Assembly (NCBI RefSeq): GCF_947487575.1
Contig: NZ_CANKXG010000007.1
Location: 1-64,000 of the forward strand
DNA: 64,000 nucleotides
Direction: 5' to 3'
From: an uncultured Algibacter sp.
Lineage (GTDB): Bacteria > Bacteroidota > Bacteroidia > Flavobacteriales > Flavobacteriaceae
Below the pieces are notes generated by a model. It was not told the DNA's origin. It made no database searches and saw nothing but the letters and a program-made list of their open reading frames with translations. The translations under genes were made by a program, and so were the position numbers. Below are positions 1-64,000 of this stretch, one piece after another; the stretch's first letter is position 1; each line of letters starts with the position of its first letter.

Positions 1-84
1 CGCTTTACGTACCCAGTGTTTTCCGATGTTTTCATTACACTAATGTTTTAGTGTATCGCTATTTCAGGACGGGACAAGGTTATT
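1..84. other. Possible insertion-sequence end (remnant, cut by window edge)
   Basis: No complete gene is present. The stretch ends in ATTTCAGGACGGGACAAGG, which resembles from memory the terminal inverted repeat of IS3-family elements in flavobacteria. It also holds a perfect 7-bp inverted repeat, TACACTA (36-42) and TAGTGTA (49-55). One frame is open from the left edge to a TAA near 86. No transposase motif is visible, so the assignment rests on resemblance of the last bases only and the rest lies outside the window. Confidence 0.2.
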
Positions 85-123
85 AAAAAAAAATCCCGTA
101 AACATAAGTTTCGGGATTTTTTT
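85..123 (-). terminator. Rho-independent terminator of tRNA-Phe
   Basis: The stem AAATCCCG / CGGGATTT is flanked by A and T tracts on both sides, so it can work in either direction. It lies 2 bases beyond the 3' end of the minus-strand tRNA-Phe gene, and reading that strand the hairpin is followed by a run of T. Confidence 0.8.
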
Positions 124-124
124 G

Positions 125-197
125 TGGTACCTCCAGGAATCGAACCAGGGACACAAGGATTTTCAGTCCTTTGCTCTACCAACTGAGCTAAGGTACC
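125..197 (-). tRNA. tRNA-Phe (anticodon GAA)
   Basis: On the minus strand a 73-nt cloverleaf folds with acceptor stem GGTACCT/AGGTACC, a D-arm around TAGCTCAGTTGGTAGAGC, anticodon stem AAGGA/TCCTT with loop CTGAAAA (anticodon GAA), and a T-arm with GGTTCGATTCC. The discriminator base is A. The 3' CCA is not encoded. Confidence 0.97.
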
Positions 198-212
198 TCG
201 CCAAAGCGGTTG

Positions 213-243
213 CAAATATATATTCAATTTTGTTATTCCCCAA
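213..243 (-). promoter_or_regulatory. Bacteroidota-type promoter of tRNA-Phe
   Basis: Reading the minus strand, TTG (243-241) is separated by exactly 20 bases from TATATTTG (220-213). This matches the -33 TTG / -7 TAnnTTTG promoter of Bacteroidota. The -7 box ends 15 bases before the tRNA 5' end. It is the clearest promoter in the window. Confidence 0.75.
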
Positions 244-379
244 GAGAAAAATGTAAAAAATTACATTATTTGCTTTTAATTTTTAAATGTTAAAGTTAAT
301 TTATTTATTATGAATATTATAACAAAACAAAGTGTGGTAATTGTGAGCCATTTTGTAAATTTATTTTTTTTTCAGATAT

Positions 380-1111
380 ATGAATTTGATTATTGATGTT
401 GGGAATTCTTTTGTGAAACTAGCTGTTTTTGATAATAGTGAGATGGTTGATAAGGTTGTTGTTAAACTCGATGATTTTATAGATGAATTTAAAATTTTAA
501 AGAAAAAATATATTTCAATTGAAAGCGCTATTATTTCATCTGTTGGAGGGCTTAAAAAGAAAGATATAAGTAGGATAGAAAAACATCTAGATTTAACGGT
601 ACTGGATTCTGATACTAATTTGCCTTTTAAAAACCTGTATAAAACCCCAAAAACTTTGGGGGTTGATAGAATAGCTTTGGTTTGCGGATCTATAAAGCAG
701 TTTTCTGATAAAAATGTTCTTATTATTGATGCTGGTACCTGTGTTACGTATGATTTTAAAAATTCGGATAACGAATATTTAGGTGGAGCCATTTCACCAG
801 GTATTCGAGTACGTTATAAATCGTTAAATAATTTAACGGCTAATTTACCGTTATTAGAATCAGAAATGCCAGAGCATATTATAGGTGGTACTACTAATGA
901 GTCGATACATTCTGGTGTTATTTATGGTATTTTAAATGAAATAGATGGTATTATAGATTCCTATAAACTTAAATATTCAGATTTAACAGTAATTTTAACA
1001 GGAGGGGATGCTAAATTCTTGTCTAAACAATTAAAAAGTAGCATATTTGCCAATCCTAATTTTCTATTAGAAGGATTAAACTTTATTTTACAATTTAACT
1101 CAGACGAATGA
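380..1111 (+). CDS. coaX: Type III pantothenate kinase
   Basis: CoaX phosphorylates pantothenate with ATP in the first step of coenzyme A synthesis, in the cytosol. The 243-aa length is usual for the family. The N-terminal phosphate-binding motif DVGNSFVKLAVFD follows directly after the start, GVDRIAL lies near residue 95, and DAGTCVTYD near residue 118 carries a catalytic-type Asp of the ASKHA fold. The ATG at 380 puts the first motif at residues 6-18, as expected. The stop overlaps the next start by four bases (ATGA), so the two are translationally coupled. It heads an envelope-related run and has 180 bases of AT-rich DNA upstream. Confidence 0.95.
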   Translation: MNLIIDVGNSFVKLAVFDNSEMVDKVVVKLDDFIDEFKILKKKYISIESAIISSVGGLKKKDISRIEKHLDLTVLDSDTNLPFKNLYKTPKTLGVDRIALVCGSIKQFSDKNVLIIDAGTCVTYDFKNSDNEYLGGAISPGIRVRYKSLNNLTANLPLLESEMPEHIIGGTTNESIHSGVIYGILNEIDGIIDSYKLKYSDLTVILTGGDAKFLSKQLKSSIFANPNFLLEGLNFILQFNSDE

Positions 1112-2424
1112 TAAAAAAACTTGTATTAGTTTTTATTGCAACGATTGCGATTCACGGTTACGGACAACAAGGAACAACGTCACCTTATTCTTTTTATGGT
1201 ATTGGAAGTTTAAAATTTAAAGGTACCGTAGAGAATAGAAGCATGGGAGGCTTGAGCATTTATAATGATAGTATTCATGTTAATTTAAGAAACCCTGCTT
1301 CATACGCCGGTGATAATTTGGCAATTTGGGGTAAAGAGAGTAGACCTGTTAAATTTGCAATAGGCGGTAGTTATACTAGTACCGATTTAGAAAGTAATAA
1401 AAGTAGAGATAAGGCATCATCCACTACATTTGATTATTTGGCGGTTAGTATTCCGCTAGGGAAATTTGGATTTGGATTTGGACTTTTACCTTATACCTCA
1501 GTAGGTTATAAATTGGAATCTTTTTTAGAAACAAGTAGTGACGATATTGAGAACAAGTTTGAAGGTGAAGGAGGACTTAATAAAGCATTTTTAGGTTTTG
1601 GATATCAATTGGCTAAGGGTTTAAGTGTTGGAATTGATTTTCAGTATAATTTTGGAAATACTCAAAATAGTATTATTAATTTTCAATATTCAGGCGGGCA
1701 ACCAATACAATACAAATCTAAAGAAGCTAATAGATCAGATTTGAGTGGATTAAATTTGAATTTCGGATTATCATATAAAGGAATGGTTAGTGAAAAATTA
1801 GAATTGGTTTCTGGTTTGTCATACACTCCTGAAAGTAATTTGACATCTAAAAATGAACGTTCAATTTCCGTTATTACATTAACCTCTGATGGTCGAGAAG
1901 GAGTAAGAAATACAATTGACTCAGACTTAGCAGCTTTAGGTTTAGAACAAACAGAATTGGTTTTACCTTCTAAATTTTCTTTTGGTGCTGGAATAGGAGA
2001 ACCAATGAAATGGTTTGTTGGAGCTGAAACTACTTTTTTAAATACAAGTCAATTTTCGAATGTATTATTTAGTAATAATACTGATACTACTTACGAGGAT
2101 GCTTATTCTTTTTCATTAGGAGGTTTTTTTATTCCACAATATAATTCTTTTAGAAGTTACTTGAAAAGAGTTGTTTATAGAGCTGGTTTTAGAACTGAAG
2201 ACTCTGGGTTGAAAATAAATGGTGAATCAATTAAAGAGTTTGGCATATCTTTTGGAGTAGGTATACCAGTTGGAGATGCAAGACTATTATCAAATGCTAA
2301 TTTAGGTTTTGAAATCGGTCAACGAGGAACAAAAAACAGCAATTTAATACAGGAGAATTTTATTAGTTTGCAATTAAGTTTATCTTTGAATGATAGATGG
2401 TTCCAAAAACGAAAGTATGATTAA
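1108..2424 (+). CDS. Outer-membrane beta-barrel protein, porin/FadL-like
   Basis: A signal peptide (MIKKLVLVFIATIAIHGYGQ) precedes a 438-aa protein rich in Gly, Ser, Tyr and alternating hydrophobic residues, with repeated barrel-strand patterns such as FGFGFGLLPY and GFGYQLAKGLSVGIDFQYNFG and a barrel-like LQLSLSLNDRWF near the C-terminus. The opening TSPYSFYGIGSL, the MGGLSI segment and the mention of small substrates in related FadL/OmpP1 proteins suggest an outer-membrane channel, but the substrate cannot be read from the sequence. It overlaps coaX by 4 bases and is 18 bases from the TPR gene, so it is in the same operon. No specific function is claimed. Confidence 0.75.
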   Translation: MIKKLVLVFIATIAIHGYGQQGTTSPYSFYGIGSLKFKGTVENRSMGGLSIYNDSIHVNLRNPASYAGDNLAIWGKESRPVKFAIGGSYTSTDLESNKSRDKASSTTFDYLAVSIPLGKFGFGFGLLPYTSVGYKLESFLETSSDDIENKFEGEGGLNKAFLGFGYQLAKGLSVGIDFQYNFGNTQNSIINFQYSGGQPIQYKSKEANRSDLSGLNLNFGLSYKGMVSEKLELVSGLSYTPESNLTSKNERSISVITLTSDGREGVRNTIDSDLAALGLEQTELVLPSKFSFGAGIGEPMKWFVGAETTFLNTSQFSNVLFSNNTDTTYEDAYSFSLGGFFIPQYNSFRSYLKRVVYRAGFRTEDSGLKINGESIKEFGISFGVGIPVGDARLLSNANLGFEIGQRGTKNSNLIQENFISLQLSLSLNDRWFQKRKYD

Positions 2425-2442
2425 CAAAACAAAAAATTTATC

Positions 2443-3825
2443 ATGAAAACAAAAATTACTTTATTATTAGCTTTATTCTTTATTGGATTAAATTTTAGTT
2501 TTGCGCAACAAGATGAAGAGTGCATGACTAAACTATCTATATTCCATGAATATACAAAAGCTAAAAATTATGATGCGGCTTATGAACCATGGATGGCTGT
2601 AAGAAATAAGTGTCCAAAATTTAACAATGCTATTTATGTAGATGGTGAAAAGATTTTAAAAGATAAAATTAAGAATGCAACAGGAACTGATAAAAAAGCT
2701 TTTATAGATGATTTATTGAAATTATGGGAGCAAAGAGCTGAGCATTTTGCTAGTAAAACGCCTAAAGGTGAATATGCTGCGCAGGCTTCTCAGTTAATGT
2801 ATGATAATAGAAAAGAGTTGGCTAAAACGGATGAGGACTTGTATGCAAGTTTTGATGCTGCTTATCAATTAGATAAAAGTACTTTTTCAAACCCTAAAAG
2901 TTTATATACTTACTTTTCTTTAATGGTAGATTTGTATGATGCTGGAAAAAAACCTGCTGCAGATTTATTTAATAAATATGATGATGTTGTTGAAAAAGTA
3001 GAAGATGAAGTAAAAAGTTTTTCTGAAAAGCTAAATAAACTTATTGAAAAGGAAGATGCAGGTACAGATTTAACTAAAAAAGAAGGGAAGTATAAAAAGT
3101 ACTATGAAAGCTATTTAAAAGCTTATGATCAAATTTCTGGTAGTATTGATGGAAAACTAGGAGATAGAGCAAATTGTCAAAACTTGATTCCTTTATACAG
3201 AAAAGATTTTGATTCAAATAGAAATAATGCTATTTGGTTACAAAGAGCAGCGGGTAAAATGTCTCAAAAGGAATGTACTGATGACCCATTATTCTTTGAG
3301 TTAGTAAATGCTTATCATAACATAAGTCCATCAGCTAATTCAGCTTATTATCTTGGACTATTAAAAGATAAAGATGGTGATACAAATGGAGCTATAAGTT
3401 TCTTTGAACAAGCTATTGGATTAGAGACAGATAGTTTCAAAAAATCAAAATTATATTATAGAATTGCCACTAAGTTAAAAGCAAGAGGAAGCTATGGTAA
3501 AGCAAGAAACTATTACAGACAAGCATTAAAGCTTAATCCATCAAATGGCCGCCCTTATATTGCTATTGCTGCAATGTATGCTAAAAGTGCCAATAATTGT
3601 GGACAAAGTAATTTTGATAAAAGAGCTGTATATTGGTTAGCCGCAGCTGAAGCTAGAAAAGCTGCACGTGTTGACCCAACATTAAAAAAGGCAGCTGCGC
3701 AATCGGTTGCAAATTATAATGCAAAGGCACCACAAAAATCTGAAATTTTTAGTTCAGGTAGAGCAGGACAAACAATTAAAATTGGTTGTTGGATTGGAGC
3801 TTCTGTTACAGTGCCAAATATCTAA
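2443..3825 (+). CDS. Periplasmic tetratricopeptide-repeat protein
   Basis: A 460-aa protein with a signal peptide ending at FSFAQ (about residue 21). The mature part is almost wholly helical and Lys-rich. TPR-type helices are clearest at residues 295-375, for example ANSAYYLGLLKDKDGDTNGAISFFEQAI and KLYYRIATKLKARGSYGKARNYYRQALKLNPSNGRPYIAIAAMY. Such proteins act as scaffolds; the partner is unknown. It sits between an outer-membrane protein and lptC and its stop overlaps the lptC start (TAATG), so a role in envelope assembly is a reasonable inference from context only. Confidence 0.8.
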   Translation: MKTKITLLLALFFIGLNFSFAQQDEECMTKLSIFHEYTKAKNYDAAYEPWMAVRNKCPKFNNAIYVDGEKILKDKIKNATGTDKKAFIDDLLKLWEQRAEHFASKTPKGEYAAQASQLMYDNRKELAKTDEDLYASFDAAYQLDKSTFSNPKSLYTYFSLMVDLYDAGKKPAADLFNKYDDVVEKVEDEVKSFSEKLNKLIEKEDAGTDLTKKEGKYKKYYESYLKAYDQISGSIDGKLGDRANCQNLIPLYRKDFDSNRNNAIWLQRAAGKMSQKECTDDPLFFELVNAYHNISPSANSAYYLGLLKDKDGDTNGAISFFEQAIGLETDSFKKSKLYYRIATKLKARGSYGKARNYYRQALKLNPSNGRPYIAIAAMYAKSANNCGQSNFDKRAVYWLAAAEARKAARVDPTLKKAAAQSVANYNAKAPQKSEIFSSGRAGQTIKIGCWIGASVTVPNI

Positions 3826-4385
3826 TGAACAAAAGCGTTACATATAACATTTTAAACATAGTCACAATATTCATTGTGACTATGTTTTTTTCATGTAATG
3901 ATAGTTTTAAACAAGTTCAAAAAATAGGAATTTCAGAAAACGAACCGATTGGAATTGAATATAATAGTAATATTAAATATACTGATTCTGGTAGGGTTAG
4001 TGCAAACTTAATTAGTGCTAAAATGTTTGATTACTCAAATAGAGATTTTCCTTTTTATCAATTTACAGATGGTGTTACCTTATATATATATGATAAGGGT
4101 AATAAAAATAAAAAGAGTACTATTGTTGCAGATAATGCTTTTGTATATGAGAATACCGATTTAATAGATATGCAGGATAACGTTGTTATTACCACTTATG
4201 ATAACCAAGTTTTAAAAACTGATCAATTATTTTACGATCAGAAAAAAGAATGGCTATCTACTAATAAGCCAGTTAGTTTTAAAACAGAACAAGATATTAT
4301 TAACGGAAATGGTTTTGATTCTAATTCAAAATTTACAAATGCCGAAGTACTTGAAGTTACAGGTATTATTACATTAGAAGATTAA
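3825..4385 (+). CDS. lptC: LPS export protein LptC (lipoprotein form)
   Basis: LptC takes lipopolysaccharide from the LptBFG transporter and hands it to LptA in the periplasm. The 186-aa product has a lipobox ending in MFFSC, so it is probably a lipoprotein. The body shows the repeating beta-jellyroll of the family: SGRVSANLISAKMFDY, TIVADNAFVYENTDLIDMQDNVVI, VLKTDQLFYDQKKEWLSTNKPVSF and INGNGFDSN. A longer frame opens upstream, but it would overlap the TPR gene by 40 bases and place 13 odd residues before the lipoprotein signal; the ATG at 3825, sharing an A with the upstream TAA, is the better start. Confidence 0.9.
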   Translation: MNKSVTYNILNIVTIFIVTMFFSCNDSFKQVQKIGISENEPIGIEYNSNIKYTDSGRVSANLISAKMFDYSNRDFPFYQFTDGVTLYIYDKGNKNKKSTIVADNAFVYENTDLIDMQDNVVITTYDNQVLKTDQLFYDQKKEWLSTNKPVSFKTEQDIINGNGFDSNSKFTNAEVLEVTGIITLED

Positions 4386-4422
4386 TTTCTACTAAATCAA
4401 AACTTCCTTTCTCAATTTTAAG

Positions 4423-4438
4423 TATCTTTATACCTTTA
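4423..4438 (+). promoter_or_regulatory. Candidate internal promoter (-7 elements)
   Basis: Two adjacent near-consensus -7 boxes, TATCTTTA (4423-4430) and TACCTTTA (4431-4438), lie 19-34 bases before the start at 4457. No good -33 TTG is seen at the right distance, so this is tentative. Confidence 0.35.
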
Positions 4439-4456
4439 AAACACAGACTTAAATAG

Positions 4457-4651
4457 ATGAAATATTCCAAGATTTTTCAATACGCTTATTTAATTTTTGC
4501 AGTATTATTTGTTTATGATGGCTTTTCAAAATGGGGTGATGGTACTAACGGTACATATATTTCCCTTGGCTTGGCTGCTTTAGCTATTTTTATGTATTTT
4601 TTTAGAAAAAAATTTGGTAGAAAATTTGAAAATAAAGATAATACCAAATAA
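4457..4651 (+). CDS. Small inner-membrane protein, unknown function
   Basis: A 64-aa protein with two predicted membrane segments (about residues 8-22 and 34-50: YAYLIFAVLFVYDGF and YISLGLAALAIFMYFF) separated by a short polar loop, and a basic tail (RKKFGRKFENKDNTK). The start of the next gene follows the stop directly with no gap, which supports it as a real, co-translated gene. No family is recognised. Confidence 0.7.
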   Translation: MKYSKIFQYAYLIFAVLFVYDGFSKWGDGTNGTYISLGLAALAIFMYFFRKKFGRKFENKDNTK

Positions 4652-5941
4652 ATGAGCATTTATGTTATTATCATAATTGTTTCATTAATACTCTCAGCTT
4701 TCTTTTCAGGTATGGAGATTGCTTATGTGTCTTCAAATAAAATTCATATTGAAATTGAAAAAAAACAAGAAGGTATTCTTGCAAAAGCCTTAAGCAAACT
4801 AACAGTAAAACCTTCAAAGTTTATAACGACAATGCTTATTGGTAATAATATAGCATTAGTTATCTATGGTTTTTTTATGGGTGACTTATTGGTTAATTGG
4901 TTTCAAACGTTATTACCAACATCTTACTCTTTTTTAGATTATTTATTAACAGATTTAAGTTTGTTATCTCAAACAGTAATTTCAACTCTAGTTATATTAA
5001 TTACTGCAGAGTTTTTGCCAAAAGTGTTTTTTCAAATATATGCCAATACTTTAATTAAAGCATTGGCAATTCCAGCTTATATATTTTATGTTCTGTTTAC
5101 TTTTATTTCAGATTTTGTTATCTGGATTTCAGATTTTGTTTTGAAAGTATTTTTTAAAACTGAAGGCGACCAAATTCAACTTGCATTTACTAAAGTTGAA
5201 CTTGGCAATTATATAAGTGAACAAATGGAATCTGTTGAAGCACGAGATGATGTAGATAGTGAAATACAAATTTTTCAAAATGCCTTAGAGTTTTCAGAAG
5301 TAAAAGCTCGTGAGGTAATGATTCCAAGAACAGAAATTATAGCCGTAGAAATTTCAAATTCAGTAAAATCATTAAATGCGTTATTTACAGAAACTGGTAG
5401 GACTAAAATTTTAGTATATAAAGATACTGTTGATGATATTTTGGGTTATGTGCACTCTTTTGAGTTGTTTAAAAAAAGAAAAACAATAAAGTCTATGCTA
5501 ACTCCTGTTGAGTTTGTTCCAGAAACGGTACTCATAAAAGATGTTTTAAATGTGCTTACTAAAAAGCGTAGAAGTATTGCGGTGGTTTTAGATGAGTATG
5601 GAGGAACATCAGGTATTATGACTGTGGAAGATATTGTAGAAGAACTCTTTGGTGAAATTGAAGACGAGCACGATTCGGTTGATTTAATTGAAGAAAATCT
5701 TGAAAATAATACTTATAAATTTTCTGGGCGTTTGGAGGTTGATTATATTAATGAAACATATAAGATAAATCTTCCAGAGAGTGAGAATTACGAAACTCTT
5801 GGTGGGTTAATTGTTAATTATACTGAAGAGATTCCTACCCAAAATGATATTGTTCAAATTGAAACTTTTCAATTTACAATTTTAGAAGTATCGAACACTA
5901 AAATTGATTTAGTAGAAATTAAAGTGATAGAAGAAGATTAA
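4652..5941 (+). CDS. CNNM/CorC-HlyC family membrane protein (DUF21 and CBS pair)
   Basis: A 429-aa inner-membrane protein of the hemolysin C / CorB-CorC family, linked in other bacteria to divalent-cation (Mg or Co) export. Residues 1-185 form the DUF21 membrane domain, starting SIYVIIIIVSLILSAFFSGMEIAYVSSNK. A CBS pair spans about 205-325 (VMIPRTEIIAVE; VVLDEYGGTSGIMTVEDIVEELFGEIEDEHD). The C-terminal CorC_HlyC domain (FSGRLEVDYINETYKINLPES... GGLIVNY) covers 345-425. The same architecture is found in the gliding-associated protein GldE, so that name cannot be excluded, but nothing nearby is a gliding gene. It begins at the base after the upstream stop. Confidence 0.85.
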   Translation: MSIYVIIIIVSLILSAFFSGMEIAYVSSNKIHIEIEKKQEGILAKALSKLTVKPSKFITTMLIGNNIALVIYGFFMGDLLVNWFQTLLPTSYSFLDYLLTDLSLLSQTVISTLVILITAEFLPKVFFQIYANTLIKALAIPAYIFYVLFTFISDFVIWISDFVLKVFFKTEGDQIQLAFTKVELGNYISEQMESVEARDDVDSEIQIFQNALEFSEVKAREVMIPRTEIIAVEISNSVKSLNALFTETGRTKILVYKDTVDDILGYVHSFELFKKRKTIKSMLTPVEFVPETVLIKDVLNVLTKKRRSIAVVLDEYGGTSGIMTVEDIVEELFGEIEDEHDSVDLIEENLENNTYKFSGRLEVDYINETYKINLPESENYETLGGLIVNYTEEIPTQNDIVQIETFQFTILEVSNTKIDLVEIKVIEED

Positions 5942-6071
5942 AAACATATTTCTACTTTTATTATTGAATAGAAAATGGTATTTTCGCGCACGATATTTTT
6001 ATCAGTTTATTGCAATTAATATCAAATAAACAAGCAATTCTAACGACGGATTTTAAAAATTAAATTTACAA

Positions 6072-8201
6072 ATGGCAGTTTTAAATAAGATAAGACAACG
6101 TTCACTATTCTTAATACTAATTATAGCATTAGCGCTATTTTCTTTTGTATTAGCAGATTTGTTTAAAAACAGTGATGCATTGACATCTAAGTCTCAAAAC
6201 ATTGTTGCAACTATAAATGGTAAAGATCTTACTCGTGAGGATTTTTTGCAAAAAGTTGAGCAATTACAAAGACAAATGGGGCCAAGTGCAACCAACACTC
6301 AAGTGATGAATAGAGTTTGGGAACAAGAAGTTAGACAAGCTGTAATGGAAACTCAGTATGATGAGCTTGAGATTTCTGTTGAAAAGGATCAAATGAGAGA
6401 CTTGCTTAAAACGTCGTTAGCTACAAACCAAAACTTTTTGAATGAAGCAGGGCTTTTTGATGAAAATAAAATGAACGAATATATTGCTAACTTAAAAGAA
6501 ACATCACCTGCAGGTTTTCAAAGTTGGGTAAACTATGAAGAACAAGTGGCTTCGAATGCTTTAAGTCAAAACTATTTTAATATGGTTAAGGCTGGTTTAA
6601 CTGGTACACTTGCTGAAGGTAAACTGGACCATGAATTAGAAGGTAATAAAGTTGATATTAAATATGTTCAAATTAATTTTTCTACAATTCCAGATAGTAT
6701 TGTTGAAGTTTCAAAATCAGATATAACAAAGTATATCAGTACTAATAAAAATCAATATAAAGTTGATGCATCTAGAGATATTCGTTTTGTAGAATTTAAA
6801 GAAATTGCATCTGTTGAAGATGAAAATGCTATTAAAGCAGAATTGAATACTTACGTTAATGGTAGATTTGTTGATGATAGAGGTAGAAAAGATACTATTG
6901 TTGCTTTTTCTAAAGTAAAGGATAATGAGGAATATATAAACTCAATTGCCACTTCAGATATAAAATTTGATAAGCGTTTTATTTTTAAATCAAGTTTACC
7001 AACAGAAGCTGCCGATGCTATTTATAATTTAAATGAAGGAGAAGTATATGGACCATACAAGCATGATGGGGCATTTAAGGTAACTAAATTAATAGCAGTT
7101 AAACAAATACCAGATTCAGCTAAAGTAAGACATATTTTAATTCCTTTTGTAGGTGCACAGAGTGCAGGCCCAGATGTTACAACAACAGAGGCAGAGGCTA
7201 AAGTAACTTCAGATAGTTTATTAGCTATTCTTAAGCGTAACCGTTCAAAATTCCCTGAGTTTGTTAAGGAATTTTCATCAGATAAAGGGAGTGTTGCTAA
7301 AGAAGGTCGATATGATTGGCATCCATATAATACTATGGTTCCCGAATTTAATGCTTTTGAATTTGAAGGAAAAACAGGAGATTTAGGTGTTGTTAAAACT
7401 GTATTCGGATTTCATATTATAGAAGTTGAAGGACAGAAAAATAAAACTAAAGCGATACAAGTAGGAACGATTTCTAGAAAAATTGAGCCATCTGAAAAAA
7501 CTACTGATAAAGTGTTTAGAGATGCATCAAACTTTGAGATTAATGCTGGTAAAGGAGATTTTAGTAAACTTGCTACTGATAATAAATATACATTGAGACC
7601 TGTTAATGGAATTAAGGTGTTAGATGAAAATATCCCAGGTGTTGGAAACCAAAGACCTATTGTGCGTTGGGCTTTTGAAGAAGATGCAGAGGTTGGAGAT
7701 ATTAAACGTTTTAATGTGACTAATGGTTATGTAATTGCGCAATTAGTTGCTAAACATGAGGCAGGATTAATGTCTGCTGATGATGCTACAGCTAAAGTTT
7801 TGCCTATTATTAGAAAAGAAAAGAAAGCAAAACTAATTAGAGATAGAGTTACTACAAGTACTTTAGAAAATTTAGCGGCGGCTGAAAAAACTAACGTAAG
7901 AACGTCTAATAGTATTAACATGAAAAACCCAACTATTTCTGGCGGAGGAAGAGAGCCGCTAGTTGTTGGTGCTGCTTTTGGATTGAATGAAGGTGAGACT
8001 TCTGGCTTAATTGATGGAACTAATGGTGTGTATATGGTACAAGTTACTAAAGTTACACCAGCTGTAGCTCTAGAGAATTATCAAGCTGCTGCTAACAGGG
8101 TGGAGCAACAAAAAGCAAATACTGTAACTTCTAAGTTATACGAAGCCTTGAAAGAAGCTGCTGATATTGAAGATAATAGGGCAAGTACTCAAGTTCAATA
8201 A
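6072..8201 (+). CDS. ppiD: PpiD/SurA-type peptidyl-prolyl isomerase, membrane-anchored
   Basis: A periplasmic folding factor anchored in the inner membrane that helps newly exported proteins, including outer-membrane proteins. The 709-aa product has one N-terminal membrane segment (about residues 11-31, SLFLILIIALALFSFVLADLF), a SurA_N-like chaperone region (about 45-230, with FLQKVEQLQRQMG) and a parvulin PPIC domain at about 351-450 (KVRHILIPF ... GDLGVVKTVFGFHIIEVEG). The large C-terminal part (450-709) is another chaperone-like region. A 130-base gap separates it from the upstream gene and a strong terminator follows. It fits the envelope-biogenesis theme of the run. Confidence 0.88.
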   Translation: MAVLNKIRQRSLFLILIIALALFSFVLADLFKNSDALTSKSQNIVATINGKDLTREDFLQKVEQLQRQMGPSATNTQVMNRVWEQEVRQAVMETQYDELEISVEKDQMRDLLKTSLATNQNFLNEAGLFDENKMNEYIANLKETSPAGFQSWVNYEEQVASNALSQNYFNMVKAGLTGTLAEGKLDHELEGNKVDIKYVQINFSTIPDSIVEVSKSDITKYISTNKNQYKVDASRDIRFVEFKEIASVEDENAIKAELNTYVNGRFVDDRGRKDTIVAFSKVKDNEEYINSIATSDIKFDKRFIFKSSLPTEAADAIYNLNEGEVYGPYKHDGAFKVTKLIAVKQIPDSAKVRHILIPFVGAQSAGPDVTTTEAEAKVTSDSLLAILKRNRSKFPEFVKEFSSDKGSVAKEGRYDWHPYNTMVPEFNAFEFEGKTGDLGVVKTVFGFHIIEVEGQKNKTKAIQVGTISRKIEPSEKTTDKVFRDASNFEINAGKGDFSKLATDNKYTLRPVNGIKVLDENIPGVGNQRPIVRWAFEEDAEVGDIKRFNVTNGYVIAQLVAKHEAGLMSADDATAKVLPIIRKEKKAKLIRDRVTTSTLENLAAAEKTNVRTSNSINMKNPTISGGGREPLVVGAAFGLNEGETSGLIDGTNGVYMVQVTKVTPAVALENYQAAANRVEQQKANTVTSKLYEALKEAADIEDNRASTQVQ

Positions 8202-8209
8202 GGAAACAA

Positions 8210-8256
8210 AATACTTAAAAAAATGCCTCGTTAAACGAGGTTTTTTTTTAAGTATT
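8210..8256. terminator. Bidirectional terminator between ppiD and the GHMP kinase
   Basis: The core hairpin GCCTCG / CGAGG is flanked by AATACTTAAAAAAA and TTTTTTTTTAAGTATT, which pair to extend the stem and give a U-tract on either strand. It lies between two convergent genes and can serve both. Confidence 0.85.
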
Positions 8257-8279
8257 AATCCCGTGAGCCTTAAATTTTG

Positions 8280-9200
8280 CTAGGTGTTTTGCAATATCAT
8301 ATCTGAATATTGAATTATAGTTGTGTAACCTCGGTCTTTAAAATATTTGTAGAGGTTATGCTTGGTGGCAACAAGCACAAAATCTCCTCCCCAAGCCCCA
8401 AGGCTTTTAATGGCGCCATCAAAATCTTTAAATAATTGATCTTTTATAGGTACTTGTTTTGTTATTTTGGATATTATGGTTTCATGTTGAAGCATTAAGT
8501 TTTGAAACTGTTCTAGCGCTTTACAGCTTATCATTTCTGAAGTAATTTTATTTATATCCTCAATAGTAGGTTGGCTGTTTTCTTTATTATCATGATAGTG
8601 CCTTATGCCATCTCTGCTATTTTGTTTTTTATTTAAATGCACAAAGTAAAGGTGATCTTTAAATTGAGGGTTGAAATCTATGGGTTTAATTATAGGGTTT
8701 TTATTGTCTATTTGATACGTTATAGGTGTGTTATATTGAGCACAAGCAATATCGTAACCACTACCACCAAAAGTTTTTTCTAATAGTTTATAGGCATCAA
8801 TATTTGCCCATTGTGCTATATTGTTTATTAGGGTTGATGATGTTCCTAATCCCCAATTTTTTGGAAACTCTAAATGTGTTTCAACTTTAAAACCATGTTT
8901 GTCATTTAAGAAACTCGGGTTTAGATTTTTTGCAACATTTAGTATTTGAATAAGTCTATCACTTATGTTATTGCGAGGAGGTAACGACGTAGTAATCTGT
9001 TCAATTAAAAACTTATCTTCAAACCAAACGCTTTTATTTTCATCAAAACTTTTCCAATGTAAATAGGGTTCTTCAATAATTTCAACTATTAAGGATTGCC
9101 CATATTTTGTTGGAATTGCCAATGATGAAGCTCCATCAAGTACAACATATTCCCCTGAAAGAAGAAGTTTTCCGTGACTATAAAAGGTTTTACTTTTCAC
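8280..9200 (-). CDS. GHMP-family kinase, probably of the mevalonate pathway
   Basis: A 306-aa GHMP kinase. Motif 1 is at the N-terminus (HGKLLLSGEYVVLDGASSLA), the glycine-rich ATP loop is PKNWGLGTSSTLINN near residue 115, GGSGYDIACAQ is near 145 and the C-terminal GAWGGDFVLVA matches motif 3. Being directly downstream of HMG-CoA reductase suggests mevalonate or phosphomevalonate kinase; the sequence alone does not settle which. The start is GTG at 9200, overlapping the end of the reductase gene by 11 bases, which argues for translational coupling. An ATG that keeps motif 1 is not available. Confidence 0.8.
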   Translation of the reverse strand: MKSKTFYSHGKLLLSGEYVVLDGASSLAIPTKYGQSLIVEIIEEPYLHWKSFDENKSVWFEDKFLIEQITTSLPPRNNISDRLIQILNVAKNLNPSFLNDKHGFKVETHLEFPKNWGLGTSSTLINNIAQWANIDAYKLLEKTFGGSGYDIACAQYNTPITYQIDNKNPIIKPIDFNPQFKDHLYFVHLNKKQNSRDGIRHYHDNKENSQPTIEDINKITSEMISCKALEQFQNLMLQHETIISKITKQVPIKDQLFKDFDGAIKSLGAWGGDFVLVATKHNLYKYFKDRGYTTIIQYSDMILQNT

Positions 9201-10518
9201 TTGAAACTCTTAGTTTGTTAATCGCTTCAACAACAGCACTATGTGTTACGGCATTACTTTTAAAATATTCTGTTAAAGTTTGTTTTTCTTCAGCATTAGC
9301 TTCAAATTGATTTAATATATTCATTAAGTGCATTTTCATGTGCCCCTTTTGAATACCTGTGGTTGTTAGTGAGCGTAAAGCGGCAAAGTTCTGAGCTAAT
9401 CCTGCAACAGCAACTATTTGCATAAGCTCTTGTGCAGATGGTTTGTGTAGTAGCTCTAGAGCTAATTTTACTAAAGGGTGTAATCCCGTAAGGCCACCTA
9501 CGGTTCCTAAAGCCAATGGTATTTCCATCCAAAATGAGAAAATACCATCTTCAATCTTAGCATGTGTTAAACTGCTATATGTTCCATGTCTTGAAGCATA
9601 AGCATGTACACCAGCTTCAACTGCTCTAAAATCATTTCCTGTAGCCAAAACAACGGCATCAATACCGTTCATAATACCTTTGTTGTGCGTTACAGCTCTA
9701 TAGGGTTCAACCTCGGCAATATTTACTGCTTGAATAAATTTACGAGCAAAAGCTTCACCAGAAATGTTATTGCCTTCGCTTAATTCTTCAACAGGGCAAC
9801 TTACCTCTGCTCTTACCAAACAATCAGGAACATAATTTGAGAGAATACTCATAATGATATCAATCTGTCTGTTGTTTTTAGAAAATAAATCAAAAGATAA
9901 TGCCTCTTCTTTAAATGTTTTAGCAAACTGTTCTAAGCATGAATTTATAAAATTTGCGCCCATAGCATCTAAAGTTTCAAAAGATGCATGCAATTGATAA
10001 TAATTATCAATATCCGAAGTTTTATTTCGTAATTCAATATCAAGAATACCTCCACCGCGTTTTTTCATATTCTTAGTGATGGCATCAGTACCTTCAATAA
10101 GTTTTGGCTTTACTTGAGTGAAAAACTGTTTTAATTTGTCGAAATTACCCTTATAAATAAAATGAACTTGTCCAATTTTTGTTGAAGAAATAACTTTGGT
10201 TTTAAAGCCACCACGTTCTAACCAAAATTTTGCAGCTTTACTCGCAGCAGCAACTACTGAACTTTCTTCAATAGCCATTGGTATAGTATAAATTTTGTTG
10301 TTTATGAGGAAATTAGGTGCTACTCCAAGTGGTAAATAATAATTTGTTATTGTGTTTTCTATAAACTCATCATGTAGCTGCTGAAGCTGATTATTGGTGT
10401 TCCAATATTGCTTTAAAATAGTCTTGGCATCCTCGGCATTAGAAAAATAAGTATTAACAATCCAATCAATTTTTTTAGATTTAGATAATTTAGAAAAACC
10501 AGTAATAGTTTTACTCAT
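9190..10518 (-). CDS. mvaA: Class II hydroxymethylglutaryl-CoA reductase
   Basis: Reduces (or, in catabolic enzymes, forms) HMG-CoA with NAD(P)H, giving mevalonate for isoprenoid synthesis. The 442-aa length and absence of membrane segments fit class II. Family motifs are IPMAIEESSVVAAASKAA (about residue 85), DAMGANFINSCLEQF (about 185), HNKGIMNGIDAVVLATGNDFRAVEA with the catalytic-type Lys and Asp (about 260-285), GTVGGLTGLHPLVKLALELL and GHMKMHL with the catalytic His (about 390). The frame extends three codons upstream to a TTG, but the ATG at 10518 is preferred because it lies a sensible distance from the promoter. Pairing with a GHMP kinase supports a biosynthetic role. Confidence 0.95.
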   Translation of the reverse strand: MSKTITGFSKLSKSKKIDWIVNTYFSNAEDAKTILKQYWNTNNQLQQLHDEFIENTITNYYLPLGVAPNFLINNKIYTIPMAIEESSVVAAASKAAKFWLERGGFKTKVISSTKIGQVHFIYKGNFDKLKQFFTQVKPKLIEGTDAITKNMKKRGGGILDIELRNKTSDIDNYYQLHASFETLDAMGANFINSCLEQFAKTFKEEALSFDLFSKNNRQIDIIMSILSNYVPDCLVRAEVSCPVEELSEGNNISGEAFARKFIQAVNIAEVEPYRAVTHNKGIMNGIDAVVLATGNDFRAVEAGVHAYASRHGTYSSLTHAKIEDGIFSFWMEIPLALGTVGGLTGLHPLVKLALELLHKPSAQELMQIVAVAGLAQNFAALRSLTTTGIQKGHMKMHLMNILNQFEANAEEKQTLTEYFKSNAVTHSAVVEAINKLRVSSEK

Positions 10519-10537
10519 AGTATTCAATTTTGCAAAA

Positions 10538-10545
10538 CAAAGATA
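10538..10545 (-). promoter_or_regulatory. -7 promoter element of the mevalonate genes
   Basis: On the minus strand the box reads TATCTTTG, a perfect TAnnTTTG, ending 20 bases before the ATG at 10518. No matching TTG is seen at the -33 distance, so the start of transcription (about 10531) is an inference. Confidence 0.5.
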
Positions 10546-10735
10546 CTACTCTTGGTATGAATATTGAATTGCTTGCTAGAAACAGAATCATTTAAGTGTT
10601 AATATATACGGTTTTTTGCATAATTTTTAGTAAACTTGACATCATTTTATGAAAAAAATAGTTTTTTTAGATAAACACTTATAAATGATTAATTTATTAG
10701 TGATATTTAATCTTTTAAAACAATAGATATAGCAT

Positions 10736-12973
10736 ATGAAACATATTAAATTCTCCTTTTACGTTTGCTTTTTTGTTACAATATTTTTATCAGCGCAGTC
10801 AAACAAAATTACACTTGAAGATATCTGGAAGGATGGTACGTTTAGAACAGAGCGTATGGATGTCCTTCACTCAATGAATAACGGTCAGCAATATTCTGTT
10901 TTAAATTTTAATAGAGAATCAAAAAGTACATCAATTGATATTTATGATTATAAAACTTTGGAAAAGGTAAAAACTTTAGTGAATTCATCAAATTTAGAAG
11001 CTATTCCATATTTTACTGACTATACTTTTAGTAAAGATGAACAACAAATTATTTTGGCTACTAATGAGAAGGCTATTTATAGACGCTCGGCATTAGGAAA
11101 CTACTATGTATACAATGTAAAAAGTGGTTCGTTAGATTTAATTACTGAAGAAAAAATACAAGAGCCTACATTTTCACCAGATGGAAAAAAAGTGGCTTTT
11201 GTAAAAGATAATAATCTTTATGTGAAAGATTTAGGTGCTTCTGAAATTACTCAAGTAACTTCAGATGGTGAAAAAAATAAAATCATTAATGGTATAACAG
11301 ATTGGGTCTATGAGGAGGAATTTGCTTTTGTTCGTGCTTTTGATTGGAATGCTGATAGCAACAAAATTGCGTTTATTCGTTTTGATGAAACAAATGTGCC
11401 TGAGTTTTCAATGGATGTTTATGGGTCTGAGCTTTACCAAACGCAACAAGTTTTTAAATACCCTAAGGCAGGAGAAGTAAACTCAGTTGTATCACTTCAT
11501 ATTTACGATATGAATACAAAAGCAATTAATGAAGTTAAAGTAGATAAAGGGTATAAAGATTTTTACATACCAAGAATTGAGTGGACAAATAACGCTGATG
11601 TATTAAGTGCTCAATACATGAATAGGTATCAAAACGAATTAGATTTATGGATGATAAATGCTAAAACAAACACTTCAAATTTAGTTTTAGCTGAAAAAGA
11701 TAAAGCCTATGTTGATGTAACTGATAACTTAACTTTTTTAAAGGATAACAGTTTTATTTGGACTAGTGAAAAGGATGGCTATAATCATATTTATCATTAT
11801 GATAAAAAAGGAAACTTAATTAATCAGGTTACTAAAGGAAATTGGGAAGTCACTAACTATTATGGCTATGATGAAAAAAATAATACTATTTTTTATCAAT
11901 CTGTTGAAAATGGATCTATAAATAGAGATATTTATTCTATAAAGCTTAACGGACGAAACAAAAGTAAGCTTACTAAAAGTGAAGGTACAAACAGGGCTTC
12001 TTTTAGTGTCGATTTTTCATATTTTATAAATACGTTTTCAAGCGCTACAACACCACCTGAATATACTTTGAATAGTTCTGCTTCAGGTAATTTGATAAAA
12101 AGTATAAAGGATAATGATAAAGCAGCTCAAAAACTTTCTAATTATATTACTTCTAAAAAAGAATTCAGTACCATTAATGTAAATGGTAACGATTTAAATA
12201 TGTGGATGATTAAACCAGCAAATTTTGATGCATCTAAAACCTATCCACTACTTATGTATCAGTATTCTGGTCCGGGATCACAACAAGTTGCAAACCGATG
12301 GAATAGTGCTAACGACTATTGGTATCAGCATTTGGCGCAAGAAGGTTATATTATTGCATGTGTAGATGGGAGAGGAACAGGTTTTAAAGGCGCAGATTTT
12401 AAAAAAATAACTCAAAATGAACTGGGGAAATATGAAGTTGAGGATCAAATTGCAGCAGCAAAACAATTAGGAGAATTACCATATATTGATGCTAGCAGAA
12501 TGGGTATTTGGGGATGGAGTTTTGGTGGCTTTATGAGTAGTAATTGTTTGTTTAAGGGGAATGATGTTTTTAAAATGGCGATAGCAGTTGCTCCAGTAAG
12601 CAGCTGGCGATTTTACGATACCATTTATACAGAGCGTTATATGACAACGCCACAAGAAAATGCAAGTGGTTATGATGAAAATTCACCAATAAATCATGCA
12701 GATAAATTAAAAGGAGATTTTCTTTTAGTCCATGGTTCTGGTGATGATAATGTGCATTTACAAAATACGATGCGTTTAGCAGAAGCTTTAATTCAAGCCG
12801 ACAAACAATTTGATTGGGCGGTTTATCCTGATAAAAATCATGGGATTTATGGTGGAAATACAAGACTTCATTTATATAAAAAAATGACGCATTTTATTCA
12901 TGAAAATTTAGGGGATAAAATTCAAAAAGAAGATTCAAAAGAAATAACTAATGAACTAAAAATTAAAGAATAA
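10736..12973 (+). CDS. Dipeptidyl peptidase IV-type S9 serine peptidase
   Basis: Cuts dipeptides, typically X-Pro, from the N-terminus of peptides, probably in the periplasm: an N-terminal signal ends near FLSAQ (residue 22). The 745-aa protein has an eight-bladed propeller (about 30-500) containing the substrate-amino-group motif DWVYEEEF near 188, then an alpha/beta-hydrolase domain. The triad is visible: Ser595 in GWSFGG, Asp670 in GSGDDNVH and His702 in KNHGIYGG, with spacing close to that of human DPP4. It is followed after 5 bases by two peptide transporters, so the gene products form a plausible dipeptide-release and uptake pathway. Confidence 0.93.
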   Translation: MKHIKFSFYVCFFVTIFLSAQSNKITLEDIWKDGTFRTERMDVLHSMNNGQQYSVLNFNRESKSTSIDIYDYKTLEKVKTLVNSSNLEAIPYFTDYTFSKDEQQIILATNEKAIYRRSALGNYYVYNVKSGSLDLITEEKIQEPTFSPDGKKVAFVKDNNLYVKDLGASEITQVTSDGEKNKIINGITDWVYEEEFAFVRAFDWNADSNKIAFIRFDETNVPEFSMDVYGSELYQTQQVFKYPKAGEVNSVVSLHIYDMNTKAINEVKVDKGYKDFYIPRIEWTNNADVLSAQYMNRYQNELDLWMINAKTNTSNLVLAEKDKAYVDVTDNLTFLKDNSFIWTSEKDGYNHIYHYDKKGNLINQVTKGNWEVTNYYGYDEKNNTIFYQSVENGSINRDIYSIKLNGRNKSKLTKSEGTNRASFSVDFSYFINTFSSATTPPEYTLNSSASGNLIKSIKDNDKAAQKLSNYITSKKEFSTINVNGNDLNMWMIKPANFDASKTYPLLMYQYSGPGSQQVANRWNSANDYWYQHLAQEGYIIACVDGRGTGFKGADFKKITQNELGKYEVEDQIAAAKQLGELPYIDASRMGIWGWSFGGFMSSNCLFKGNDVFKMAIAVAPVSSWRFYDTIYTERYMTTPQENASGYDENSPINHADKLKGDFLLVHGSGDDNVHLQNTMRLAEALIQADKQFDWAVYPDKNHGIYGGNTRLHLYKKMTHFIHENLGDKIQKEDSKEITNELKIKE

Positions 12974-12978
12974 TAAAT

Positions 12979-14481
12979 ATGTCGAAAACTATTCCAACAA
13001 ACCAAGAACCTCAAATGTTTGGTCACCCCAAAGGCCTGTTTTATTTATTCTTTGCAGAGTTATGGGAGCGATTTAGTTTCTATGGGATGCGTGCCTTGTT
13101 GACGCTCTATATGGTTCAAGAGATTTTTAAAGCTATTGTTGAACGTGATGTGGCTACTGCTGTAGTTTATGCTTCATATGGGTCTTTAGTTTATGCTTCA
13201 ACGGTTATTGGAGGACAAATTTCAGATAAAATTTTAGGAATGCGAAGTTCTATTTTTTTAGGAGGCATTTTAATGGCATTAGGGCATTTTGTTTTAGCCA
13301 TTGAAAATAATATAGCTTTCTTTTTAGCATTAGCATTAATTGTAGTTGGTAATGGCTTTTTTAAACCAAATATTTCAACTTTTGTTGGTGCTTTATATGA
13401 AGATGGAGATGTAAGAAAAGATTCGGGTTTTACCATTTTTTATATGGGGATTAATATTGGTGGTTTTGTTGCTCCATTATTGTGTGGGTGGTTAGCTGCA
13501 AAATATGGATGGCACTATGGTTTTGGTTTAGCAGGAATAGGCATGTTAACAGGCTTAATATTCTTTTGGAGTGGTATCAAAAAGAATGTGTTTGGAGATA
13601 GAGGTTTACCTCCAAGTATGGAAATATATGAAAAGAAAGTTATTGGTATTCCACAGAAAACCTTAATTCCAATTATAGCATTTTTATGTGCGCCATTAAT
13701 TGCATATTTACTTTCTTCATGGCAGCAAAACTATGTGAGTTTTATTTTTAAATTTATTGGTTTTGGAGTTTTGGGGTATATTATTTTTATCATGGTTAAA
13801 TTAGATGTAGAAGCTCGTAAAAAACTTTTTATGGCAGTTTTAATTACATTTTTTATGACCTTGTTTTGGGGTTTTCATGAGCTTTCAGGAAGTGTGATTA
13901 CCTTATTTGCTTCGAGAAATGTTGATTTAGGTGGTATAATGAATGCTAGTCAAACTAATGCATTAAACTCAATGTTTATAATTATTTTGGCAATTCCTAT
14001 CTCATTATTATGGGCATATTTGGCTAAGAAGAACTTAAATCCAAGAACGCCATATAAATTTGGTTTAGGTTTAGTTTTGGCTGGTATTAGTTTCTATATT
14101 CTTTCAACTAGTTCAGGTAGTGCTGATGTAAATGGAATGGTGCCTTTTGCTTACTTATTCATTATGTATTTTATTATTTCGATAGGAGAGTTATTTATGT
14201 CGCCTGTTGGTTTGTCAAAAATCACAGATTTGTCGCCTAAAAATATTGTAGCTTTTATGATGGGAGTTTGGTTTTTATCTTCTTCATATGCTTTTCAAAT
14301 AGTTGGTTTTATTTCTGAACAACTAGCTGTAGAAAGTACTGATGTTAACGTAGGTGGTTTGGATACTTTAGAAATTTATACTAATGGATTTCTGTTAATT
14401 GCTAAATATGCATTAGGAGCCGGATTAGTCGTTATTGCATTTTCTCCATTAATGAAAAAGTTAATGGGTAAAGTACACTAA
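12979..14481 (+). CDS. POT/PTR2 proton-coupled di-/tripeptide transporter (first copy)
   Basis: Imports di- and tripeptides across the inner membrane with protons. The 500-aa protein has about 12-14 membrane segments. The family ExxER motif is ELWERFSFYGMRALLTLYM (about residues 26-44), and the PTR2 signature FTIFYMGINIGGFVAPLLCGWLA is near 150-172; GELFMSPVGLS is near 400. It starts 5 bases after the dipeptidyl peptidase gene and is therefore in its operon. The product is 31% shorter in its central loop than the second copy that follows. Confidence 0.92.
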   Translation: MSKTIPTNQEPQMFGHPKGLFYLFFAELWERFSFYGMRALLTLYMVQEIFKAIVERDVATAVVYASYGSLVYASTVIGGQISDKILGMRSSIFLGGILMALGHFVLAIENNIAFFLALALIVVGNGFFKPNISTFVGALYEDGDVRKDSGFTIFYMGINIGGFVAPLLCGWLAAKYGWHYGFGLAGIGMLTGLIFFWSGIKKNVFGDRGLPPSMEIYEKKVIGIPQKTLIPIIAFLCAPLIAYLLSSWQQNYVSFIFKFIGFGVLGYIIFIMVKLDVEARKKLFMAVLITFFMTLFWGFHELSGSVITLFASRNVDLGGIMNASQTNALNSMFIIILAIPISLLWAYLAKKNLNPRTPYKFGLGLVLAGISFYILSTSSGSADVNGMVPFAYLFIMYFIISIGELFMSPVGLSKITDLSPKNIVAFMMGVWFLSSSYAFQIVGFISEQLAVESTDVNVGGLDTLEIYTNGFLLIAKYALGAGLVVIAFSPLMKKLMGKVH

Positions 14482-14510
14482 CTTTTATAAAACAATTAAA
14501 TTTTCTTCTT

Positions 14511-16295
14511 ATGAATACCGATATCGAAAATCTTTTTAAAGATAAAGTAATAGGACACCCCGCTGGTTTATTTGTGTTGTTTTTTACAGAAATGTGGGAG
14601 CGTTTTTCGTTTTACGGAATGCGTATTCTATTAGTATTATTTTTAACAGCACCAATTATAAGTGATAATCCTGGCTGGGAATGGCCACGTGAACACGCTT
14701 TAGCATTAATTGGTACTTATGCTTCATTACTATATTTAACACCAATAATAGGAGGTTGGGTTGCTGATAAAATTACTGGTTATCGATTAGCTGTTGTTTT
14801 AGGTTGTTTAATCATGACGCTTGGTCATGCAGCAATGGCTTTAGAAACCACTATGACTTTTTATTTAGGATTAGCTTTATTAGTAATTGGTACTGGTTTC
14901 TTTAAGCCTAATATTACTTCTATAATATCAGAAATGTATAAAGGAAAGGAATCTAAAAAGGATGGAGCTTATACGATTTTCTATATGGGTGTTAATGCTG
15001 GTGCATTCTTTGGAATGATGCTTTGTGGTTATTTAGCAGAAAATTTTGGATGGTCTTGGGGTTTTGGTCTGGCAGGAATATTTATGTTTTTGGGTATGTT
15101 ACAATTTTGGCTAGCTGGAAGTTTATTTGGAAGTATTGGAGCTAAACCAAGTAAAGTTCACGAAGTGGAATTACCTCAAAACATTAATGAAGAAAGTCCT
15201 GTAGAAAGAGAAGGAAATAAGATAGATGAGAAACGGAATCCTTTTACCCTATTTGATAAGATATTAATTATTTTATCCTCCCTTGGGGGATTGCTTTACC
15301 TGTTTAATGACCCCTTAGAAAAAATTGATGGTACAAGTTTAGCGCCTTTCGAATTATTTGGTATGAGTGGTTCGAACATTATAGTTTTAGGTGCACTGGT
15401 GTTATTTTTAATTCTATTGGTTACAAGAATTGCTAGATATATTCCAATTGTTCGAGATAGAATTATTGCAGTATCTATTTTTGGATTATTTACAGTTTTC
15501 TTTTTTGCTTTTTTTGAGCAATCATTAGGTTCAATGACTTTGTTTGCAAGAGATTATACAAGTAGAAGTTTAGTGGGTAATTCCGCTATGATATTTAAAA
15601 TAGTTGATGCATTACTAACAACTATACCGCTCATAATTATCACATGGGTGTTATTTTTATTATCAAAAAAGACATTTTCAAGAATAGGTTTGTCTAATAT
15701 AATTTTAGGTGTTGCCTTTGCAGGTATTTGGTTTTTAGTAATTTTTAGATTGGTTAATAAATTCGCTGAACTTGGAAATGAAATTGAAGCAACTTGGTTT
15801 GGGATATTAAATTCATTTTTTATAATAACGCTTGCTCCATTATTTTCAAGATGGTGGGAAAGTAAATATAACCCAAGTGCCGCAATGAAATATGGTATTG
15901 GATTAATTTTGTTAGGTATAGGTTTTGCAATATTATCTTATGGAGCATCAGATATTCCTTCTGGAGCAAAAACAGCTTCCGTAAGTATGATTTTTTTAAT
16001 TTTGGCATATTTATTTCATACTATGGGAGAATTGTGCTTATCCCCAGTAGGTTTATCGTATTTAAGTAAACTTGTTCCTGCACGTATGATAGGCTTTATG
16101 TTTGGGGTTTGGTATCTGGCAATTGCAGTAGGACAAAAAGCAGCTGGGACAATGGGAGGAATGATTGATAAAATTTCAGAAGAATACTCTCTAGGGACTT
16201 TCTTTTTAATATTTACTTTAATACCTATAGGTGTTGGGCTAGTTTCAATTTTATTAAACCCAGTGCTTAAAAAACTTATGCACGGTGTGCGTTAA
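14511..16295 (+). CDS. POT/PTR2 proton-coupled peptide transporter (second copy, longer loop)
   Basis: A 594-aa paralogue of the preceding transporter with the same motifs: EMWERFSFYGMRILLVLFL, YTIFYMGVNAGAFFGMMLCGYLA and GELCLSPVGLSYL. It carries about 90 extra residues in the middle (about 205-300), made of a charged loop (residues around VERE and DEKRNPF) plus additional hydrophobic stretches, so it has more membrane segments than the first copy. The 29-base gap keeps it in the same operon. Two neighbouring POT genes suggest different peptide preferences, which cannot be read from the sequence. Confidence 0.92.
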   Translation: MNTDIENLFKDKVIGHPAGLFVLFFTEMWERFSFYGMRILLVLFLTAPIISDNPGWEWPREHALALIGTYASLLYLTPIIGGWVADKITGYRLAVVLGCLIMTLGHAAMALETTMTFYLGLALLVIGTGFFKPNITSIISEMYKGKESKKDGAYTIFYMGVNAGAFFGMMLCGYLAENFGWSWGFGLAGIFMFLGMLQFWLAGSLFGSIGAKPSKVHEVELPQNINEESPVEREGNKIDEKRNPFTLFDKILIILSSLGGLLYLFNDPLEKIDGTSLAPFELFGMSGSNIIVLGALVLFLILLVTRIARYIPIVRDRIIAVSIFGLFTVFFFAFFEQSLGSMTLFARDYTSRSLVGNSAMIFKIVDALLTTIPLIIITWVLFLLSKKTFSRIGLSNIILGVAFAGIWFLVIFRLVNKFAELGNEIEATWFGILNSFFIITLAPLFSRWWESKYNPSAAMKYGIGLILLGIGFAILSYGASDIPSGAKTASVSMIFLILAYLFHTMGELCLSPVGLSYLSKLVPARMIGFMFGVWYLAIAVGQKAAGTMGGMIDKISEEYSLGTFFLIFTLIPIGVGLVSILLNPVLKKLMHGVR

Positions 16296-16320
16296 TCGAA
16301 AAAAAAGTTAAAAAATATTC

Positions 16321-16348
16321 AAAAAGCTCCTGATTAGGAGCTTTTTTT
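16321..16348 (+). terminator. Terminator after the POT transporters
   Basis: The hairpin AAAAAGCTCCT-GATT-AGGAGCTTTTTTT has an 11-bp stem and a U-tract, 26 bases beyond the transporter stop and 30 bases before the next gene. Confidence 0.85.
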
Positions 16349-16377
16349 GTAAGTTCGGAACAACTTTTGCAACTCAG

Positions 16378-16932
16378 ATGATTATGAAGAAGACTATACT
16401 TTTACTATTTGCTCTGGCTTTTATAAGTTTTAATGCCATAGCACAAAAGATAAATTGGGTAACTCTAGAAGAGGCTGTTGCACTTCAGAAGAAGACACCA
16501 AAAAAAATTATGATGGATGTTTATACCAATTGGTGTGGACCTTGTAAAATGTTAGACAAGAATACATTTCAGAATGAAGATGTAGCAGCTTATGTAAATA
16601 AAAATTATTACGCCGTAAAGTTTAATGCTGAGGGTAATGATGAGATTAATTTTAATGGTCAGAAATTTTCGAATCCAAATTATAATCCTGCTTTAGCAAA
16701 AAGAAGAAATTCTGCTCATGAGCTATCTCGATATTTTCAAATTCAAGCTTTTCCAACCATTGTGTTTTTAGATGAAGATGCAAATTTAATTTTCCCTTTA
16801 AAAGGATATAAAACTCCAGAGCAAATGGAACTCTATTTAAAAATGTTTAAAAAAGATGACCATAAAACACTTGATACTCAAGATAAATTTAACGAATACT
16901 ACAAAGCTTTTAATTATGAGTTTAAAAGCTAA
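16378..16932 (+). CDS. Periplasmic thioredoxin-fold protein (CGPC)
   Basis: A 184-aa protein with a signal peptide ending at NAIAQ (residue 23). The thioredoxin active site is CGPC at residues 53-56 in DVYTNWCGPCKMLDKNTF, and the cis-Pro segment is FQIQAFPTIVFLD. It resembles the DUF255/thioredoxin-7 type of disulfide reductase. An ATG two codons downstream (16384) is an equally possible start. A second thioredoxin-fold gene follows within 20 bases, so the two may form a redox pair; clients are unknown. Confidence 0.85.
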   Translation: MIMKKTILLLFALAFISFNAIAQKINWVTLEEAVALQKKTPKKIMMDVYTNWCGPCKMLDKNTFQNEDVAAYVNKNYYAVKFNAEGNDEINFNGQKFSNPNYNPALAKRRNSAHELSRYFQIQAFPTIVFLDEDANLIFPLKGYKTPEQMELYLKMFKKDDHKTLDTQDKFNEYYKAFNYEFKS

Positions 16933-16949
16933 TTTTGAAAAATATTTCA

Positions 16950-17420
16950 ATGAAAAATATATTATTTACGCTCTTTTTAGGAATTTTAATTTCAGCCAGT
17001 AGTTTTTCGCAAGAAAGATTAACTTGGTATACAGATATTAATGAAGCGTTAGAAATTGCTGTTAATGAGAATAAAAAAGTCATGCTTTTTTTTACAGGTT
17101 CAGATTGGTGCGGTTGGTGTATAAAATTGCAAAATGAAGTTTTTAAAACTTCTGATTTTGAAGAATGGTCTGATGATGTTGTTTTAGTAGAATTGGACTT
17201 TCCAAGAAGAACGCCACAAGATGCAACATTAAAGGCTCAAAACCGTCAATTACAATCTATGTTTAAAGTAAGAGGGTATCCAGCGATACATTTTGTAAGT
17301 CCAGAGAAATTACCAGATGGAAAAATGAATTTGAACAATCTTGGTAAAACAGGCTATGTTCGAGGGGGTGCAAGTAAATGGCTAGAAGTCGCAAATAGTA
17401 TTGTCAAAAAAGTGATTTAA
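16950..17420 (+). CDS. Periplasmic thioredoxin-fold protein (CGWC)
   Basis: A 156-aa protein with signal peptide MKNILFTLFLGILISASSFSQ. The active site is CGWC at residues 54-57 within FFTGSDWCGWCIKL, and the cis-Pro is in KVRGYPAIHFV. The frame could begin at a TTG at 16935, but the ATG at 16950 gives a textbook signal peptide and is chosen. CGWC differs from the CGPC of the neighbour, which usually means a different redox potential. Confidence 0.85.
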   Translation: MKNILFTLFLGILISASSFSQERLTWYTDINEALEIAVNENKKVMLFFTGSDWCGWCIKLQNEVFKTSDFEEWSDDVVLVELDFPRRTPQDATLKAQNRQLQSMFKVRGYPAIHFVSPEKLPDGKMNLNNLGKTGYVRGGASKWLEVANSIVKKVI

Positions 17421-17424
17421 ACCT

Positions 17425-19464
17425 TTAATAATTTATAATAAAAGCTCCCTTTTTACTAGTTTGGTGAAAAGGGAGTTTTCTTTTTTTGCAAATACTTTCC
17501 CATCCTTTTACATAAGATTTATAGTTGCTACCATCTGCAATAATCTGTTTTGGGTTTAAAGAGTCTATTAAACGATTTAAATTAATTTTTGGAGACTGTG
17601 TAAGTAATACTAAATCTGGTTTAATTGATTTTATGTTATAAATACCTAAACTATCAACTATTAAAAGGTGTTTTTTATTGAGTCTATATATATTAGAAAT
17701 ATCATGTTCTTCTATTGTTTTAATATGATTTCCAACAACGTAATTGGTTATAATCTGGTTTGTTGATTTTGCAATACTATCAAGGTTACTAGCAACTAGA
17801 GTTTTATTATTTGTTGTATTTCCTAAAAGGCTATACTTGCTTTTATGAAATACAATAAATTCATTTGAAGGTTTATTAAAGTTTTTATATATAAAAGCAG
17901 CTTGAACAATAAGCACAGCAACTAAAAACATCCTCAGGTTTGAATAATTTTTTTTTAACAGAAGTCGAACAAAAGTTATTATTAATAAATAAGAAACCAA
18001 TACATATAAAAAGCTAAAAGAAATGTCTTTAAATAAAAAATCTTCTTGTTTTGAAACCCATTCCACAAAATTATTCATTAACTCAATAATATACCCGTAA
18101 ATATCGGCTATAAATTGAGGGAGTAAATTTAAAATAGCTAATACGATAACTAGAATACCAAAGCCTAAAATAACTCCTAAAAATGGTATTATAACTAAGT
18201 TTGATATGAAAAACAATCCAGGAAACTGATGAAAATAAAACAAACTTAAAGGCATTATTCCAAATTGAGCTGAAACTGTAATAGTAAGCGTATGCCAATA
18301 AAAATCTAGAAGTTTGTTTTTTGGTTTCCAAAAATTATATAAAAGCGGGTCGATTGTAACAATAGCAAAAACCGCCAAATAGCTTAGCTGAAAACCAACA
18401 TCGAACAAAAACATGGGTTTAAAAAGCAATATAATAAACATGCTTATCGCCAAAGTATTGTAAATGTTTGTTGGTCTTTTAAGGTTTAAGGCTATGGCTA
18501 CTATACTAAACATAGTTACAGCACGAGTAACAGATGCTGATAAACCAGCAATTAATGCAAAACTCCATAAAATAGTAACCAGTAAAATGGTTTTTATAAG
18601 TTTGCCATGTTTAAATTGTTCTAGGGGTTTGAAAATAAAGCTTAATATTAATAGAATAATACCAACATGAAGTCCTGAAACTGCCAAAATATGTATAACT
18701 CCTGCATTGGTGTAGCTAGTATAAACATCTTCACTAATATCTTGACGCTGACCTAATAAAAGTGCATTAATAATGGCAAGTTCATCAGGTTTAAAGTCAT
18801 GGGGCTTTAGTTTTTTGTTAATATGCTCGCGAATATTATCGGCAACACCAAATAACGTTTTAGATTTAGATTCAATTGGTAATAATGCATTATTGGTTAT
18901 GGAGAGTTGATGATAAATGTATTTCTTCTCTAAATAACTTTTGTAGTCAAATTGATGTGGGTTAAGCGGATGTGTTAAGTTTTTAAAATCTGTTTTACAA
19001 ATATATATATCATCAACACTTAATAGTGATTGTAATGTGTCTTTTTGAATGTTTAAAAGTGTTTTTCCTGATGTATTTTTATTATCAACTTCTAAAACGT
19101 CAACAACATATTTGTCATAATAATTACTAGGTTTTAAAACTTCTCTAATTCTAAATGTAATCTTTGTTAAGCTGTCACTTTCTGTTGAAATTGCTTTAGT
19201 ATAATGATTTGAAAAGTTTTTTTGATTATGAAGACTTGTTGTTAAAATTCCAACAGAAACCATAACTAAAAAAGCTAGCAAACCAAACCAAATTGTTTTA
19301 ATAAATTGTTTTTTTGCAACTAAATAAAATGCTAATAGAATTAACAAAAGAGAAGCGGTTAATATAATCGAAATGCTAGGAGGAATTGTTATTAAATTCC
19401 CAATGATAATGCCTAGAATAAGACAAATAGTTAGTTTGATTATTGTAAAATTGAGTAATTTCAT
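17425..19464 (-). CDS. comEC: ComEC/Rec2 family membrane protein
   Basis: ComEC forms the inner-membrane channel for single-stranded DNA in natural transformation. The 679-aa product has an N-terminal DUF4131 region with three membrane segments (1-75) and a soluble OB-type part to about 215, then the Competence domain (about 225-500) with ALLLGQRQDISEDVYTSYTNAGVIHILAVSGLHVGIILL. The C-terminal 170 residues should be a metallo-beta-lactamase-like nuclease, but no HxHxDH metal motif is present, so that part is degenerate or has lost nuclease activity. The last 20 codons overlap a terminator that serves the opposite strand. Confidence 0.9.
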   Translation of the reverse strand: MKLLNFTIIKLTICLILGIIIGNLITIPPSISIILTASLLLILLAFYLVAKKQFIKTIWFGLLAFLVMVSVGILTTSLHNQKNFSNHYTKAISTESDSLTKITFRIREVLKPSNYYDKYVVDVLEVDNKNTSGKTLLNIQKDTLQSLLSVDDIYICKTDFKNLTHPLNPHQFDYKSYLEKKYIYHQLSITNNALLPIESKSKTLFGVADNIREHINKKLKPHDFKPDELAIINALLLGQRQDISEDVYTSYTNAGVIHILAVSGLHVGIILLILSFIFKPLEQFKHGKLIKTILLVTILWSFALIAGLSASVTRAVTMFSIVAIALNLKRPTNIYNTLAISMFIILLFKPMFLFDVGFQLSYLAVFAIVTIDPLLYNFWKPKNKLLDFYWHTLTITVSAQFGIMPLSLFYFHQFPGLFFISNLVIIPFLGVILGFGILVIVLAILNLLPQFIADIYGYIIELMNNFVEWVSKQEDFLFKDISFSFLYVLVSYLLIITFVRLLLKKNYSNLRMFLVAVLIVQAAFIYKNFNKPSNEFIVFHKSKYSLLGNTTNNKTLVASNLDSIAKSTNQIITNYVVGNHIKTIEEHDISNIYRLNKKHLLIVDSLGIYNIKSIKPDLVLLTQSPKINLNRLIDSLNPKQIIADGSNYKSYVKGWESICKKRKLPFHQTSKKGAFIINY
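17441..17487 (+). terminator. Terminator of the thioredoxin genes, inside the 3' end of comEC
   Basis: On the plus strand CTCCCTTTTTAC (17445-17456) pairs with GGTGAAAAGGGAG (17463-17475), followed by TTTTCTTTTTTT. It lies 20 bases after the thioredoxin stop, but on the minus strand the same bases encode the C-terminus of ComEC. Confidence 0.7.
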
Positions 19465-19526
19465 GCTCCTGTAAGATATAAAAATATCTTATTCTAATTA
19501 TAGCTCATTTTGAAAGACGACCGGAA

Positions 19527-20093
19527 TTACAAAACCCTGCGCGCCTGATGGAAGGCTTTTAACCAATAGGTTTCGTTAAGACCAGATATAATTACTCCTT
19601 TACTTGAAGTGGCGTGAATAAATTTAATGTCGTTGTCTCGAATGTCAATAATCAAACCAACATGGTTTATAGAATTTCTTCTATTTCCGGTTTTGAAAAA
19701 AAGTAAATCGCCTTTTAAAGCTTTTTTAAGTTGAATTTTATTGCCTTTTTTTGCCATGTCTCTAGAAATTCTTGGCAAGAAAATGTTGTTAGATTTAAAA
19801 GATTCATAAATCAATCCTGAGCAATCCATACCCGATTTTGTTGTTCCGCCCCATTTGTAGCGAACACCTTCAAACTGTTTAGCGTAATCAATGATGAAGT
19901 CTACTTTAGATTTTACGGAACCTGTTTCAGAAGTAGCTGCATTACTGCCTTCTTTTTTGTCCTTTTTGGTAATAATTTTTGTTGATGAAGCTTTTCTTTC
20001 TTTAGCACGTTTTGTAGACTTACAACTGCCAAAACTTATAACAAGAATAAGAATTAATAGTGTCCTTTTTATCTTAAAATTTAACAGACTCAT
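19527..20093 (-). CDS. NlpC/P60 peptidoglycan hydrolase lipoprotein
   Basis: A cell-wall peptide hydrolase of the NlpC/P60 family. The 188-aa product has a lipoprotein signal ending ISFGSC (Cys24) followed by a basic, Lys-rich linker, which lacks the acidic surface-export signal and so suggests a periplasm-facing anchor. The catalytic triad is Cys91 in MDCSGLIYESF, His144 in NHVGL and His160 in FIHATS, and the YKWGG motif precedes it. Its start overlaps the end of lpxB by 20 bases, so it is translated from the same transcript. Confidence 0.92.
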   Translation of the reverse strand: MSLLNFKIKRTLLILILVISFGSCKSTKRAKERKASSTKIITKKDKKEGSNAATSETGSVKSKVDFIIDYAKQFEGVRYKWGGTTKSGMDCSGLIYESFKSNNIFLPRISRDMAKKGNKIQLKKALKGDLLFFKTGNRRNSINHVGLIIDIRDNDIKFIHATSSKGVIISGLNETYWLKAFHQARRVL

Positions 20094-21186
20094 AAATCAA
20101 TTTTGCAGTTTTTTCACTGGCACCTTTACCTCCTAAAGCTTTTTCTAATTCATAATAATCTAGAAACAACTGTTTTCGCATTTTAGGATTTAGGATATTG
20201 TCCAACTCTTGTTTAAGCCTTTTTTTGTTGAAATTCTTTTGAATTAATTCAGTTACAACTTCTTTATCCATAACCAGGTTTACTAACGAAATATATTCTA
20301 AAGTTATTATTCGTTTGGCAATCTGATACGAAATGTTACTTCCTTTATAGCAAACTACTTGTGGTACTTTAAAAAGCGCTGTTTCTAAGGTGGCAGTTCC
20401 GGAAGTTACTAATGCTGCTATTGAAATACTTAATAAATCATAGGTTTGGTTTGCAATAAATTTAACATCATTAGATTTTATAAAAGGTTCATAAAAACTA
20501 TAATCTTGACTTGGAGCACCAGCAATCACGAATTGATTATTAGGATATTTATCAACTAAACTCAACATTACAGAAAGCATTTTTTTTATTTCTTGCTTTC
20601 TACTTCCTGGCAATAATGCTATTATGGGTTTTTCTCCTAAATTGTGAGTTTTTCTAAATTTTAATTCATCAACTTGCTCTCTATTCGCTATGGCATCAAT
20701 TAACGGATGTCCCACAAATGTAACATGATACCCGTGCTTTTTGTAAAAGGGTTTTACAAAAGGAAGAATGACGTACATATTGTCAATATCCCGCTTAATT
20801 GCTGTAACTCTACTAGCTCTAGATGCCCAAACTTGTGGAGAAATATAATAGCTTGTTCTGAACCCTTGTTGTTTTACCCACTTTGCAATACGCAAATTAA
20901 AACCAGAATTATCTATAAAAACGACTACATCAGGATTGAAATTTGAAATATCATTTTTGCAAAAAGAAATGTCTTTAAAAATTTTATTGAGATTCATTAT
21001 GACTTCAACAAAACCCATAAAGGCACGTTCTTTATAGTGCTTTACTAAAGTGCCTCCAGCCAACTGCATGAGGTCTCCACCCCAAAACCTAATATCGGCA
21101 TCAGCGTCAACAACTTTTAATGCTTTCATAAGGTTCGAGCCATGTAAGTCGCCTGATGCTTCTCCAGCTACAATATAGTACTTCAT
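20074..21186 (-). CDS. lpxB: Lipid-A-disaccharide synthase
   Basis: LpxB joins UDP-diacylglucosamine and lipid X to form the lipid A disaccharide at the inner-membrane face. The 370-aa product begins MKYYIVAGEASGDLHGSNLM, the signature of the family, and includes RFWGGDLMQLAGG, VVFIDNSGFNLR, LLPGSRKQEIKKML and SGTATLETALFKVPQVVCYK. The open frame extends 30 codons upstream, but that stretch is a REP-like repeat and does not resemble LpxB, so the ATG at 21186 is used. Presence of lpxB with lptC shows that the organism makes lipid A. Confidence 0.96.
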   Translation of the reverse strand: MKYYIVAGEASGDLHGSNLMKALKVVDADADIRFWGGDLMQLAGGTLVKHYKERAFMGFVEVIMNLNKIFKDISFCKNDISNFNPDVVVFIDNSGFNLRIAKWVKQQGFRTSYYISPQVWASRASRVTAIKRDIDNMYVILPFVKPFYKKHGYHVTFVGHPLIDAIANREQVDELKFRKTHNLGEKPIIALLPGSRKQEIKKMLSVMLSLVDKYPNNQFVIAGAPSQDYSFYEPFIKSNDVKFIANQTYDLLSISIAALVTSGTATLETALFKVPQVVCYKGSNISYQIAKRIITLEYISLVNLVMDKEVVTELIQKNFNKKRLKQELDNILNPKMRKQLFLDYYELEKALGGKGASEKTAKLIYESVKF

Positions 21187-21198
21187 TATTTTATTGTT

Positions 21199-21262
21199 AG
21201 GTCGAGTACAGTCGAAGCCTCTATATAAACTTTTTAGTAAAACTTCTCGACTGCACTCGAGG
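21199..21262. repeat. REP-like inverted repeat between the small membrane gene and lpxB
   Basis: The arm AGGTCGAGTACAGTCGAAG (21199-21217) is inverted in CTTCTCGACTGCACTCGAGG (21243-21262), separated by 25 AT-rich bases. The shared core GTCGAGTRCAGTCGA is like the extragenic palindromes common in Bacteroidota. The core GCAGTCGAAGC recurs once more in this window, at 35003-35036. Confidence 0.7.
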
Positions 21263-21272
21263 GGACAAAAAA

Positions 21273-21554
21273 TCAAAAAAGTTTAAAAACAAAAGTAAAA
21301 ACAGCTATGAAAACTGTTATTAGTAAAACGCCTCTTGCTTTATAGTCTTGCCTTTTTCTTATAAAAATAAAAAAAGCTATTAAGTTTAAAATAGCCCCTA
21401 AACTTATTAGTTTTCCTAAAAAACCTTCTTCAGCGGCGGCTTTAATAACTAAAGCAAAATCATCTCCCTTTCCTAATAAATTAGCCGCTAAAAATAAACC
21501 AATAGTATTGGCTATTAAACCAACAAACATACCTATAAAAATGTCTTTTTTCAT
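21273..21554 (-). CDS. Small inner-membrane protein, unknown function
   Basis: A 93-aa protein with three likely membrane segments (about residues 5-25, 48-65 and 73-92: IGMFVGLIANTIGLFLAANLL, LISLGAILNLIAFFIFI, GVLLITVFIAVFTFVFKLF). It lies between surE and lpxB on the same strand, 23 bases after surE. No family or motif is recognised; the position suggests it belongs to the operon but says little about function. Confidence 0.65.
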   Translation of the reverse strand: MKKDIFIGMFVGLIANTIGLFLAANLLGKGDDFALVIKAAAEEGFLGKLISLGAILNLIAFFIFIRKRQDYKARGVLLITVFIAVFTFVFKLF

Positions 21555-21577
21555 TTATTCTGAGTGTTTTTCAGTAG

Positions 21578-22348
21578 TTATAAATTCCAATTATTTAAAT
21601 CTTTTAAAAAATGATGTGCCGTTAAATCAAATTGTACAGGAACTAATGATATATAGCCTTTTTCAAGAGCCCATTCATCAGTATCTTTACCACCATCTAA
21701 ATTAACAAACTTACCTGTAAGCCAGTAATAATCTTTTCCTTGAGGTGTTTTTCGTTTGTCAAATTCTTCCACCCAATTGGCTTTAGCTTGTCTGCAAACT
21801 TTTATGCCTTTTATTTCTTTTTTAGGAATATTCGGGATATTAACATTTAAAACTACACCATTTGGTAAACCATGTTCTAAGACATTTTGGGTAATTGTTT
21901 TCACGTACGATTTACAGGCTTCAAAATTAGCGTCCCAATTGTAATCTAATAATGAAAACCCAATGGCTGGAATACCTTCAATTCCCGCTTCAATGGCTGC
22001 ACTCATTGTGCCCGAGTAGATTACATTTATGGAAGCGTTAGAGCCATGGTTAATACCCGAAACACATAGGTCGGGGGGGCTGTCTAATAGTTCTCTTATG
22101 CCTAGTTTTACACAATCGGCGGGTGTGCCAGAGCAACTAAATTCTTTTTGTGGCCCATTATCTAAACGAACTTCCTCAGAATATAAGGTCGAGTTTAAAG
22201 TAATTGCATGCCCCATACCACTTTGCGGGCTGTTTGGTGCAACAACTACAACATCACCAATGGTGTTCATTACCGCTATTAAAGCTCGTATGCCTGGGGC
22301 ATTAATACCATCGTCGTTCGTTACAAGTATAAGTGGTCTTTTGTGCAT
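21578..22348 (-). CDS. surE: 5'/3'-nucleotidase SurE
   Basis: SurE hydrolyses nucleoside monophosphates and other phosphate esters with a divalent metal. The 256-aa product starts MHKRPLILVTNDDGINAPGIRAL with the metal-binding Asp12 and Asp13, followed by VVAPNSPQSGMGHAIT and VSGINHGSNASINVIYSGTMSAA, all family signatures. The frame opens 11 codons further upstream, but the ATG at 22348 places NDDG at the usual distance. A -7-like TATTTTAG lies on the minus strand at 22378-22371. It is the first gene of a minus-strand run ending with comEC. Confidence 0.95.
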   Translation of the reverse strand: MHKRPLILVTNDDGINAPGIRALIAVMNTIGDVVVVAPNSPQSGMGHAITLNSTLYSEEVRLDNGPQKEFSCSGTPADCVKLGIRELLDSPPDLCVSGINHGSNASINVIYSGTMSAAIEAGIEGIPAIGFSLLDYNWDANFEACKSYVKTITQNVLEHGLPNGVVLNVNIPNIPKKEIKGIKVCRQAKANWVEEFDKRKTPQGKDYYWLTGKFVNLDGGKDTDEWALEKGYISLVPVQFDLTAHHFLKDLNNWNL

Positions 22349-22512
22349 TATAATTTCATAAAACTCATCGCTAAAATACATAATTTCGTTAGTAAACGGT
22401 TAAATTCTTTGGTTTAACAAAAAATTAGTAGCGATTCAAGGAGTTGGCATGGTTTTTTCTTTATTTTAGTGAAAAATATGCTGTGCTTTCTAGAAGCAAA
22501 AAATATTAACAC

Positions 22513-24663
22513 ATGAAGAATATTATGAAAAGGAATTATAAAGTACTCTCATTACTACTGCTATTAGCGTTTGCGTCTTGTAGTTTTACATCAAAAAAAT
22601 TCAGCAATCCAGATAAAGATAAATTACTAATTCAAATTATAACATTTGTGTTAGATCAGGGGCATTTTGATCCTATAGCTCTGGATGATGCTTTTTCTGA
22701 GGAATTGTTTTCAGATTATATAGAAATTGTAGATCCTGTTAAACGTTATTTTTACGAATCTGATTATAAGGACTTTGAAGCTTTTAAATTGAATCTTGAT
22801 GACCAACTAAAAATAACGGATATTACATTTTTTAATGTTGTAAATGAGCGTATGCTTAAACGTATAGAGGAGGCTAAAGAAATATATAAAGATGTTTTAT
22901 CAAAACCTTTTGATTATTCTATTGATGAAGAGTTTGATACAAATTATGAAAATAGCACGTTTGTAAAAAACAAAAAAGAGATGAAAGACCGTTGGAGAAG
23001 GCAATTAAAATTCTCAACACTCTCTAATTATGACGATATTAAAGAAGAAGAAAAAAGAGCTAAAGAAGCAAATTCTGATTATGTTTTAAAACCGGAGGAG
23101 CAAATAGAAGAAGAAGCACGCAAAGCAACTTTAAATTCTATTAATATTTATTTTGAAGATTATATTGATGATCAACGACGAGAAGATTGGTTTGCAGTTT
23201 ATGTAAACACTATTGTTGAAGAGTTTGATCCACACACTTATTACTTGGCACCTAAAGGAAAGGAAGATTTTGATCAGCGTATGTCTGGTAAGCTTGAAGG
23301 TATTGGGGCAAGACTGCAAAAAAGAATGGATTATATTAAGATTGTAGAATTGATTTCTGGAGGCCCTGCTTGGAGAAGTAATGAGTTAGAAGTTGAAGAT
23401 ATTATTTTAAAAGTAAAACAAGAAGATGAAGAGTTTCCTGTAGATATTGTTGGAATGCGAATAAATGACGCAATAAAATATATAAAAGGCCCAAAAGGAA
23501 CCAAAGTAATGCTTACTATTAAAAAAGTTGATGGATCTGTTAAAGAAGTTGAAATCATAAGAGATGTTGTTGAATTGGTTGAAACTTATGCTAAATCCTC
23601 AATTGTTGAAAAGGATGATAAAAAATTTGGTATTATTAATCTGCCTGCTTTTTATGTAGATTTTCAAGATTACAAAAATATTAATGCTGCCAAAGATGTA
23701 AAAAGCGAGATTGAATATTTAAAAGCAGAAGGCATGGAAGGCTTGGTGCTTGATTTGCGTAATAATGGTGGGGGGTCTTTGCCTGCTGTGGTAGATATGG
23801 CTGGTTTGTTTATTAAAGACGGGCCTATTGTGCAAGTGCGTTCAACAGATCAGCCTAAAGAGGTTTTAAAAGACAGAGATAAAACAATCTCTTGGGATGG
23901 ACCTTTAGTGATTTTGGTAAACGAAATTTCTGCATCGGCTTCAGAAATTATGGCGGCGGCTATGCAAGACTATAAACGTGCTATCATTATTGGTGGTAAG
24001 CAAACTTATGGAAAAGGGACAGTTCAAAATGTTATTGATTTAAATAATATGCTTAGAAATAATACAAGCGGCGATTTAGGAGCATTGGCACTTACAAGAC
24101 AAAAATATTACAGAATTAATGGAGGTTCGGTGCAATTAGAAGGTGTTAAAAGTGATGTTAATGTACCAGGGCGATTTAGTTTTATTGATGTAGGTGAAAA
24201 AGATAAAGATAATCCGTTACCTTATGATGAAATTGATGCCGCAGATTACACACCTTGGAATTATTATTTTGATTATGATGCTACTGTTAATAATAGTAAG
24301 AAACGAATGAGTACCAATGAGCAATTAAAGCTTATTGAAGAAAATGCAAAATGGGTTAAAAGTAAAATTGACGAAACGGTTTATTCTTTAAACTATAAGA
24401 TATATAAAAACCAATTAGAAGCTAATGAGTTAGAATCTAAAAAGTTTGATGCTATTTCAAATTATAAAACAAACTTGACTTTCCAGTCTCATGGGTTTGA
24501 AAAAGCACTTATTGAACAAGATACTACCGACTTAAAAGAAAAACGCCAACGCTGGCATATAAATTTAAGTAAAGATGTGTATGTTGAAGAGGCTCTTAAT
24601 GTATTAGAGGATTTAAAAACGTCATATCCAATTAAAAAAGTAGCATCTACGGTAAAGAATTAA
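22513..24663 (+). CDS. prc: Tail-specific carboxy-terminal protease (S41A, Prc/Tsp-like)
   Basis: A periplasmic processing protease that degrades or trims proteins from the C-terminus. The 716-aa product has a lipobox ending in LAFASC (about residue 24). An N-terminal helical domain is followed by a PDZ domain (about 258-345, GIGARLQKRMDYIKIVELISGGPAW) and the peptidase core. The catalytic dyad is Ser in NEISASASEIMAAAMQDY (473-487) and Lys501 in TYGKGTVQ; GLVLDLRNNGGG is the usual strand. A DUF3340-type C-terminal region follows. A second ATG four codons in (22525) is possible. It is separated by 9 bases from an ABC permease. Confidence 0.93.
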   Translation: MKNIMKRNYKVLSLLLLLAFASCSFTSKKFSNPDKDKLLIQIITFVLDQGHFDPIALDDAFSEELFSDYIEIVDPVKRYFYESDYKDFEAFKLNLDDQLKITDITFFNVVNERMLKRIEEAKEIYKDVLSKPFDYSIDEEFDTNYENSTFVKNKKEMKDRWRRQLKFSTLSNYDDIKEEEKRAKEANSDYVLKPEEQIEEEARKATLNSINIYFEDYIDDQRREDWFAVYVNTIVEEFDPHTYYLAPKGKEDFDQRMSGKLEGIGARLQKRMDYIKIVELISGGPAWRSNELEVEDIILKVKQEDEEFPVDIVGMRINDAIKYIKGPKGTKVMLTIKKVDGSVKEVEIIRDVVELVETYAKSSIVEKDDKKFGIINLPAFYVDFQDYKNINAAKDVKSEIEYLKAEGMEGLVLDLRNNGGGSLPAVVDMAGLFIKDGPIVQVRSTDQPKEVLKDRDKTISWDGPLVILVNEISASASEIMAAAMQDYKRAIIIGGKQTYGKGTVQNVIDLNNMLRNNTSGDLGALALTRQKYYRINGGSVQLEGVKSDVNVPGRFSFIDVGEKDKDNPLPYDEIDAADYTPWNYYFDYDATVNNSKKRMSTNEQLKLIEENAKWVKSKIDETVYSLNYKIYKNQLEANELESKKFDAISNYKTNLTFQSHGFEKALIEQDTTDLKEKRQRWHINLSKDVYVEEALNVLEDLKTSYPIKKVASTVKN

Positions 24664-24672
24664 AGACTATTT

Positions 24673-25767
24673 ATGAGTCCTAAATCAAACTCACTAAAAC
24701 AATTAGCGCTCCAAAAATTTAAAAAGAATTTTTGGGGCGTTTTTAGTTTTTATTTTATTGTTTTGGTAGGTGTGGTGTCTATTTTGGCTTATGCTTTTGC
24801 ACCCGACAATTCTCAATATGCCAACCAAATGCATTTGTCAATACACTCTGAAAAACCTGGTTTTAAGGTTACAATGCTAAATATTCCATCTAAAATTAAA
24901 GTAAAACAAAGTGGGTTTGATAAATTATTCTTCGGAAAGAAAAATACAGATTCCGAAATCCCTATTTCTGAGTACAACATTAAAGATGATGTTTTAATAT
25001 ATAAAGAATATGCAACTGATGGATTGGAAGGTGCTGAAAAAGCTATTAAAATCAATACGTTTCCAAACAATTCACCACAAGACTTTATTAAAGAAAAAAG
25101 CTTTCTTTTTGGTACCGATAAATATGGGCGCGATTTATTAAGTCGTGTTTTAGTTGGCGCTCGAATATCTTTTTTTATTGGCTTTGTAGCCGTGCTTATT
25201 TCGTTGTTAATTGGGATTTTTATGGGAAGTATTGCGGGCTATTTTGGCGGAAAAGTTGATGCGGCAATTATGTGGATTATTAATGTAACATGGTCTATCC
25301 CAACGCTGTTATTAGTTATTGCTATTACACTAGCTTTAGGCAAAGGCTTTTGGCAAGTATTTATTGCGGTAGGTTTAACCATGTGGGTTGAGGTTGCTAG
25401 GGTAGTACGCGGACAAATAATAAGCGCAAAAGAAATGCAATACGTTACTGCGGCAAGGGCGCTAGGTTATAATGATTTTAGGATTATTACTAAACATATT
25501 TTACCCAATATAATGGCGCCAGTTATTGTAATTTCGGCAGCTAATTTTGCAGGGGCTATTTTAATAGAAAGCGGTTTGAGTTTTTTAGGTATTGGTGCGC
25601 AGCCACCAATGGCAAGCTGGGGAGCCATGATTAAAGATCATTACAATTATATAATTTTAGGTAAACCTTATTTAGCCATCATTCCTGGACTTTGTATTAT
25701 GAGTTTAGTAATGGCTTTTATGCTGATTGGAAATGCGCTTAGGGATGCTTTGGATGTGAAAAGCTGA
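24673..25767 (+). CDS. ABC transporter inner-membrane permease, OppC/DppC-like
   Basis: A 364-aa permease for oligopeptide- or dipeptide-type ABC importers. The first membrane segment (about 20-42, FWGVFSFYFIVLVGVVSILAYAFA) is followed by an unusually long periplasmic stretch of about 95 residues before FGTDKYGRDLLSRVLVGARISF, the standard entry to the core. The core has five segments with the EAA loop AARALGYNDFRIITKHILPNIMAPV and GLSFLGIGAQPPMASWG. No oppB, oppD, oppF or binding protein is near, so its partners must be elsewhere. It is probably co-transcribed with the protease upstream. Confidence 0.85.
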   Translation: MSPKSNSLKQLALQKFKKNFWGVFSFYFIVLVGVVSILAYAFAPDNSQYANQMHLSIHSEKPGFKVTMLNIPSKIKVKQSGFDKLFFGKKNTDSEIPISEYNIKDDVLIYKEYATDGLEGAEKAIKINTFPNNSPQDFIKEKSFLFGTDKYGRDLLSRVLVGARISFFIGFVAVLISLLIGIFMGSIAGYFGGKVDAAIMWIINVTWSIPTLLLVIAITLALGKGFWQVFIAVGLTMWVEVARVVRGQIISAKEMQYVTAARALGYNDFRIITKHILPNIMAPVIVISAANFAGAILIESGLSFLGIGAQPPMASWGAMIKDHYNYIILGKPYLAIIPGLCIMSLVMAFMLIGNALRDALDVKS

Positions 25768-25779
25768 ATTTAAAAGTGT

Positions 25780-26805
25780 TTAATTGATTGTTGTATTTTC
25801 TATTTCTAGAATGGTATTCCAAATAGTAGTATTTACAGGGATGCCTTTGTTTAGATTTTTTCTTCTTGCCTTCAAACTGCGTTCACCAGGATAATATGTT
25901 TTTTCTCCAGGTTTGTTTGGTGTTGTTTTATGTGTAAAATCTATAATTTCATTCAAAAGTTTTTCTTGTAAACTTGAATCGTTAAATGTTTTTTTGTCTA
26001 AGCAAATAAATATTTGTGAAACTCCTGTTTCAAATTCTTCCAAGCCTAATTTAAAAGTAGATTTTCCAGCTGATAAAATGGTTGCTAACATATCTAAAAC
26101 CATTGAAAGTGCAGATCCTTTCCAATAGCCAATAGGTAAACTACGCTCACTTTCTAATATATGTTCTGGATTTTTAGTTAATTTGTTTTCATTGTCCCAG
26201 CCGCCTTCAAAAGGTAATTCTTCTCCTTTTAGTTTGTAATCATTTATTTTTCCAAAGGAGAATTGAGAAATAGCCATATCAAGAACAACGTGTCCTTCTT
26301 TTCTGGGTATTGATATTATAAAGGGATTGTTTCCAAGTTTTAATTCCTTGCCTCCCCAAGCTGGCATATTGGGTTTTGTGTTGGTGAAAAGAATAGAAAT
26401 ACAATTGTGATTTGCGGCTTGCCAGCCATAATATCCACCTCTCATCCAATGATTTGTGTTTCTTAAAGCAACTAGTCCAATTCCATTAGCTTTGGCTAAT
26501 TCTATAGCACGATTGGTGCATTTTACGGCATTAATAATACCTGGTCCATTATTACCATCCCACCGTTCTAAACTTCCAAAAACTTCTTTCTTTTCAGCTT
26601 CAGAATCTTTGTTGATTAAATTCTTCTTTACATAGTCTGTAAAAAGTGGTACTCGATTTATACCATGAGAAGTTACACCAGAAAGTGAGTTTTCAGTAAA
26701 TACCTCTGATAATAATTTTGCCTTTTCTTGAGGAAAATTGTGTTTTATAAAGATTTTGAAGAGCGTATTCTCCATTTCTTTTTTAGTAATTTGTACAGTT
26801 TTCAT
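25780..26805 (-). CDS. Ldh_2-family NAD(P)-dependent dehydrogenase, YiaK-like
   Basis: A 341-aa member of the malate/L-lactate dehydrogenase type 2 family. The catalytic-type His lies in SGVTSHGINRVP (about residue 47), LRNTNHWMRGGYYGWQAA matches the 2,3-diketo-L-gulonate reductase YiaK, and GNNPFIISIPRKEGHVVLDMA, QFSFGKI and LPIGYWKGSALSMVLDML are conserved. A role in reducing a 2-keto sugar acid is likely, but hydroxyproline or malate substrates occur in the family. It is a single gene with its own operator-like palindrome just upstream. Its stop faces the permease stop at 13 bases distance. Confidence 0.85.
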   Translation of the reverse strand: MKTVQITKKEMENTLFKIFIKHNFPQEKAKLLSEVFTENSLSGVTSHGINRVPLFTDYVKKNLINKDSEAEKKEVFGSLERWDGNNGPGIINAVKCTNRAIELAKANGIGLVALRNTNHWMRGGYYGWQAANHNCISILFTNTKPNMPAWGGKELKLGNNPFIISIPRKEGHVVLDMAISQFSFGKINDYKLKGEELPFEGGWDNENKLTKNPEHILESERSLPIGYWKGSALSMVLDMLATILSAGKSTFKLGLEEFETGVSQIFICLDKKTFNDSSLQEKLLNEIIDFTHKTTPNKPGEKTYYPGERSLKARRKNLNKGIPVNTTIWNTILEIENTTIN

Positions 26806-26815
26806 CTTAGTTGTA

Positions 26816-26833
26816 TTAACATGTTTATGTTAA
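26816..26833 (-). promoter_or_regulatory. 18-bp operator-like palindrome upstream of the YiaK-like gene
   Basis: A perfect inverted repeat, TTAACAT-GTTT-ATGTTAA, ends 11 bases before the start codon at 26805. The symmetry, size and position are those of a dimeric repressor site rather than a terminator, as there is no U-tract and the stem is AT-rich. The protein that binds it is unknown. Confidence 0.55.
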
Positions 26834-26866
26834 ATTATGACAGAAGATTGATTCAGTAAATTAGAA

Positions 26867-27472
26867 TTATTCTGGACTAAAATTCTCATTCAAACCATGA
26901 ATATACCCTAAAACATCGTCTTTTCCAATGTCTTTTGAAGATGATGTTATAAAGTAATTTGGCATCTCTTCCCAAGTTTCTAAAAGAATATTTTTATAAT
27001 TTTCAACATGGTTTTCAATAGCTTTAGGTCTTAGTTTGTCAGCTTTGGTAAATATGATTGAAAAAGGAATGCCGTTTTCACCAAGCCATTGCATAAACTC
27101 TAAATCTACAGGTTGCGGGTTGTGCCTTATATCAACTAGAACAAATGCAGTAACTAGTTGTTCTCGTAAACCAAAATACTGAGTTATAAATTTTTGAAAT
27201 ACCTTTTTTGCGCTTTTAGAAACACGTGCATAGCCATAACCTGGCAAATCTACTAAATGCCAATTTTTATTAATTAAAAAATGATTAATAAGCTGTGTTT
27301 TCCCTGGTCTTCCTGAAGTTTTCGCAAGGCTTTTCCTGCTAGTGAGCATGTTAATTAATGAAGATTTACCAACATTACTTCTTCCAATAAATGCGTATTC
27401 AGGTAGTCTGCTTTTTGGGCATTTTTCAACATCAGAGTTACTAACTACAAATTCTGCAGACTTAATTTTCAT
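26867..27472 (-). CDS. engB: Ribosome-biogenesis GTPase EngB (YihA/YsxC)
   Basis: A GTPase needed for large-subunit assembly. The 201-aa length is typical. All G motifs are visible: GRSNVGKSS (residues 30-38), the G2-region TSGRPGKTQ, DLPGYGYA, TKADKL and TSSSKDIG. It is followed by no gene for 60 bases and preceded by the alpha/beta hydrolase on the same strand with a 33-base gap, so the hydrolase and engB are probably one transcript. Confidence 0.96.
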   Translation of the reverse strand: MKIKSAEFVVSNSDVEKCPKSRLPEYAFIGRSNVGKSSLINMLTSRKSLAKTSGRPGKTQLINHFLINKNWHLVDLPGYGYARVSKSAKKVFQKFITQYFGLREQLVTAFVLVDIRHNPQPVDLEFMQWLGENGIPFSIIFTKADKLRPKAIENHVENYKNILLETWEEMPNYFITSSSKDIGKDDVLGYIHGLNENFSPE

Positions 27473-27505
27473 ATTTTGAGTAAATGGATTTTTTTATAGA
27501 ATTTG

Positions 27506-28285
27506 TCAGAATCCTTTTTTCTGTAACCAAGTATCAAGTATCTTGTTGAACTCATCAGGGTGTTCCATCATTGCAGCATGACCACATTTGTCAATCCAAT
27601 ATAATTCTGAATCTGGTAGTAATTCATTAAATTCTTCGGCAACTTCAGGCGGTGTGACACCATCATTTTTTCCCCAAATAATACACGTTGGGGTTGTTAA
27701 ATCAGGCAAGTCTTTAGCCATATTGTGTCTTATTGCGCTTTTGGCAATCGCTAAAGTTTTTATAAGTTTATTTCGATTATTTACAGTTTCATAAACTTCA
27801 TCAACAATATCTTTTGTAGCTACAGCTGGGTCGTAAAATACATCTTGGGCTTTCTTTTTAATTACCTCGTAATCACTACGCTTGGTGTAGCCACCGCCCA
27901 TAGCATTTTCGTATAACCCAGAGCTTCCTGTTATTATAAGTGCTTTTACGCGTTCAGGAAAGAGTTTGGTATGGTATAAACCAATATGTCCACCTAAAGA
28001 GTTGCCTAATAAAATGACTTCTTTAAAACCTTTAAATTCAATAAAATCATGTAGGTATTTCGCGAAATATTTAACGTTGGTTTTAAGCAAAGATTTACTG
28101 TAAAGTGGTAATTCAGGGATAAGGACTTTGTAGTTTCTTGTACTGAAATATTCGGTTACAGCATCAAAATTACTAAGGCCTCCCATAAGGCCATGTAATA
28201 CAATAATAGGTGTGCCTTCACCTGCTTCAATATAGCTGTAATTTTTTTCTTTTTTTAAACTATGCGTCATCAATAGGTTAGTCAT
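27506..28285 (-). CDS. Alpha/beta-fold hydrolase
   Basis: A 259-aa serine hydrolase with the oxyanion motif HGLMGG (residues 31-36), nucleophile Ser96 in LLGNSLGG, Asp208 in IWGKNDGVTPP and His236 in KCGHAAMMEHP. The fold is complete; the substrate is unknown (esterase, lipase or MhpC-like). An in-frame second ATG five codons in (28270) is an alternative start. It has the first position in a minus-strand pair with engB and diverges from the dcw cluster. Confidence 0.88.
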   Translation of the reverse strand: MTNLLMTHSLKKEKNYSYIEAGEGTPIIVLHGLMGGLSNFDAVTEYFSTRNYKVLIPELPLYSKSLLKTNVKYFAKYLHDFIEFKGFKEVILLGNSLGGHIGLYHTKLFPERVKALIITGSSGLYENAMGGGYTKRSDYEVIKKKAQDVFYDPAVATKDIVDEVYETVNNRNKLIKTLAIAKSAIRHNMAKDLPDLTTPTCIIWGKNDGVTPPEVAEEFNELLPDSELYWIDKCGHAAMMEHPDEFNKILDTWLQKKGF

Positions 28286-28519
28286 TCATTCGATAAAAAC
28301 AAATATAGGTATTTCATTCATATTTCCATCATAATAATTGTTTTCAAGGAAAAACAGGGGTTTTTATAAATGAGATTATTGAAACTTTAATAAAGACATA
28401 TTAACAATATGAGTATTTCATAATTTAAAATTTTCAATTAGAAATTGAGCTTGTTATAGCGTGGGTTTTACAATCCTAAAATCGGTTAAAAAACATATTT
28501 GATTGAATATTTATTAACA
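28286..28519. other. Upstream part of the mraZ leader, no gene
   Basis: This is the left part of a 312-base gap between divergent genes. It is AT-rich, has no open frame of note and no strong hairpin. The right part of the gap holds the MraZ operator and a -7 box. The only other signal is a TATTTG near 28496 that does not match the promoter consensus well. Confidence 0.6.
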
Positions 28520-28550
28520 AAGTGGTATTTAGTGGTATAAAGTGGGATAA
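28520..28550 (+). promoter_or_regulatory. MraZ operator: three 10-bp direct repeats
   Basis: Three tandem repeats with exactly 10-bp period occur: AGTGGTATTT (28521-28530), AGTGGTATAA (28531-28540) and AGTGGGATAA (28541-28550), each preceded by A or T. MraZ proteins bind direct GTGGG- or AAAGTG-type repeats with one helical turn spacing in front of their own operon in other phyla. The array lies just upstream of the -7 box at 28558, so bound MraZ would cover the -33 region. Confidence 0.75.
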
Positions 28551-28557
28551 TTTTCAA

Positions 28558-28565
28558 TATATTTG
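28558..28565 (+). promoter_or_regulatory. -7 promoter element of the dcw cluster
   Basis: TATATTTG matches TAnnTTTG perfectly and lies 32 bases before the TTG start of mraZ. No TTG is found at the -33 distance because the MraZ repeats occupy that place. Confidence 0.5.
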
Positions 28566-28597
28566 AAACTTAAACGTTTAAAACTCAGCAAACCGGA

Positions 28598-29068
28598 TTG
28601 GATTTAATTACAGGGACATATGATTGTAAAGTTGATGCAAAGGGTAGGTTAATGATGCCTGCGGCTATAAAAAAGCAGCTTTCTGCGATTTTACAAGACG
28701 GATTTGTCTTGCGTCGTTCTGTTTTTCAAAAATGTTTGGAGCTTTATCCTATTGAAGAATGGCAGGTGTTAATGGGGAAGATGAACAAGTTAAATAAGTT
28801 TAAAAAGAAGAATAATGATTTTATAAGAAGGTTTACTGCAGGGGCAAAAATGGTTGATGTAGATGTGAGTGGTAGATTGTTGATTCCTAAAGATTTAACT
28901 GTTTTTGCGGAAATTTCGAAGAATATTGTTGTGGCTTCAGCAATTAATATTATTGAGATTTGGGATAAGGATTTATACGAACAGGTTATTAGTGACGCAA
29001 CGATTGATTTTGCTGAATTAGCTGAAGATGTAATGGGACAAGATGACAATGACAATGGAATATCATAA
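28598..29068 (+). CDS. mraZ: Transcriptional regulator MraZ
   Basis: MraZ represses its own division and cell-wall operon in enterobacteria. The 156-aa product contains two SpoVT/AbrB-like MraZ halves: TGTYDCKVDAKGRLMMPAAIKKQL (about 5-28) and KMVDVDVSGRLLIPKDLTVFAEI (about 85-107), each with the DxxGRxxxP core. The start is TTG at 28598; no suitable ATG precedes the first motif. The start of rsmH lies inside its 3' end. The 10-bp repeats upstream are the expected target. Confidence 0.95.
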   Translation: MDLITGTYDCKVDAKGRLMMPAAIKKQLSAILQDGFVLRRSVFQKCLELYPIEEWQVLMGKMNKLNKFKKKNNDFIRRFTAGAKMVDVDVSGRLLIPKDLTVFAEISKNIVVASAINIIEIWDKDLYEQVISDATIDFAELAEDVMGQDDNDNGIS

Positions 29069-29951
29069 TCCTGTACTTCTTAAAGAAACCGTTGATGGTT
29101 TAAAGATAGATCCAAACGGTGTTTATGTGGATGTTACTTTTGGCGGTGGCGGACATAGTAAAGAAATTTTAAAACGCCTTGGTAATAAGGGAAAACTTTT
29201 TGCTTTTGATCAAGATTTGGATGCTCTTAGAAATACAATTGATGATGATAGATTTACACTGATACATGAAAACTTCAGGTTTGTAAAGCGTTTTTTGAGA
29301 TTTCATGGTGTAAAGCAAGTTGATGGAGTTCTGGCTGATTTTGGTGTGTCTTCGCATCAATTTGATGTTGCTGAACGAGGATTTTCAACTCGTTTTGAAG
29401 CAGATTTGGATATGCGTATGAATCAAGAAAACGAGTTGTCAGCTTTTCATGTTGTTAATGAGTATGAGGAGGATAGATTAAAACAAGTGTTTTTGCAATA
29501 TGGTGAGTTGCGTGCCGCTCCAGCTATGGCAAGATTAATAGTTGAATACAGGGAAACGGAACCAATAATTACTAGCGAGCAGCTAAAAACGGTGTTGAGG
29601 AAATTTTTGCCTCCAAGACATGAAAATAAGGTGCTAGCTCAAATTTATCAAGCAATTAGGATTGAGGTTAATCAAGAAATCGAGGTTTTAAAGGAGTTTT
29701 TACTTCAAACTCCAGAAGTATTAAAGGTTGGTGGTCGATTAAGTTTTATTTCCTATCACTCTCTTGAGGACAGGTTGGTAAAGCGTTTTATTAGAAATGG
29801 CATGTTTGAAGGAGAGCCAGAGCGAGATATGTTTGGAAATTTTGAGGTGCCACTAAAAAAAGTAAACGGATTAATTGTGCCAACAGCAGAAGAAATAAAA
29901 ATAAATAATAGAGCAAGAAGTGCAAAACTTCGAATTGCGGAGAAATTATAA
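29043..29951 (+). CDS. rsmH: 16S rRNA m4C1402 methyltransferase RsmH
   Basis: RsmH (MraW) adds the N4-methyl group to C1402 of 16S rRNA using S-adenosylmethionine. The 302-aa product shows EYHNPVLLKETVDGL, the SAM motif YVDVTFGGGGHS, VDGVLADFGVSSHQFD, ERGFSTRFEADLDMRMN and SFISYHSLEDRLVKRFI. Three ATG codons (29043, 29049, 29055) can start it; the first has the best spacing from GGGACAAG. All overlap mraZ by 14-26 bases, so it is coupled to it. Confidence 0.96.
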   Translation: MTMTMEYHNPVLLKETVDGLKIDPNGVYVDVTFGGGGHSKEILKRLGNKGKLFAFDQDLDALRNTIDDDRFTLIHENFRFVKRFLRFHGVKQVDGVLADFGVSSHQFDVAERGFSTRFEADLDMRMNQENELSAFHVVNEYEEDRLKQVFLQYGELRAAPAMARLIVEYRETEPIITSEQLKTVLRKFLPPRHENKVLAQIYQAIRIEVNQEIEVLKEFLLQTPEVLKVGGRLSFISYHSLEDRLVKRFIRNGMFEGEPERDMFGNFEVPLKKVNGLIVPTAEEIKINNRARSAKLRIAEKL

Positions 29952-30272
29952 GTGAAGAAAAATATCTACAACATATTAAAGGGAACTTTTTTAGTCAGTG
30001 ATGATTCATTTAGAAACTGGCGATTCATTCTATTCATTTCAGGGCTTGCTATAATAATGATTGCAAGCTCGCACAGTGCAGATAAAAAAGTATATGAAAT
30101 TGCGCGATTAAAAAATGAAGTTAAAGAAATGCGTTCGGCATTTGTTGATGGACGATCTAAGCTTATGAGGCTTAAAATGGAATCGCATGTTATAGAAGTA
30201 ATGAAAGATAAAGGGTTGGCACCTTCGGTTATTCCGCCAAAAAAAATTAAAGTTAAAAAAACTCAAAATTAA
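29952..30272 (+). CDS. ftsL: FtsL-like divisome protein
   Basis: A 106-aa protein with a short cytosolic part, one membrane segment (about residues 25-41, WRFILFISGLAIIMIASS) and a periplasmic coiled coil (KKVYEIARLKNEVKEMRSAFVDGRSKLMRLKMESHVIEVMKDKG) split here by position 50-90, the FtsL design. The identification rests on topology and position between rsmH and ftsI, as in other dcw clusters. The start is GTG at 29952, one base after the rsmH stop. The Pro/Lys-rich tail is of unknown role. Confidence 0.85.
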   Translation: MKKNIYNILKGTFLVSDDSFRNWRFILFISGLAIIMIASSHSADKKVYEIARLKNEVKEMRSAFVDGRSKLMRLKMESHVIEVMKDKGLAPSVIPPKKIKVKKTQN

Positions 30273-30281
30273 AGTTAAACC

Positions 30282-32297
30282 TTGGCAGTAAACGAAAGCA
30301 ACATATTAAACCGTTTGTATTTTATAGCTGGATGTATGTTCATCTTCGGACTTGCTGTGGTTTTTAAATTGTTGAGTATTCAATTTCTTCAAGGCGATGT
30401 TTATCGGGCAAAAGCTACGGAGCGTGTTGTGAAAAATGTGGTTATCCCTGCTAATAGAGGAAATGTGTATTCGGTTAATGGTAATTTATTAGCAACCTCA
30501 ATTCCTAAATACGATATCCGAATTGATGCCTTAACGCCAAAAACAAAAACTTTTGAAAAACACATAAAACCGCTTTGTGATTCACTTTTTAAATATTCAG
30601 GAAAACCTTCAAGTAAATTTGAAAAAGATATTAGGCGTGCACGGGCAAACAGAAATAGATACTTTTTGTTAGCAAGAAATATTGGTTATTCAGATTATAT
30701 AAGATTAAGAAATTTTCCATTATTAGAATTAGGAGCTTTTAAAGGCGGTTTAATCGTTGAGCAAACTACAAAACGAGAACACCCAATGGGTGGTATTGCT
30801 CAGAGAACTATTGGTTACGAGCGTATTGATGATAAAGGAAATGTAACTAGACCTGGGATTGATGGTGCTTTTGGAATAAAGTATTTAAGAGGAGTTGATG
30901 GGCAGCGTAAAAAACAACAAATAGGAAAAGGGCAATGGAAGCCTTTAAGTGATGCTAATGAAATTGAACCAAAAGATGGCTATGATGTTTATACTACAAT
31001 TGATGTAAACATACAAGATATTGCGCACCATGCATTGCTAGCGCAATTAGAAAAATATAAAGCAGACCATGGTTGTGTTGTGGTTATGGAAACAAAAACA
31101 GGAGAGATTCGAGCAATTTCAAATTTAGGAAGAAATAAAAACGGGCATTACTATGAGCGTTTAAATTATGCGGTAGGTGAAAGTCATGAATCGGGTTCTA
31201 CATTTAAGCTTATGGCGCTTGCTGCAGCTTTTGAAGATAAAGTGGTTGATACAAGTGATGTTGTAGATACAGAAAAAGGAATTTTAAGCTTTTACGGAAA
31301 AAAGGTTCGCGATTCTAAGCACGGAGGTTATGGTAAGGTGACAGTTTCAAAAGCATTCGAAGTGTCTTCTAATACAGGTATTGTAAAAGCAATTGATCAA
31401 GCTTACAGAAAACAACCTGAAAAATTTGTCGACAGGTTGTATGATATGAATTTAAATAGTGATTTGAATTTACCAATTATAGGAGAGCCAAAACCAATCA
31501 TTCCAGATCCGAGAGTTAAAAATGGGCGTTGGAGTGGTATTGCATTGCAATGGATGGCTTATGGCTACGGCGTATCATTTACACCTTTGCAAACCTTAAC
31601 ATTTTACAATGCGGTTGCTAATGATGGTGTAATGGTAAAACCAAGATTTTTAAGAGAAGTTAAGGAGTTTGATAAGGTTATTGAGCCTTTTGAAAAAGAA
31701 GTTATTAATAAAGAAATCTGTTCAAAAGAAACGATTGTAAAATTACAAGCATTGCTTAAAAATGTAGTTGAAAAGAAGCATGGGACGGGGTATAGACTGT
31801 ATTCTAAGAATTTCTCAATGGCTGGAAAAACGGGTACTTGCCAAAAAGATTATAGGGATAAAGAAAAACTGAATTACATCTCATCATTTGCAGGGTATTT
31901 TCCTGCGGAGAATCCCAAGTATTCATGTATTGTAGTGATTCATGAGCCAGATAAAAGTGTTGGTTATTATGGAGCAGATGTATCAGGTCCAGTTTTTAAA
32001 AGAGTAGCTCAAAAAATATATACAGATACGCCTTTAGTAGATGAGATAGAATCCTTAGAAGTGAAAATGGGGGCTGTTGAAGATGAATATGAGAAATTTT
32101 ACAAAACAGCTCAAATTTATAAAACGATTATGCCAAATTTAGTTGGTATGCCTGCTATGGATGCATTGGCATTATTAGAAAATATGCAGATTGATGTTAA
32201 AGTAAAATTGAATGGTAATGGTGTTGTAAAAGCACAGTCTGTTAATAAAAATACAAAGCTAAAAAATAATCAAATCATAGTTTTAAAAGCATCATGA
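30282..32297 (+). CDS. ftsI: Septal transpeptidase FtsI (PBP3) with C-terminal PASTA domain
   Basis: Cross-links septal peptidoglycan. The 671-aa product has one membrane segment (about 12-34), a dimerisation domain with VIPANRGNVYSVNGNLLATS, and a transpeptidase domain with SxxK in GSTFKLM (about 308), SxN in VSSNTG (about 360) and KTG in MAGKTGTCQ (about 515). A single PASTA domain closes the protein (about 618-671, MPNLVGMPAMDALALLENM). PASTA on this enzyme is more usual in Gram-positive bacteria but is also found in Bacteroidota. The start is TTG at 30282 and the stop overlaps murE (ATGA). Confidence 0.95.
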   Translation: MAVNESNILNRLYFIAGCMFIFGLAVVFKLLSIQFLQGDVYRAKATERVVKNVVIPANRGNVYSVNGNLLATSIPKYDIRIDALTPKTKTFEKHIKPLCDSLFKYSGKPSSKFEKDIRRARANRNRYFLLARNIGYSDYIRLRNFPLLELGAFKGGLIVEQTTKREHPMGGIAQRTIGYERIDDKGNVTRPGIDGAFGIKYLRGVDGQRKKQQIGKGQWKPLSDANEIEPKDGYDVYTTIDVNIQDIAHHALLAQLEKYKADHGCVVVMETKTGEIRAISNLGRNKNGHYYERLNYAVGESHESGSTFKLMALAAAFEDKVVDTSDVVDTEKGILSFYGKKVRDSKHGGYGKVTVSKAFEVSSNTGIVKAIDQAYRKQPEKFVDRLYDMNLNSDLNLPIIGEPKPIIPDPRVKNGRWSGIALQWMAYGYGVSFTPLQTLTFYNAVANDGVMVKPRFLREVKEFDKVIEPFEKEVINKEICSKETIVKLQALLKNVVEKKHGTGYRLYSKNFSMAGKTGTCQKDYRDKEKLNYISSFAGYFPAENPKYSCIVVIHEPDKSVGYYGADVSGPVFKRVAQKIYTDTPLVDEIESLEVKMGAVEDEYEKFYKTAQIYKTIMPNLVGMPAMDALALLENMQIDVKVKLNGNGVVKAQSVNKNTKLKNNQIIVLKAS

Positions 32298-33757
32298 TAG
32301 CATTAAAAGACATATTGTATAAGGCTACCTTAAATGCTGTGGTTGGAAGTACTGGCATACATGTTCATGCTGTTAATTTTGATTCTAGAAAGGTTGAAAA
32401 AAATCACTTATTTGTTGCAATTCGTGGTTTGGTGGCTGATGGACATGATTATATTGAGACGGCTATAAAAAAAGGAGCGATAAGTGTAGTTTGTGAAAGT
32501 ATGCCTAAAAAATTAGTTGATGGTGTTACTTATGTTGAAGTAGATAATACAAGTAAGGCTTTAGCTATCATAGCTTCAAATTTTTATAAAAATCCATCAG
32601 AAAACCTAAGACTTGTTGGTGTTACTGGAACAAATGGAAAAACTACGGTAACAAGTTTATTGTATCAGTTGTTTAAAAAAGCAGGGTATAAAGTTGGATT
32701 ACTGTCTACTGTAAAAATTATGGTAGATGAAGTTGAATATAAAGCAACACATACCACTCCTGATTCGCTAACTATTAATAAGTATTTAAGTGAAATGAAT
32801 GCTGAAGGTGTGGAGTTTTGCTTTATGGAAGTAAGCTCTCATGGTATTCATCAATTTAGAACAGAAGGTTTGCGCTTTGAAGGCGGCATTTTTACTAACT
32901 TATCACATGATCATCTAGATTATCATAAAACATTTGCAGAGTATAGAGATGTTAAAAAGAAATTCTTCGATAAATTATCTAGTCAAGCTTTTGCCTTGGT
33001 AAATATTGATGATAAAAATGGCTTGGTGATGCTGCAAAATAGCCAAGCAAAAAAATATACCTACGCCTTAAAGCAATATGCAGATTATAAAACTCAAATT
33101 TTAGAAAATCAGTTTGGAGGCTTATTGTTAAAGGTTAATGATAGCGAAGTGTGGACAAGACTTATTGGGAATTTTAACGCTTATAACGTGTTGGCAATTT
33201 ACGCTACTGCGGAATTATTAGGGCTTGAAAAAGTAGAAATACTACGTTTAATAAGCGGTCTAGAAAGCGTAAGTGGTCGTTTTCAATATGTGATTTCAGA
33301 TGAAAAAATAACGGCTATTGTTGATTATGCACATACACCTGATGCGTTAAAAAATGTGTTAGAGACTATTAATAGTATCCGGACTAAGAATGAAGAACTT
33401 ATTACTGTTGTTGGTTGTGGAGGTGATAGAGATAAAATAAAGCGCCCGAAAATGGGACACATATCTTCTGCATTAAGTACCAAAGTGATTTTTACAAGTG
33501 ATAATCCAAGAAGTGAAAAACCTGAAGATATTTTAAATGAAATTGAAGCAGGTGTTGAGCCTCAAAATTTCAAAAAAACACTAACTATTGAAGACAGGAA
33601 ACAGGCTATAAAAACAGCTTGTCAAATGGCTCAGGCTAACGATATTATTTTAATAGCGGGTAAAGGTCATGAAACGTATCAAGAAATTAAAGGCGAACGC
33701 TATGATTTTGATGACCTTAAAATAGTAAAAGAATTTTTAAAACAATTACAAAAATAA
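32294..33757 (+). CDS. murE: UDP-MurNAc-L-Ala-D-Glu:meso-diaminopimelate ligase
   Basis: Adds the third amino acid to the peptidoglycan precursor in the cytosol. The 487-aa product has the P-loop [15 protein letters not shown] (about 112), the central domain signatures FMEVSSHGI and [10 protein letters not shown], and [13 protein letters not shown] near 405. The DNPR motif is the mark of meso-diaminopimelate-specific MurE, so this organism has DAP-type peptidoglycan. It starts with ATG inside the ftsI stop (4-base overlap) and ends one base before mraY. Confidence 0.97.
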
Positions 33758-33758
33758 T

Positions 33759-35000
33759 ATGCTGTATTACCTATTCGAATATTTAGAAAAACAGTTTCAG
33801 CTTTCAGGAGCTACGCTTTTTGGGTTTTTAACTTTCAGGGCGGCTTTGGCTATGATTTTGTCACTGTTAATTTCTACTATTTATGGTAAAAGAATCATTC
33901 GCTTTCTGCAAAAAAAGCAAATGGGAGAGACTATAAGAGATTTGGGTTTAGAAGGGCAAAAGGAAAAAGCTGGAACACCAACCATGGGAGGGCTTATCAT
34001 TATTCTAGCAACACTTATTCCAGTGTTATTATTGGCTAAATTAGAAAACATTTACATCTTGCTTTTAATAGTAACAACGCTCTGGATGGGGGTTATTGGT
34101 TTTATTGATGATTATTTAAAGAAGTTTAAAAATGATAAAGAAGGGTTAAAAGGAAGGTTTAAGGTTTTAGGGCAAATAGGTTTAGGAATTATTGTAGGGG
34201 CAACCTTATTTTTTCATCAGGATGTAACGATGAAAGAGAAATTACCTATTGAAGAGCAACGTGTTTTATTGACTCAAAATCCAGATATAGAAGCTTCAAA
34301 ATTATTTGAAGATGAAATGAAGTCAACTAAAACTACAATTCCTTTTGTTAAAGGAAATGAGTTTGATTATGCCGATTTAATTACTTGGATAAGTCCAGAT
34401 TTAAAAAAATATGCATGGGTAATTTTTATTCTGATAGTTATAATCATCATTACAGGAGTTTCAAATGGAGCTAATTTAACAGATGGTATTGATGGTTTGG
34501 CAGCAGGAACTTCGGCAATTATTGTACTTACGTTAGGGATTTTTGCTTGGGTATCTGGTAACATTATTTTTTCAGAATACCTAAATATCATGTATATCCC
34601 AAGAGTTGAGGAAATCACAATTTATATAGCAGCTTTTGTAGGGGCTCTTATAGGTTTTTTATGGTATAACACCTTCCCAGCTCAAGTGTTTATGGGTGAT
34701 ACGGGAAGCTTGACCATAGGAGGGATTATAGCAGTAATAGCTATTGCAGTTCGTAAAGAATGGTTAATTCCTGTATTATGCGGAATTTTTGTTGCAGAAA
34801 ATTTATCTGTCATTATGCAAGTAAGCTGGTTTAAATATACCAAAAAGAAGTATGGGGAAGGTCGTCGGATTTTTAAAATGTCGCCTTTGCATCACCATTA
34901 TCAAAAATCTGGATATCACGAAAGTAAAATAGTTACACGGTTTTGGATTGTTGGGATTTTATTGGCTATCCTTTCAATTGTGACACTGAAAATTAGATAA
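33759..35000 (+). CDS. mraY: Phospho-MurNAc-pentapeptide transferase MraY
   Basis: Transfers phospho-MurNAc-pentapeptide to undecaprenyl phosphate, making lipid I. The 413-aa product is about 50 residues longer than enterobacterial MraY because of an insert at about 160-210 (LPIEEQRV ... GNEFDYADL) between membrane segments, typical of Bacteroidota. Key motifs are [31 protein letters not shown] with the catalytic Asp, [10 protein letters not shown] and [12 protein letters not shown]. The gap after it is 33 bases and is filled by a REP-like element. Confidence 0.97.
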
Positions 35001-35002
35001 TA

Positions 35003-35036
35003 CTTGTCATGCTGAGCGCAGTCGAAGCATCTCATG
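35003..35036 (+). repeat. REP-like element in the mraY-murD gap
   Basis: The sequence from CTTGTCATGCTGAGCG to CAGTCGAAGCATCTCATG is the common extragenic repeat of Bacteroidota. It starts 2 bases after the mraY stop and its last ATG (35034) is the first possible murD start. It shares GCAGTCGAAGC with the repeat at 21199-21262. Only one arm is present. Confidence 0.7.
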
Positions 35037-36380
35037 AAAAGAATGAAAAAACAAAGATTAGTCATATTAGGAGGAGGAGAAAGTGGTGTTGGAACAGCGC
35101 TTTTAGGAAAGGCAAAAGGATATGAAGTTTTTGTTTCCGATAAAGGAAAAATAAAAGAAAAGTACAAACAAGTTCTTATACATAATGAGATTGAATGGGA
35201 AGATGAAACGCATACAGAATCAAAAATTCTAAATGCCAATATCGTCATGAAAAGCCCTGGGATTCCAGATACAGTTGGTTTGGTAATGCAAATTCGTAAA
35301 AGAGGCATTTCTGTGCTTTCTGAAATTGAATTTGCTTCAAAATTCACCAATGCTACGATTGTTGGTGTTACAGGAAGTAATGGTAAAACAACCACAGCAA
35401 CGTTAACGCATCACATTTTAAAACAAGAATTAAATGTAGGGTTGGCAGGAAATATTGGAGACAGTTTTGCAAAGCAGGTTTTGGAAGAAGGCTTCAAAAA
35501 CTATGTATTAGAAATTAGTAGTTTTCAATTGGATGATGTTATTGATTTTAAGCCAAATATTGCTGTATTGCTAAATATCACTCCAGATCATTTAGACAGA
35601 TATGAATACAAATTTGAAAATTATATCAGCTCTAAATTCAGAATTGCCATGAATCAAACAAAGGACGATTTTTTGATTTATGATGCCGATGATGAAGTAA
35701 TTGTTAATCATTTGAAGAATAATCCAGTTCAATCCACATTATTGCCATTCTCATTGAAGAAACCTATTGAAAATGGTGCGTATTTAGATAAAAAAAATAT
35801 TAAAATAACAATAAATAATAACCAGATAATTATGCCAACAGCAAACATTACTTTAGAAGGAAAGCACAATATTAAAAATGCCATGGCTGCTTCTACTGTG
35901 GCGCATTTACTAAAAATTAGAAAGCAGACTATTAGGGAGAGTTTAGAAAATTTTCAGGGTGTTGAGCATCGATTAGAACAAGTACTTAAAATCAATAAAG
36001 TACAGTATATAAACGATTCAAAAGCAACTAATGTAAATGCTACGTATTACGCTTTGGAAAGTATGGGAGCTCCCACAGTATGGATTGTTGGTGGTGTTGA
36101 TAAGGGCAATAATTATGAGGAATTATTTCCGTTTATAAACGAAAAAGTAAAAGCAATTATTTGCTTGGGTGTAGATAATGAAAAGTTAATGAACACCTTT
36201 GGGAATATGGTTGACGTTATAATAGAAACTCAGTTTATGAATGAAGCGGTAAAAATAGCGTATAAGGTTGCAGAATCTGGAGATAATGTATTGCTTTCGC
36301 CAGCATGTGCAAGTTTTGATTTATTTGAAAATTATGAGGATCGTGGACGTCAATTTAAAGAAGCTGTAAGAAAATTGTAA
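35034..36380 (+). CDS. murD: UDP-MurNAc-L-Ala:D-Glu ligase
   Basis: Adds D-glutamate to the precursor. The 448-aa product has the Rossmann start RLVILGGGESGVGTALLGKAKGYEVFVSD, the P-loop GVTGSNGKTTTATLTHHIL, LEISSFQLD and NITPDHLDRY, and the C-terminal SPACASFDLFENYEDRG, all MurD signatures. Two starts are possible: ATG at 35034, supplied by the repeat upstream, or ATG at 35043 (MKKQRLV), which starts closer to the family's usual first residue. The second could be the ancestral start. ftsW begins 5 bases downstream. Confidence 0.96.
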   Translation: MKRMKKQRLVILGGGESGVGTALLGKAKGYEVFVSDKGKIKEKYKQVLIHNEIEWEDETHTESKILNANIVMKSPGIPDTVGLVMQIRKRGISVLSEIEFASKFTNATIVGVTGSNGKTTTATLTHHILKQELNVGLAGNIGDSFAKQVLEEGFKNYVLEISSFQLDDVIDFKPNIAVLLNITPDHLDRYEYKFENYISSKFRIAMNQTKDDFLIYDADDEVIVNHLKNNPVQSTLLPFSLKKPIENGAYLDKKNIKITINNNQIIMPTANITLEGKHNIKNAMAASTVAHLLKIRKQTIRESLENFQGVEHRLEQVLKINKVQYINDSKATNVNATYYALESMGAPTVWIVGGVDKGNNYEELFPFINEKVKAIICLGVDNEKLMNTFGNMVDVIIETQFMNEAVKIAYKVAESGDNVLLSPACASFDLFENYEDRGRQFKEAVRKL

Positions 36381-36385
36381 TAAGA

Positions 36386-37579
36386 GTGCAAACATTATTT
36401 AAAAACATAAAGGGAGATCGTTTAATTTGGGCAATAGTAGCGCTATTGGCAATCCTCTCGTTTTTACCTGTTTATAGTGCGGCTAGTAATTTGGCTTATA
36501 AAGGTACAGGAAGTAATACATTTACTTTTTTTGTTAAACATTTTGTTCATTTAGTTTTGGGTTTCGCAATAATTTATGGGGTTCATAAAATTCCATATAG
36601 ATATTTTAAAGGACTGTCATTAATAATGATTCCCATTGTACTTGTTTTACTGGGTCTTACTATGATGCAAGGAACAACTATAGCAGGTGCTAATGCGAGT
36701 AGGTGGATTCAAATTCCTTTTGTAGGTATGTCATTTCAAACATCAACTTTAGCGGCTGTTGTTTTAATGGTGTATGTAGCGCGATACATGTCTAAAATTA
36801 AAGATGAAATTGTAACTTTTAAAGCATCGATATTACCACTTTGGATTCCTGTTTTTTTAGTGTTGATATTGATACTTCCTGCTAATTTTTCAACGGCAGC
36901 AATCATGTTTTTAATGGTGGTAATGTTGGTTTTTTTGGGAGGATATCCATTGCGTTATTTAGCCGTTATTATAGGTTTTGGGATTTTGGTTTTAACACTA
37001 TTTATATTGATAGCAAAAGCATTTCCGGATGCCATGCCTAATAGAATTGATACTTGGATGGGAAGAATTGAAAGCTTTTCTAATCCTGAAGATACCGAAG
37101 CTGATTATCAAATAGAAAAAGCTAAAATTGCTATAGCAACTGGTGGAATTCAAGGTGTAGGACCTGGTAAAAGCATGCAGAAGAATTTTTTACCTCAATC
37201 ATCTTCAGATTTCATATTTGCTATTATAATAGAAGAATATGGTTTAATTGGCGGATTTGTAATCATGATTTTATATTTATGGTTGCTCTTTAGGATAGTG
37301 ATTGTAGCGCAAAAATCAGACACTATATTCGGGAAGTTGTTGGTTTTAGGTGTTGGTCTTCCAATAGTATTTCAAGCATTAATAAATATGGCAGTAGCTG
37401 TTGAGTTGTTCCCCGTTACAGGGCAAACATTACCACTAATAAGTAGTGGAGGAACTTCTATATGGATGACTTGTTTGGCAATAGGAATTATATTAAGTGT
37501 AAGTGCGAAAAGAGAGGAGATAAAAGAAAAAGAAATAAATGAGGATAATCCATTAGAAATTCTAAGCGAAGCAATTTAG
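36386..37579 (+). CDS. ftsW: Septal peptidoglycan glycosyltransferase FtsW (SEDS)
   Basis: Polymerises septal glycan strands together with FtsI. The 397-aa SEDS protein has about 10 membrane segments, starting KGDRLIWAIVALLAILSFLPVYSAAS. Conserved features are GANASRWIQIPFVGMSFQTSTLA, the long loop with GIQGVGPGKSMQKNFLPQSSSDFIFAIIIEEYGLIG, and TGQTLPLISSGGTS. The start is GTG at 36386, with AATAAG just upstream. A charged tail (KREEIKEKEINEDNP) follows the last segment. murG begins at the next base after the stop. Confidence 0.96.
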   Translation: MQTLFKNIKGDRLIWAIVALLAILSFLPVYSAASNLAYKGTGSNTFTFFVKHFVHLVLGFAIIYGVHKIPYRYFKGLSLIMIPIVLVLLGLTMMQGTTIAGANASRWIQIPFVGMSFQTSTLAAVVLMVYVARYMSKIKDEIVTFKASILPLWIPVFLVLILILPANFSTAAIMFLMVVMLVFLGGYPLRYLAVIIGFGILVLTLFILIAKAFPDAMPNRIDTWMGRIESFSNPEDTEADYQIEKAKIAIATGGIQGVGPGKSMQKNFLPQSSSDFIFAIIIEEYGLIGGFVIMILYLWLLFRIVIVAQKSDTIFGKLLVLGVGLPIVFQALINMAVAVELFPVTGQTLPLISSGGTSIWMTCLAIGIILSVSAKREEIKEKEINEDNPLEILSEAI

Positions 37580-38683
37580 ATGAGTCAAAAATATAAAATT
37601 ATATTATCTGGAGGAGGAACAGGAGGTCACATATATCCTGCAATAGCTATTGCAAACGAATTGAAATATCGTTTTCCTGATGCTGAGTTTTTATTTGTTG
37701 GGGCAAAGGGCAGAATGGAAATGGAAAAGGTGCCGCAAGCTGGTTATAAAATAAATGGGTTATGGATTTCTGGTATCCAACGAAAGCTAACCTTAAAGAA
37801 TTTAAGTTTTCCTTTTAAGCTAGTTAGTAGCCTTTGGAAAGCTCATAAAATCATAAAAGCGTTTAAGCCAGATGTTGCTATAGGAACTGGTGGTTTTGCA
37901 AGCGGGCCATTATTGCAAATGGCTAATTCAAATAACATCCCATCGTTAATTCAAGAGCAGAATTCTTATCCTGGAATTACAAATAAGTTACTATCCAAGA
38001 AAGCTCAAAAAATATGTGTGGCATATGATGGTTTAGAACGATTCTTTCCGAAGGAAAAAATAATTAAAACAGGTAACCCGGTGCGCCAAGGATTGTTGGA
38101 TATTGAGACAAAAATTGTTGAGGCAAAAAATTTTTACGATTTAAAGCATGGTAAGTTAACATTGTTAATAATAGGAGGAAGTTTAGGGTCTAGAAGAATT
38201 AATGAGTTAATTGAAAAAGAACTTGATTTTTTCGATACTCAAAACCTTCAAATTATATGGCAATGTGGAAAGTTGTACTATCAACAATATAAAATTTACG
38301 GGAACACAAATAGTATTCAGGTTTATGAGTTTTTAAATAATATGGATTTCGCTTATGCGGCAGCCGATATAGTTATTTCTAGAGCAGGAGCAAGTTCTGT
38401 TTCAGAATTGTGCATTGTTGGTAAGCCGGTTATTTTTATTCCTTCTCCAAATGTTGCTGAAGACCATCAAACTAAAAATGCTATGTCGATAGTAAATGCC
38501 AACGCTGCACTAATGATTAAAGAAGAAGATTTAGATGCCGATTTTGAAAACAAATTTTCATTGTTGTTAAATTCAACTGAAAAACAAAAATCGTTATCTG
38601 AAAACATAAAAAAATTAGCATTCGTAAATGCTACAAAAGATATAGTAGATGAAGTAGAAAAACTTCTGAAAGAAAGTAAATGA
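37580..38683 (+). CDS. murG: UDP-GlcNAc:lipid I transferase MurG
   Basis: Adds GlcNAc to lipid I on the inner-membrane cytosolic face, giving lipid II. The 367-aa product begins with [21 protein letters not shown], has [22 protein letters not shown] and the nucleotide-sugar site [25 protein letters not shown], all GT28 signatures. It starts at the base after the ftsW stop and overlaps murC by 4 bases (ATGA). Confidence 0.97.
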
Positions 38684-40032
38684 ATTTAAAGGATATACAT
38701 AGCGTCTATTTAATTGGTATTGGTGGTATTGGTATGAGTGCATTAGCTCATTATTTTCATGCAAACAAAAAACATGTTGCAGGTTATGATAAAACACAGA
38801 CTGAGATTACTGATGGTTTAGTGGATTTAGGTATTGAAGTTAATTTTACTGATTCTATAGACAATGTTAATCCTGAATTTAAGAATATTGAAAGGACATT
38901 AGTTGTTTATACGCCTGCTATTCCTAAAAATCATAGTCAGTTAAGTTATTTTAAAGAAAACGGATTTAACGTATTAAAACGTTCTCAAATTTTAGGTTTA
39001 ATTACAGAAAATACATTCTGTTTGGCTGTTGCAGGAACGCATGGTAAAACAACAACAACAAGTATTTTAGGACACTTAATGTATGAGTGTAAAGTGCCTT
39101 TAACAGCCTTTTTAGGTGGGATTAGTGAAAATTACAGTTCAAATTTAATTTTAAACGGAACAGATGTTTCGGTAGTCGAGGCAGATGAGTTTGATCGTTC
39201 ATTTTTAACATTATCTCCAGATTTTGCATGCATTACCTCAATGGATGCAGATCATTTAGATATTTATGGAGATGCTTCAGAGTTAAAGAAAACATTCGAA
39301 GATTTTTCAAAAAAAATAAAACCTAATGGGAAATTGTTTGTTAAAAACGGCTTGCCGTTAAAAGGAATTACCTATGGTATTGAGGACGATTCAGATTATT
39401 CAATTCATAATATAAAAATAGAAAACGGTACATATGTATTTGATGTAAAAACACCAAATGCAGTACTTGAAAATTTAAAATTTAACCTGCCAGGTAGACA
39501 TAATTTGTCGAATGCGTTAATAGCCTTGGCGATGGCTGTGGAATATGGTTGCCCACACCAGCAGCTCGCCAATGCTTTAGCCTCTTATAAAGGGGTTAAG
39601 CGCAGATTTACTTATCATATTAAAACCGATGATTTCGTATTTATTGATGATTATGCACATCACCCTGAAGAAATAAAAGCGGTACATCAAGCGGTAAGAG
39701 AAATGTATCCTAATAAAAAGGTGTTAGCTATTTTTCAACCACACTTATACAGTAGAACCAAAGATTTTGTAGACGATTTTGCAATTAGCTTATCTCAATT
39801 TGATGAGTTAATGTTATTAGATATTTATCCTGCCAGAGAAATGCCAATTGAGGGCGTGACTTCAAAGTGGTTATTAGACAAAATAAATATTAAAAACAAA
39901 CAGTTGGTGAATAAAACTGATTTACTAACTAAAATTCATGAAAGTAATGCTCAAGTTATTTTAACCATTGGAGCAGGAGATATAGGAAAGGAAGTAAAAC
40001 ATATTAAAAAAGAATTCAGTATTGCGAGTTAA
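38680..40032 (+). CDS. murC: UDP-MurNAc:L-alanine ligase
   Basis: Adds L-alanine, the first residue of the stem peptide. The 450-aa product has the nucleotide-binding start [19 protein letters not shown]-loop [39 protein letters not shown] and FQPHLYSRT, as expected for MurC. The ftsQ start lies 11 bases before its stop. murB, ddl and murF, which accompany murC in proteobacterial clusters, are absent here. Confidence 0.97.
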
Positions 40033-40741
40033 TTGGGGTTACATAAAAATGGTTGTGTTGCTAGGCTTAGTAGTCTTTCTGTTCGCATTTGCATCATCAC
40101 GAAATGCTAATAGAAATATATCAAAACCTAAAATAACATTTGTTGGTGAAAACAATCTTTTTGTATCAAACGAGACTGTTAGTAAATTGTTAATACAAAA
40201 TTATGCAGGTGTTAAAAACATGGCTAAAGAAACTTTAGTTTTGAGTGAGTTAGAAAATGCCCTTAAATCTAATCCAATGATAAAAACTGCGGAAGTGTAT
40301 GTTGCTGTAAATGGTACACTTAACGCTGAAATAGAACAAAAGACACCTATTGCAAGGATAAGTACAAATGCCTCTTACTATATTGATGAAGAAGGTTCAT
40401 TTATGCCATTGTCGAAAAATTATTCTGCAAGAGTGCCTTTAGTTACTGGTTATATTGAAAAAAATAATTTAAAGAACGTTTATAAAATCGCTCTTAAAAT
40501 TAGAAAAGATGAGTTTTTGAAAAAACATGTTTACGAGATTCATCAAGGAATTAATAAACAGCTTTATTTAAAGCTTAGAAAGTGTGATTTTTTAGTGCAA
40601 TTAGGTAATGAGTATTTTTTGGATAAAAAGATTAATAACCTAAAAGCATTTTACAAAAAAAATCAAAAGGATAAAACGCTTAACAACTATAGTAAAGTGA
40701 ATTTACAGTTTGAAAACCAAGTAATATGTACCAAAATTTAA
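40022..40741 (+). CDS. ftsQ: Cell-division protein FtsQ
   Basis: A bitopic divisome protein that links FtsA-side and FtsW/I-side proteins. The 239-aa product has a very short cytosolic part (about 10 residues), one membrane segment (about 11-28, VVLLGLVVFLFAFAS) and a periplasmic POTRA-like region: FVGENNLFVSNETVSKLL, LENALKSNPMIKTAEVYVAVNGTLNAEIEQKTPIARI and SYYIDEEGSFMPLS. The TTG at 40022 gives the usual NWGYIK start; the next ATG (40049) would cut the membrane segment. It overlaps murC by 11 bases. Confidence 0.9.
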   Translation: MRVNWGYIKMVVLLGLVVFLFAFASSRNANRNISKPKITFVGENNLFVSNETVSKLLIQNYAGVKNMAKETLVLSELENALKSNPMIKTAEVYVAVNGTLNAEIEQKTPIARISTNASYYIDEEGSFMPLSKNYSARVPLVTGYIEKNNLKNVYKIALKIRKDEFLKKHVYEIHQGINKQLYLKLRKCDFLVQLGNEYFLDKKINNLKAFYKKNQKDKTLNNYSKVNLQFENQVICTKI

Positions 40742-40744
40742 GCT

Positions 40745-42058
40745 ATGGAGCATAATTTAGCAGTAGGGTTAGACATAGGAACCACAAAGATTGTGGCGAT
40801 GATTGGTCGTAAAAATGAGTACGGCAAGGTCGAAATTTTAGGTATTGGTAAATCTAAAAGTTTAGGCGTACACCGTGGGGTTGTAAATAATATTACACAA
40901 ACCATTCAGTCCATTCAACAAGCAGTTCAAGAAGCTGAAGCAGCAGCAGAAATGAAAATAGATGAAGTTACTGTTGGTATAGCAGGACAGCATATAAGAA
41001 GTTTGCAACATAGTGATTATATAACACGTTCAAATTCTGAAACGGTTATTGATGATGATGATATTGACAGACTAATTAATCAAGTTCATAAATTAGTGAT
41101 GCTTCCTGGTGAGGAAATTATTCATGTGTTACCTCAAGAGTATAAAATTGATGGTCAGGCTGAAATAAAAGAGCCTATAGGCATGTATGGCGGTCGTTTA
41201 GAAGCTAATTTTCATGTTGTTGTTGGTCAAGTATCCTCTATTCGGAATATTGGACGCTGTGTGCAAAGTTCAGGTTTAAACTTAGAAGGCATCACATTAG
41301 AACCTTTAGCATCAGCAAATGCGGTTTTAAGTCAAGAAGAAAAAGAAGCAGGTGTAGCTCTAATTGATATAGGAGGAGGGACAACTGATTTAGCTATTTT
41401 CAGAGATGGTATCATCCGTCATACAGCAGTTATTCCTTTTGGAGGAAATGTAATTACTGAGGATATTAAAGAAGGATGTTCGATAATTGAAAAGCAAGCA
41501 GAATTATTAAAAATAAAATTCGGTTCTGCATGGCCAGGAGAAAATAAGGATAATGAGATTGTTTCTATTCCTGGTTTAAGAGGAAGAGAACCTAAAGAAA
41601 TCACTTTAAAAAACCTGTCTAAAATCATTCATGCACGCGTTGTTGAAATTGTTGAGCAAGTGTATGTTGAGATTAAAAATTACGGACACGAAGAACAAAA
41701 GAAAAAATTAATTGCAGGTATTGTTTTAACAGGTGGGGGAAGCCAATTAAAACATTTAAAGCAATTGGTAGAATATATTACTGGAATGGATACCAGAATA
41801 GGGTATCCAAACGAACATTTGGCTGGCGATAGTGATGATGATATCACTAGCCCTTTATTTGCAACAGCAGTTGGTTTGGTACTAGACGGTTTAAAGCGTC
41901 AAGAACGAAAAAAAATAGAACAACAAGAAGAGCAAATTGTTGATGATATTGAAACAGCTGTAGAAGAAGAAACAAAAGAAAAACCTATCAAAGAAAGACG
42001 CTCATTCCTTGATAAGTTGACAGAGCGCGTTAAAGATTTTTTAGATAACGCAGAGTAA
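40745..42058 (+). CDS. ftsA: Cell-division protein FtsA
   Basis: An actin-like ATPase that anchors FtsZ to the membrane. The 437-aa product has the phosphate 1 motif VGLDIGTTKIVAMIG, the SHS2 (1C) region, phosphate 2 in LIDIGGGTTDLAIFRDG and the adenosine motif GIVLTGGGSQLKHL. The C-terminal amphipathic helix SFLDKLTERVKDFLDN fits the membrane-targeting helix, preceded by a charged linker (KIEQQEEQIVDDIETAVEEE). The ATG is at 40745, 3 bases after ftsQ. Confidence 0.97.
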   Translation: MEHNLAVGLDIGTTKIVAMIGRKNEYGKVEILGIGKSKSLGVHRGVVNNITQTIQSIQQAVQEAEAAAEMKIDEVTVGIAGQHIRSLQHSDYITRSNSETVIDDDDIDRLINQVHKLVMLPGEEIIHVLPQEYKIDGQAEIKEPIGMYGGRLEANFHVVVGQVSSIRNIGRCVQSSGLNLEGITLEPLASANAVLSQEEKEAGVALIDIGGGTTDLAIFRDGIIRHTAVIPFGGNVITEDIKEGCSIIEKQAELLKIKFGSAWPGENKDNEIVSIPGLRGREPKEITLKNLSKIIHARVVEIVEQVYVEIKNYGHEEQKKKLIAGIVLTGGGSQLKHLKQLVEYITGMDTRIGYPNEHLAGDSDDDITSPLFATAVGLVLDGLKRQERKKIEQQEEQIVDDIETAVEEETKEKPIKERRSFLDKLTERVKDFLDNAE

Positions 42059-42113
42059 TTAAAACCATTGAATTAAAATATAAAGTATAAAATCCCCAGA
42101 AAAACAGAATTTT

Positions 42114-44105
42114 ATGAGCAGCAAAAAAGAATTCGAAACAAGTATTTCATTTGATTTACCTAAAAATCAATCAAATGTGATTAAAGTCATAGGTGTTGGT
42201 GGCGGTGGTAGTAATGCCATTAATCACATGTTCCAACAAGGTATTAAAGGTGTCGATTTTTACATCTGTAATACAGATGCACAAGCACTTCAAAATAGTG
42301 GTGTGCCAAACAAAATCCAGTTAGGGTTAAACCTAACAGAAGGGCTAGGTGCTGGAGCAAACCCTGATATTGGAGAGCAATCTGCAGTTGAAAGTTTTGA
42401 TGATATTTCTCAAATGCTAGATACCAATACTAAAATGGTGTTTATTACCGCTGGGATGGGTGGTGGAACAGGAACAGGTGCTGCTCCTATAATCGCTAAA
42501 ATGGCTAAAGATTTAGATATTTTAACGGTTGGTATTGTAACCATGCCTTTTCAGTTTGAAGGTAGAATGCGTATTGAGCAATCTCAAAAAGGAATTGAAA
42601 AATTAAGAAATGTAGTTGATTCATTAATCGTAATAAATAATAATAAACTTCGTGAAGTTTATGGAAATCTTGGTTTTAAAGCAGGTTTTTCAAAAGCTGA
42701 TGAAGTATTATCTACCGCTGCTCGTGGTATAGCCGAAGTTATTACACATCACTACACGCAAAATATTGATTTACGTGATGCTAAAACCGTATTAAGTAAT
42801 AGTGGTACTGCTATTATGGGTTCAGCTTTGGCTTCGGGTCAAAATCGTGCACAAGATGCTATACGTAAGGCTCTAGATTCTCCATTATTAAATGATAATA
42901 AAATTACTGGTGCTAAAAACGTACTGTTGCTAATCGTTTCTGGTTCTCAAGAAATAACTATTGATGAAATAGGAGAAATTAATGATCATATTCAAAATGA
43001 AGCAGGTCATGGAGCAAATATCATTATGGGTGTTGGGGAAGATGAAAGTTTAGAAGAGTCAATAGCGGTTACAATAATTGCTACAGGCTTTGATATTGAA
43101 CAACAAGATGAAATCTCTAATACCGAAACTAAAAAAGTGGTTCATTCTTTAAGTGAGGAACAAGATTTAGATTCAAAAGAAAAGGAGCCAGTAATTATTG
43201 CGCCTATTATTGAATTAGAAGAGAAAAAAGAAACTCCAGTTGTTCGTCATACTTTAGATTTAGGTTCTGAAGAGGATGAATCTATTATTTTTTCTAAAAA
43301 AGAAGAACCTAAAGTAATTGAAGAAGAAGTCGATTTAATACCAACTTCAGAGATTATAAAAAATATTAATGTTGTCTATGACGAAATAAATGCCAATATT
43401 CCTAATCTTGAAGAAGATGAAGATTTTATAATCAAGCCGGTAACTAGAATGGCGGCTGATGTTGAAAATATTAATGATGTTGAATTAATTTCAGACTATA
43501 TCGAAGAAGAACAACAAATCACCCTAACTTTCGATTTGCCATTATCTACACCAAGTGAAGAGGTAGATGAAATGAATGAAGATATTATTTCTTACGATTT
43601 ATCTGATGATGTTAAAGATATTGCTGTAAATGATTATGTTGAGCTAATAACGGTTAATGAAACTAATGAAGATGGCGATATTCGTTATGCCTTGGATGAT
43701 TATGTTGAAGTAGAATCATCCATGAACAAAGCTCAGCCTGTATCAAATGAAATTTTGGAAGAGGTTGATGAAGATGTGGTTTTTGAAAAGAAAGTTGTTG
43801 TAGAGCCTTCTTTTGATGAAAATGAGACTGAAGAGATTGATCCAATGAATAGTCCTATTTCAGAATTATTAAAAGAACGAGCTGAGGAGCGTAGGCGAAA
43901 AATGAAAGACTTCAATTATAAGTTTAATAATGCTAAAATTGATGACATAGAAAAAGAACCTGCTTATAAAAGGCAAGGTGTAGATTTAAATGAAATAAAG
44001 CATTCATCTGAGACTGATATGTCAAGAACAAGTATTGGTTTTGATGACAATGATGATATCCAATTAAGAAGTAATAATTCATTTCTGCATGATAATGTAG
44101 ATTGA
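42114..44105 (+). CDS. ftsZ: Cell-division GTPase FtsZ with long acidic tail
   Basis: A tubulin-like GTPase that forms the Z-ring. Residues 1-325 are the conserved core: VGGGGSNAINHM, NTDAQAL, the GTP signature GMGGGTGTGAAPIIA and the synergy-loop region DLRDAKTVL. The remaining 338 residues form an acidic, low-complexity linker with repeated DYVEL/DYVEV motifs (for example around residues 505 and 530) and an end (SNNSFLHDNVD) that probably holds the partner-binding peptide. The 663-aa length is far above the 350-400 of most bacteria but common in Bacteroidota. A 55-base gap and an ATG with AGAAAAAC upstream separate it from ftsA. Confidence 0.97.
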   Translation: MSSKKEFETSISFDLPKNQSNVIKVIGVGGGGSNAINHMFQQGIKGVDFYICNTDAQALQNSGVPNKIQLGLNLTEGLGAGANPDIGEQSAVESFDDISQMLDTNTKMVFITAGMGGGTGTGAAPIIAKMAKDLDILTVGIVTMPFQFEGRMRIEQSQKGIEKLRNVVDSLIVINNNKLREVYGNLGFKAGFSKADEVLSTAARGIAEVITHHYTQNIDLRDAKTVLSNSGTAIMGSALASGQNRAQDAIRKALDSPLLNDNKITGAKNVLLLIVSGSQEITIDEIGEINDHIQNEAGHGANIIMGVGEDESLEESIAVTIIATGFDIEQQDEISNTETKKVVHSLSEEQDLDSKEKEPVIIAPIIELEEKKETPVVRHTLDLGSEEDESIIFSKKEEPKVIEEEVDLIPTSEIIKNINVVYDEINANIPNLEEDEDFIIKPVTRMAADVENINDVELISDYIEEEQQITLTFDLPLSTPSEEVDEMNEDIISYDLSDDVKDIAVNDYVELITVNETNEDGDIRYALDDYVEVESSMNKAQPVSNEILEEVDEDVVFEKKVVVEPSFDENETEEIDPMNSPISELLKERAEERRRKMKDFNYKFNNAKIDDIEKEPAYKRQGVDLNEIKHSSETDMSRTSIGFDDNDDIQLRSNNSFLHDNVD

Positions 44106-44140
44106 GTTACGCGAATTTAACCTAGTGTGTTATTTAATGA

Positions 44141-44176
44141 CCTGAAAAGTTCCCTCAACTTTTCGGGTTTTTTATT
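44141..44176 (+). terminator. Terminator of the dcw cluster
   Basis: CCTGAAAAGT (44141-44150) pairs with ACTTTTCGGG (44158-44167), with one G-T pair, and is followed by TTTTTT. It lies 36 bases after the ftsZ stop. Confidence 0.85.
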
Positions 44177-44220
44177 CATTATAATTTTGTTATTTTCTCA
44201 AAGGAGGGCATCTTTTTTTC

Positions 44221-44228
44221 TATCTTCG
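44221..44228 (+). promoter_or_regulatory. -7 promoter element of the YqeY-domain gene
   Basis: TATCTTCG is one base off TAnnTTTG and lies 22 bases before the ATG at 44251. No -33 TTG is found at the right spacing. Confidence 0.45.
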
Positions 44229-44250
44229 CAGTAGTAAATATTGAAAAACT

Positions 44251-44700
44251 ATGGGTTTACAACAAGAGGTAATGTCAGCTTTAAAAGAAGCGATGAAGTC
44301 TAAAGATCAAACGGCATTAACAGCATTGCGTGCTGTAAAGTCGGCTATTTTATTAGCACAGACAGAAAGTGGAGCAAAAGAAGATTTAACAGAAGAACAA
44401 GAACTTAAAATACTTCAAAAATTAGTTAAACAACGTAGGGATAGTGCTGCTATTTATTTAGATCAAGATAGAAAGGATTTAGCATTGCTAGAAATTGACG
44501 AAGCTGAGGTTATAAGTCAGTTTTTGCCTGAAGCATTAACCGATGAAGAAATTGAAAAAGTGGTAATTGCAATCATAGATCAAGTAGGTGCAGTTGGCAT
44601 GAAGGATATGGGTAAAGTTATGGGGATAGTAAGTAAAGAACTTGCAGGACAAGCTGATGGTAAAACCATTTCTAATATTGTTAAAGCAAAATTAGCATAA
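44251..44700 (+). CDS. GatB/YqeY-domain protein
   Basis: A 149-aa helical protein of the YqeY family, related to the tail domain of the GatB subunit of tRNA-dependent amidotransferase. Family features are LKEAMKSKDQTALTALRAVKSAI, EELKIL-type helix ELKILQKLVKQRRDSAAIYLDQDR, EAEVISQFLPEALTDEEIE and MGKVMGIVSKELAGQADGKTISNIVK. It is about as long as bacterial YqeY. The biochemical role is unknown. A tRNA-Arg gene follows 25 bases on and may be in the same transcript. Confidence 0.92.
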   Translation: MGLQQEVMSALKEAMKSKDQTALTALRAVKSAILLAQTESGAKEDLTEEQELKILQKLVKQRRDSAAIYLDQDRKDLALLEIDEAEVISQFLPEALTDEEIEKVVIAIIDQVGAVGMKDMGKVMGIVSKELAGQADGKTISNIVKAKLA

Positions 44701-44725
44701 TTTTTTTTTGTTTAAAACATAAAAA

Positions 44726-44799
44726 GGCCCCGTGGCGCAACTGAATAGCGCATCAGATTTCGGCTCTGAGGGTTGGGGGTTTGAATCCCTCCGGGGTCA
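44726..44799 (+). tRNA. tRNA-Arg (anticodon TCG)
   Basis: A 74-nt cloverleaf with acceptor GGCCCCG/CGGGGTC (one G-T pair), D-stem GCGC/GCGC, anticodon stem TCAGA/TCTGA with loop TTTCGGC (anticodon TCG at 44760-44762, reading CGA), and T-arm with GGTTTGAATCC. The discriminator is A and CCA is not encoded. There is no good promoter in the 25 bases upstream. Confidence 0.95.
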
Positions 44800-44811
44800 C
44801 GAATAAAAAGA

Positions 44812-44862
44812 AAAATGCTCTGTCAAACCAAGCTTGCTTGATTTTGTGAAGAGCATTTTCTT
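44812..44862 (+). terminator. Terminator of tRNA-Arg
   Basis: AAAATGCTCT (44812-44821) pairs with AGAGCATTTT (44850-44859). The 28-base loop itself can fold through AAGC/GCTT. A short T run follows. It marks the end of core DNA before the accessory locus. Confidence 0.75.
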
Positions 44863-45296
44863 ATTTCAAGGAGGAGTCTTTCGGGATATGTAATTCTTAC
44901 ATGCAGTTATTCATCAATAACCTAAAATAGTCCTCGAAATTTCTTTTTAAGTTTTCCTGTTTTCAAAACAGAGATTTTCTAGTATTGTAGCTAAATTATA
45001 GATAAAATTTTTCTTTTAAGTATAAGGTTTTTGTTGTAAAAGTGTTTTTTAACTATCAGAATTTAAACTAAAAACTATTTTTAAGGCATTTAAATTCTTT
45101 TCTGATTTAATCTATTTAGTTGTTTTTGAGGCTTATAGATGTGTGATTTGGTGGCGGGTTGCTTAATTCTTATTAAAGTATGCTTGATAATTTCTAAATA
45201 TTCTTTCTTTAAGAAGTTAATTTTATAATTGAAATAACAACATAGTTATAAATCACAATTTATAGCTAAAATTAAATTAACTAAAATTTTTAAATT
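44863..45296. other. Gene-free stretch upstream of the T9SS protein
   Basis: 434 bases with no open frame of note. The only structure I see is an inverted repeat at 45243-45268, listed separately. A long AT-rich leader precedes the start codon, as is usual for flavobacterial genes with strong expression. Confidence 0.6.
45243..45268 (+). repeat. Inverted repeat in the leader of the T9SS protein
   Basis: TATAAAT-CACA-ATTTATA is a perfect 7-bp inverted repeat and extends outward to TAG/CTA with one mismatched pair. It lies 29 bases before the ATG at 45297, so it could be a leader hairpin or a protein-binding site. Confidence 0.45.
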
Positions 45297-45950
45297 ATGA
45301 GAAAAAAATTACTATTATCATTTTTGTTTTTAACAAGTATTTATGGAGCTAACTCTCAAAGCTTCTCAAATCTTGTTTTTGATAGTACTGTTGCTCCAAC
45401 AGCTACAACTGTCAGTATTACTTTTGATTTCAGTGGTGTTTCTGCTGGTGACGTATTTGAATGGCAGCTTTTTTTAGCCCAAGGGGATGGTTCTCCTGAT
45501 TGGGGTTCAGGTAGAAATATTGCTTATGAGGGTAATATAGTACCAAATGCTGTTGGTTCAGGTACACAAACAGTTACTGCCAATGTATATGGAGACCCAG
45601 TGGATGGAGAAGTTTTTACTTGGACAGGTAAGATTACTCTAGCATCTGATGGTTCTGATACAGGGTATAACAATACAGGTAATTTGGTTACAATTTCTAG
45701 TGTTGCTGGTTTAGACGATATTAATTCAAATGGAAGAGTTATGTATCCTAACCCTGTTAGTGATGAAATTTATGTTATCACATCAAAATTGAACGCCAAA
45801 TCTGCAGATATATTTGATTTAACAGGTAGAAAAGTACTTAGTTTTAAAGGCCAATCAGAAATGAAGGTCTTAAATGTTTCAAGTCTGACTAATGGAATTT
45901 ATATTTTGGTAACTGATACTAAAAAACAATTTAGATTTGTAAAAAAATAA
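45297..45950 (+). CDS. Small T9SS-secreted protein, unknown function
   Basis: A 217-aa protein with a signal peptide (to about residue 21, GANSQ) and a C-terminal type IX secretion sorting domain of type A (about 142-217): MYPNPVSDEIYVITS, ADIFDLTGRKVLSF, LNVSSLTNGIYIL and the basic end RFVKK. The central 115 residues are a beta-rich, Trp/Gly/Asp-rich domain (VEWQL-like DVFEWQLFLAQGDG and GEVFTWTGKITLASDG) with no family I recognise; it may be a carbohydrate-binding module. It sits upstream of the hybrid sensor of the xylan locus, separated by a terminator-like palindrome. Confidence 0.75.
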   Translation: MRKKLLLSFLFLTSIYGANSQSFSNLVFDSTVAPTATTVSITFDFSGVSAGDVFEWQLFLAQGDGSPDWGSGRNIAYEGNIVPNAVGSGTQTVTANVYGDPVDGEVFTWTGKITLASDGSDTGYNNTGNLVTISSVAGLDDINSNGRVMYPNPVSDEIYVITSKLNAKSADIFDLTGRKVLSFKGQSEMKVLNVSSLTNGIYILVTDTKKQFRFVKK

Positions 45951-45973
45951 CTTAATTTTAGAGTAGTTTGTTT

Positions 45974-46014
45974 AATAATGCATAATAGTTTTAACTATTA
46001 TGCATTATTTTTAT
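45974..46014 (+). terminator. Perfect 17-bp palindrome after the T9SS gene
   Basis: AATAATGCATAATAGTT (45974-45990) is a perfect inverted repeat of AACTATTATGCATTATT (45993-46009) with a 2-base gap, followed by TTTTTAT. The AT-rich stem and the U-rich tail make a terminator likely, but perfect symmetry also allows a protein-binding site. Confidence 0.65.
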
Positions 46015-46133
46015 AAAATAATCTTTGGATTTAAAGTTATGTTGGTGATTCAAGTTTTATTTTTGGTCATACTGTCTTTATAAAAATTAGATTTGATATG
46101 GCTATCAATTTTTTTTAAAAAAAAGTAATATTT

Positions 46134-49100
46134 ATGAGGTATTTGAATCTATATATAAGTTTCTGTTTCTTGTGTTTTTGCTTGTATTCTCGAAGTCAAA
46201 ATAAAGAGTTTGATTTTGTTAATGTAAATGAAGGAGAATCAAAAGTAGCAGTTACTACTATAATCCAAGATGATAAGGGGTTTATATGGTTTGGTACAGC
46301 TGGAGTTGGTGTAAATCGTTTTGATGGTATAAATTATAAAAACTATAAACATTCTTTAACTGACAGTATATCTTTAAGTAATAATAATGTGTATTGCTCA
46401 GTTTTAGACAAGAAAAACAGATTATGGTTTGGTACAGAAGAAGGCTTAAATTTATACAACAGAGATTTAGATCAGTTTATAAGAGTTTCTTTATATGATT
46501 CAGAAAATACTGAAGAGCAAGTTTTTTCTATTAGAAGCTTATGTACGGATGAAGATAATAATTTATTTATAGGAACTCTTGGTAATGGAGTTTATATGAT
46601 GAGTTTAGATACTTTCAAAGTAAATAAAATTGATTTAGCTAAAGGCATTAAAAACGCATCCTTAAAGGTATTTGATTTAAAATGTAATGCTGAAGGTAAA
46701 GTTTTTGCGGGAACTAACTCGGGTTTGTTAGAATATGATGTTAACAATAAAGAATTTAGGTATACTAGTATTAATAGTAAAAAACGAGTTATTCAGAATG
46801 CAATTTATTCTCTCCTAATTGATTATAACGACATTTGGATTGGAACGGAATCTAACGGTTTAATAATTTTGAAAGATAGAGGTGCGGGCATAGACGGCTA
46901 CAGATTAACTACTTCTAAAATTACAAATCAGCGTATTTTTTCAATAGTTAAACTACCTGATGGAAGTATATTATGTGGTAGCGAAAATGATGGTTTGGTT
47001 CATGTAGATGCTCAAGGAAAATTGCTTAAAAGGTATTTATATAATAAGAAAGACGAAAATAGTTTGTTATCGAATTCAATATGGTCCTTATTCAAAGATA
47101 AAGATAACAGAATATGGCTAGGCTATTATAATAGTGGAGTAAGTATATATGATGATTTATATGATAAATTTAATCATATGAGAAGTGAAAGAAATAATAA
47201 AAAATCCTTGTCAAGCCCCTCGGTTACTGGGCTACTTACAGATAAAAATAAAGATTTATGGATATGTATGGATGGAGGGGGAGTAGATATTTACAATACC
47301 AAAAAACAAAGTTACACTCATATTAATACAGATAATAAAGGGGCGTATTTTGGTTTAACAAGTGATTATTTAGAATGTATTTTTTTAGATAGCAAAAATA
47401 ATATTTGGTTGGGTAGTTGGAATGATGGTGTATTTATGCTGCCAAATGGTTCAAATGAATTTGTAAATTATAATATTGAAAATACCAAAGGAAACCTAGC
47501 TTCTAATAGTATTTTGAGTATTACTGAAGATGCTGATGGTATTATTTGGATAGGTGCTTTTTACAAAGGATTACATTCATATAACCCAAAAACTAAGGCA
47601 ATAACTAGGCATGAGAGTGAGCCTTTCTTGGAGAATAGTTTAACAGAAGTTGATGTTAGAAAAGTATTGGTAGACTCTAGACACAATGTATGGGTAGGTA
47701 CAACACAAGGGTTGTTTAAAATTATTAAAGATGCAGAAAACGAACTGCATGTGATGTCTTATAGAAATAAAATGTCTGGAGCTTTTAAAAACGATATTGC
47801 ATCTAACCATGTATTAACACTATATGAATCTTCGGACAATCAAACAATATGGATTGGAACAAGAGGCGCGGGACTTTGTAAATTTAATACCATTGAAGAA
47901 ACCTTTACTTGGTTTAACAAGCAAAATGGATTTAATGGGGAAAACATTATTGGGTTAGTTGAAAGCGAAGATGGAGATTTGTGGATAAGTAGTAATTCTG
48001 GTTTATATAAATATGATACAGAAAAGCTACAGTTTACTAATTACACCCAAAATGATGGTTTGCTATCAAACGATTTTAATTTTAATGCAGCATTTCGAGA
48101 TGGGGGTGGCTATTTATACTTTGGTAATTATCAAGGTGTAGATTATTTTAATCCAAATAATATTAGTACCAATACAACTTTACCACAAGTTCATTTAACA
48201 GATTTTAAATTATTTAATAAAAAGGTGGTTCCTAATAAGGATAAAAGCCCATTGAATAAAGTTATATCAGAAACCAAGGAAATTTTATTAACACATAAGC
48301 AATCTGTTTTTACAATTGAGTTTACAGCAATTAACTATACAAGACCAGAAAAAAACCAATTTGCATATTATCTCGAAGGATTAGAAAATTCTTGGAACTT
48401 TGTTGGGAATACTAGAAACGCCACTTATACAAATTTAGATTATGGCACCTATGTATTTAAGGTAAAGGCAGCCAATAATGATGGTTTATGGAATGATACT
48501 CCAAACGAGTTAACCATAACTATACTACCACCGTGGTGGAGAACAAATGTGGCTTTATTTGGTTACATTGTTTTGTTTTTAATAGCCTTATATCTTTTAA
48601 ATAGAATAGCTCAAGATAGAATTAAAGAGAAGCAACAATTAAGTTACGAGAGAGAAACAAGAAGGCAAAAAGAAGACTTAAATGAAAAAAAGTTTCAATT
48701 TTTCACGAATATATCTCATGAATTTAGAACGCCTCTTACTTTAATAATGAATCCTTTAGAAGATATTCTAAGTAATAAAACACTAAGTATTCCTGAAATA
48801 GTAAGAACAAAATTGAATACAGTTCATAAAAACACAAATAGACTTCATAGACTAATAACAGAACTTTTAGATTTCAGAAAATTAGAACTGGATAAAGTAA
48901 GAGTAAAAGCTACAAATATAAACTTAGTTAGTTTTATACAAGATATTATAAGTCATTTTAAGGAAGAGTCCCTATTAAAAAACATAATACTGTCTGTAGA
49001 TGCTGTCAATCCTAATGTTCCTGTATGGGTAGATAAAAGCATGATAGAAAAAATAGTTTTCAATTTACTTTCAAATGCTATTAAAGTTACTCCAGATGGA

Positions 49101-50300
49101 GGTGTTATAAATGTAAGTATTAATATACCAAAAGATAAAATGGTATTACCCTTAATAAATGATTTGAATCCTGTTGAGGTTATTGAAATTACTATTTCAG
49201 ATTCTGGCCCTGGTATTGATGAAGCTCAAATTGAGAAAATATTTGACAGATTTTACCAAGTAGAAAATTTAAATAGAACATACTATGGAGGAACAGGAAT
49301 TGGTCTAGAGGTTGTTAAAAGTTTTGTTCACTTACATAAAGGAAATATTGAAGTATCAAGTAAGCTAGGAAAAGGTACAAGTTTTAAGATACAATTGCCA
49401 GCTGGGAAATCTCATTTTGAAGACAAGGAGCTATTTGAAAATATTTCAGAGCTTAAAATAAAAGAAGAGGCTTTTGTTAGGGAGCATATTTATAAAGATA
49501 GTAAAAAGTCAAGTATTACAGATTTAGAAGATGAACCAAAGGCACAGCCAAGTACATTGTTAATAGTTGAAGACAATATAGAACTTCAAAATTATTTAAA
49601 AAATGAGCTTAAAAACGAATATGTAATTCATACAGCTGATAATGGAGTTCAAGGTGTTGAAATAGCAACTAAAATTTTGCCAGATGTTATAATTACAGAT
49701 GTAATTATGCCAGAAATGGATGGATTTGAATTTTGTAAAAGGATAAAAAGCGATATTAAAACTAGTCATATTCCGTTACTTATGCTTACTGCTAAAGCTA
49801 GAATAGATAATAGAATGGAAGGTATTGAGCTTGGTGCCGATGCTTATATGGTTAAACCTTTTAATCTTAGGCTTTTAAAATTAAGGTTGTCACAATTAAT
49901 AACAAGCAGAAGATTAATATTTAATAAATATTTTAGTGTTATAAGCGAACTTCCTGAAGATGTTAAAACAACATCAATAGATAAGGAATTTATTGAGAAA
50001 GTACTTAACTATATAAACGAGAATATAAGTGACCCAGATTTAAGTGTTGAAGTTTTGGCCTCTCAATTACATTTAAGTAAAAGTCAGTTTTACAGAAAAA
50101 TTAAAGCGTTAACTAATCAAACTGCAAATGAGTTTTTACGAAATATTAGACTTCAAAAAGCAAAACAAATACTAGAATTAGGAAGTGCTAATGTTGGTGA
50201 GGTATGCTATAAGGTAGGATTTTCTTCTCATTCGTATTTTACAAAATGCTTCAAAAATTATTATGGTATTTTGCCAACAAAGATAGAGGTTAATAAATAA
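46134..50300 (+). CDS. Hybrid two-component system sensor-regulator (HTCS)
   Basis: One polypeptide senses a glycan fragment and switches on its glycan locus. The 1388-aa protein has a signal peptide, two seven-bladed propellers built of repeats such as IWFGTAGVGVNRFDG and LWFGTEEGLNLYN (about 25-690), a Y_Y_Y domain (about 700-800), one membrane segment (about 805-827), a histidine-kinase core with phospho-acceptor His862 in ISHEFRTPLTLI, an HATPase domain (NLLSNAIKVT, DSGPGI, GGTGIGLEVV), a receiver domain with Asp1189 in ITDVIMPEMDG and a C-terminal AraC-type HTH (SVEVLASQLHLSKSQFYRKI). All parts are intact. It controls the downstream xylan genes by position. Confidence 0.96.
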   Translation: MRYLNLYISFCFLCFCLYSRSQNKEFDFVNVNEGESKVAVTTIIQDDKGFIWFGTAGVGVNRFDGINYKNYKHSLTDSISLSNNNVYCSVLDKKNRLWFGTEEGLNLYNRDLDQFIRVSLYDSENTEEQVFSIRSLCTDEDNNLFIGTLGNGVYMMSLDTFKVNKIDLAKGIKNASLKVFDLKCNAEGKVFAGTNSGLLEYDVNNKEFRYTSINSKKRVIQNAIYSLLIDYNDIWIGTESNGLIILKDRGAGIDGYRLTTSKITNQRIFSIVKLPDGSILCGSENDGLVHVDAQGKLLKRYLYNKKDENSLLSNSIWSLFKDKDNRIWLGYYNSGVSIYDDLYDKFNHMRSERNNKKSLSSPSVTGLLTDKNKDLWICMDGGGVDIYNTKKQSYTHINTDNKGAYFGLTSDYLECIFLDSKNNIWLGSWNDGVFMLPNGSNEFVNYNIENTKGNLASNSILSITEDADGIIWIGAFYKGLHSYNPKTKAITRHESEPFLENSLTEVDVRKVLVDSRHNVWVGTTQGLFKIIKDAENELHVMSYRNKMSGAFKNDIASNHVLTLYESSDNQTIWIGTRGAGLCKFNTIEETFTWFNKQNGFNGENIIGLVESEDGDLWISSNSGLYKYDTEKLQFTNYTQNDGLLSNDFNFNAAFRDGGGYLYFGNYQGVDYFNPNNISTNTTLPQVHLTDFKLFNKKVVPNKDKSPLNKVISETKEILLTHKQSVFTIEFTAINYTRPEKNQFAYYLEGLENSWNFVGNTRNATYTNLDYGTYVFKVKAANNDGLWNDTPNELTITILPPWWRTNVALFGYIVLFLIALYLLNRIAQDRIKEKQQLSYERETRRQKEDLNEKKFQFFTNISHEFRTPLTLIMNPLEDILSNKTLSIPEIVRTKLNTVHKNTNRLHRLITELLDFRKLELDKVRVKATNINLVSFIQDIISHFKEESLLKNIILSVDAVNPNVPVWVDKSMIEKIVFNLLSNAIKVTPDGGVINVSINIPKDKMVLPLINDLNPVEVIEITISDSGPGIDEAQIEKIFDRFYQVENLNRTYYGGTGIGLEVVKSFVHLHKGNIEVSSKLGKGTSFKIQLPAGKSHFEDKELFENISELKIKEEAFVREHIYKDSKKSSITDLEDEPKAQPSTLLIVEDNIELQNYLKNELKNEYVIHTADNGVQGVEIATKILPDVIITDVIMPEMDGFEFCKRIKSDIKTSHIPLLMLTAKARIDNRMEGIELGADAYMVKPFNLRLLKLRLSQLITSRRLIFNKYFSVISELPEDVKTTSIDKEFIEKVLNYINENISDPDLSVEVLASQLHLSKSQFYRKIKALTNQTANEFLRNIRLQKAKQILELGSANVGEVCYKVGFSSHSYFTKCFKNYYGILPTKIEVNK

Positions 50301-50676
50301 TACTTTTCCATTGTTTTCTGCTACCTCAATTTTATTTTTTCACTTTCTTTTCTTCATCTTTTAGGCCTTAACAATTTTGTTTAAAAGCATAATTATTAAG
50401 GCGCTAAAAGTGTTTCTTGTTCAGGAATGAATGTGGCTATTATTTAGTCAAAATAAAATATAAATAGTTAGTAGTTAATGGATGTATAGCTTTAAGGTTA
50501 AAATGATTATTTATACTCCTTAATAATTGGAAACAATTAAGCGTTTGCTGTAACTAACAGCCTTAAAAGGCTTATGTTAAGTTTATGCTTTAAATGTTTT
50601 AATCAATGCTGTATAAGTTTTAAACAAAAAGAGGTTCGTTTTCTTAGATTTGACATATTAATGAGGTAAAATAAAT
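50301..50676. other. Regulatory gap before the xylan operon
   Basis: 376 bases with no gene. It holds a small hairpin AGCCTT-AA-AAGGCT (50559-50572), an inverted repeat TAATTG-GAAA-CAATTA (50524-50539) and a -7 box at 50645. The HTCS binding site is expected here, but I cannot point to it. Confidence 0.55.
50645..50652 (+). promoter_or_regulatory. -7 promoter element of the xylan operon
   Basis: TAGATTTG matches TAnnTTTG exactly and lies 24 bases before the GH3 start. No TTG is seen at the -33 distance, as expected for a promoter that needs an activator. Confidence 0.5.
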
Positions 50677-53307
50677 ATGAAGTTTAAATTAAAATTTTTA
50701 GGTTTTTATTCTGTAATGATTCTTGCTCTTTTGTCGTGTAAAACAGAAGAAAAAAGTTATAAAAATAATTTTGAAAACCCTGAATTGGCAATTAATGAAC
50801 GTGTTGAAAATTTAATTAGTCAAATGACCCTAAAAGAGAAAGTTTCTCAAATGCGTTATGATGCCCCAGCTATAGATAGACTGGGTATTCCAGAGTACAA
50901 TTGGTGGAATGAATGCTTACATGGGGTGGCGCGTGCTGGCGAAGCTACTGTATTTCCTCAAGGAATAGGTATGGGGGCTACTTGGAACGCGCCTTTAATT
51001 TTTGAAATGGGAGAAGTGGTTTCTGATGAAGCACGAGCAAAACATCATAAAGCTGCGACAGAAGGAAAAAGAGGTATTTATCAAGGCTTAAATTTTTGGA
51101 CACCAAATATCAATATTTTTCGAGACCCAAGATGGGGAAGAGGACAAGAAACTTATGGTGAAGACCCTTATTTAACCAGTAGAATTGGAGTTAATTATAT
51201 TAAAGGTTTGCAGGGTGATGATGAAAAGTATTTTAAAGTTATTGCAACAGCAAAACATTTTGCAGTGCATAGTGGTCCAGAAAAATCTAGACATGAAGAT
51301 AATTATCAAACCTCTAATAAGGATTTATATGAAACCTATTTACCAGCGTTTGAAGCCGCGGTAAAAGAAGCTAAAGTGCACTCTGTAATGTGTGCTTATA
51401 ATAGATATAGAGATGAAGCTTGTTGTGGTAGTAACTTGCTTTTAAATAAAATACTAAGAGATGATTGGGGTTTTGGTGGCTATGTAGTTTCAGATTGTTG
51501 GGCAATTAATGATTTTTGGGAGCCTAACAAACATAATTTAGTTGAAACACCAGAAGAAGCAGCTGCTTTAGCTGTAGACAGAGGTACAGACTTAAATTGC
51601 GGAAGTGTTTATGATCCTAATTTAACTGAAGCTGTTTTAAAAGAACTTATTGATGAAGATAAGATTGATTTGGCTTTATCCCGATTATTTAAAGCCCGTT
51701 TTAAATTAGGAATGTTTGATCCAAATGATAGAGTTAAGTGGTCAAAAATCCCATACAACGTTGTAACAAGTAAAAAACATTATGCATTGTCTGAGCGAAT
51801 AGCTAAAGAATCCATGGTATTGTTGAAAAATGATAATAATACATTACCATTAGATAAAAACATAAAATCAATAGCTGTTATTGGTCCAAATGCAAATTCA
51901 AAACAAGCTTTACTAGGAAATTATCATGGTACACCTAAAAATAATTTCACACCACTTTTAGCAATTCAAAACAAGTTGCCAAATGCAACAGTAAATTATG
52001 CATTAGGAAGTGATATAGCTGTAGGTTGGCCAATGTTAACTTCTATTCCATCTAAGGTTCTTAAAAATGGAAATCAGCAAGGTTTAAAAGGAGATTACTA
52101 TGAGAATATAAACTGGAAAGGAGAACCTGAGTTTTCCAGGAATGATAAAGAGGTAGATTTTACATGGGTAACAAATCGGCCTTTGGAGAATCTTGATAAA
52201 GATGTTTTTTCTGTCAAATGGACAGGAGAATTAATTCCAGAAGAAAGTGGTACATATAGAATTGGATTAAGAGCTAGTAGCGGCGGTAAGTTTATTTTTA
52301 ACGACTCACTACGTTTTGAATTTAGTGATGATCATGAGCCAAAAACTAAATATTTTGATGTGAAATTGATTAAAGGCAAGTCAAACACTGTAGAGATTCA
52401 ATACTATAATTATCATGCAGATCCTCAAGCACAGTTAGTATGGGCAAAAACAGATAACGATTTAATGACGCCAGCAATTGAAGCAGCAAAAAAATCAGAA
52501 GTTATAGTATTATGTCTTGGACTTTCACCTTCAATCGAAGGTGAAGAAATGCCTGTTCTACTAGAAGGTTTTGATAAAGGAGATCGTTCAGAAATTACTT
52601 TGCCTAAAACTCAAATTGAGCTAATGAAAAAAGTACAGGCATTAGGTAAACCTACTGTTTTAGTTTTATTAAATGGTAGTGCTTTAGCAGTTAATTGGGC
52701 TGCCGATAATGTGCCAGCGATTTTAGAAGCATGGTATCCCGGAGAATTTGGTGGTAATGCTATAGCAGATATTCTTTTTGGAGACTACAATCCTGCAGGA
52801 AGATTGCCTGTTACATTTTATAAGTCGGTTACTGATTTGCCAGATTTTAAGAACTATAACATGGAAAATAGAACATATAAGTACTTTAAAGGTAAGCCTT
52901 TGTTTCCTTTCGGTCATGGCTTAAGCTATACTAATTTCACTTATAAAAACCTTAATGTAAAAGAAATAATAGCTTTAAATGATAATATAGAAGTTGATGT
53001 TGAAGTTACTAACTCAGGAAAAATGGATGGTGACGAGGTTGTGCAGCTTTATTTAAGTCATAATGATGACGATGAGGCAATTAGATCGTTGGTTGGGTTT
53101 AAAAGAATACATATTAAATCAGGTGAAACCCAAAAAGTAACAATGACTATTACTCCAAAACAATACTCTAAAATAAACTTTGAAGGTAAAGCTAAAGCGG
53201 AAACAGGAAATGTAACGCTAACTATAGGAGGTAAGCAACCTAATTTTAAAGGAGTGGCAAATGCTAATTCTACTCAAATTATAAATAAAACTATAACATT
53301 AAAATAA
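50677..53307 (+). CDS. GH3 glycosidase with PA14 insert, probable beta-xylosidase
   Basis: Removes terminal sugars, most likely xylose, from oligosaccharides. The 876-aa protein is a lipoprotein (LLSCKTEE, about residue 21). The GH3 N-terminal domain (about 40-350) carries GLNFWTPNINIFRDPRWGRGQETYGEDPYL and the catalytic nucleophile Asp273 in VVSDCWAINDFW; the WWNECLHGVAR motif is typical of Xyl3A-type beta-xylosidases. A PA14 domain (about 469-600) interrupts the C-terminal domain, and a fibronectin-like domain closes the protein (about 770-876). It begins the operon that contains susC, susD and the xylanase, which supports the xylosidase call. Confidence 0.9.
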   Translation: MKFKLKFLGFYSVMILALLSCKTEEKSYKNNFENPELAINERVENLISQMTLKEKVSQMRYDAPAIDRLGIPEYNWWNECLHGVARAGEATVFPQGIGMGATWNAPLIFEMGEVVSDEARAKHHKAATEGKRGIYQGLNFWTPNINIFRDPRWGRGQETYGEDPYLTSRIGVNYIKGLQGDDEKYFKVIATAKHFAVHSGPEKSRHEDNYQTSNKDLYETYLPAFEAAVKEAKVHSVMCAYNRYRDEACCGSNLLLNKILRDDWGFGGYVVSDCWAINDFWEPNKHNLVETPEEAAALAVDRGTDLNCGSVYDPNLTEAVLKELIDEDKIDLALSRLFKARFKLGMFDPNDRVKWSKIPYNVVTSKKHYALSERIAKESMVLLKNDNNTLPLDKNIKSIAVIGPNANSKQALLGNYHGTPKNNFTPLLAIQNKLPNATVNYALGSDIAVGWPMLTSIPSKVLKNGNQQGLKGDYYENINWKGEPEFSRNDKEVDFTWVTNRPLENLDKDVFSVKWTGELIPEESGTYRIGLRASSGGKFIFNDSLRFEFSDDHEPKTKYFDVKLIKGKSNTVEIQYYNYHADPQAQLVWAKTDNDLMTPAIEAAKKSEVIVLCLGLSPSIEGEEMPVLLEGFDKGDRSEITLPKTQIELMKKVQALGKPTVLVLLNGSALAVNWAADNVPAILEAWYPGEFGGNAIADILFGDYNPAGRLPVTFYKSVTDLPDFKNYNMENRTYKYFKGKPLFPFGHGLSYTNFTYKNLNVKEIIALNDNIEVDVEVTNSGKMDGDEVVQLYLSHNDDDEAIRSLVGFKRIHIKSGETQKVTMTITPKQYSKINFEGKAKAETGNVTLTIGGKQPNFKGVANANSTQIINKTITLK

Positions 53308-53359
53308 TAATTAAAAACAAATTTACACAAACTAATTTAATAACTAAAACTAAACTAAT

Positions 53360-56300
53360 ATGATGAAATTAAAACTTTTAGGTATGGCGCTGTTACTGCT
53401 ATGCGTACAAAATGCCTTTTCGCAAACTAATAAAGTTTCTGGGGTAATTTCAGATGAGACTGGAGTTCCCTTACCTGGGGTAAATGTTCTTTTAAAAGGA
53501 ACATCTAATGGAGCAACTACAGACTTTGATGGTAATTATAGTATTAAGAATGTAAGCTTAAATAGTATACTTGTGTTTACTTATTTAGGTCATGCAGAAC
53601 AGGAAATAAAATTTACAGGTCAAAGCACTATAGATGTCCGTATGGTTGAAGTTGCTTCTGCATTAGATGAAGTTGTTGTAATTGGTTATGGTACATCTAA
53701 AAGAAAAGATTTAACTGGATCTATTTCATCTGTATCTGTTGATGAGCTTATAGATCAACCTTTTACATCTATAGATCAAGCCTTAATTGGTAAAGCAGCA
53801 GGTGTTACTGTTTCTCAAAATTCGGGTGCTCCAGGAGGGGGTATTTCTATTAAAATAAGGGGTATCACTTCTCTAAATGGTAGTGAGCCCTTATATGTAA
53901 TAGATGGTACACCAATTTTTGCAAATAGAAATAATAGTTCTTTGGATTTAGGGACGGCTACAGGTGGTGGATCTGGACAAAATATGAATTCTGCTTTAGC
54001 TGGTTTAAACATGTCTGATATAGAATCCATAGATATATTAAAAGACGCATCTGCTACTGCTATTTATGGTGCAAATGGGTCTAATGGTGTGGTTTTAATA
54101 ACTACCAAAAAAGGAAAGAGCGGAAAATCAGTCATAACTTTTGATAATTATACGGGTATTCAATCAATTGCAAAATATGCTGACATGATGGATTTACAGC
54201 AATATGCCCAGTATACAAATGATTTACTAAGATCAGATAATAGAGAGGTGCCTTTTCAGTTTCAAAATCCAAGTTTATTAGGTAAAGGTACTAACTGGCA
54301 AAAAGAAATTTTTAGAAACGCTATAGTTACAAATAATCAAATTGGAATTTCTGGAGAAAAAAATGGAACACGTTATTATACCTCTTTTGGTTATTTTAAA
54401 CAAGATGGTATTATTATTAATACTGGTTTTGAAAGACTATCACTTCGATTAAATGTTGATGCAAAAGTAAATGATTGGCTTAAAATTGGTAATAATATAT
54501 CTTTAAGTAACGCAAGACAACGCATTGTGAAAAACGATGATAGAGGAGGTATTGTGTCATCGGCTTTACGTTTAAGCCCACTAATACCGGTTAGAAATAC
54601 TGATGGAAGTTTTGGGACACCAGGAGGAGGTGTAAATGGTGCAGCTAATAATTATGAAGCAGTAAATCCAGTTGCTTATTCAGAATTTGTGAACAATATA
54701 GATCAAAAATTTAAAATAAATGGGAACCTATTTGCAGAAATAAAGCTAGCAAAACCTTTAACTTTTAGAACCGAACTTGGGTATGATTTAAATGCAGGAA
54801 ACGGTAGAATTTTTATTCCTACCTACGATAATATTGGTACTGCAGCAAATGAAGTTAATTCGTCAGTAAAGCAACAAGATCAAAGTTTTTACTGGAATTT
54901 TAAAAACTATTTAACGTACAACCAGTCTTTTAATAAACATAGTATTAATGCTATATTAGGTCATGAAAGTCAAAGCAGTAATTTTGAATTTTTAAGAGGA
55001 TCTCGAAGAGGTTTTGATAGTAATGAATTTGACAATCTAACATTAGGTTTAAAAACCACGTCAGAGGTAGATAATCAAAGTTTTGATTGGGCAATGCAAT
55101 CATTCATTGCTAGAGCTAATTATAATTACGATGACAGGTATTATTTAACAGCTTCTATAAGAGCTGATGCCTCTTCAAATTTTGGACCAAATAATAAATG
55201 GGGGTACTTTCCTTCAGTATCTGGTGCATGGACAATTTCAAATGAAAACTTTATGCAATCATCAGCTACCATAAACTATTTAAAATTACGTGCTGGTTAT
55301 GGTGCAGTTGGAAATCAAAATATACCAAGTTTTTTATATCAAACACAATTGAATTCTGTCCCATCGTCTAGTGGACAATCATTTAATTACACAGTAAACG
55401 GAAACCCAGATATAAAATGGGAAACACTACAATCTACAAACATAGGTTTAGAAGTAGGTTTATTGGATGATGCTATACGATTAGATGTAGATGTATATCA
55501 CAAAAAATCTGCCGATTTGTTAATACAACAACCAGAAGATGGTTCTACTTCAGGAAGGGTTTTACCGTTCATTAACGATGCTGAAATGGTTAATAAAGGT
55601 ATTGACATTACGTTAAACACTAGGAATTTTCAAAAAGATAATTTTTCATGGAATTCTACTTTTATATTCTCTACATTCACCAATGAGCTAACTAAGTTTG
55701 CTGATGGCACAAAACCATTAACAGCCGACATTCCTCAATCAGAAGGAAATATACAATATAGTTTTGTGGAAGTAGGACAACCTTTGGGGCAAATTTATGG
55801 GTTTGTTACAGATGGCATTTTTAGAACTCAACAAGAAGTAGATCAAAGTGCTATTCAAGTAGCAGGAAAAACAAGCGTAGGTGATATTAAATTTAAAGAT
55901 TTAGATGGCGATGGTGAAATTACCCTTGAAGATAGAACTACTTTAGGTTCTGCACTTCCAGATTTCACTTTTAGTATAAATAATAATTTTACTTATAAGG
56001 ATTTTGATTTAAGTATCGTTATAAATGGATCTCAAGGGAACAAAATATACAACCAAAATAGATACTATACCGAAGCGTTGCGTTTCTTAGGAGAAAATCA
56101 ATCTACAAATGCGGCAAATCATTTTGTTGTAAATTACTTAGCAGATGGCGTAACTTTAGATGATGAAGCTAATATTGCTCAAAACACAGATGTTCCTAGG
56201 ATTGATATAGGAAATGGAAACGGAAACACACGTTTGTCAGATCGTTTTGTAGAAGATGGATCTTACATCAGAATTCAAAACATTACATTGGGGTATAATT

Positions 56301-56506
56301 TAAGTTCTGATGTTTTAAGTAAAACAAATTTCTTTACTAAAGCAAGAATATATGTGTCAGGACAAAATTTGTTTACATTTACCAACTATTCTGGTTTAGA
56401 CCCAGAAATTGGAAGTAGAAATTCAGATATAAGGTTTGCAGGTTTGGATGTCGGAAGATACCCTGTTGCAAAAACAATAACATTAGGTGTTAACCTAGCA
56501 TTTTAA
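53360..56506 (+). CDS. SusC/RagA-type TonB-dependent outer-membrane transporter
   Basis: Imports oligosaccharides through the outer membrane with energy from TonB. The 1048-aa product has a signal peptide (ending NAFSQ), a carboxypeptidase-regulatory-like domain (about 25-100, VSGVISDETGVPLPGVNVLLKGT), the TonB motif region DEVVVIGYGTSKRKDLTGS, the plug (about 110-230, SLNGSEPLYVIDGTPIF and ASATAIYGANGSNGVVLITTKKG) and a barrel ending in VKTITLGVNLAF-like AKTITLGVNLAF. A second ATG one codon in is possible. The susD gene follows 11 bases on, as the two form a complex. Confidence 0.97.
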   Translation: MMKLKLLGMALLLLCVQNAFSQTNKVSGVISDETGVPLPGVNVLLKGTSNGATTDFDGNYSIKNVSLNSILVFTYLGHAEQEIKFTGQSTIDVRMVEVASALDEVVVIGYGTSKRKDLTGSISSVSVDELIDQPFTSIDQALIGKAAGVTVSQNSGAPGGGISIKIRGITSLNGSEPLYVIDGTPIFANRNNSSLDLGTATGGGSGQNMNSALAGLNMSDIESIDILKDASATAIYGANGSNGVVLITTKKGKSGKSVITFDNYTGIQSIAKYADMMDLQQYAQYTNDLLRSDNREVPFQFQNPSLLGKGTNWQKEIFRNAIVTNNQIGISGEKNGTRYYTSFGYFKQDGIIINTGFERLSLRLNVDAKVNDWLKIGNNISLSNARQRIVKNDDRGGIVSSALRLSPLIPVRNTDGSFGTPGGGVNGAANNYEAVNPVAYSEFVNNIDQKFKINGNLFAEIKLAKPLTFRTELGYDLNAGNGRIFIPTYDNIGTAANEVNSSVKQQDQSFYWNFKNYLTYNQSFNKHSINAILGHESQSSNFEFLRGSRRGFDSNEFDNLTLGLKTTSEVDNQSFDWAMQSFIARANYNYDDRYYLTASIRADASSNFGPNNKWGYFPSVSGAWTISNENFMQSSATINYLKLRAGYGAVGNQNIPSFLYQTQLNSVPSSSGQSFNYTVNGNPDIKWETLQSTNIGLEVGLLDDAIRLDVDVYHKKSADLLIQQPEDGSTSGRVLPFINDAEMVNKGIDITLNTRNFQKDNFSWNSTFIFSTFTNELTKFADGTKPLTADIPQSEGNIQYSFVEVGQPLGQIYGFVTDGIFRTQQEVDQSAIQVAGKTSVGDIKFKDLDGDGEITLEDRTTLGSALPDFTFSINNNFTYKDFDLSIVINGSQGNKIYNQNRYYTEALRFLGENQSTNAANHFVVNYLADGVTLDDEANIAQNTDVPRIDIGNGNGNTRLSDRFVEDGSYIRIQNITLGYNLSSDVLSKTNFFTKARIYVSGQNLFTFTNYSGLDPEIGSRNSDIRFAGLDVGRYPVAKTITLGVNLAF

Positions 56507-56517
56507 TAACATAAAAA

Positions 56518-58044
56518 ATGATTATTATGAAAAAACAATTAGAAAAAGCATTAATGCTGATAACAATGATTCTTTTAGTAGGATCATGTTCGGCAGATTT
56601 TACAGATTTAAGATCTGAGAACTCATTGTGTACAGAGTGTTTGCCTCCAGGAGCATCGCCTTATGAAGGTATTCAGAATGGGATGTATACCAAAGGCTGG
56701 TTTGATTATAACTTTAAGGGTATGATAACTCAAGGAGATACTTATGCAGGAAATGTATGGGCAAACGATGGTGAATTTAGGCCTTTTGCTGAAGCCTCTG
56801 TATTGAATGATAACGCTGTTTTAAATGACAATTGGACCGGACTGCTTTCTGTAGTGAACCAAGCAAATTCATTAATTCAAGATTTAAACGCAGATAAGGA
56901 TAATGTTTCCGAAGAAGCTTATAGTCAAGGTATTGGTGTTTCTAAGTTTATGAGAGCGACCGCTTATTTTTATTTAGTAAGAATTTGGGGGCCAGTTCCA
57001 ATATACGACGAAAATTATTCAGGAGTAAACGCGTTTAGAAATTTAGAATCAGATGTTTATAAGTTTATTGAGTTAGATCTTGAAGATGCTGCCGAGAGAT
57101 TAACTTCAGAACCAAAAACAGGAAGAATTGGTAAGTACTCTGCAATGGGTATGTTGGCAAAAGTGAAATTGAATTTAAAAAAGTATGATGAAGCAGCAAA
57201 TTTATGCCGAGAAGTTATAAATAGTGGTAAATACGATTTATTGGAAGAATATGGTAATTTATTCAATAACCCTAATTTTAACAACAGTATAGAAAGCTTG
57301 TTTTCATTGCAATGGACCGTTAATTGTGATCAATGGGGTACACAAAATACCGAGCAAGCTTTTATCGTTCCTTCAGGTTCTGGTATAACTGGAGGTGGAG
57401 ATGGTTGGGGCTCTTATATGCCAACTACTGATTTACCTGGCTTATACGAATCTGGAGATAAAAGAAGAAAACCTTCTCTTATGATACCTGGAGATGTTTA
57501 TCCAGAATTGTTAAGTAAAAAGGGAGGATACACTTTTGATGAATTACCATCTCAAACCGCACTTAATTTTAGGAAATATATAGTAGGTTCTGCAGCCGAT
57601 GGGTTTAATGTATGTTTTATGCGAACAGAACAAAACACCAATATGCTACGTTACGCAGATGTACTTTTAATGATGGCTGAAGCTAAATTAGGTGCCAATG
57701 TGTCTACAACAGATAGCGAAGCGCTATCTGCTTTTAATAGAGTGCGTTCTCGTGCTGGGTTAGGTTCGGTTAATGAAATTACCCAAACTAGTTTGTTTAA
57801 AGAAAGACGAATTGAGTTTTTATTAGAAGGACAGTATTATTTTGATTTACAACGAAGAAATAGACCAGATGCTTTGGCTGAAATTGCTGCTCAAGAACGC
57901 GGTTTTTATGGAGATAATGCTAGAACTATACTGAATTCTATCAAAGTAAATCCAACAGATGATTACTTTTCATTACCATTGCCATCTAAAGAGATAAGTG
58001 TAAATATTAATATAACTGCTGATCCAGTTCCGTTTAATTTTTAA
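56518..58044 (+). CDS. SusD/RagB-type glycan-binding lipoprotein
   Basis: The lid of the SusC transporter, binding oligosaccharides at the cell surface. The 508-aa protein has a lipobox ending LLVGSC followed by SADFTD, then the helical TPR-rich SusD fold with FMRATAYFYLVRIWGPVPIYDE, ANLCREVINSGKYDLLEEYGNLF and the C-terminal MRTEQNTNMLRYADVLLMMAEAKLGAN, FNRVRSRAGLG, ERRIEFLLEGQYYFDLQR. Start can be the ATG at 56518 or 56527. It overlaps nothing and is 10 bases from the next gene. Confidence 0.97.
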   Translation: MIIMKKQLEKALMLITMILLVGSCSADFTDLRSENSLCTECLPPGASPYEGIQNGMYTKGWFDYNFKGMITQGDTYAGNVWANDGEFRPFAEASVLNDNAVLNDNWTGLLSVVNQANSLIQDLNADKDNVSEEAYSQGIGVSKFMRATAYFYLVRIWGPVPIYDENYSGVNAFRNLESDVYKFIELDLEDAAERLTSEPKTGRIGKYSAMGMLAKVKLNLKKYDEAANLCREVINSGKYDLLEEYGNLFNNPNFNNSIESLFSLQWTVNCDQWGTQNTEQAFIVPSGSGITGGGDGWGSYMPTTDLPGLYESGDKRRKPSLMIPGDVYPELLSKKGGYTFDELPSQTALNFRKYIVGSAADGFNVCFMRTEQNTNMLRYADVLLMMAEAKLGANVSTTDSEALSAFNRVRSRAGLGSVNEITQTSLFKERRIEFLLEGQYYFDLQRRNRPDALAEIAAQERGFYGDNARTILNSIKVNPTDDYFSLPLPSKEISVNINITADPVPFNF

Positions 58045-58053
58045 ATTATAATT

Positions 58054-59184
58054 ATGAAAAATATATATAAAATAAATTTAGTGGTAATGATGCTAGTTGC
58101 TGCATTGTTTTCATGTTCAGAAGAAGAGGTTGGATCTCCAACAATACAGACGTTTTCATCACAAATGGATCCTAACGCCTCTGGTACGCCTGGTACTTTG
58201 CTTAAAATTGAAGGCAGTAATTTATCTGGTTTAGAACAAATTGTTCTTGATAATAAGCTTAATATCGCTTTTAATCCTAATCTAAATTCGGATGTTGCAA
58301 TATTTTTCAACATACCTAATTTTGATTTTGAGAATCCTTATAATTTCGGTATTCAGCCTATAAAATTTGTAACAGCCAATGGCGTTTTAGATTCTCAAAT
58401 TAATATCATACAGCCTACACCAGTTATAGATGGTTTTAGTGTGCTTAATCCTAAGTTAGGTGATAAAGTAACCATAAAAGGAAGTTGGTTTATTGATGTT
58501 GTATCGGTTACATTTGGTGATGAACCATTAGATTATACATTGGTTTCTGATGAAGAAATGTATTTTTCGGTACCTACCGATGCCGAGGAAGGCGCTCATG
58601 TTGTTATTACAACTAGTGTGGGTAGTACGGCTATTGTTGAGCCAGGACCAGGTGTGTCAAATACTACATTTGTAGATATCAATTTTGGTTTTGTTAACTA
58701 TTTATTTGAAGATTTTGATGGTAATGGTTTGTATACTAGTACTTGGGGCTCTTATGGAGATGCAGGTGCGTTATCTGTAACTGCTGCAGGACAAACAGGT
58801 AATTGTGCTCAATACGATTATAATGGAGGAACAGCATTTGGTTATAATGGGTGCCAAAATAATGAAGCAGCTGCTTTTTTACCTAGTACTGCTACAGCGG
58901 CTTCTAAAGTAACATTTAAGATGATGGTTAATGTTTCGGCTGGTACATCATTTGATGTATATCTTGATACATGGGCATATAACTTTACGATTGCTACTAC
59001 TGGATGGCAAGAAGTCTCAGCTGTATTAGATCAATTTGGGTCTAATTATAATCCAGGAAATGCTGCTACAGATACTGATAAAGTAGATCCATCAGGGGTA
59101 TTACAAGTAAAAGTTTCTTTACCTAATAATGGTAACGCTAATAATGTTCAATTTGATGATATTGAATTTAGAGTAGAAGAATAA
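58054..59184 (+). CDS. TIG-domain surface glycan-binding lipoprotein (SusE position)
   Basis: A 376-aa lipoprotein with lipobox LFSC followed by SEEE, which fits the acidic surface-export signal of Bacteroidota. Two TIG/IPT immunoglobulin-like domains (about 28-120 and 122-205, with GTLLKIEGSNLSGLEQIVLD and KVTIKGSWFIDVVSVTFGDEPL) lead to a C-terminal beta-sandwich (about 220-376, FEDFDGNGLYTSTWGSYGD ... VQFDDIEFRVEE), rich in aromatic residues as in glycan-binding domains. The place after SusD and before a xylanase makes it the second glycan-binding protein of the locus. The ligand, presumably xylan, is inferred from the neighbours. Confidence 0.82.
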   Translation: MKNIYKINLVVMMLVAALFSCSEEEVGSPTIQTFSSQMDPNASGTPGTLLKIEGSNLSGLEQIVLDNKLNIAFNPNLNSDVAIFFNIPNFDFENPYNFGIQPIKFVTANGVLDSQINIIQPTPVIDGFSVLNPKLGDKVTIKGSWFIDVVSVTFGDEPLDYTLVSDEEMYFSVPTDAEEGAHVVITTSVGSTAIVEPGPGVSNTTFVDINFGFVNYLFEDFDGNGLYTSTWGSYGDAGALSVTAAGQTGNCAQYDYNGGTAFGYNGCQNNEAAAFLPSTATAASKVTFKMMVNVSAGTSFDVYLDTWAYNFTIATTGWQEVSAVLDQFGSNYNPGNAATDTDKVDPSGVLQVKVSLPNNGNANNVQFDDIEFRVEE

Positions 59185-59206
59185 TAGTTATATGAAAAGT
59201 ATAATA

Positions 59207-59239
59207 AAAAGGTTACTAGTTAAAAACTAGTAACCTTTT
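59207..59239 (+). terminator. Perfect 15-bp hairpin between the glycan-binding protein and xylanase genes
   Basis: AAAAGGTTACTAGTT (59207-59221) pairs fully with AACTAGTAACCTTTT (59225-59239) around the loop AAA. The U-tract is short (TTTTG), so it is either a leaky terminator or an mRNA-stabilising stem. It ends 15 bases before the xylanase ATG. Confidence 0.7.
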
Positions 59240-59254
59240 GTAAAAAAAAGAAAT

Positions 59255-60649
59255 ATGAAAAAAATAATAGTTGCTTTTTTTATGGCGTTTGCATTACTAA
59301 ATTGTAGTAATGATGAAACAGATTCTCCTGAGCCTAATAATACTTTAGCTGTTCCGTTTGCTTCAGCAGCAAGCAGTACTACAGATACATCTTTTCAAGC
59401 TAACTGGGTTTTAGTTCCAGATGCAGAAAGTTATTTAATAGATGTTTCAATAAATAACAATTTTTCTGAAATGCTCGCAGGATATAATGCGTTATTAGTT
59501 GAAGGTAACACGGTTGCTGTTACGGGGCTTTCTCAGGCTGTAACTTATTATTACAGGGTAAGGGCAAAGCGAGGTACAGAAATTTCTAATAATTCAAATG
59601 TTATAACGGTTAAAACTACAGGGGTGCAACCTGAAGAGCCTGAAGATCCTACTTTTCTTAAAGTTAAAGTGAACGCATTAGCTAATCCTTTTTTTGTTGG
59701 AGTTGCAGTAAAATCAAACCAATTAACAGAAGGGAGTGCTTACGACACGGTACTTAAAAATGAATTTAGTAGTATTACGGCTGAATATGAAATGAAAATG
59801 AATCCAATTTCTACAGGAAGTGGAACTTACAATTGGGTTGCTACCGATAGAATAGTTAAATATGGAAATGATAACGGAATAAACGTTCATGGACATGCTT
59901 TAGTTTGGCATAATGCAGTGCCTGATTGGTTATCTAGTTTTTCGGGTACAGATGAGGAGTTTGCGTTAGAAGTAAAAAAGTATATAACAGATGTAGTTAC
60001 ACGTTATGCAGGAAAAATTAAGTCTTGGGATGTTGTAAATGAGGCTGTTAATGATGGTGGTAATACTAGAAATACTATTTTTCTTCAAAAAATGGGTGCC
60101 AATTACGTAAAAGATTGTTTTCAATGGGCTAGAGATGCTGCAAATGCAGCAGGAGATACAGATTTATTATTATTCTATAATGATTATGGTACGTCAACTA
60201 ATATACCTAAGCAGAATGAAGTATTCGCGATTGTTGATGATTTGAAAGCAAGTAATCTTATAGATGGTGTTGGTTTTCAAATGCATAATACTTATTTAAG
60301 TCCTAGCAAAGCGCAAATAGAGACTGATATTAACAGAGCTGTAGCTAAAGATTTAAAAGTTCATGTTTCTGAGTTAGATATTCAAGTTAATCAAAATAAT
60401 GATATATCATTTCTTACTGATGAAAGGAGTTTAGCGCAAAAAGCGAAATATAAAGAGATAGTAAGTATTTATAATGCACTTCCTGTCGAGAATAAGTACG
60501 CCTTAACAGTGTGGGGGTTTAAAGATAACGAATCTTGGATTCCGTTTAGTACCGATTTAAATCATCCAGGGGACGATTGGCCATTATTATATAATAATAA
60601 ATTTGAATTAAAAAAGGCTCATACTGGTTTTTTAGAAGGGCTAGATTAA
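59255..60649 (+). CDS. GH10 endo-1,4-beta-xylanase lipoprotein
   Basis: Cuts the xylan backbone. The 464-aa protein has a lipobox ending ALLNC with SNDE after it (surface-export type), a fibronectin III domain (about 33-118, SSTTDTSFQANWVLVPDAESYLIDV) and a GH10 domain (about 140-460) with HGHALVWHNAVPDWL, acid/base Glu263 in SWDVVNEAVNDGG and nucleophile Glu373 in VHVSELDIQVN, followed by TVWGFKDNESWIP. All catalytic parts are present. It is the last gene of the operon, separated from the glycan-binding protein by a hairpin, so its expression may differ from that of the genes before it. Confidence 0.96.
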   Translation: MKKIIVAFFMAFALLNCSNDETDSPEPNNTLAVPFASAASSTTDTSFQANWVLVPDAESYLIDVSINNNFSEMLAGYNALLVEGNTVAVTGLSQAVTYYYRVRAKRGTEISNNSNVITVKTTGVQPEEPEDPTFLKVKVNALANPFFVGVAVKSNQLTEGSAYDTVLKNEFSSITAEYEMKMNPISTGSGTYNWVATDRIVKYGNDNGINVHGHALVWHNAVPDWLSSFSGTDEEFALEVKKYITDVVTRYAGKIKSWDVVNEAVNDGGNTRNTIFLQKMGANYVKDCFQWARDAANAAGDTDLLLFYNDYGTSTNIPKQNEVFAIVDDLKASNLIDGVGFQMHNTYLSPSKAQIETDINRAVAKDLKVHVSELDIQVNQNNDISFLTDERSLAQKAKYKEIVSIYNALPVENKYALTVWGFKDNESWIPFSTDLNHPGDDWPLLYNNKFELKKAHTGFLEGLD

Positions 60650-60675
60650 TAACACTCGTTAAAAGTTAAAAATTT

Positions 60676-60713
60676 AAAAATCGTCTAAGAAGTAATTTTA
60701 GGCGATTTTTTTT
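60676..60713 (+). terminator. Terminator of the xylan operon
   Basis: AAAAATCGTCTAA pairs with TTTAGGCGATTTTT (one G-T pair), followed by a run of T, 27 bases after the xylanase stop. Confidence 0.85.
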
Positions 60714-61161
60714 GCTTAATGTTTTGTTTTTAGAAATAATAAACTAGTTATCATGCTAAATAGCCATCCCTAATTGCAATATTCTGTTTTTGCTATTTTC
60801 TTGACTACCACATGTATTCTATCAAACAGTTTATTAAATCTCTTTTTAGATAAAGTATACGCAATAAGGGCTTATGTAGCTAATAAATAATTAGTACAGC
60901 TATTTTATTGCTTTCATAAAGACAGTAAGGAGAATTCTAATGTGTCCGTAAATGTTCAAGTAGTAAAAAAACAAAAAATGTTTGTCATTCAACATTCAAA
61001 GTAAAGCTTTTATCAACTTTTTATTAAGTCTAAAATACTTGTTGTATTTAGTTTTAACTGATAAAATGCTTCTTTATTCAATCTATCAAAGTAAATTAAA
61101 ACAATTGCTTATATAAAGACATAATCTAGTTAACTTATCTAGATTATTCTTAATGAATTTT
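60714..61161. other. Gene-free stretch between convergent xylan genes
   Basis: About 450 AT-rich bases lie between two terminators. I see no open frame, tRNA or repeat here. It separates the plus-strand operon from the minus-strand GH3 gene and may be a remnant of a lost gene, but nothing shows that. Confidence 0.6.
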
Positions 61162-61216
61162 AAAAAAAAAACACCTACATCGTTTTAAAACTACAAAGAA
61201 ACAGATATAGGTGTTG
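61162..61216 (-). terminator. Terminator of the minus-strand GH3 gene
   Basis: On the minus strand AACACCTATATC and GATGTAGGTGTT pair (one mismatch) around a 22-base loop and are followed by ten T residues. It lies 14 bases beyond the GH3 stop. Confidence 0.85.
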
Positions 61217-61229
61217 GGGAATCAACTAA

Positions 61230-63443
61230 TTATTTTATAATTATGGGGAGTGTTTTTGTTATGTTATTTGATGCATTACCAACATAGATAATATAGTCGC
61301 CTTTTTCAATATCCCAATCAGATTTATCTTCGCTATAATAAGCCAGTGTGCTTACAGGGATATCAATATTAATGGTTTTAGTATTGCCAGACTGAATACT
61401 AACTTTGTTAAAACCTTTCAGCTCTTTTAAAGCTCTTTTAACTTTAGATTTTTTCTTGCCAACATATACCTGAACAACTTCAGCACCGTCATAGTTACCA
61501 TTGTTTTTAATTGTGCAGGAGACTTTTATAGTATCATTTGTGTTAAATTTATTAGTGTTAGTTTTAATATTAGAAATACTAAATTCACTATAAGACAAAC
61601 CATAACCAAAAGCATATTGTGGCTCTATCTTTTTTGTGTCAAACCATCTGTAACCAACTAAAATATCTTCTTTATAATGTTGATTGGTGCCATCTCCTGG
61701 ATATGACGTCTCACCATAAAAATGAGCACCGTTATCTTTTAATTTTTTTGCAAATGAAAATGGTAATTTCCCAGAAGGGTTTACATCACCACTAACCACA
61801 TCTGCAATGGCATGACCTGCCATACTACCTAAATACCATGTTTGAATTAAACCATCTATTTTAGATAACCACGGTGTTTCAACTGCATTACCAGTAACAA
61901 GTAGCATACCTAAATTAGGGTTAACTGCTTTTAATTGACCAATAAACTCTTCTTGATTATATGGTAATTCATAAGATTGTCTATCATCGCCTTCACAATC
62001 TTGTAGATGACTTTTGTTTAGACCACCAACGTATAGAACAATATCCGCCTTTTTAGCAGTTTCAATGGCCTGTACCCTAAGTGAATCTTGATTTAGTTTT
62101 GAAGGAATAATATCATCGTACACAGAAGGTCCAGTATGGTAGCCCATAGCATGAATAATTTTTGCCTTCTTATAGCGTTGTTTCATACCTTCAAGTGGTG
62201 AAATTTCAAATTGAGGTTTTAATTCAGACGAACCTCCACCAGCAGTCATAGAGCGTGTAGCATTTTCTCCAATAACAGCAATAGTAAGTCCTTCTTTATC
62301 TTCAATAGGGAAGAAATTGTTTTCGTTTTTTAATAAAACAATACCTTCTTGGGCTACACTTCTAGCAACATCATGATGTGCTTTAGTATTTATTCTTCCA
62401 AAGCCTCTATTCTGTTTTAAAGTGGTGCGAAACATTAGTCGTAAAATACGTCTTACTTTATCATCAACAACAGATTCTTTAATGTCTCCATTTTTTAGGG
62501 CTTTTAAAAACGCTGATGCTAGATAGTAATAGTCATAATGATTTGAAGTTGTAGTACCTAAACCATCAGTTCCTGTTCCCATTTCTAGATCTAAACCGTT
62601 TATGGCAGCTTCCATAGTATCATGGGTTGAACTCCAATCGCTAATTACTACACCATCATACCCCCAATCTCCTTTTAAAATAGTTTTAGTGAGTAACTCA
62701 TGGTGAGTTGTATATTGTCCTCTAAACTTGTTGTAAGCTCCCATAATTGCCCATACATCGGCATCTTGTACTGCAGCTTTAAAGGCAGGTAAATAAATTT
62801 CATGTAATGCTCTGTCACTAGCTTCAACATTAATGGTACTTCTCCAATGTTCTTGATTATTTAAGGCAAAATGTTTCACACAGGCAGCTACATTGTTTTT
62901 TTGTACACCTTTAATATAAGGTACTACCATTGTAGAAGCCAGATATGGGTCTTCTCCTAAATATTCAAAGTTTCTTCCATTAAGAGGAGTTCGGTAAATA
63001 TTTACACCAGGCCCTAAAAGGACATCTTTTTCTCTGTAAAGTGCTTCTTCTCCAATACTTTTACCAAATTGAGAAGCTAAGTTTGGGTTAAAACTAGCTG
63101 CTAAACAAGTAAGCGCAGGGAAAGCTGTTATAGAATCATTGGTCCATCCAGCATAATCCCAAGAATCCCAACTAATTTCTGCTCTAACGCCATGAGGGCC
63201 GTCAGACATCCATATTTCTGGAATTCCAAGTCTTTCAACACCTTTGGTGCTAAATTTAGATTGTGCATGACACATGGCTACTTTTTCTTCAAGAGAAAGT
63301 AAAGGCAGGATACTATCAATTTTTTTTTCTATTGAGTTTGCACTAGTGTTACTAGGTAATTCGTTTTGAGAGATTATAGAACTAAATGTAAATAGTGTAA
63401 ACAGTAGTGCTAAGTTGTAATGGTACTTGAAAGTAATATTCAT
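61230..63443 (-). CDS. GH3 glycosidase, beta-glucosidase type
   Basis: A 737-aa GH3 enzyme with signal peptide (about residues 1-25, ending IISQ). The N-terminal domain carries MSDGPHGVRAE, GPGVNIYRTPLNGRNFEYLGEDPYL, VKHFALNNQE and nucleophile Asp269 in VVISDWSSTHDT. The C-terminal domain has VGGLNKSHLQDCEGDDRQSYELP and a fibronectin-like end (about 650-737, NNGNYDGAEVVQVYVG). It lacks the PA14 insert of the plus-strand GH3 and differs in the substrate-binding residues around the nucleophile, so it likely acts on another linkage, possibly beta-glucosides. It has its own promoter region and is convergent to the xylan operon. Confidence 0.92.
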   Translation of the reverse strand: MNITFKYHYNLALLFTLFTFSSIISQNELPSNTSANSIEKKIDSILPLLSLEEKVAMCHAQSKFSTKGVERLGIPEIWMSDGPHGVRAEISWDSWDYAGWTNDSITAFPALTCLAASFNPNLASQFGKSIGEEALYREKDVLLGPGVNIYRTPLNGRNFEYLGEDPYLASTMVVPYIKGVQKNNVAACVKHFALNNQEHWRSTINVEASDRALHEIYLPAFKAAVQDADVWAIMGAYNKFRGQYTTHHELLTKTILKGDWGYDGVVISDWSSTHDTMEAAINGLDLEMGTGTDGLGTTTSNHYDYYYLASAFLKALKNGDIKESVVDDKVRRILRLMFRTTLKQNRGFGRINTKAHHDVARSVAQEGIVLLKNENNFFPIEDKEGLTIAVIGENATRSMTAGGGSSELKPQFEISPLEGMKQRYKKAKIIHAMGYHTGPSVYDDIIPSKLNQDSLRVQAIETAKKADIVLYVGGLNKSHLQDCEGDDRQSYELPYNQEEFIGQLKAVNPNLGMLLVTGNAVETPWLSKIDGLIQTWYLGSMAGHAIADVVSGDVNPSGKLPFSFAKKLKDNGAHFYGETSYPGDGTNQHYKEDILVGYRWFDTKKIEPQYAFGYGLSYSEFSISNIKTNTNKFNTNDTIKVSCTIKNNGNYDGAEVVQVYVGKKKSKVKRALKELKGFNKVSIQSGNTKTINIDIPVSTLAYYSEDKSDWDIEKGDYIIYVGNASNNITKTLPIIIK

Positions 63444-63624
63444 GAATTTTTTTGATTTTTTTTTAAAATGAAGTTATTAATTGAGTCTTGAATTCTTATT
63501 AGGATTAATGTAAAAGTAGTATTTACACAATTATAAAATTAAAACTAATCAAGCATTTTTTGTAAATACAATAAGTTATTCTTTTAATATTTAATTGTTT
63601 TTTCTTAAACGATATTAATTAGCC

Positions 63625-63638
63625 ATGACTTTTGTCAT
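63625..63638. promoter_or_regulatory. Small palindrome in the divergent gap before the CBS gene
   Basis: ATGAC-TTTT-GTCAT is a perfect 5-bp inverted repeat. It lies 57 bases before the CBS start, in the 251-base gap between it and the GH3 gene. Too short to assign to a protein; no promoter is clear in the gap. Confidence 0.3.
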
Positions 63639-63694
63639 ACAATTTCACTCTTTGGTTTGGTAACTTTAAAAAACTAAATTAAAACTAGAATGTC

Positions 63695-64000
63695 ATGATA
63701 AGAAAAGCACCAATTTCAATGATAATGACTCAGGATGTCATAACATTAAAAAAAACAGATAATTTAGAAACTGCTGAACAATTATTTAAGAAGCATAAAA
63801 TAAGGCATATTCCTGTTGTTAATATTAATACAATTATAGGTATGCTTAGCTATACCGATTTACTTAGATTAAGCTTTGCAGATGTTACAAATGATAATGA
63901 TACCTCTGCTGATGTTATGATATATAATACTTTAACTATAGGGCAAGTAATGAAAAGAAGTGTTATTTCTGTCTCTCCATCTAACTCGATAAAAGAGGTC
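63695..64000 (+). CDS. CBS-domain protein (5' part, cut by the window end)
   Basis: The first 102 codons are open to the edge. The product begins MIRKAPISMIMTQDVITL, then TDNLETAEQLFKKHKIRHIPVV and GMLSYTDLLRLSF, a complete first CBS motif, followed by TIGQVMKRSVISVSPSNSIKEV, the beginning of a second. CBS pairs bind adenosine nucleotides and regulate partner domains. Whether another domain follows cannot be seen. The ATG at 63695 gives the usual start; an ATG four bases upstream hits a stop at once. Confidence 0.85.
   Translation, partial: MIRKAPISMIMTQDVITLKKTDNLETAEQLFKKHKIRHIPVVNINTIIGMLSYTDLLRLSFADVTNDNDTSADVMIYNTLTIGQVMKRSVISVSPSNSIKEV

Follow-up and report, generated by a model that had tools for sequence, protein, structure and literature searches.

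We favor, by a modest lean, the reading that the dcw promoter in the window (the whole 64,000-nucleotide stretch of DNA analysed here) is a composite one, where MraZ auto-represses over the -33 zone and DnaA, bound alongside, tunes this repression. In the proposed mechanism, MraZ from the first dcw gene would bind three one-turn GTGG repeats (28521-28550) and, on this array, would cover the -33 zone upstream of the -7 box, shutting its own promoter. Directly upstream of the array, the 9-mer TTATTAACA would be a variant DnaA box accepted in this clade. DnaA would then sit at about -55, as reckoned from the -7 box, and adjoin the array, where it would touch or compete with MraZ and most likely relieve or tune repression. 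As to the sign of this effect, our guess leans to relief. The dcw transcription would then follow the replication initiator, either its amount or its state. The sequences, their conservation, and their geometry are observed; that MraZ and DnaA bind here, that MraZ represses, and in which sense DnaA acts are what we infer.

By itself, the GTGG array (the MraZ box) is of an ordinary and already-known kind; the composite of array and DnaA-like box is a candidate for a new variant. A broader proposal is that, in much of the class Bacteroidia, DnaA and MraZ share one composite dcw operator, with the DnaA of the large sub-clade to which this genome belongs accepting TTWTYAACA beside TTWTNCACA, together with a Thr/Ser to Ala change at position 435 (E. 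coli numbering) in its recognition helix. This proposal is tentative, and our doubt slightly outweighs our belief in it. Beyond a few model bacteria, little is known about how the expression of division genes is coupled to the start of replication, and to our knowledge, no input signal for MraZ has been established. In many Bacteroidia, a DnaA-like box lies 1 to 4 nt from the MraZ array, and this would be a concrete candidate for such an input. Furthermore, should the variant box prove genuine, a scan limited to TTATCCACA would overlook some of the DnaA sites of these genomes.

A predicted MraZ operator upstream of a -7 box

Three direct repeats, AGTGGTATTT (28521-28530), AGTGGTATAA (28531-28540), and AGTGGGATAA (28541-28550), lie head to tail on the forward strand and are the only exact AGTGGKATWW matches in the 64 kb, which confirms the exact 10-bp period claimed in a preliminary description of this DNA. 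A triple AGTGGDW at this period has a single match in the 3.5-Mb genome and none when reversed, and the loose pattern GTGG-N6-GTGG-N6-GTGG did not occur in any of 200 shuffles of the window. These results, together with the conservation of the array upstream of mraZ, exclude a chance origin.

Conservation was assessed in four sets of mraZ upstream regions selected without a DNA pattern: 28 relatives, 80 named loci (L062-L141; the best 80 of 572 confirmed, hence close relatives), 89 class-wide genomes, and 49 others from the phylum, which include four genomes of the class. The class-wide set covers 89 of the 107 class genomes with MraZ; four nearer genomes were left out, and 14 others are not in the set. 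Loci obtained by DNA pattern (L142-L171) were excluded from the array, box, and canonical-box counts. A three-copy array of period 10 with at least 11 of the 12 GTGG letters was found at 206 of the 246 loci, i.e., in 26/28 relatives, 80/80 named loci (best 80 of 572), 73/89 class genomes, and 27/49 others; all 12 letters were present in 21, 78, 51, and 13 of these, respectively. Shuffled upstream regions scored at least 11 letters in 0 to 0.13% of cases. GTGG-GTGG pairs were spaced at 10 in 385 cases and at 20 in 190, against 1 at 9 and 7 at 11. An array of the same shape, AGTGGGAAATTGTGGGGCAAAGTGGGAATA, stands upstream of mraZ in E. coli MG1655.

The operator assignment, made by sequence comparison, appears well supported. 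This part of the preliminary description stands on the conservation of the array (the repeats are kept, with at least 11 of 12 letters, in 26/28 relatives), on the E. coli array, and on the DxxxR motifs in both MraZ domains. Its remark that few Bacteroidota cases are known does not survive the above counts, which show the array to be widespread there, and it had overlooked the conserved DnaA-like box upstream. A wide MraZ regulon was considered separately and rejected: the loose triple GTGG occurs in 121/198 class genomes, and AT-rich arrays number about one per genome, as judged by eye among the matches listed.

The E. coli mraZ promoter resembles that of the window in having three GTGGG repeats with a 10-bp period upstream of mraZ. 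However, the E. coli array follows a TTGACA-like motif, whereas the window array precedes the -7 box in the -33 place, and, by reading, no TTWTYAACA lies alongside the former. The Mollicute MraZ site has been described as AAAGTG[T/G] direct repeats (Fisunov 2016, cited in PMC8475190). According to the excerpted text of PMC8475190, it shares with the window the direct repeats and an AAAGTGG-like core, and it occurs once in the M. genitalium genome; unlike the window, it belongs to another promoter type, and that excerpt mentions no adjacent DnaA box.

The -7 box of the window, TATATTTG (TAnnTTTG; 28558-28565, forward strand, by direct count), begins 16 nt after the start of the third GTGG. We take TAnnTTTG at -7 and TTG at -33 to be the Bacteroidota housekeeping promoter consensus. 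Direct reading found no TTG 17 to 23 nt upstream of this -7 box, and the second repeat covers the inferred place of a -33 TTG (approximately 28534-28538). The repeats are indeed situated as first described, upstream of a -7 box and in place of the -33 element. A -7 match is present in 107 of 109 related promoters (relatives, named loci [best 80 of 572], and the window). It is preceded by the start of the last GTGG at 16 nt in 88/107 and at 15 nt in 10/107, and a TTG lies 17 to 23 nt upstream in just 2/107. With a looser -7 pattern, the 89 class-wide genomes showed a spacing of 15 to 16 nt in 47 cases and 25 to 26 nt in 14, with no match in 19.

The position of the MraZ array relative to the promoter varies within the phylum, the array lying after a TTGACA-like motif, over the probable -7 box, or before the -7 box. 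The first arrangement was found elsewhere in the phylum (L037, L044, and L053) and the second in one family of the class (L039, L056, and L061). Since the array is retained while its place shifts, blocking would suit its mode of action; the near-constant distance to the -7 box in Bacteroidia leaves room for activation. Auto-repression via a blocked -33 region, as initially proposed, is plausible, because the array covers the place of the -33 TTG and repression by MraZ has been described for M. genitalium and, in a citation given there, for E. coli (PMC8475190, excerpted text).

A conserved DnaA-like box beside the array

Two nucleotides before the first GTGG of the window lies TTATTAACA (28511-28519, forward strand), a DnaA-like box of the form TTWTYAACA that is conserved in the class. 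This form directly precedes repeat 1 in 24/28 relatives, 77/80 named loci (best 80 of 572), 52/89 class genomes, and 0/49 others, compared with 45/9850 at random upstream positions. The distance to the first GTGG, measured for 146 boxes, was 2 nt in 101, 3 nt in 41, 1 nt in 3, and 4 nt in 1. These boxes read TTATTAACA (66), TTATCAACA (49), TTTTCAACA (30), and TTTTTAACA (1), the shared A at position 6 being set by the search pattern and therefore not evidence. The 9-mer is common: the own genome holds 340 TTATYAACA sites vs. 270 for the reversed control. The strict composite of box and two repeats was found in 43/295 class genomes, at one place each, and the reversed pattern gave one match in total.

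Upstream of rsmH in genomes without mraZ, neither the box nor a GTGG pair was found in 13/13 readable loci of 15, three of the 13 belonging to the class. The box is absent too from the class genomes that lost mraZ (G029, G030, and G218). The box therefore does not outlive MraZ. Three Bacteroidia genomes without mraZ (loci L231, L234, and L235) keep rsmH, with the GTGG pair and the DnaA-like box both missing upstream.

The element has the length of the canonical DnaA box TTWTNCACA and nearly the same letters, yet TTATTAACA does not match it, having A instead of C at position 6. A DnaA reading was at first set aside because of this letter and because of TTNTNCACA in dnaA promoters. It was taken up again on account of the canonical boxes in genomes lacking the element and of a box cluster in G086, a complete genome of the same family. 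A canonical 9-mer on either strand lies within 70 bp upstream in 22 of the 41 class genomes without a box at repeat 1, a group in which some have a degenerate first repeat or carry the box a slot higher up (e.g., L224, L256, L269, and L296, the last two having TTWTYAACA at the higher slot). In box-bearing loci, it lies within 70 bp in 3/153; controls gave 0/45 outside the class and 9/201 in the next 70 bp upstream. In five genomes (L226, L229, L255, L262, and L281), the canonical box takes the place and direction that TTWTYAACA has elsewhere.

The dnaA promoters of relatives carry TTNTNCACA in 22/29 and TTWTYAACA in one (L177). At these promoters, the clade's DnaA therefore seems to have kept the usual box. 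This lessens the case for DnaA at the mraZ element and makes a full change of specificity unlikely; acceptance of both boxes is the reading that we keep. The two box types exchange places in both promoters. The dnaA promoter of G333 has TTATTAACA at the position where G372 and G403 have TTATTCACA; in L177, TTATTAACA likewise occupies the canonical-box place of other relatives. Conversely, the mraZ promoter in the family of G333, G372, and G403 has TTTTCCACA at the place of TTWTYAACA elsewhere, and the dnaA loci of G109 and G032 show both box types mixed. We regard TTWTYAACA as probably a variant DnaA box that this clade accepts. At the dnaA loci (L172-L201), TTNTNCACA (e.g., TTGTTCACA) often abuts the TTTG of a -7-like box, as would be expected for dnaA autoregulation.

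The two commonest forms of the element have been named as putative or predicted DnaA boxes before. For M. hominis, M. mobile, and M. arthritidis, the identical 9-mer TTATTAACA was reported as such a putative box but, according to the excerpted text, upstream of dnaA and not of mraZ (PMC2751442), and TTATCAACA is given as a predicted DnaA box in Cyanothece in an excerpt of PMC4674748. Among the open-access matches listed, no paper connected a DnaA box to mraZ or dcw in Bacteroidota.

DnaA recognition helix and putative origins

Box type and DnaA recognition helix were compared in 109 genomes having both, with the box counted within 30 bp; loci whose first repeat is degenerate or whose box lies a slot higher up (e.g., L224, L256, L269, and L296) count here as box-bearing. 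The helix reads DHAT in 76/77 box-bearing genomes and DHST or DHTT in 18/19 genomes with a canonical box, G022 and G074 being the exceptions; genomes with neither box have A in 3/13. In G333, G372, and G403, the residue is S. The position corresponds to E. coli 435, which is among those proposed to alter box recognition (PMC5043019, excerpted text). On a tree built from MraZ plus the DnaA helix, from which that column had been masked, the residue and the box require two changes each, and there are two independent pairs. A sign test is uninformative with such numbers, so the match amounts to one coincident event and not to statistical proof.

Clustering at an origin, as known for DnaA boxes, is clear for TTWTYAACA at the putative origin of G086 and mixed at that of a second genome, G020. 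A coarse skew scan of G086 placed the minimum between ~2.3 and 2.8 Mb, and a fine scan of 22 stretches placed the cumulative minimum at 2.55 Mb. The densest cluster in ~430 kb comprises six TTWTYAACA motifs and no canonical box within 500 bp (2,546,899-2,547,393), with a Poisson estimate of ~2e-9 per 500-bp span. All six fall in the AT-rich spacer (L359:16735-17529) that separates two genes, which we read as rpiB and RNase R, where there is no GTGG array, and the skew turns positive at 2,548,001 (2-kb bins) with small dips later.

In G020, from another family, 20 stretches were sampled, one of them deliberately at rpiB, whose location was known. The top cluster (L498) has six TTWTYAACA and no canonical box within 600 bp (1,457,386-1,457,959), and the skew goes from -0.137 to +0.254 at 1,458,001. 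This case is weaker, since rpiB (1,457,804-1,458,235) contains three of the six motifs and the coarse weighted skew minimum falls at the 1.24-Mb sample. The 9-mer of the mraZ promoter is thus clustered at two putative origins, of which the second is less well placed than the first.

Clusters at rpiB are uneven in relatives, ranging from 0 to 6 motifs. In the matching region of eight own-genus genomes and two others of the family, TTATCCACA is present in 9/10 (G017 has TTATTCACA instead) and TATTAACA in 10/10; the own-genus regions hold 0 to 3 exact TTWTYAACA. The use of rpiB as an origin marker in canonical-box genomes was dropped, as it seems not to be one there: among the rpiB loci of 27 out of 30 genomes, those from canonical-box genomes have at most three box-like 9-mers in 700 bp. 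The comparison of origin box types in those genomes failed for this reason.

Alternative explanations

TTWTYAACA might belong to the MraZ operator as its outer edge and be recognized by the MraZ ring, without any involvement of DnaA; we consider this rather unlikely. Such an edge would agree with the element abutting the array in 153/197 relatives, named (best 80 of 572), and class loci, with the joint absence of both in the 13/13 readable mraZ-less loci (3 in the class), and with the additional GTGG that, 21 nt ahead of repeat 1, brackets the box in 23/80 named loci (best 80 of 572). However, the box-to-repeat spacing varies (1 nt 3, 2 nt 101, 3 nt 41, 4 nt 1; n = 146), and the same 9-mer clusters at the putative G086 origin, where no array exists. 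In other class genomes, moreover, the nearby canonical DnaA boxes may point either way and stand at other distances, and arrays in E. coli and other phylum loci do without TTWTYAACA. It is quite improbable that the reader of TTWTYAACA, at the origin and the mraZ promoter alike, is some origin-binding protein other than DnaA. The canonical TTATCCACA kept at the putative origin of the own genus and the TTNTNCACA kept in dnaA promoters (22/29) would fit such a protein; the exchange of TTATTAACA for TTATTCACA between the dnaA promoters of G333 and of G372 and G403, the like exchange in L177 relative to other relatives, the TTTTCCACA that replaces TTWTYAACA in the mraZ promoter of the family of G333, G372, and G403, and the DnaA helix residue that changes together with the box all argue against it.

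The role of MraZ itself could also be the opposite one. In a promoter without a -33 element, MraZ held at a fixed distance could recruit RNA polymerase, and the scarcity of a -33 TTG (2/107), the 15 or 16 nt between the last GTGG and the -7 box in 98/107 related promoters, and the array standing instead downstream of a TTGACA-like motif in E. coli and other phylum branches would be consistent with an activator. We find this unlikely, as repression is the role reported for MraZ in M. genitalium and, by a citation in that source, in E. coli (PMC8475190, excerpted text), and the array over the probable -7 box in one family of the class (L039, L056, and L061) suits blocking. Auto-repression by MraZ, tuned by DnaA, is the reading that we prefer to these three.

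The mraZ gene and variation of the array

The mraZ gene (28598-29068, forward strand) has a probable TTG start and encodes 156 aa with two MraZ domains (PF02381, E 1.2e-23), each with a DxxxR motif (D13-R17 and D89-R93); its sequence relatives in the PDB are 1n0e, 9qlr, 9qlg, and 9sx6. It is followed in the dcw cluster by rsmH (mraW; 29043-29951, forward strand), then by an FtsL-like gene and a transpeptidase gene. The weak TTG start codon may limit the amount of MraZ. A TTG start appears to stand at the same place in eight same-genus relatives (L009, L010, L013, L015, L017, L020, L021, and L022).

The copy number of the repeat differs among families, with at least four GTGG-type repeats at L144, L145, L249, and L252. 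Past the DnaA-like box, 21 nt ahead of repeat 1, one more GTGG is present in 23/80 named loci (best 80 of 572), 3/28 relatives, and 6/89 class genomes.
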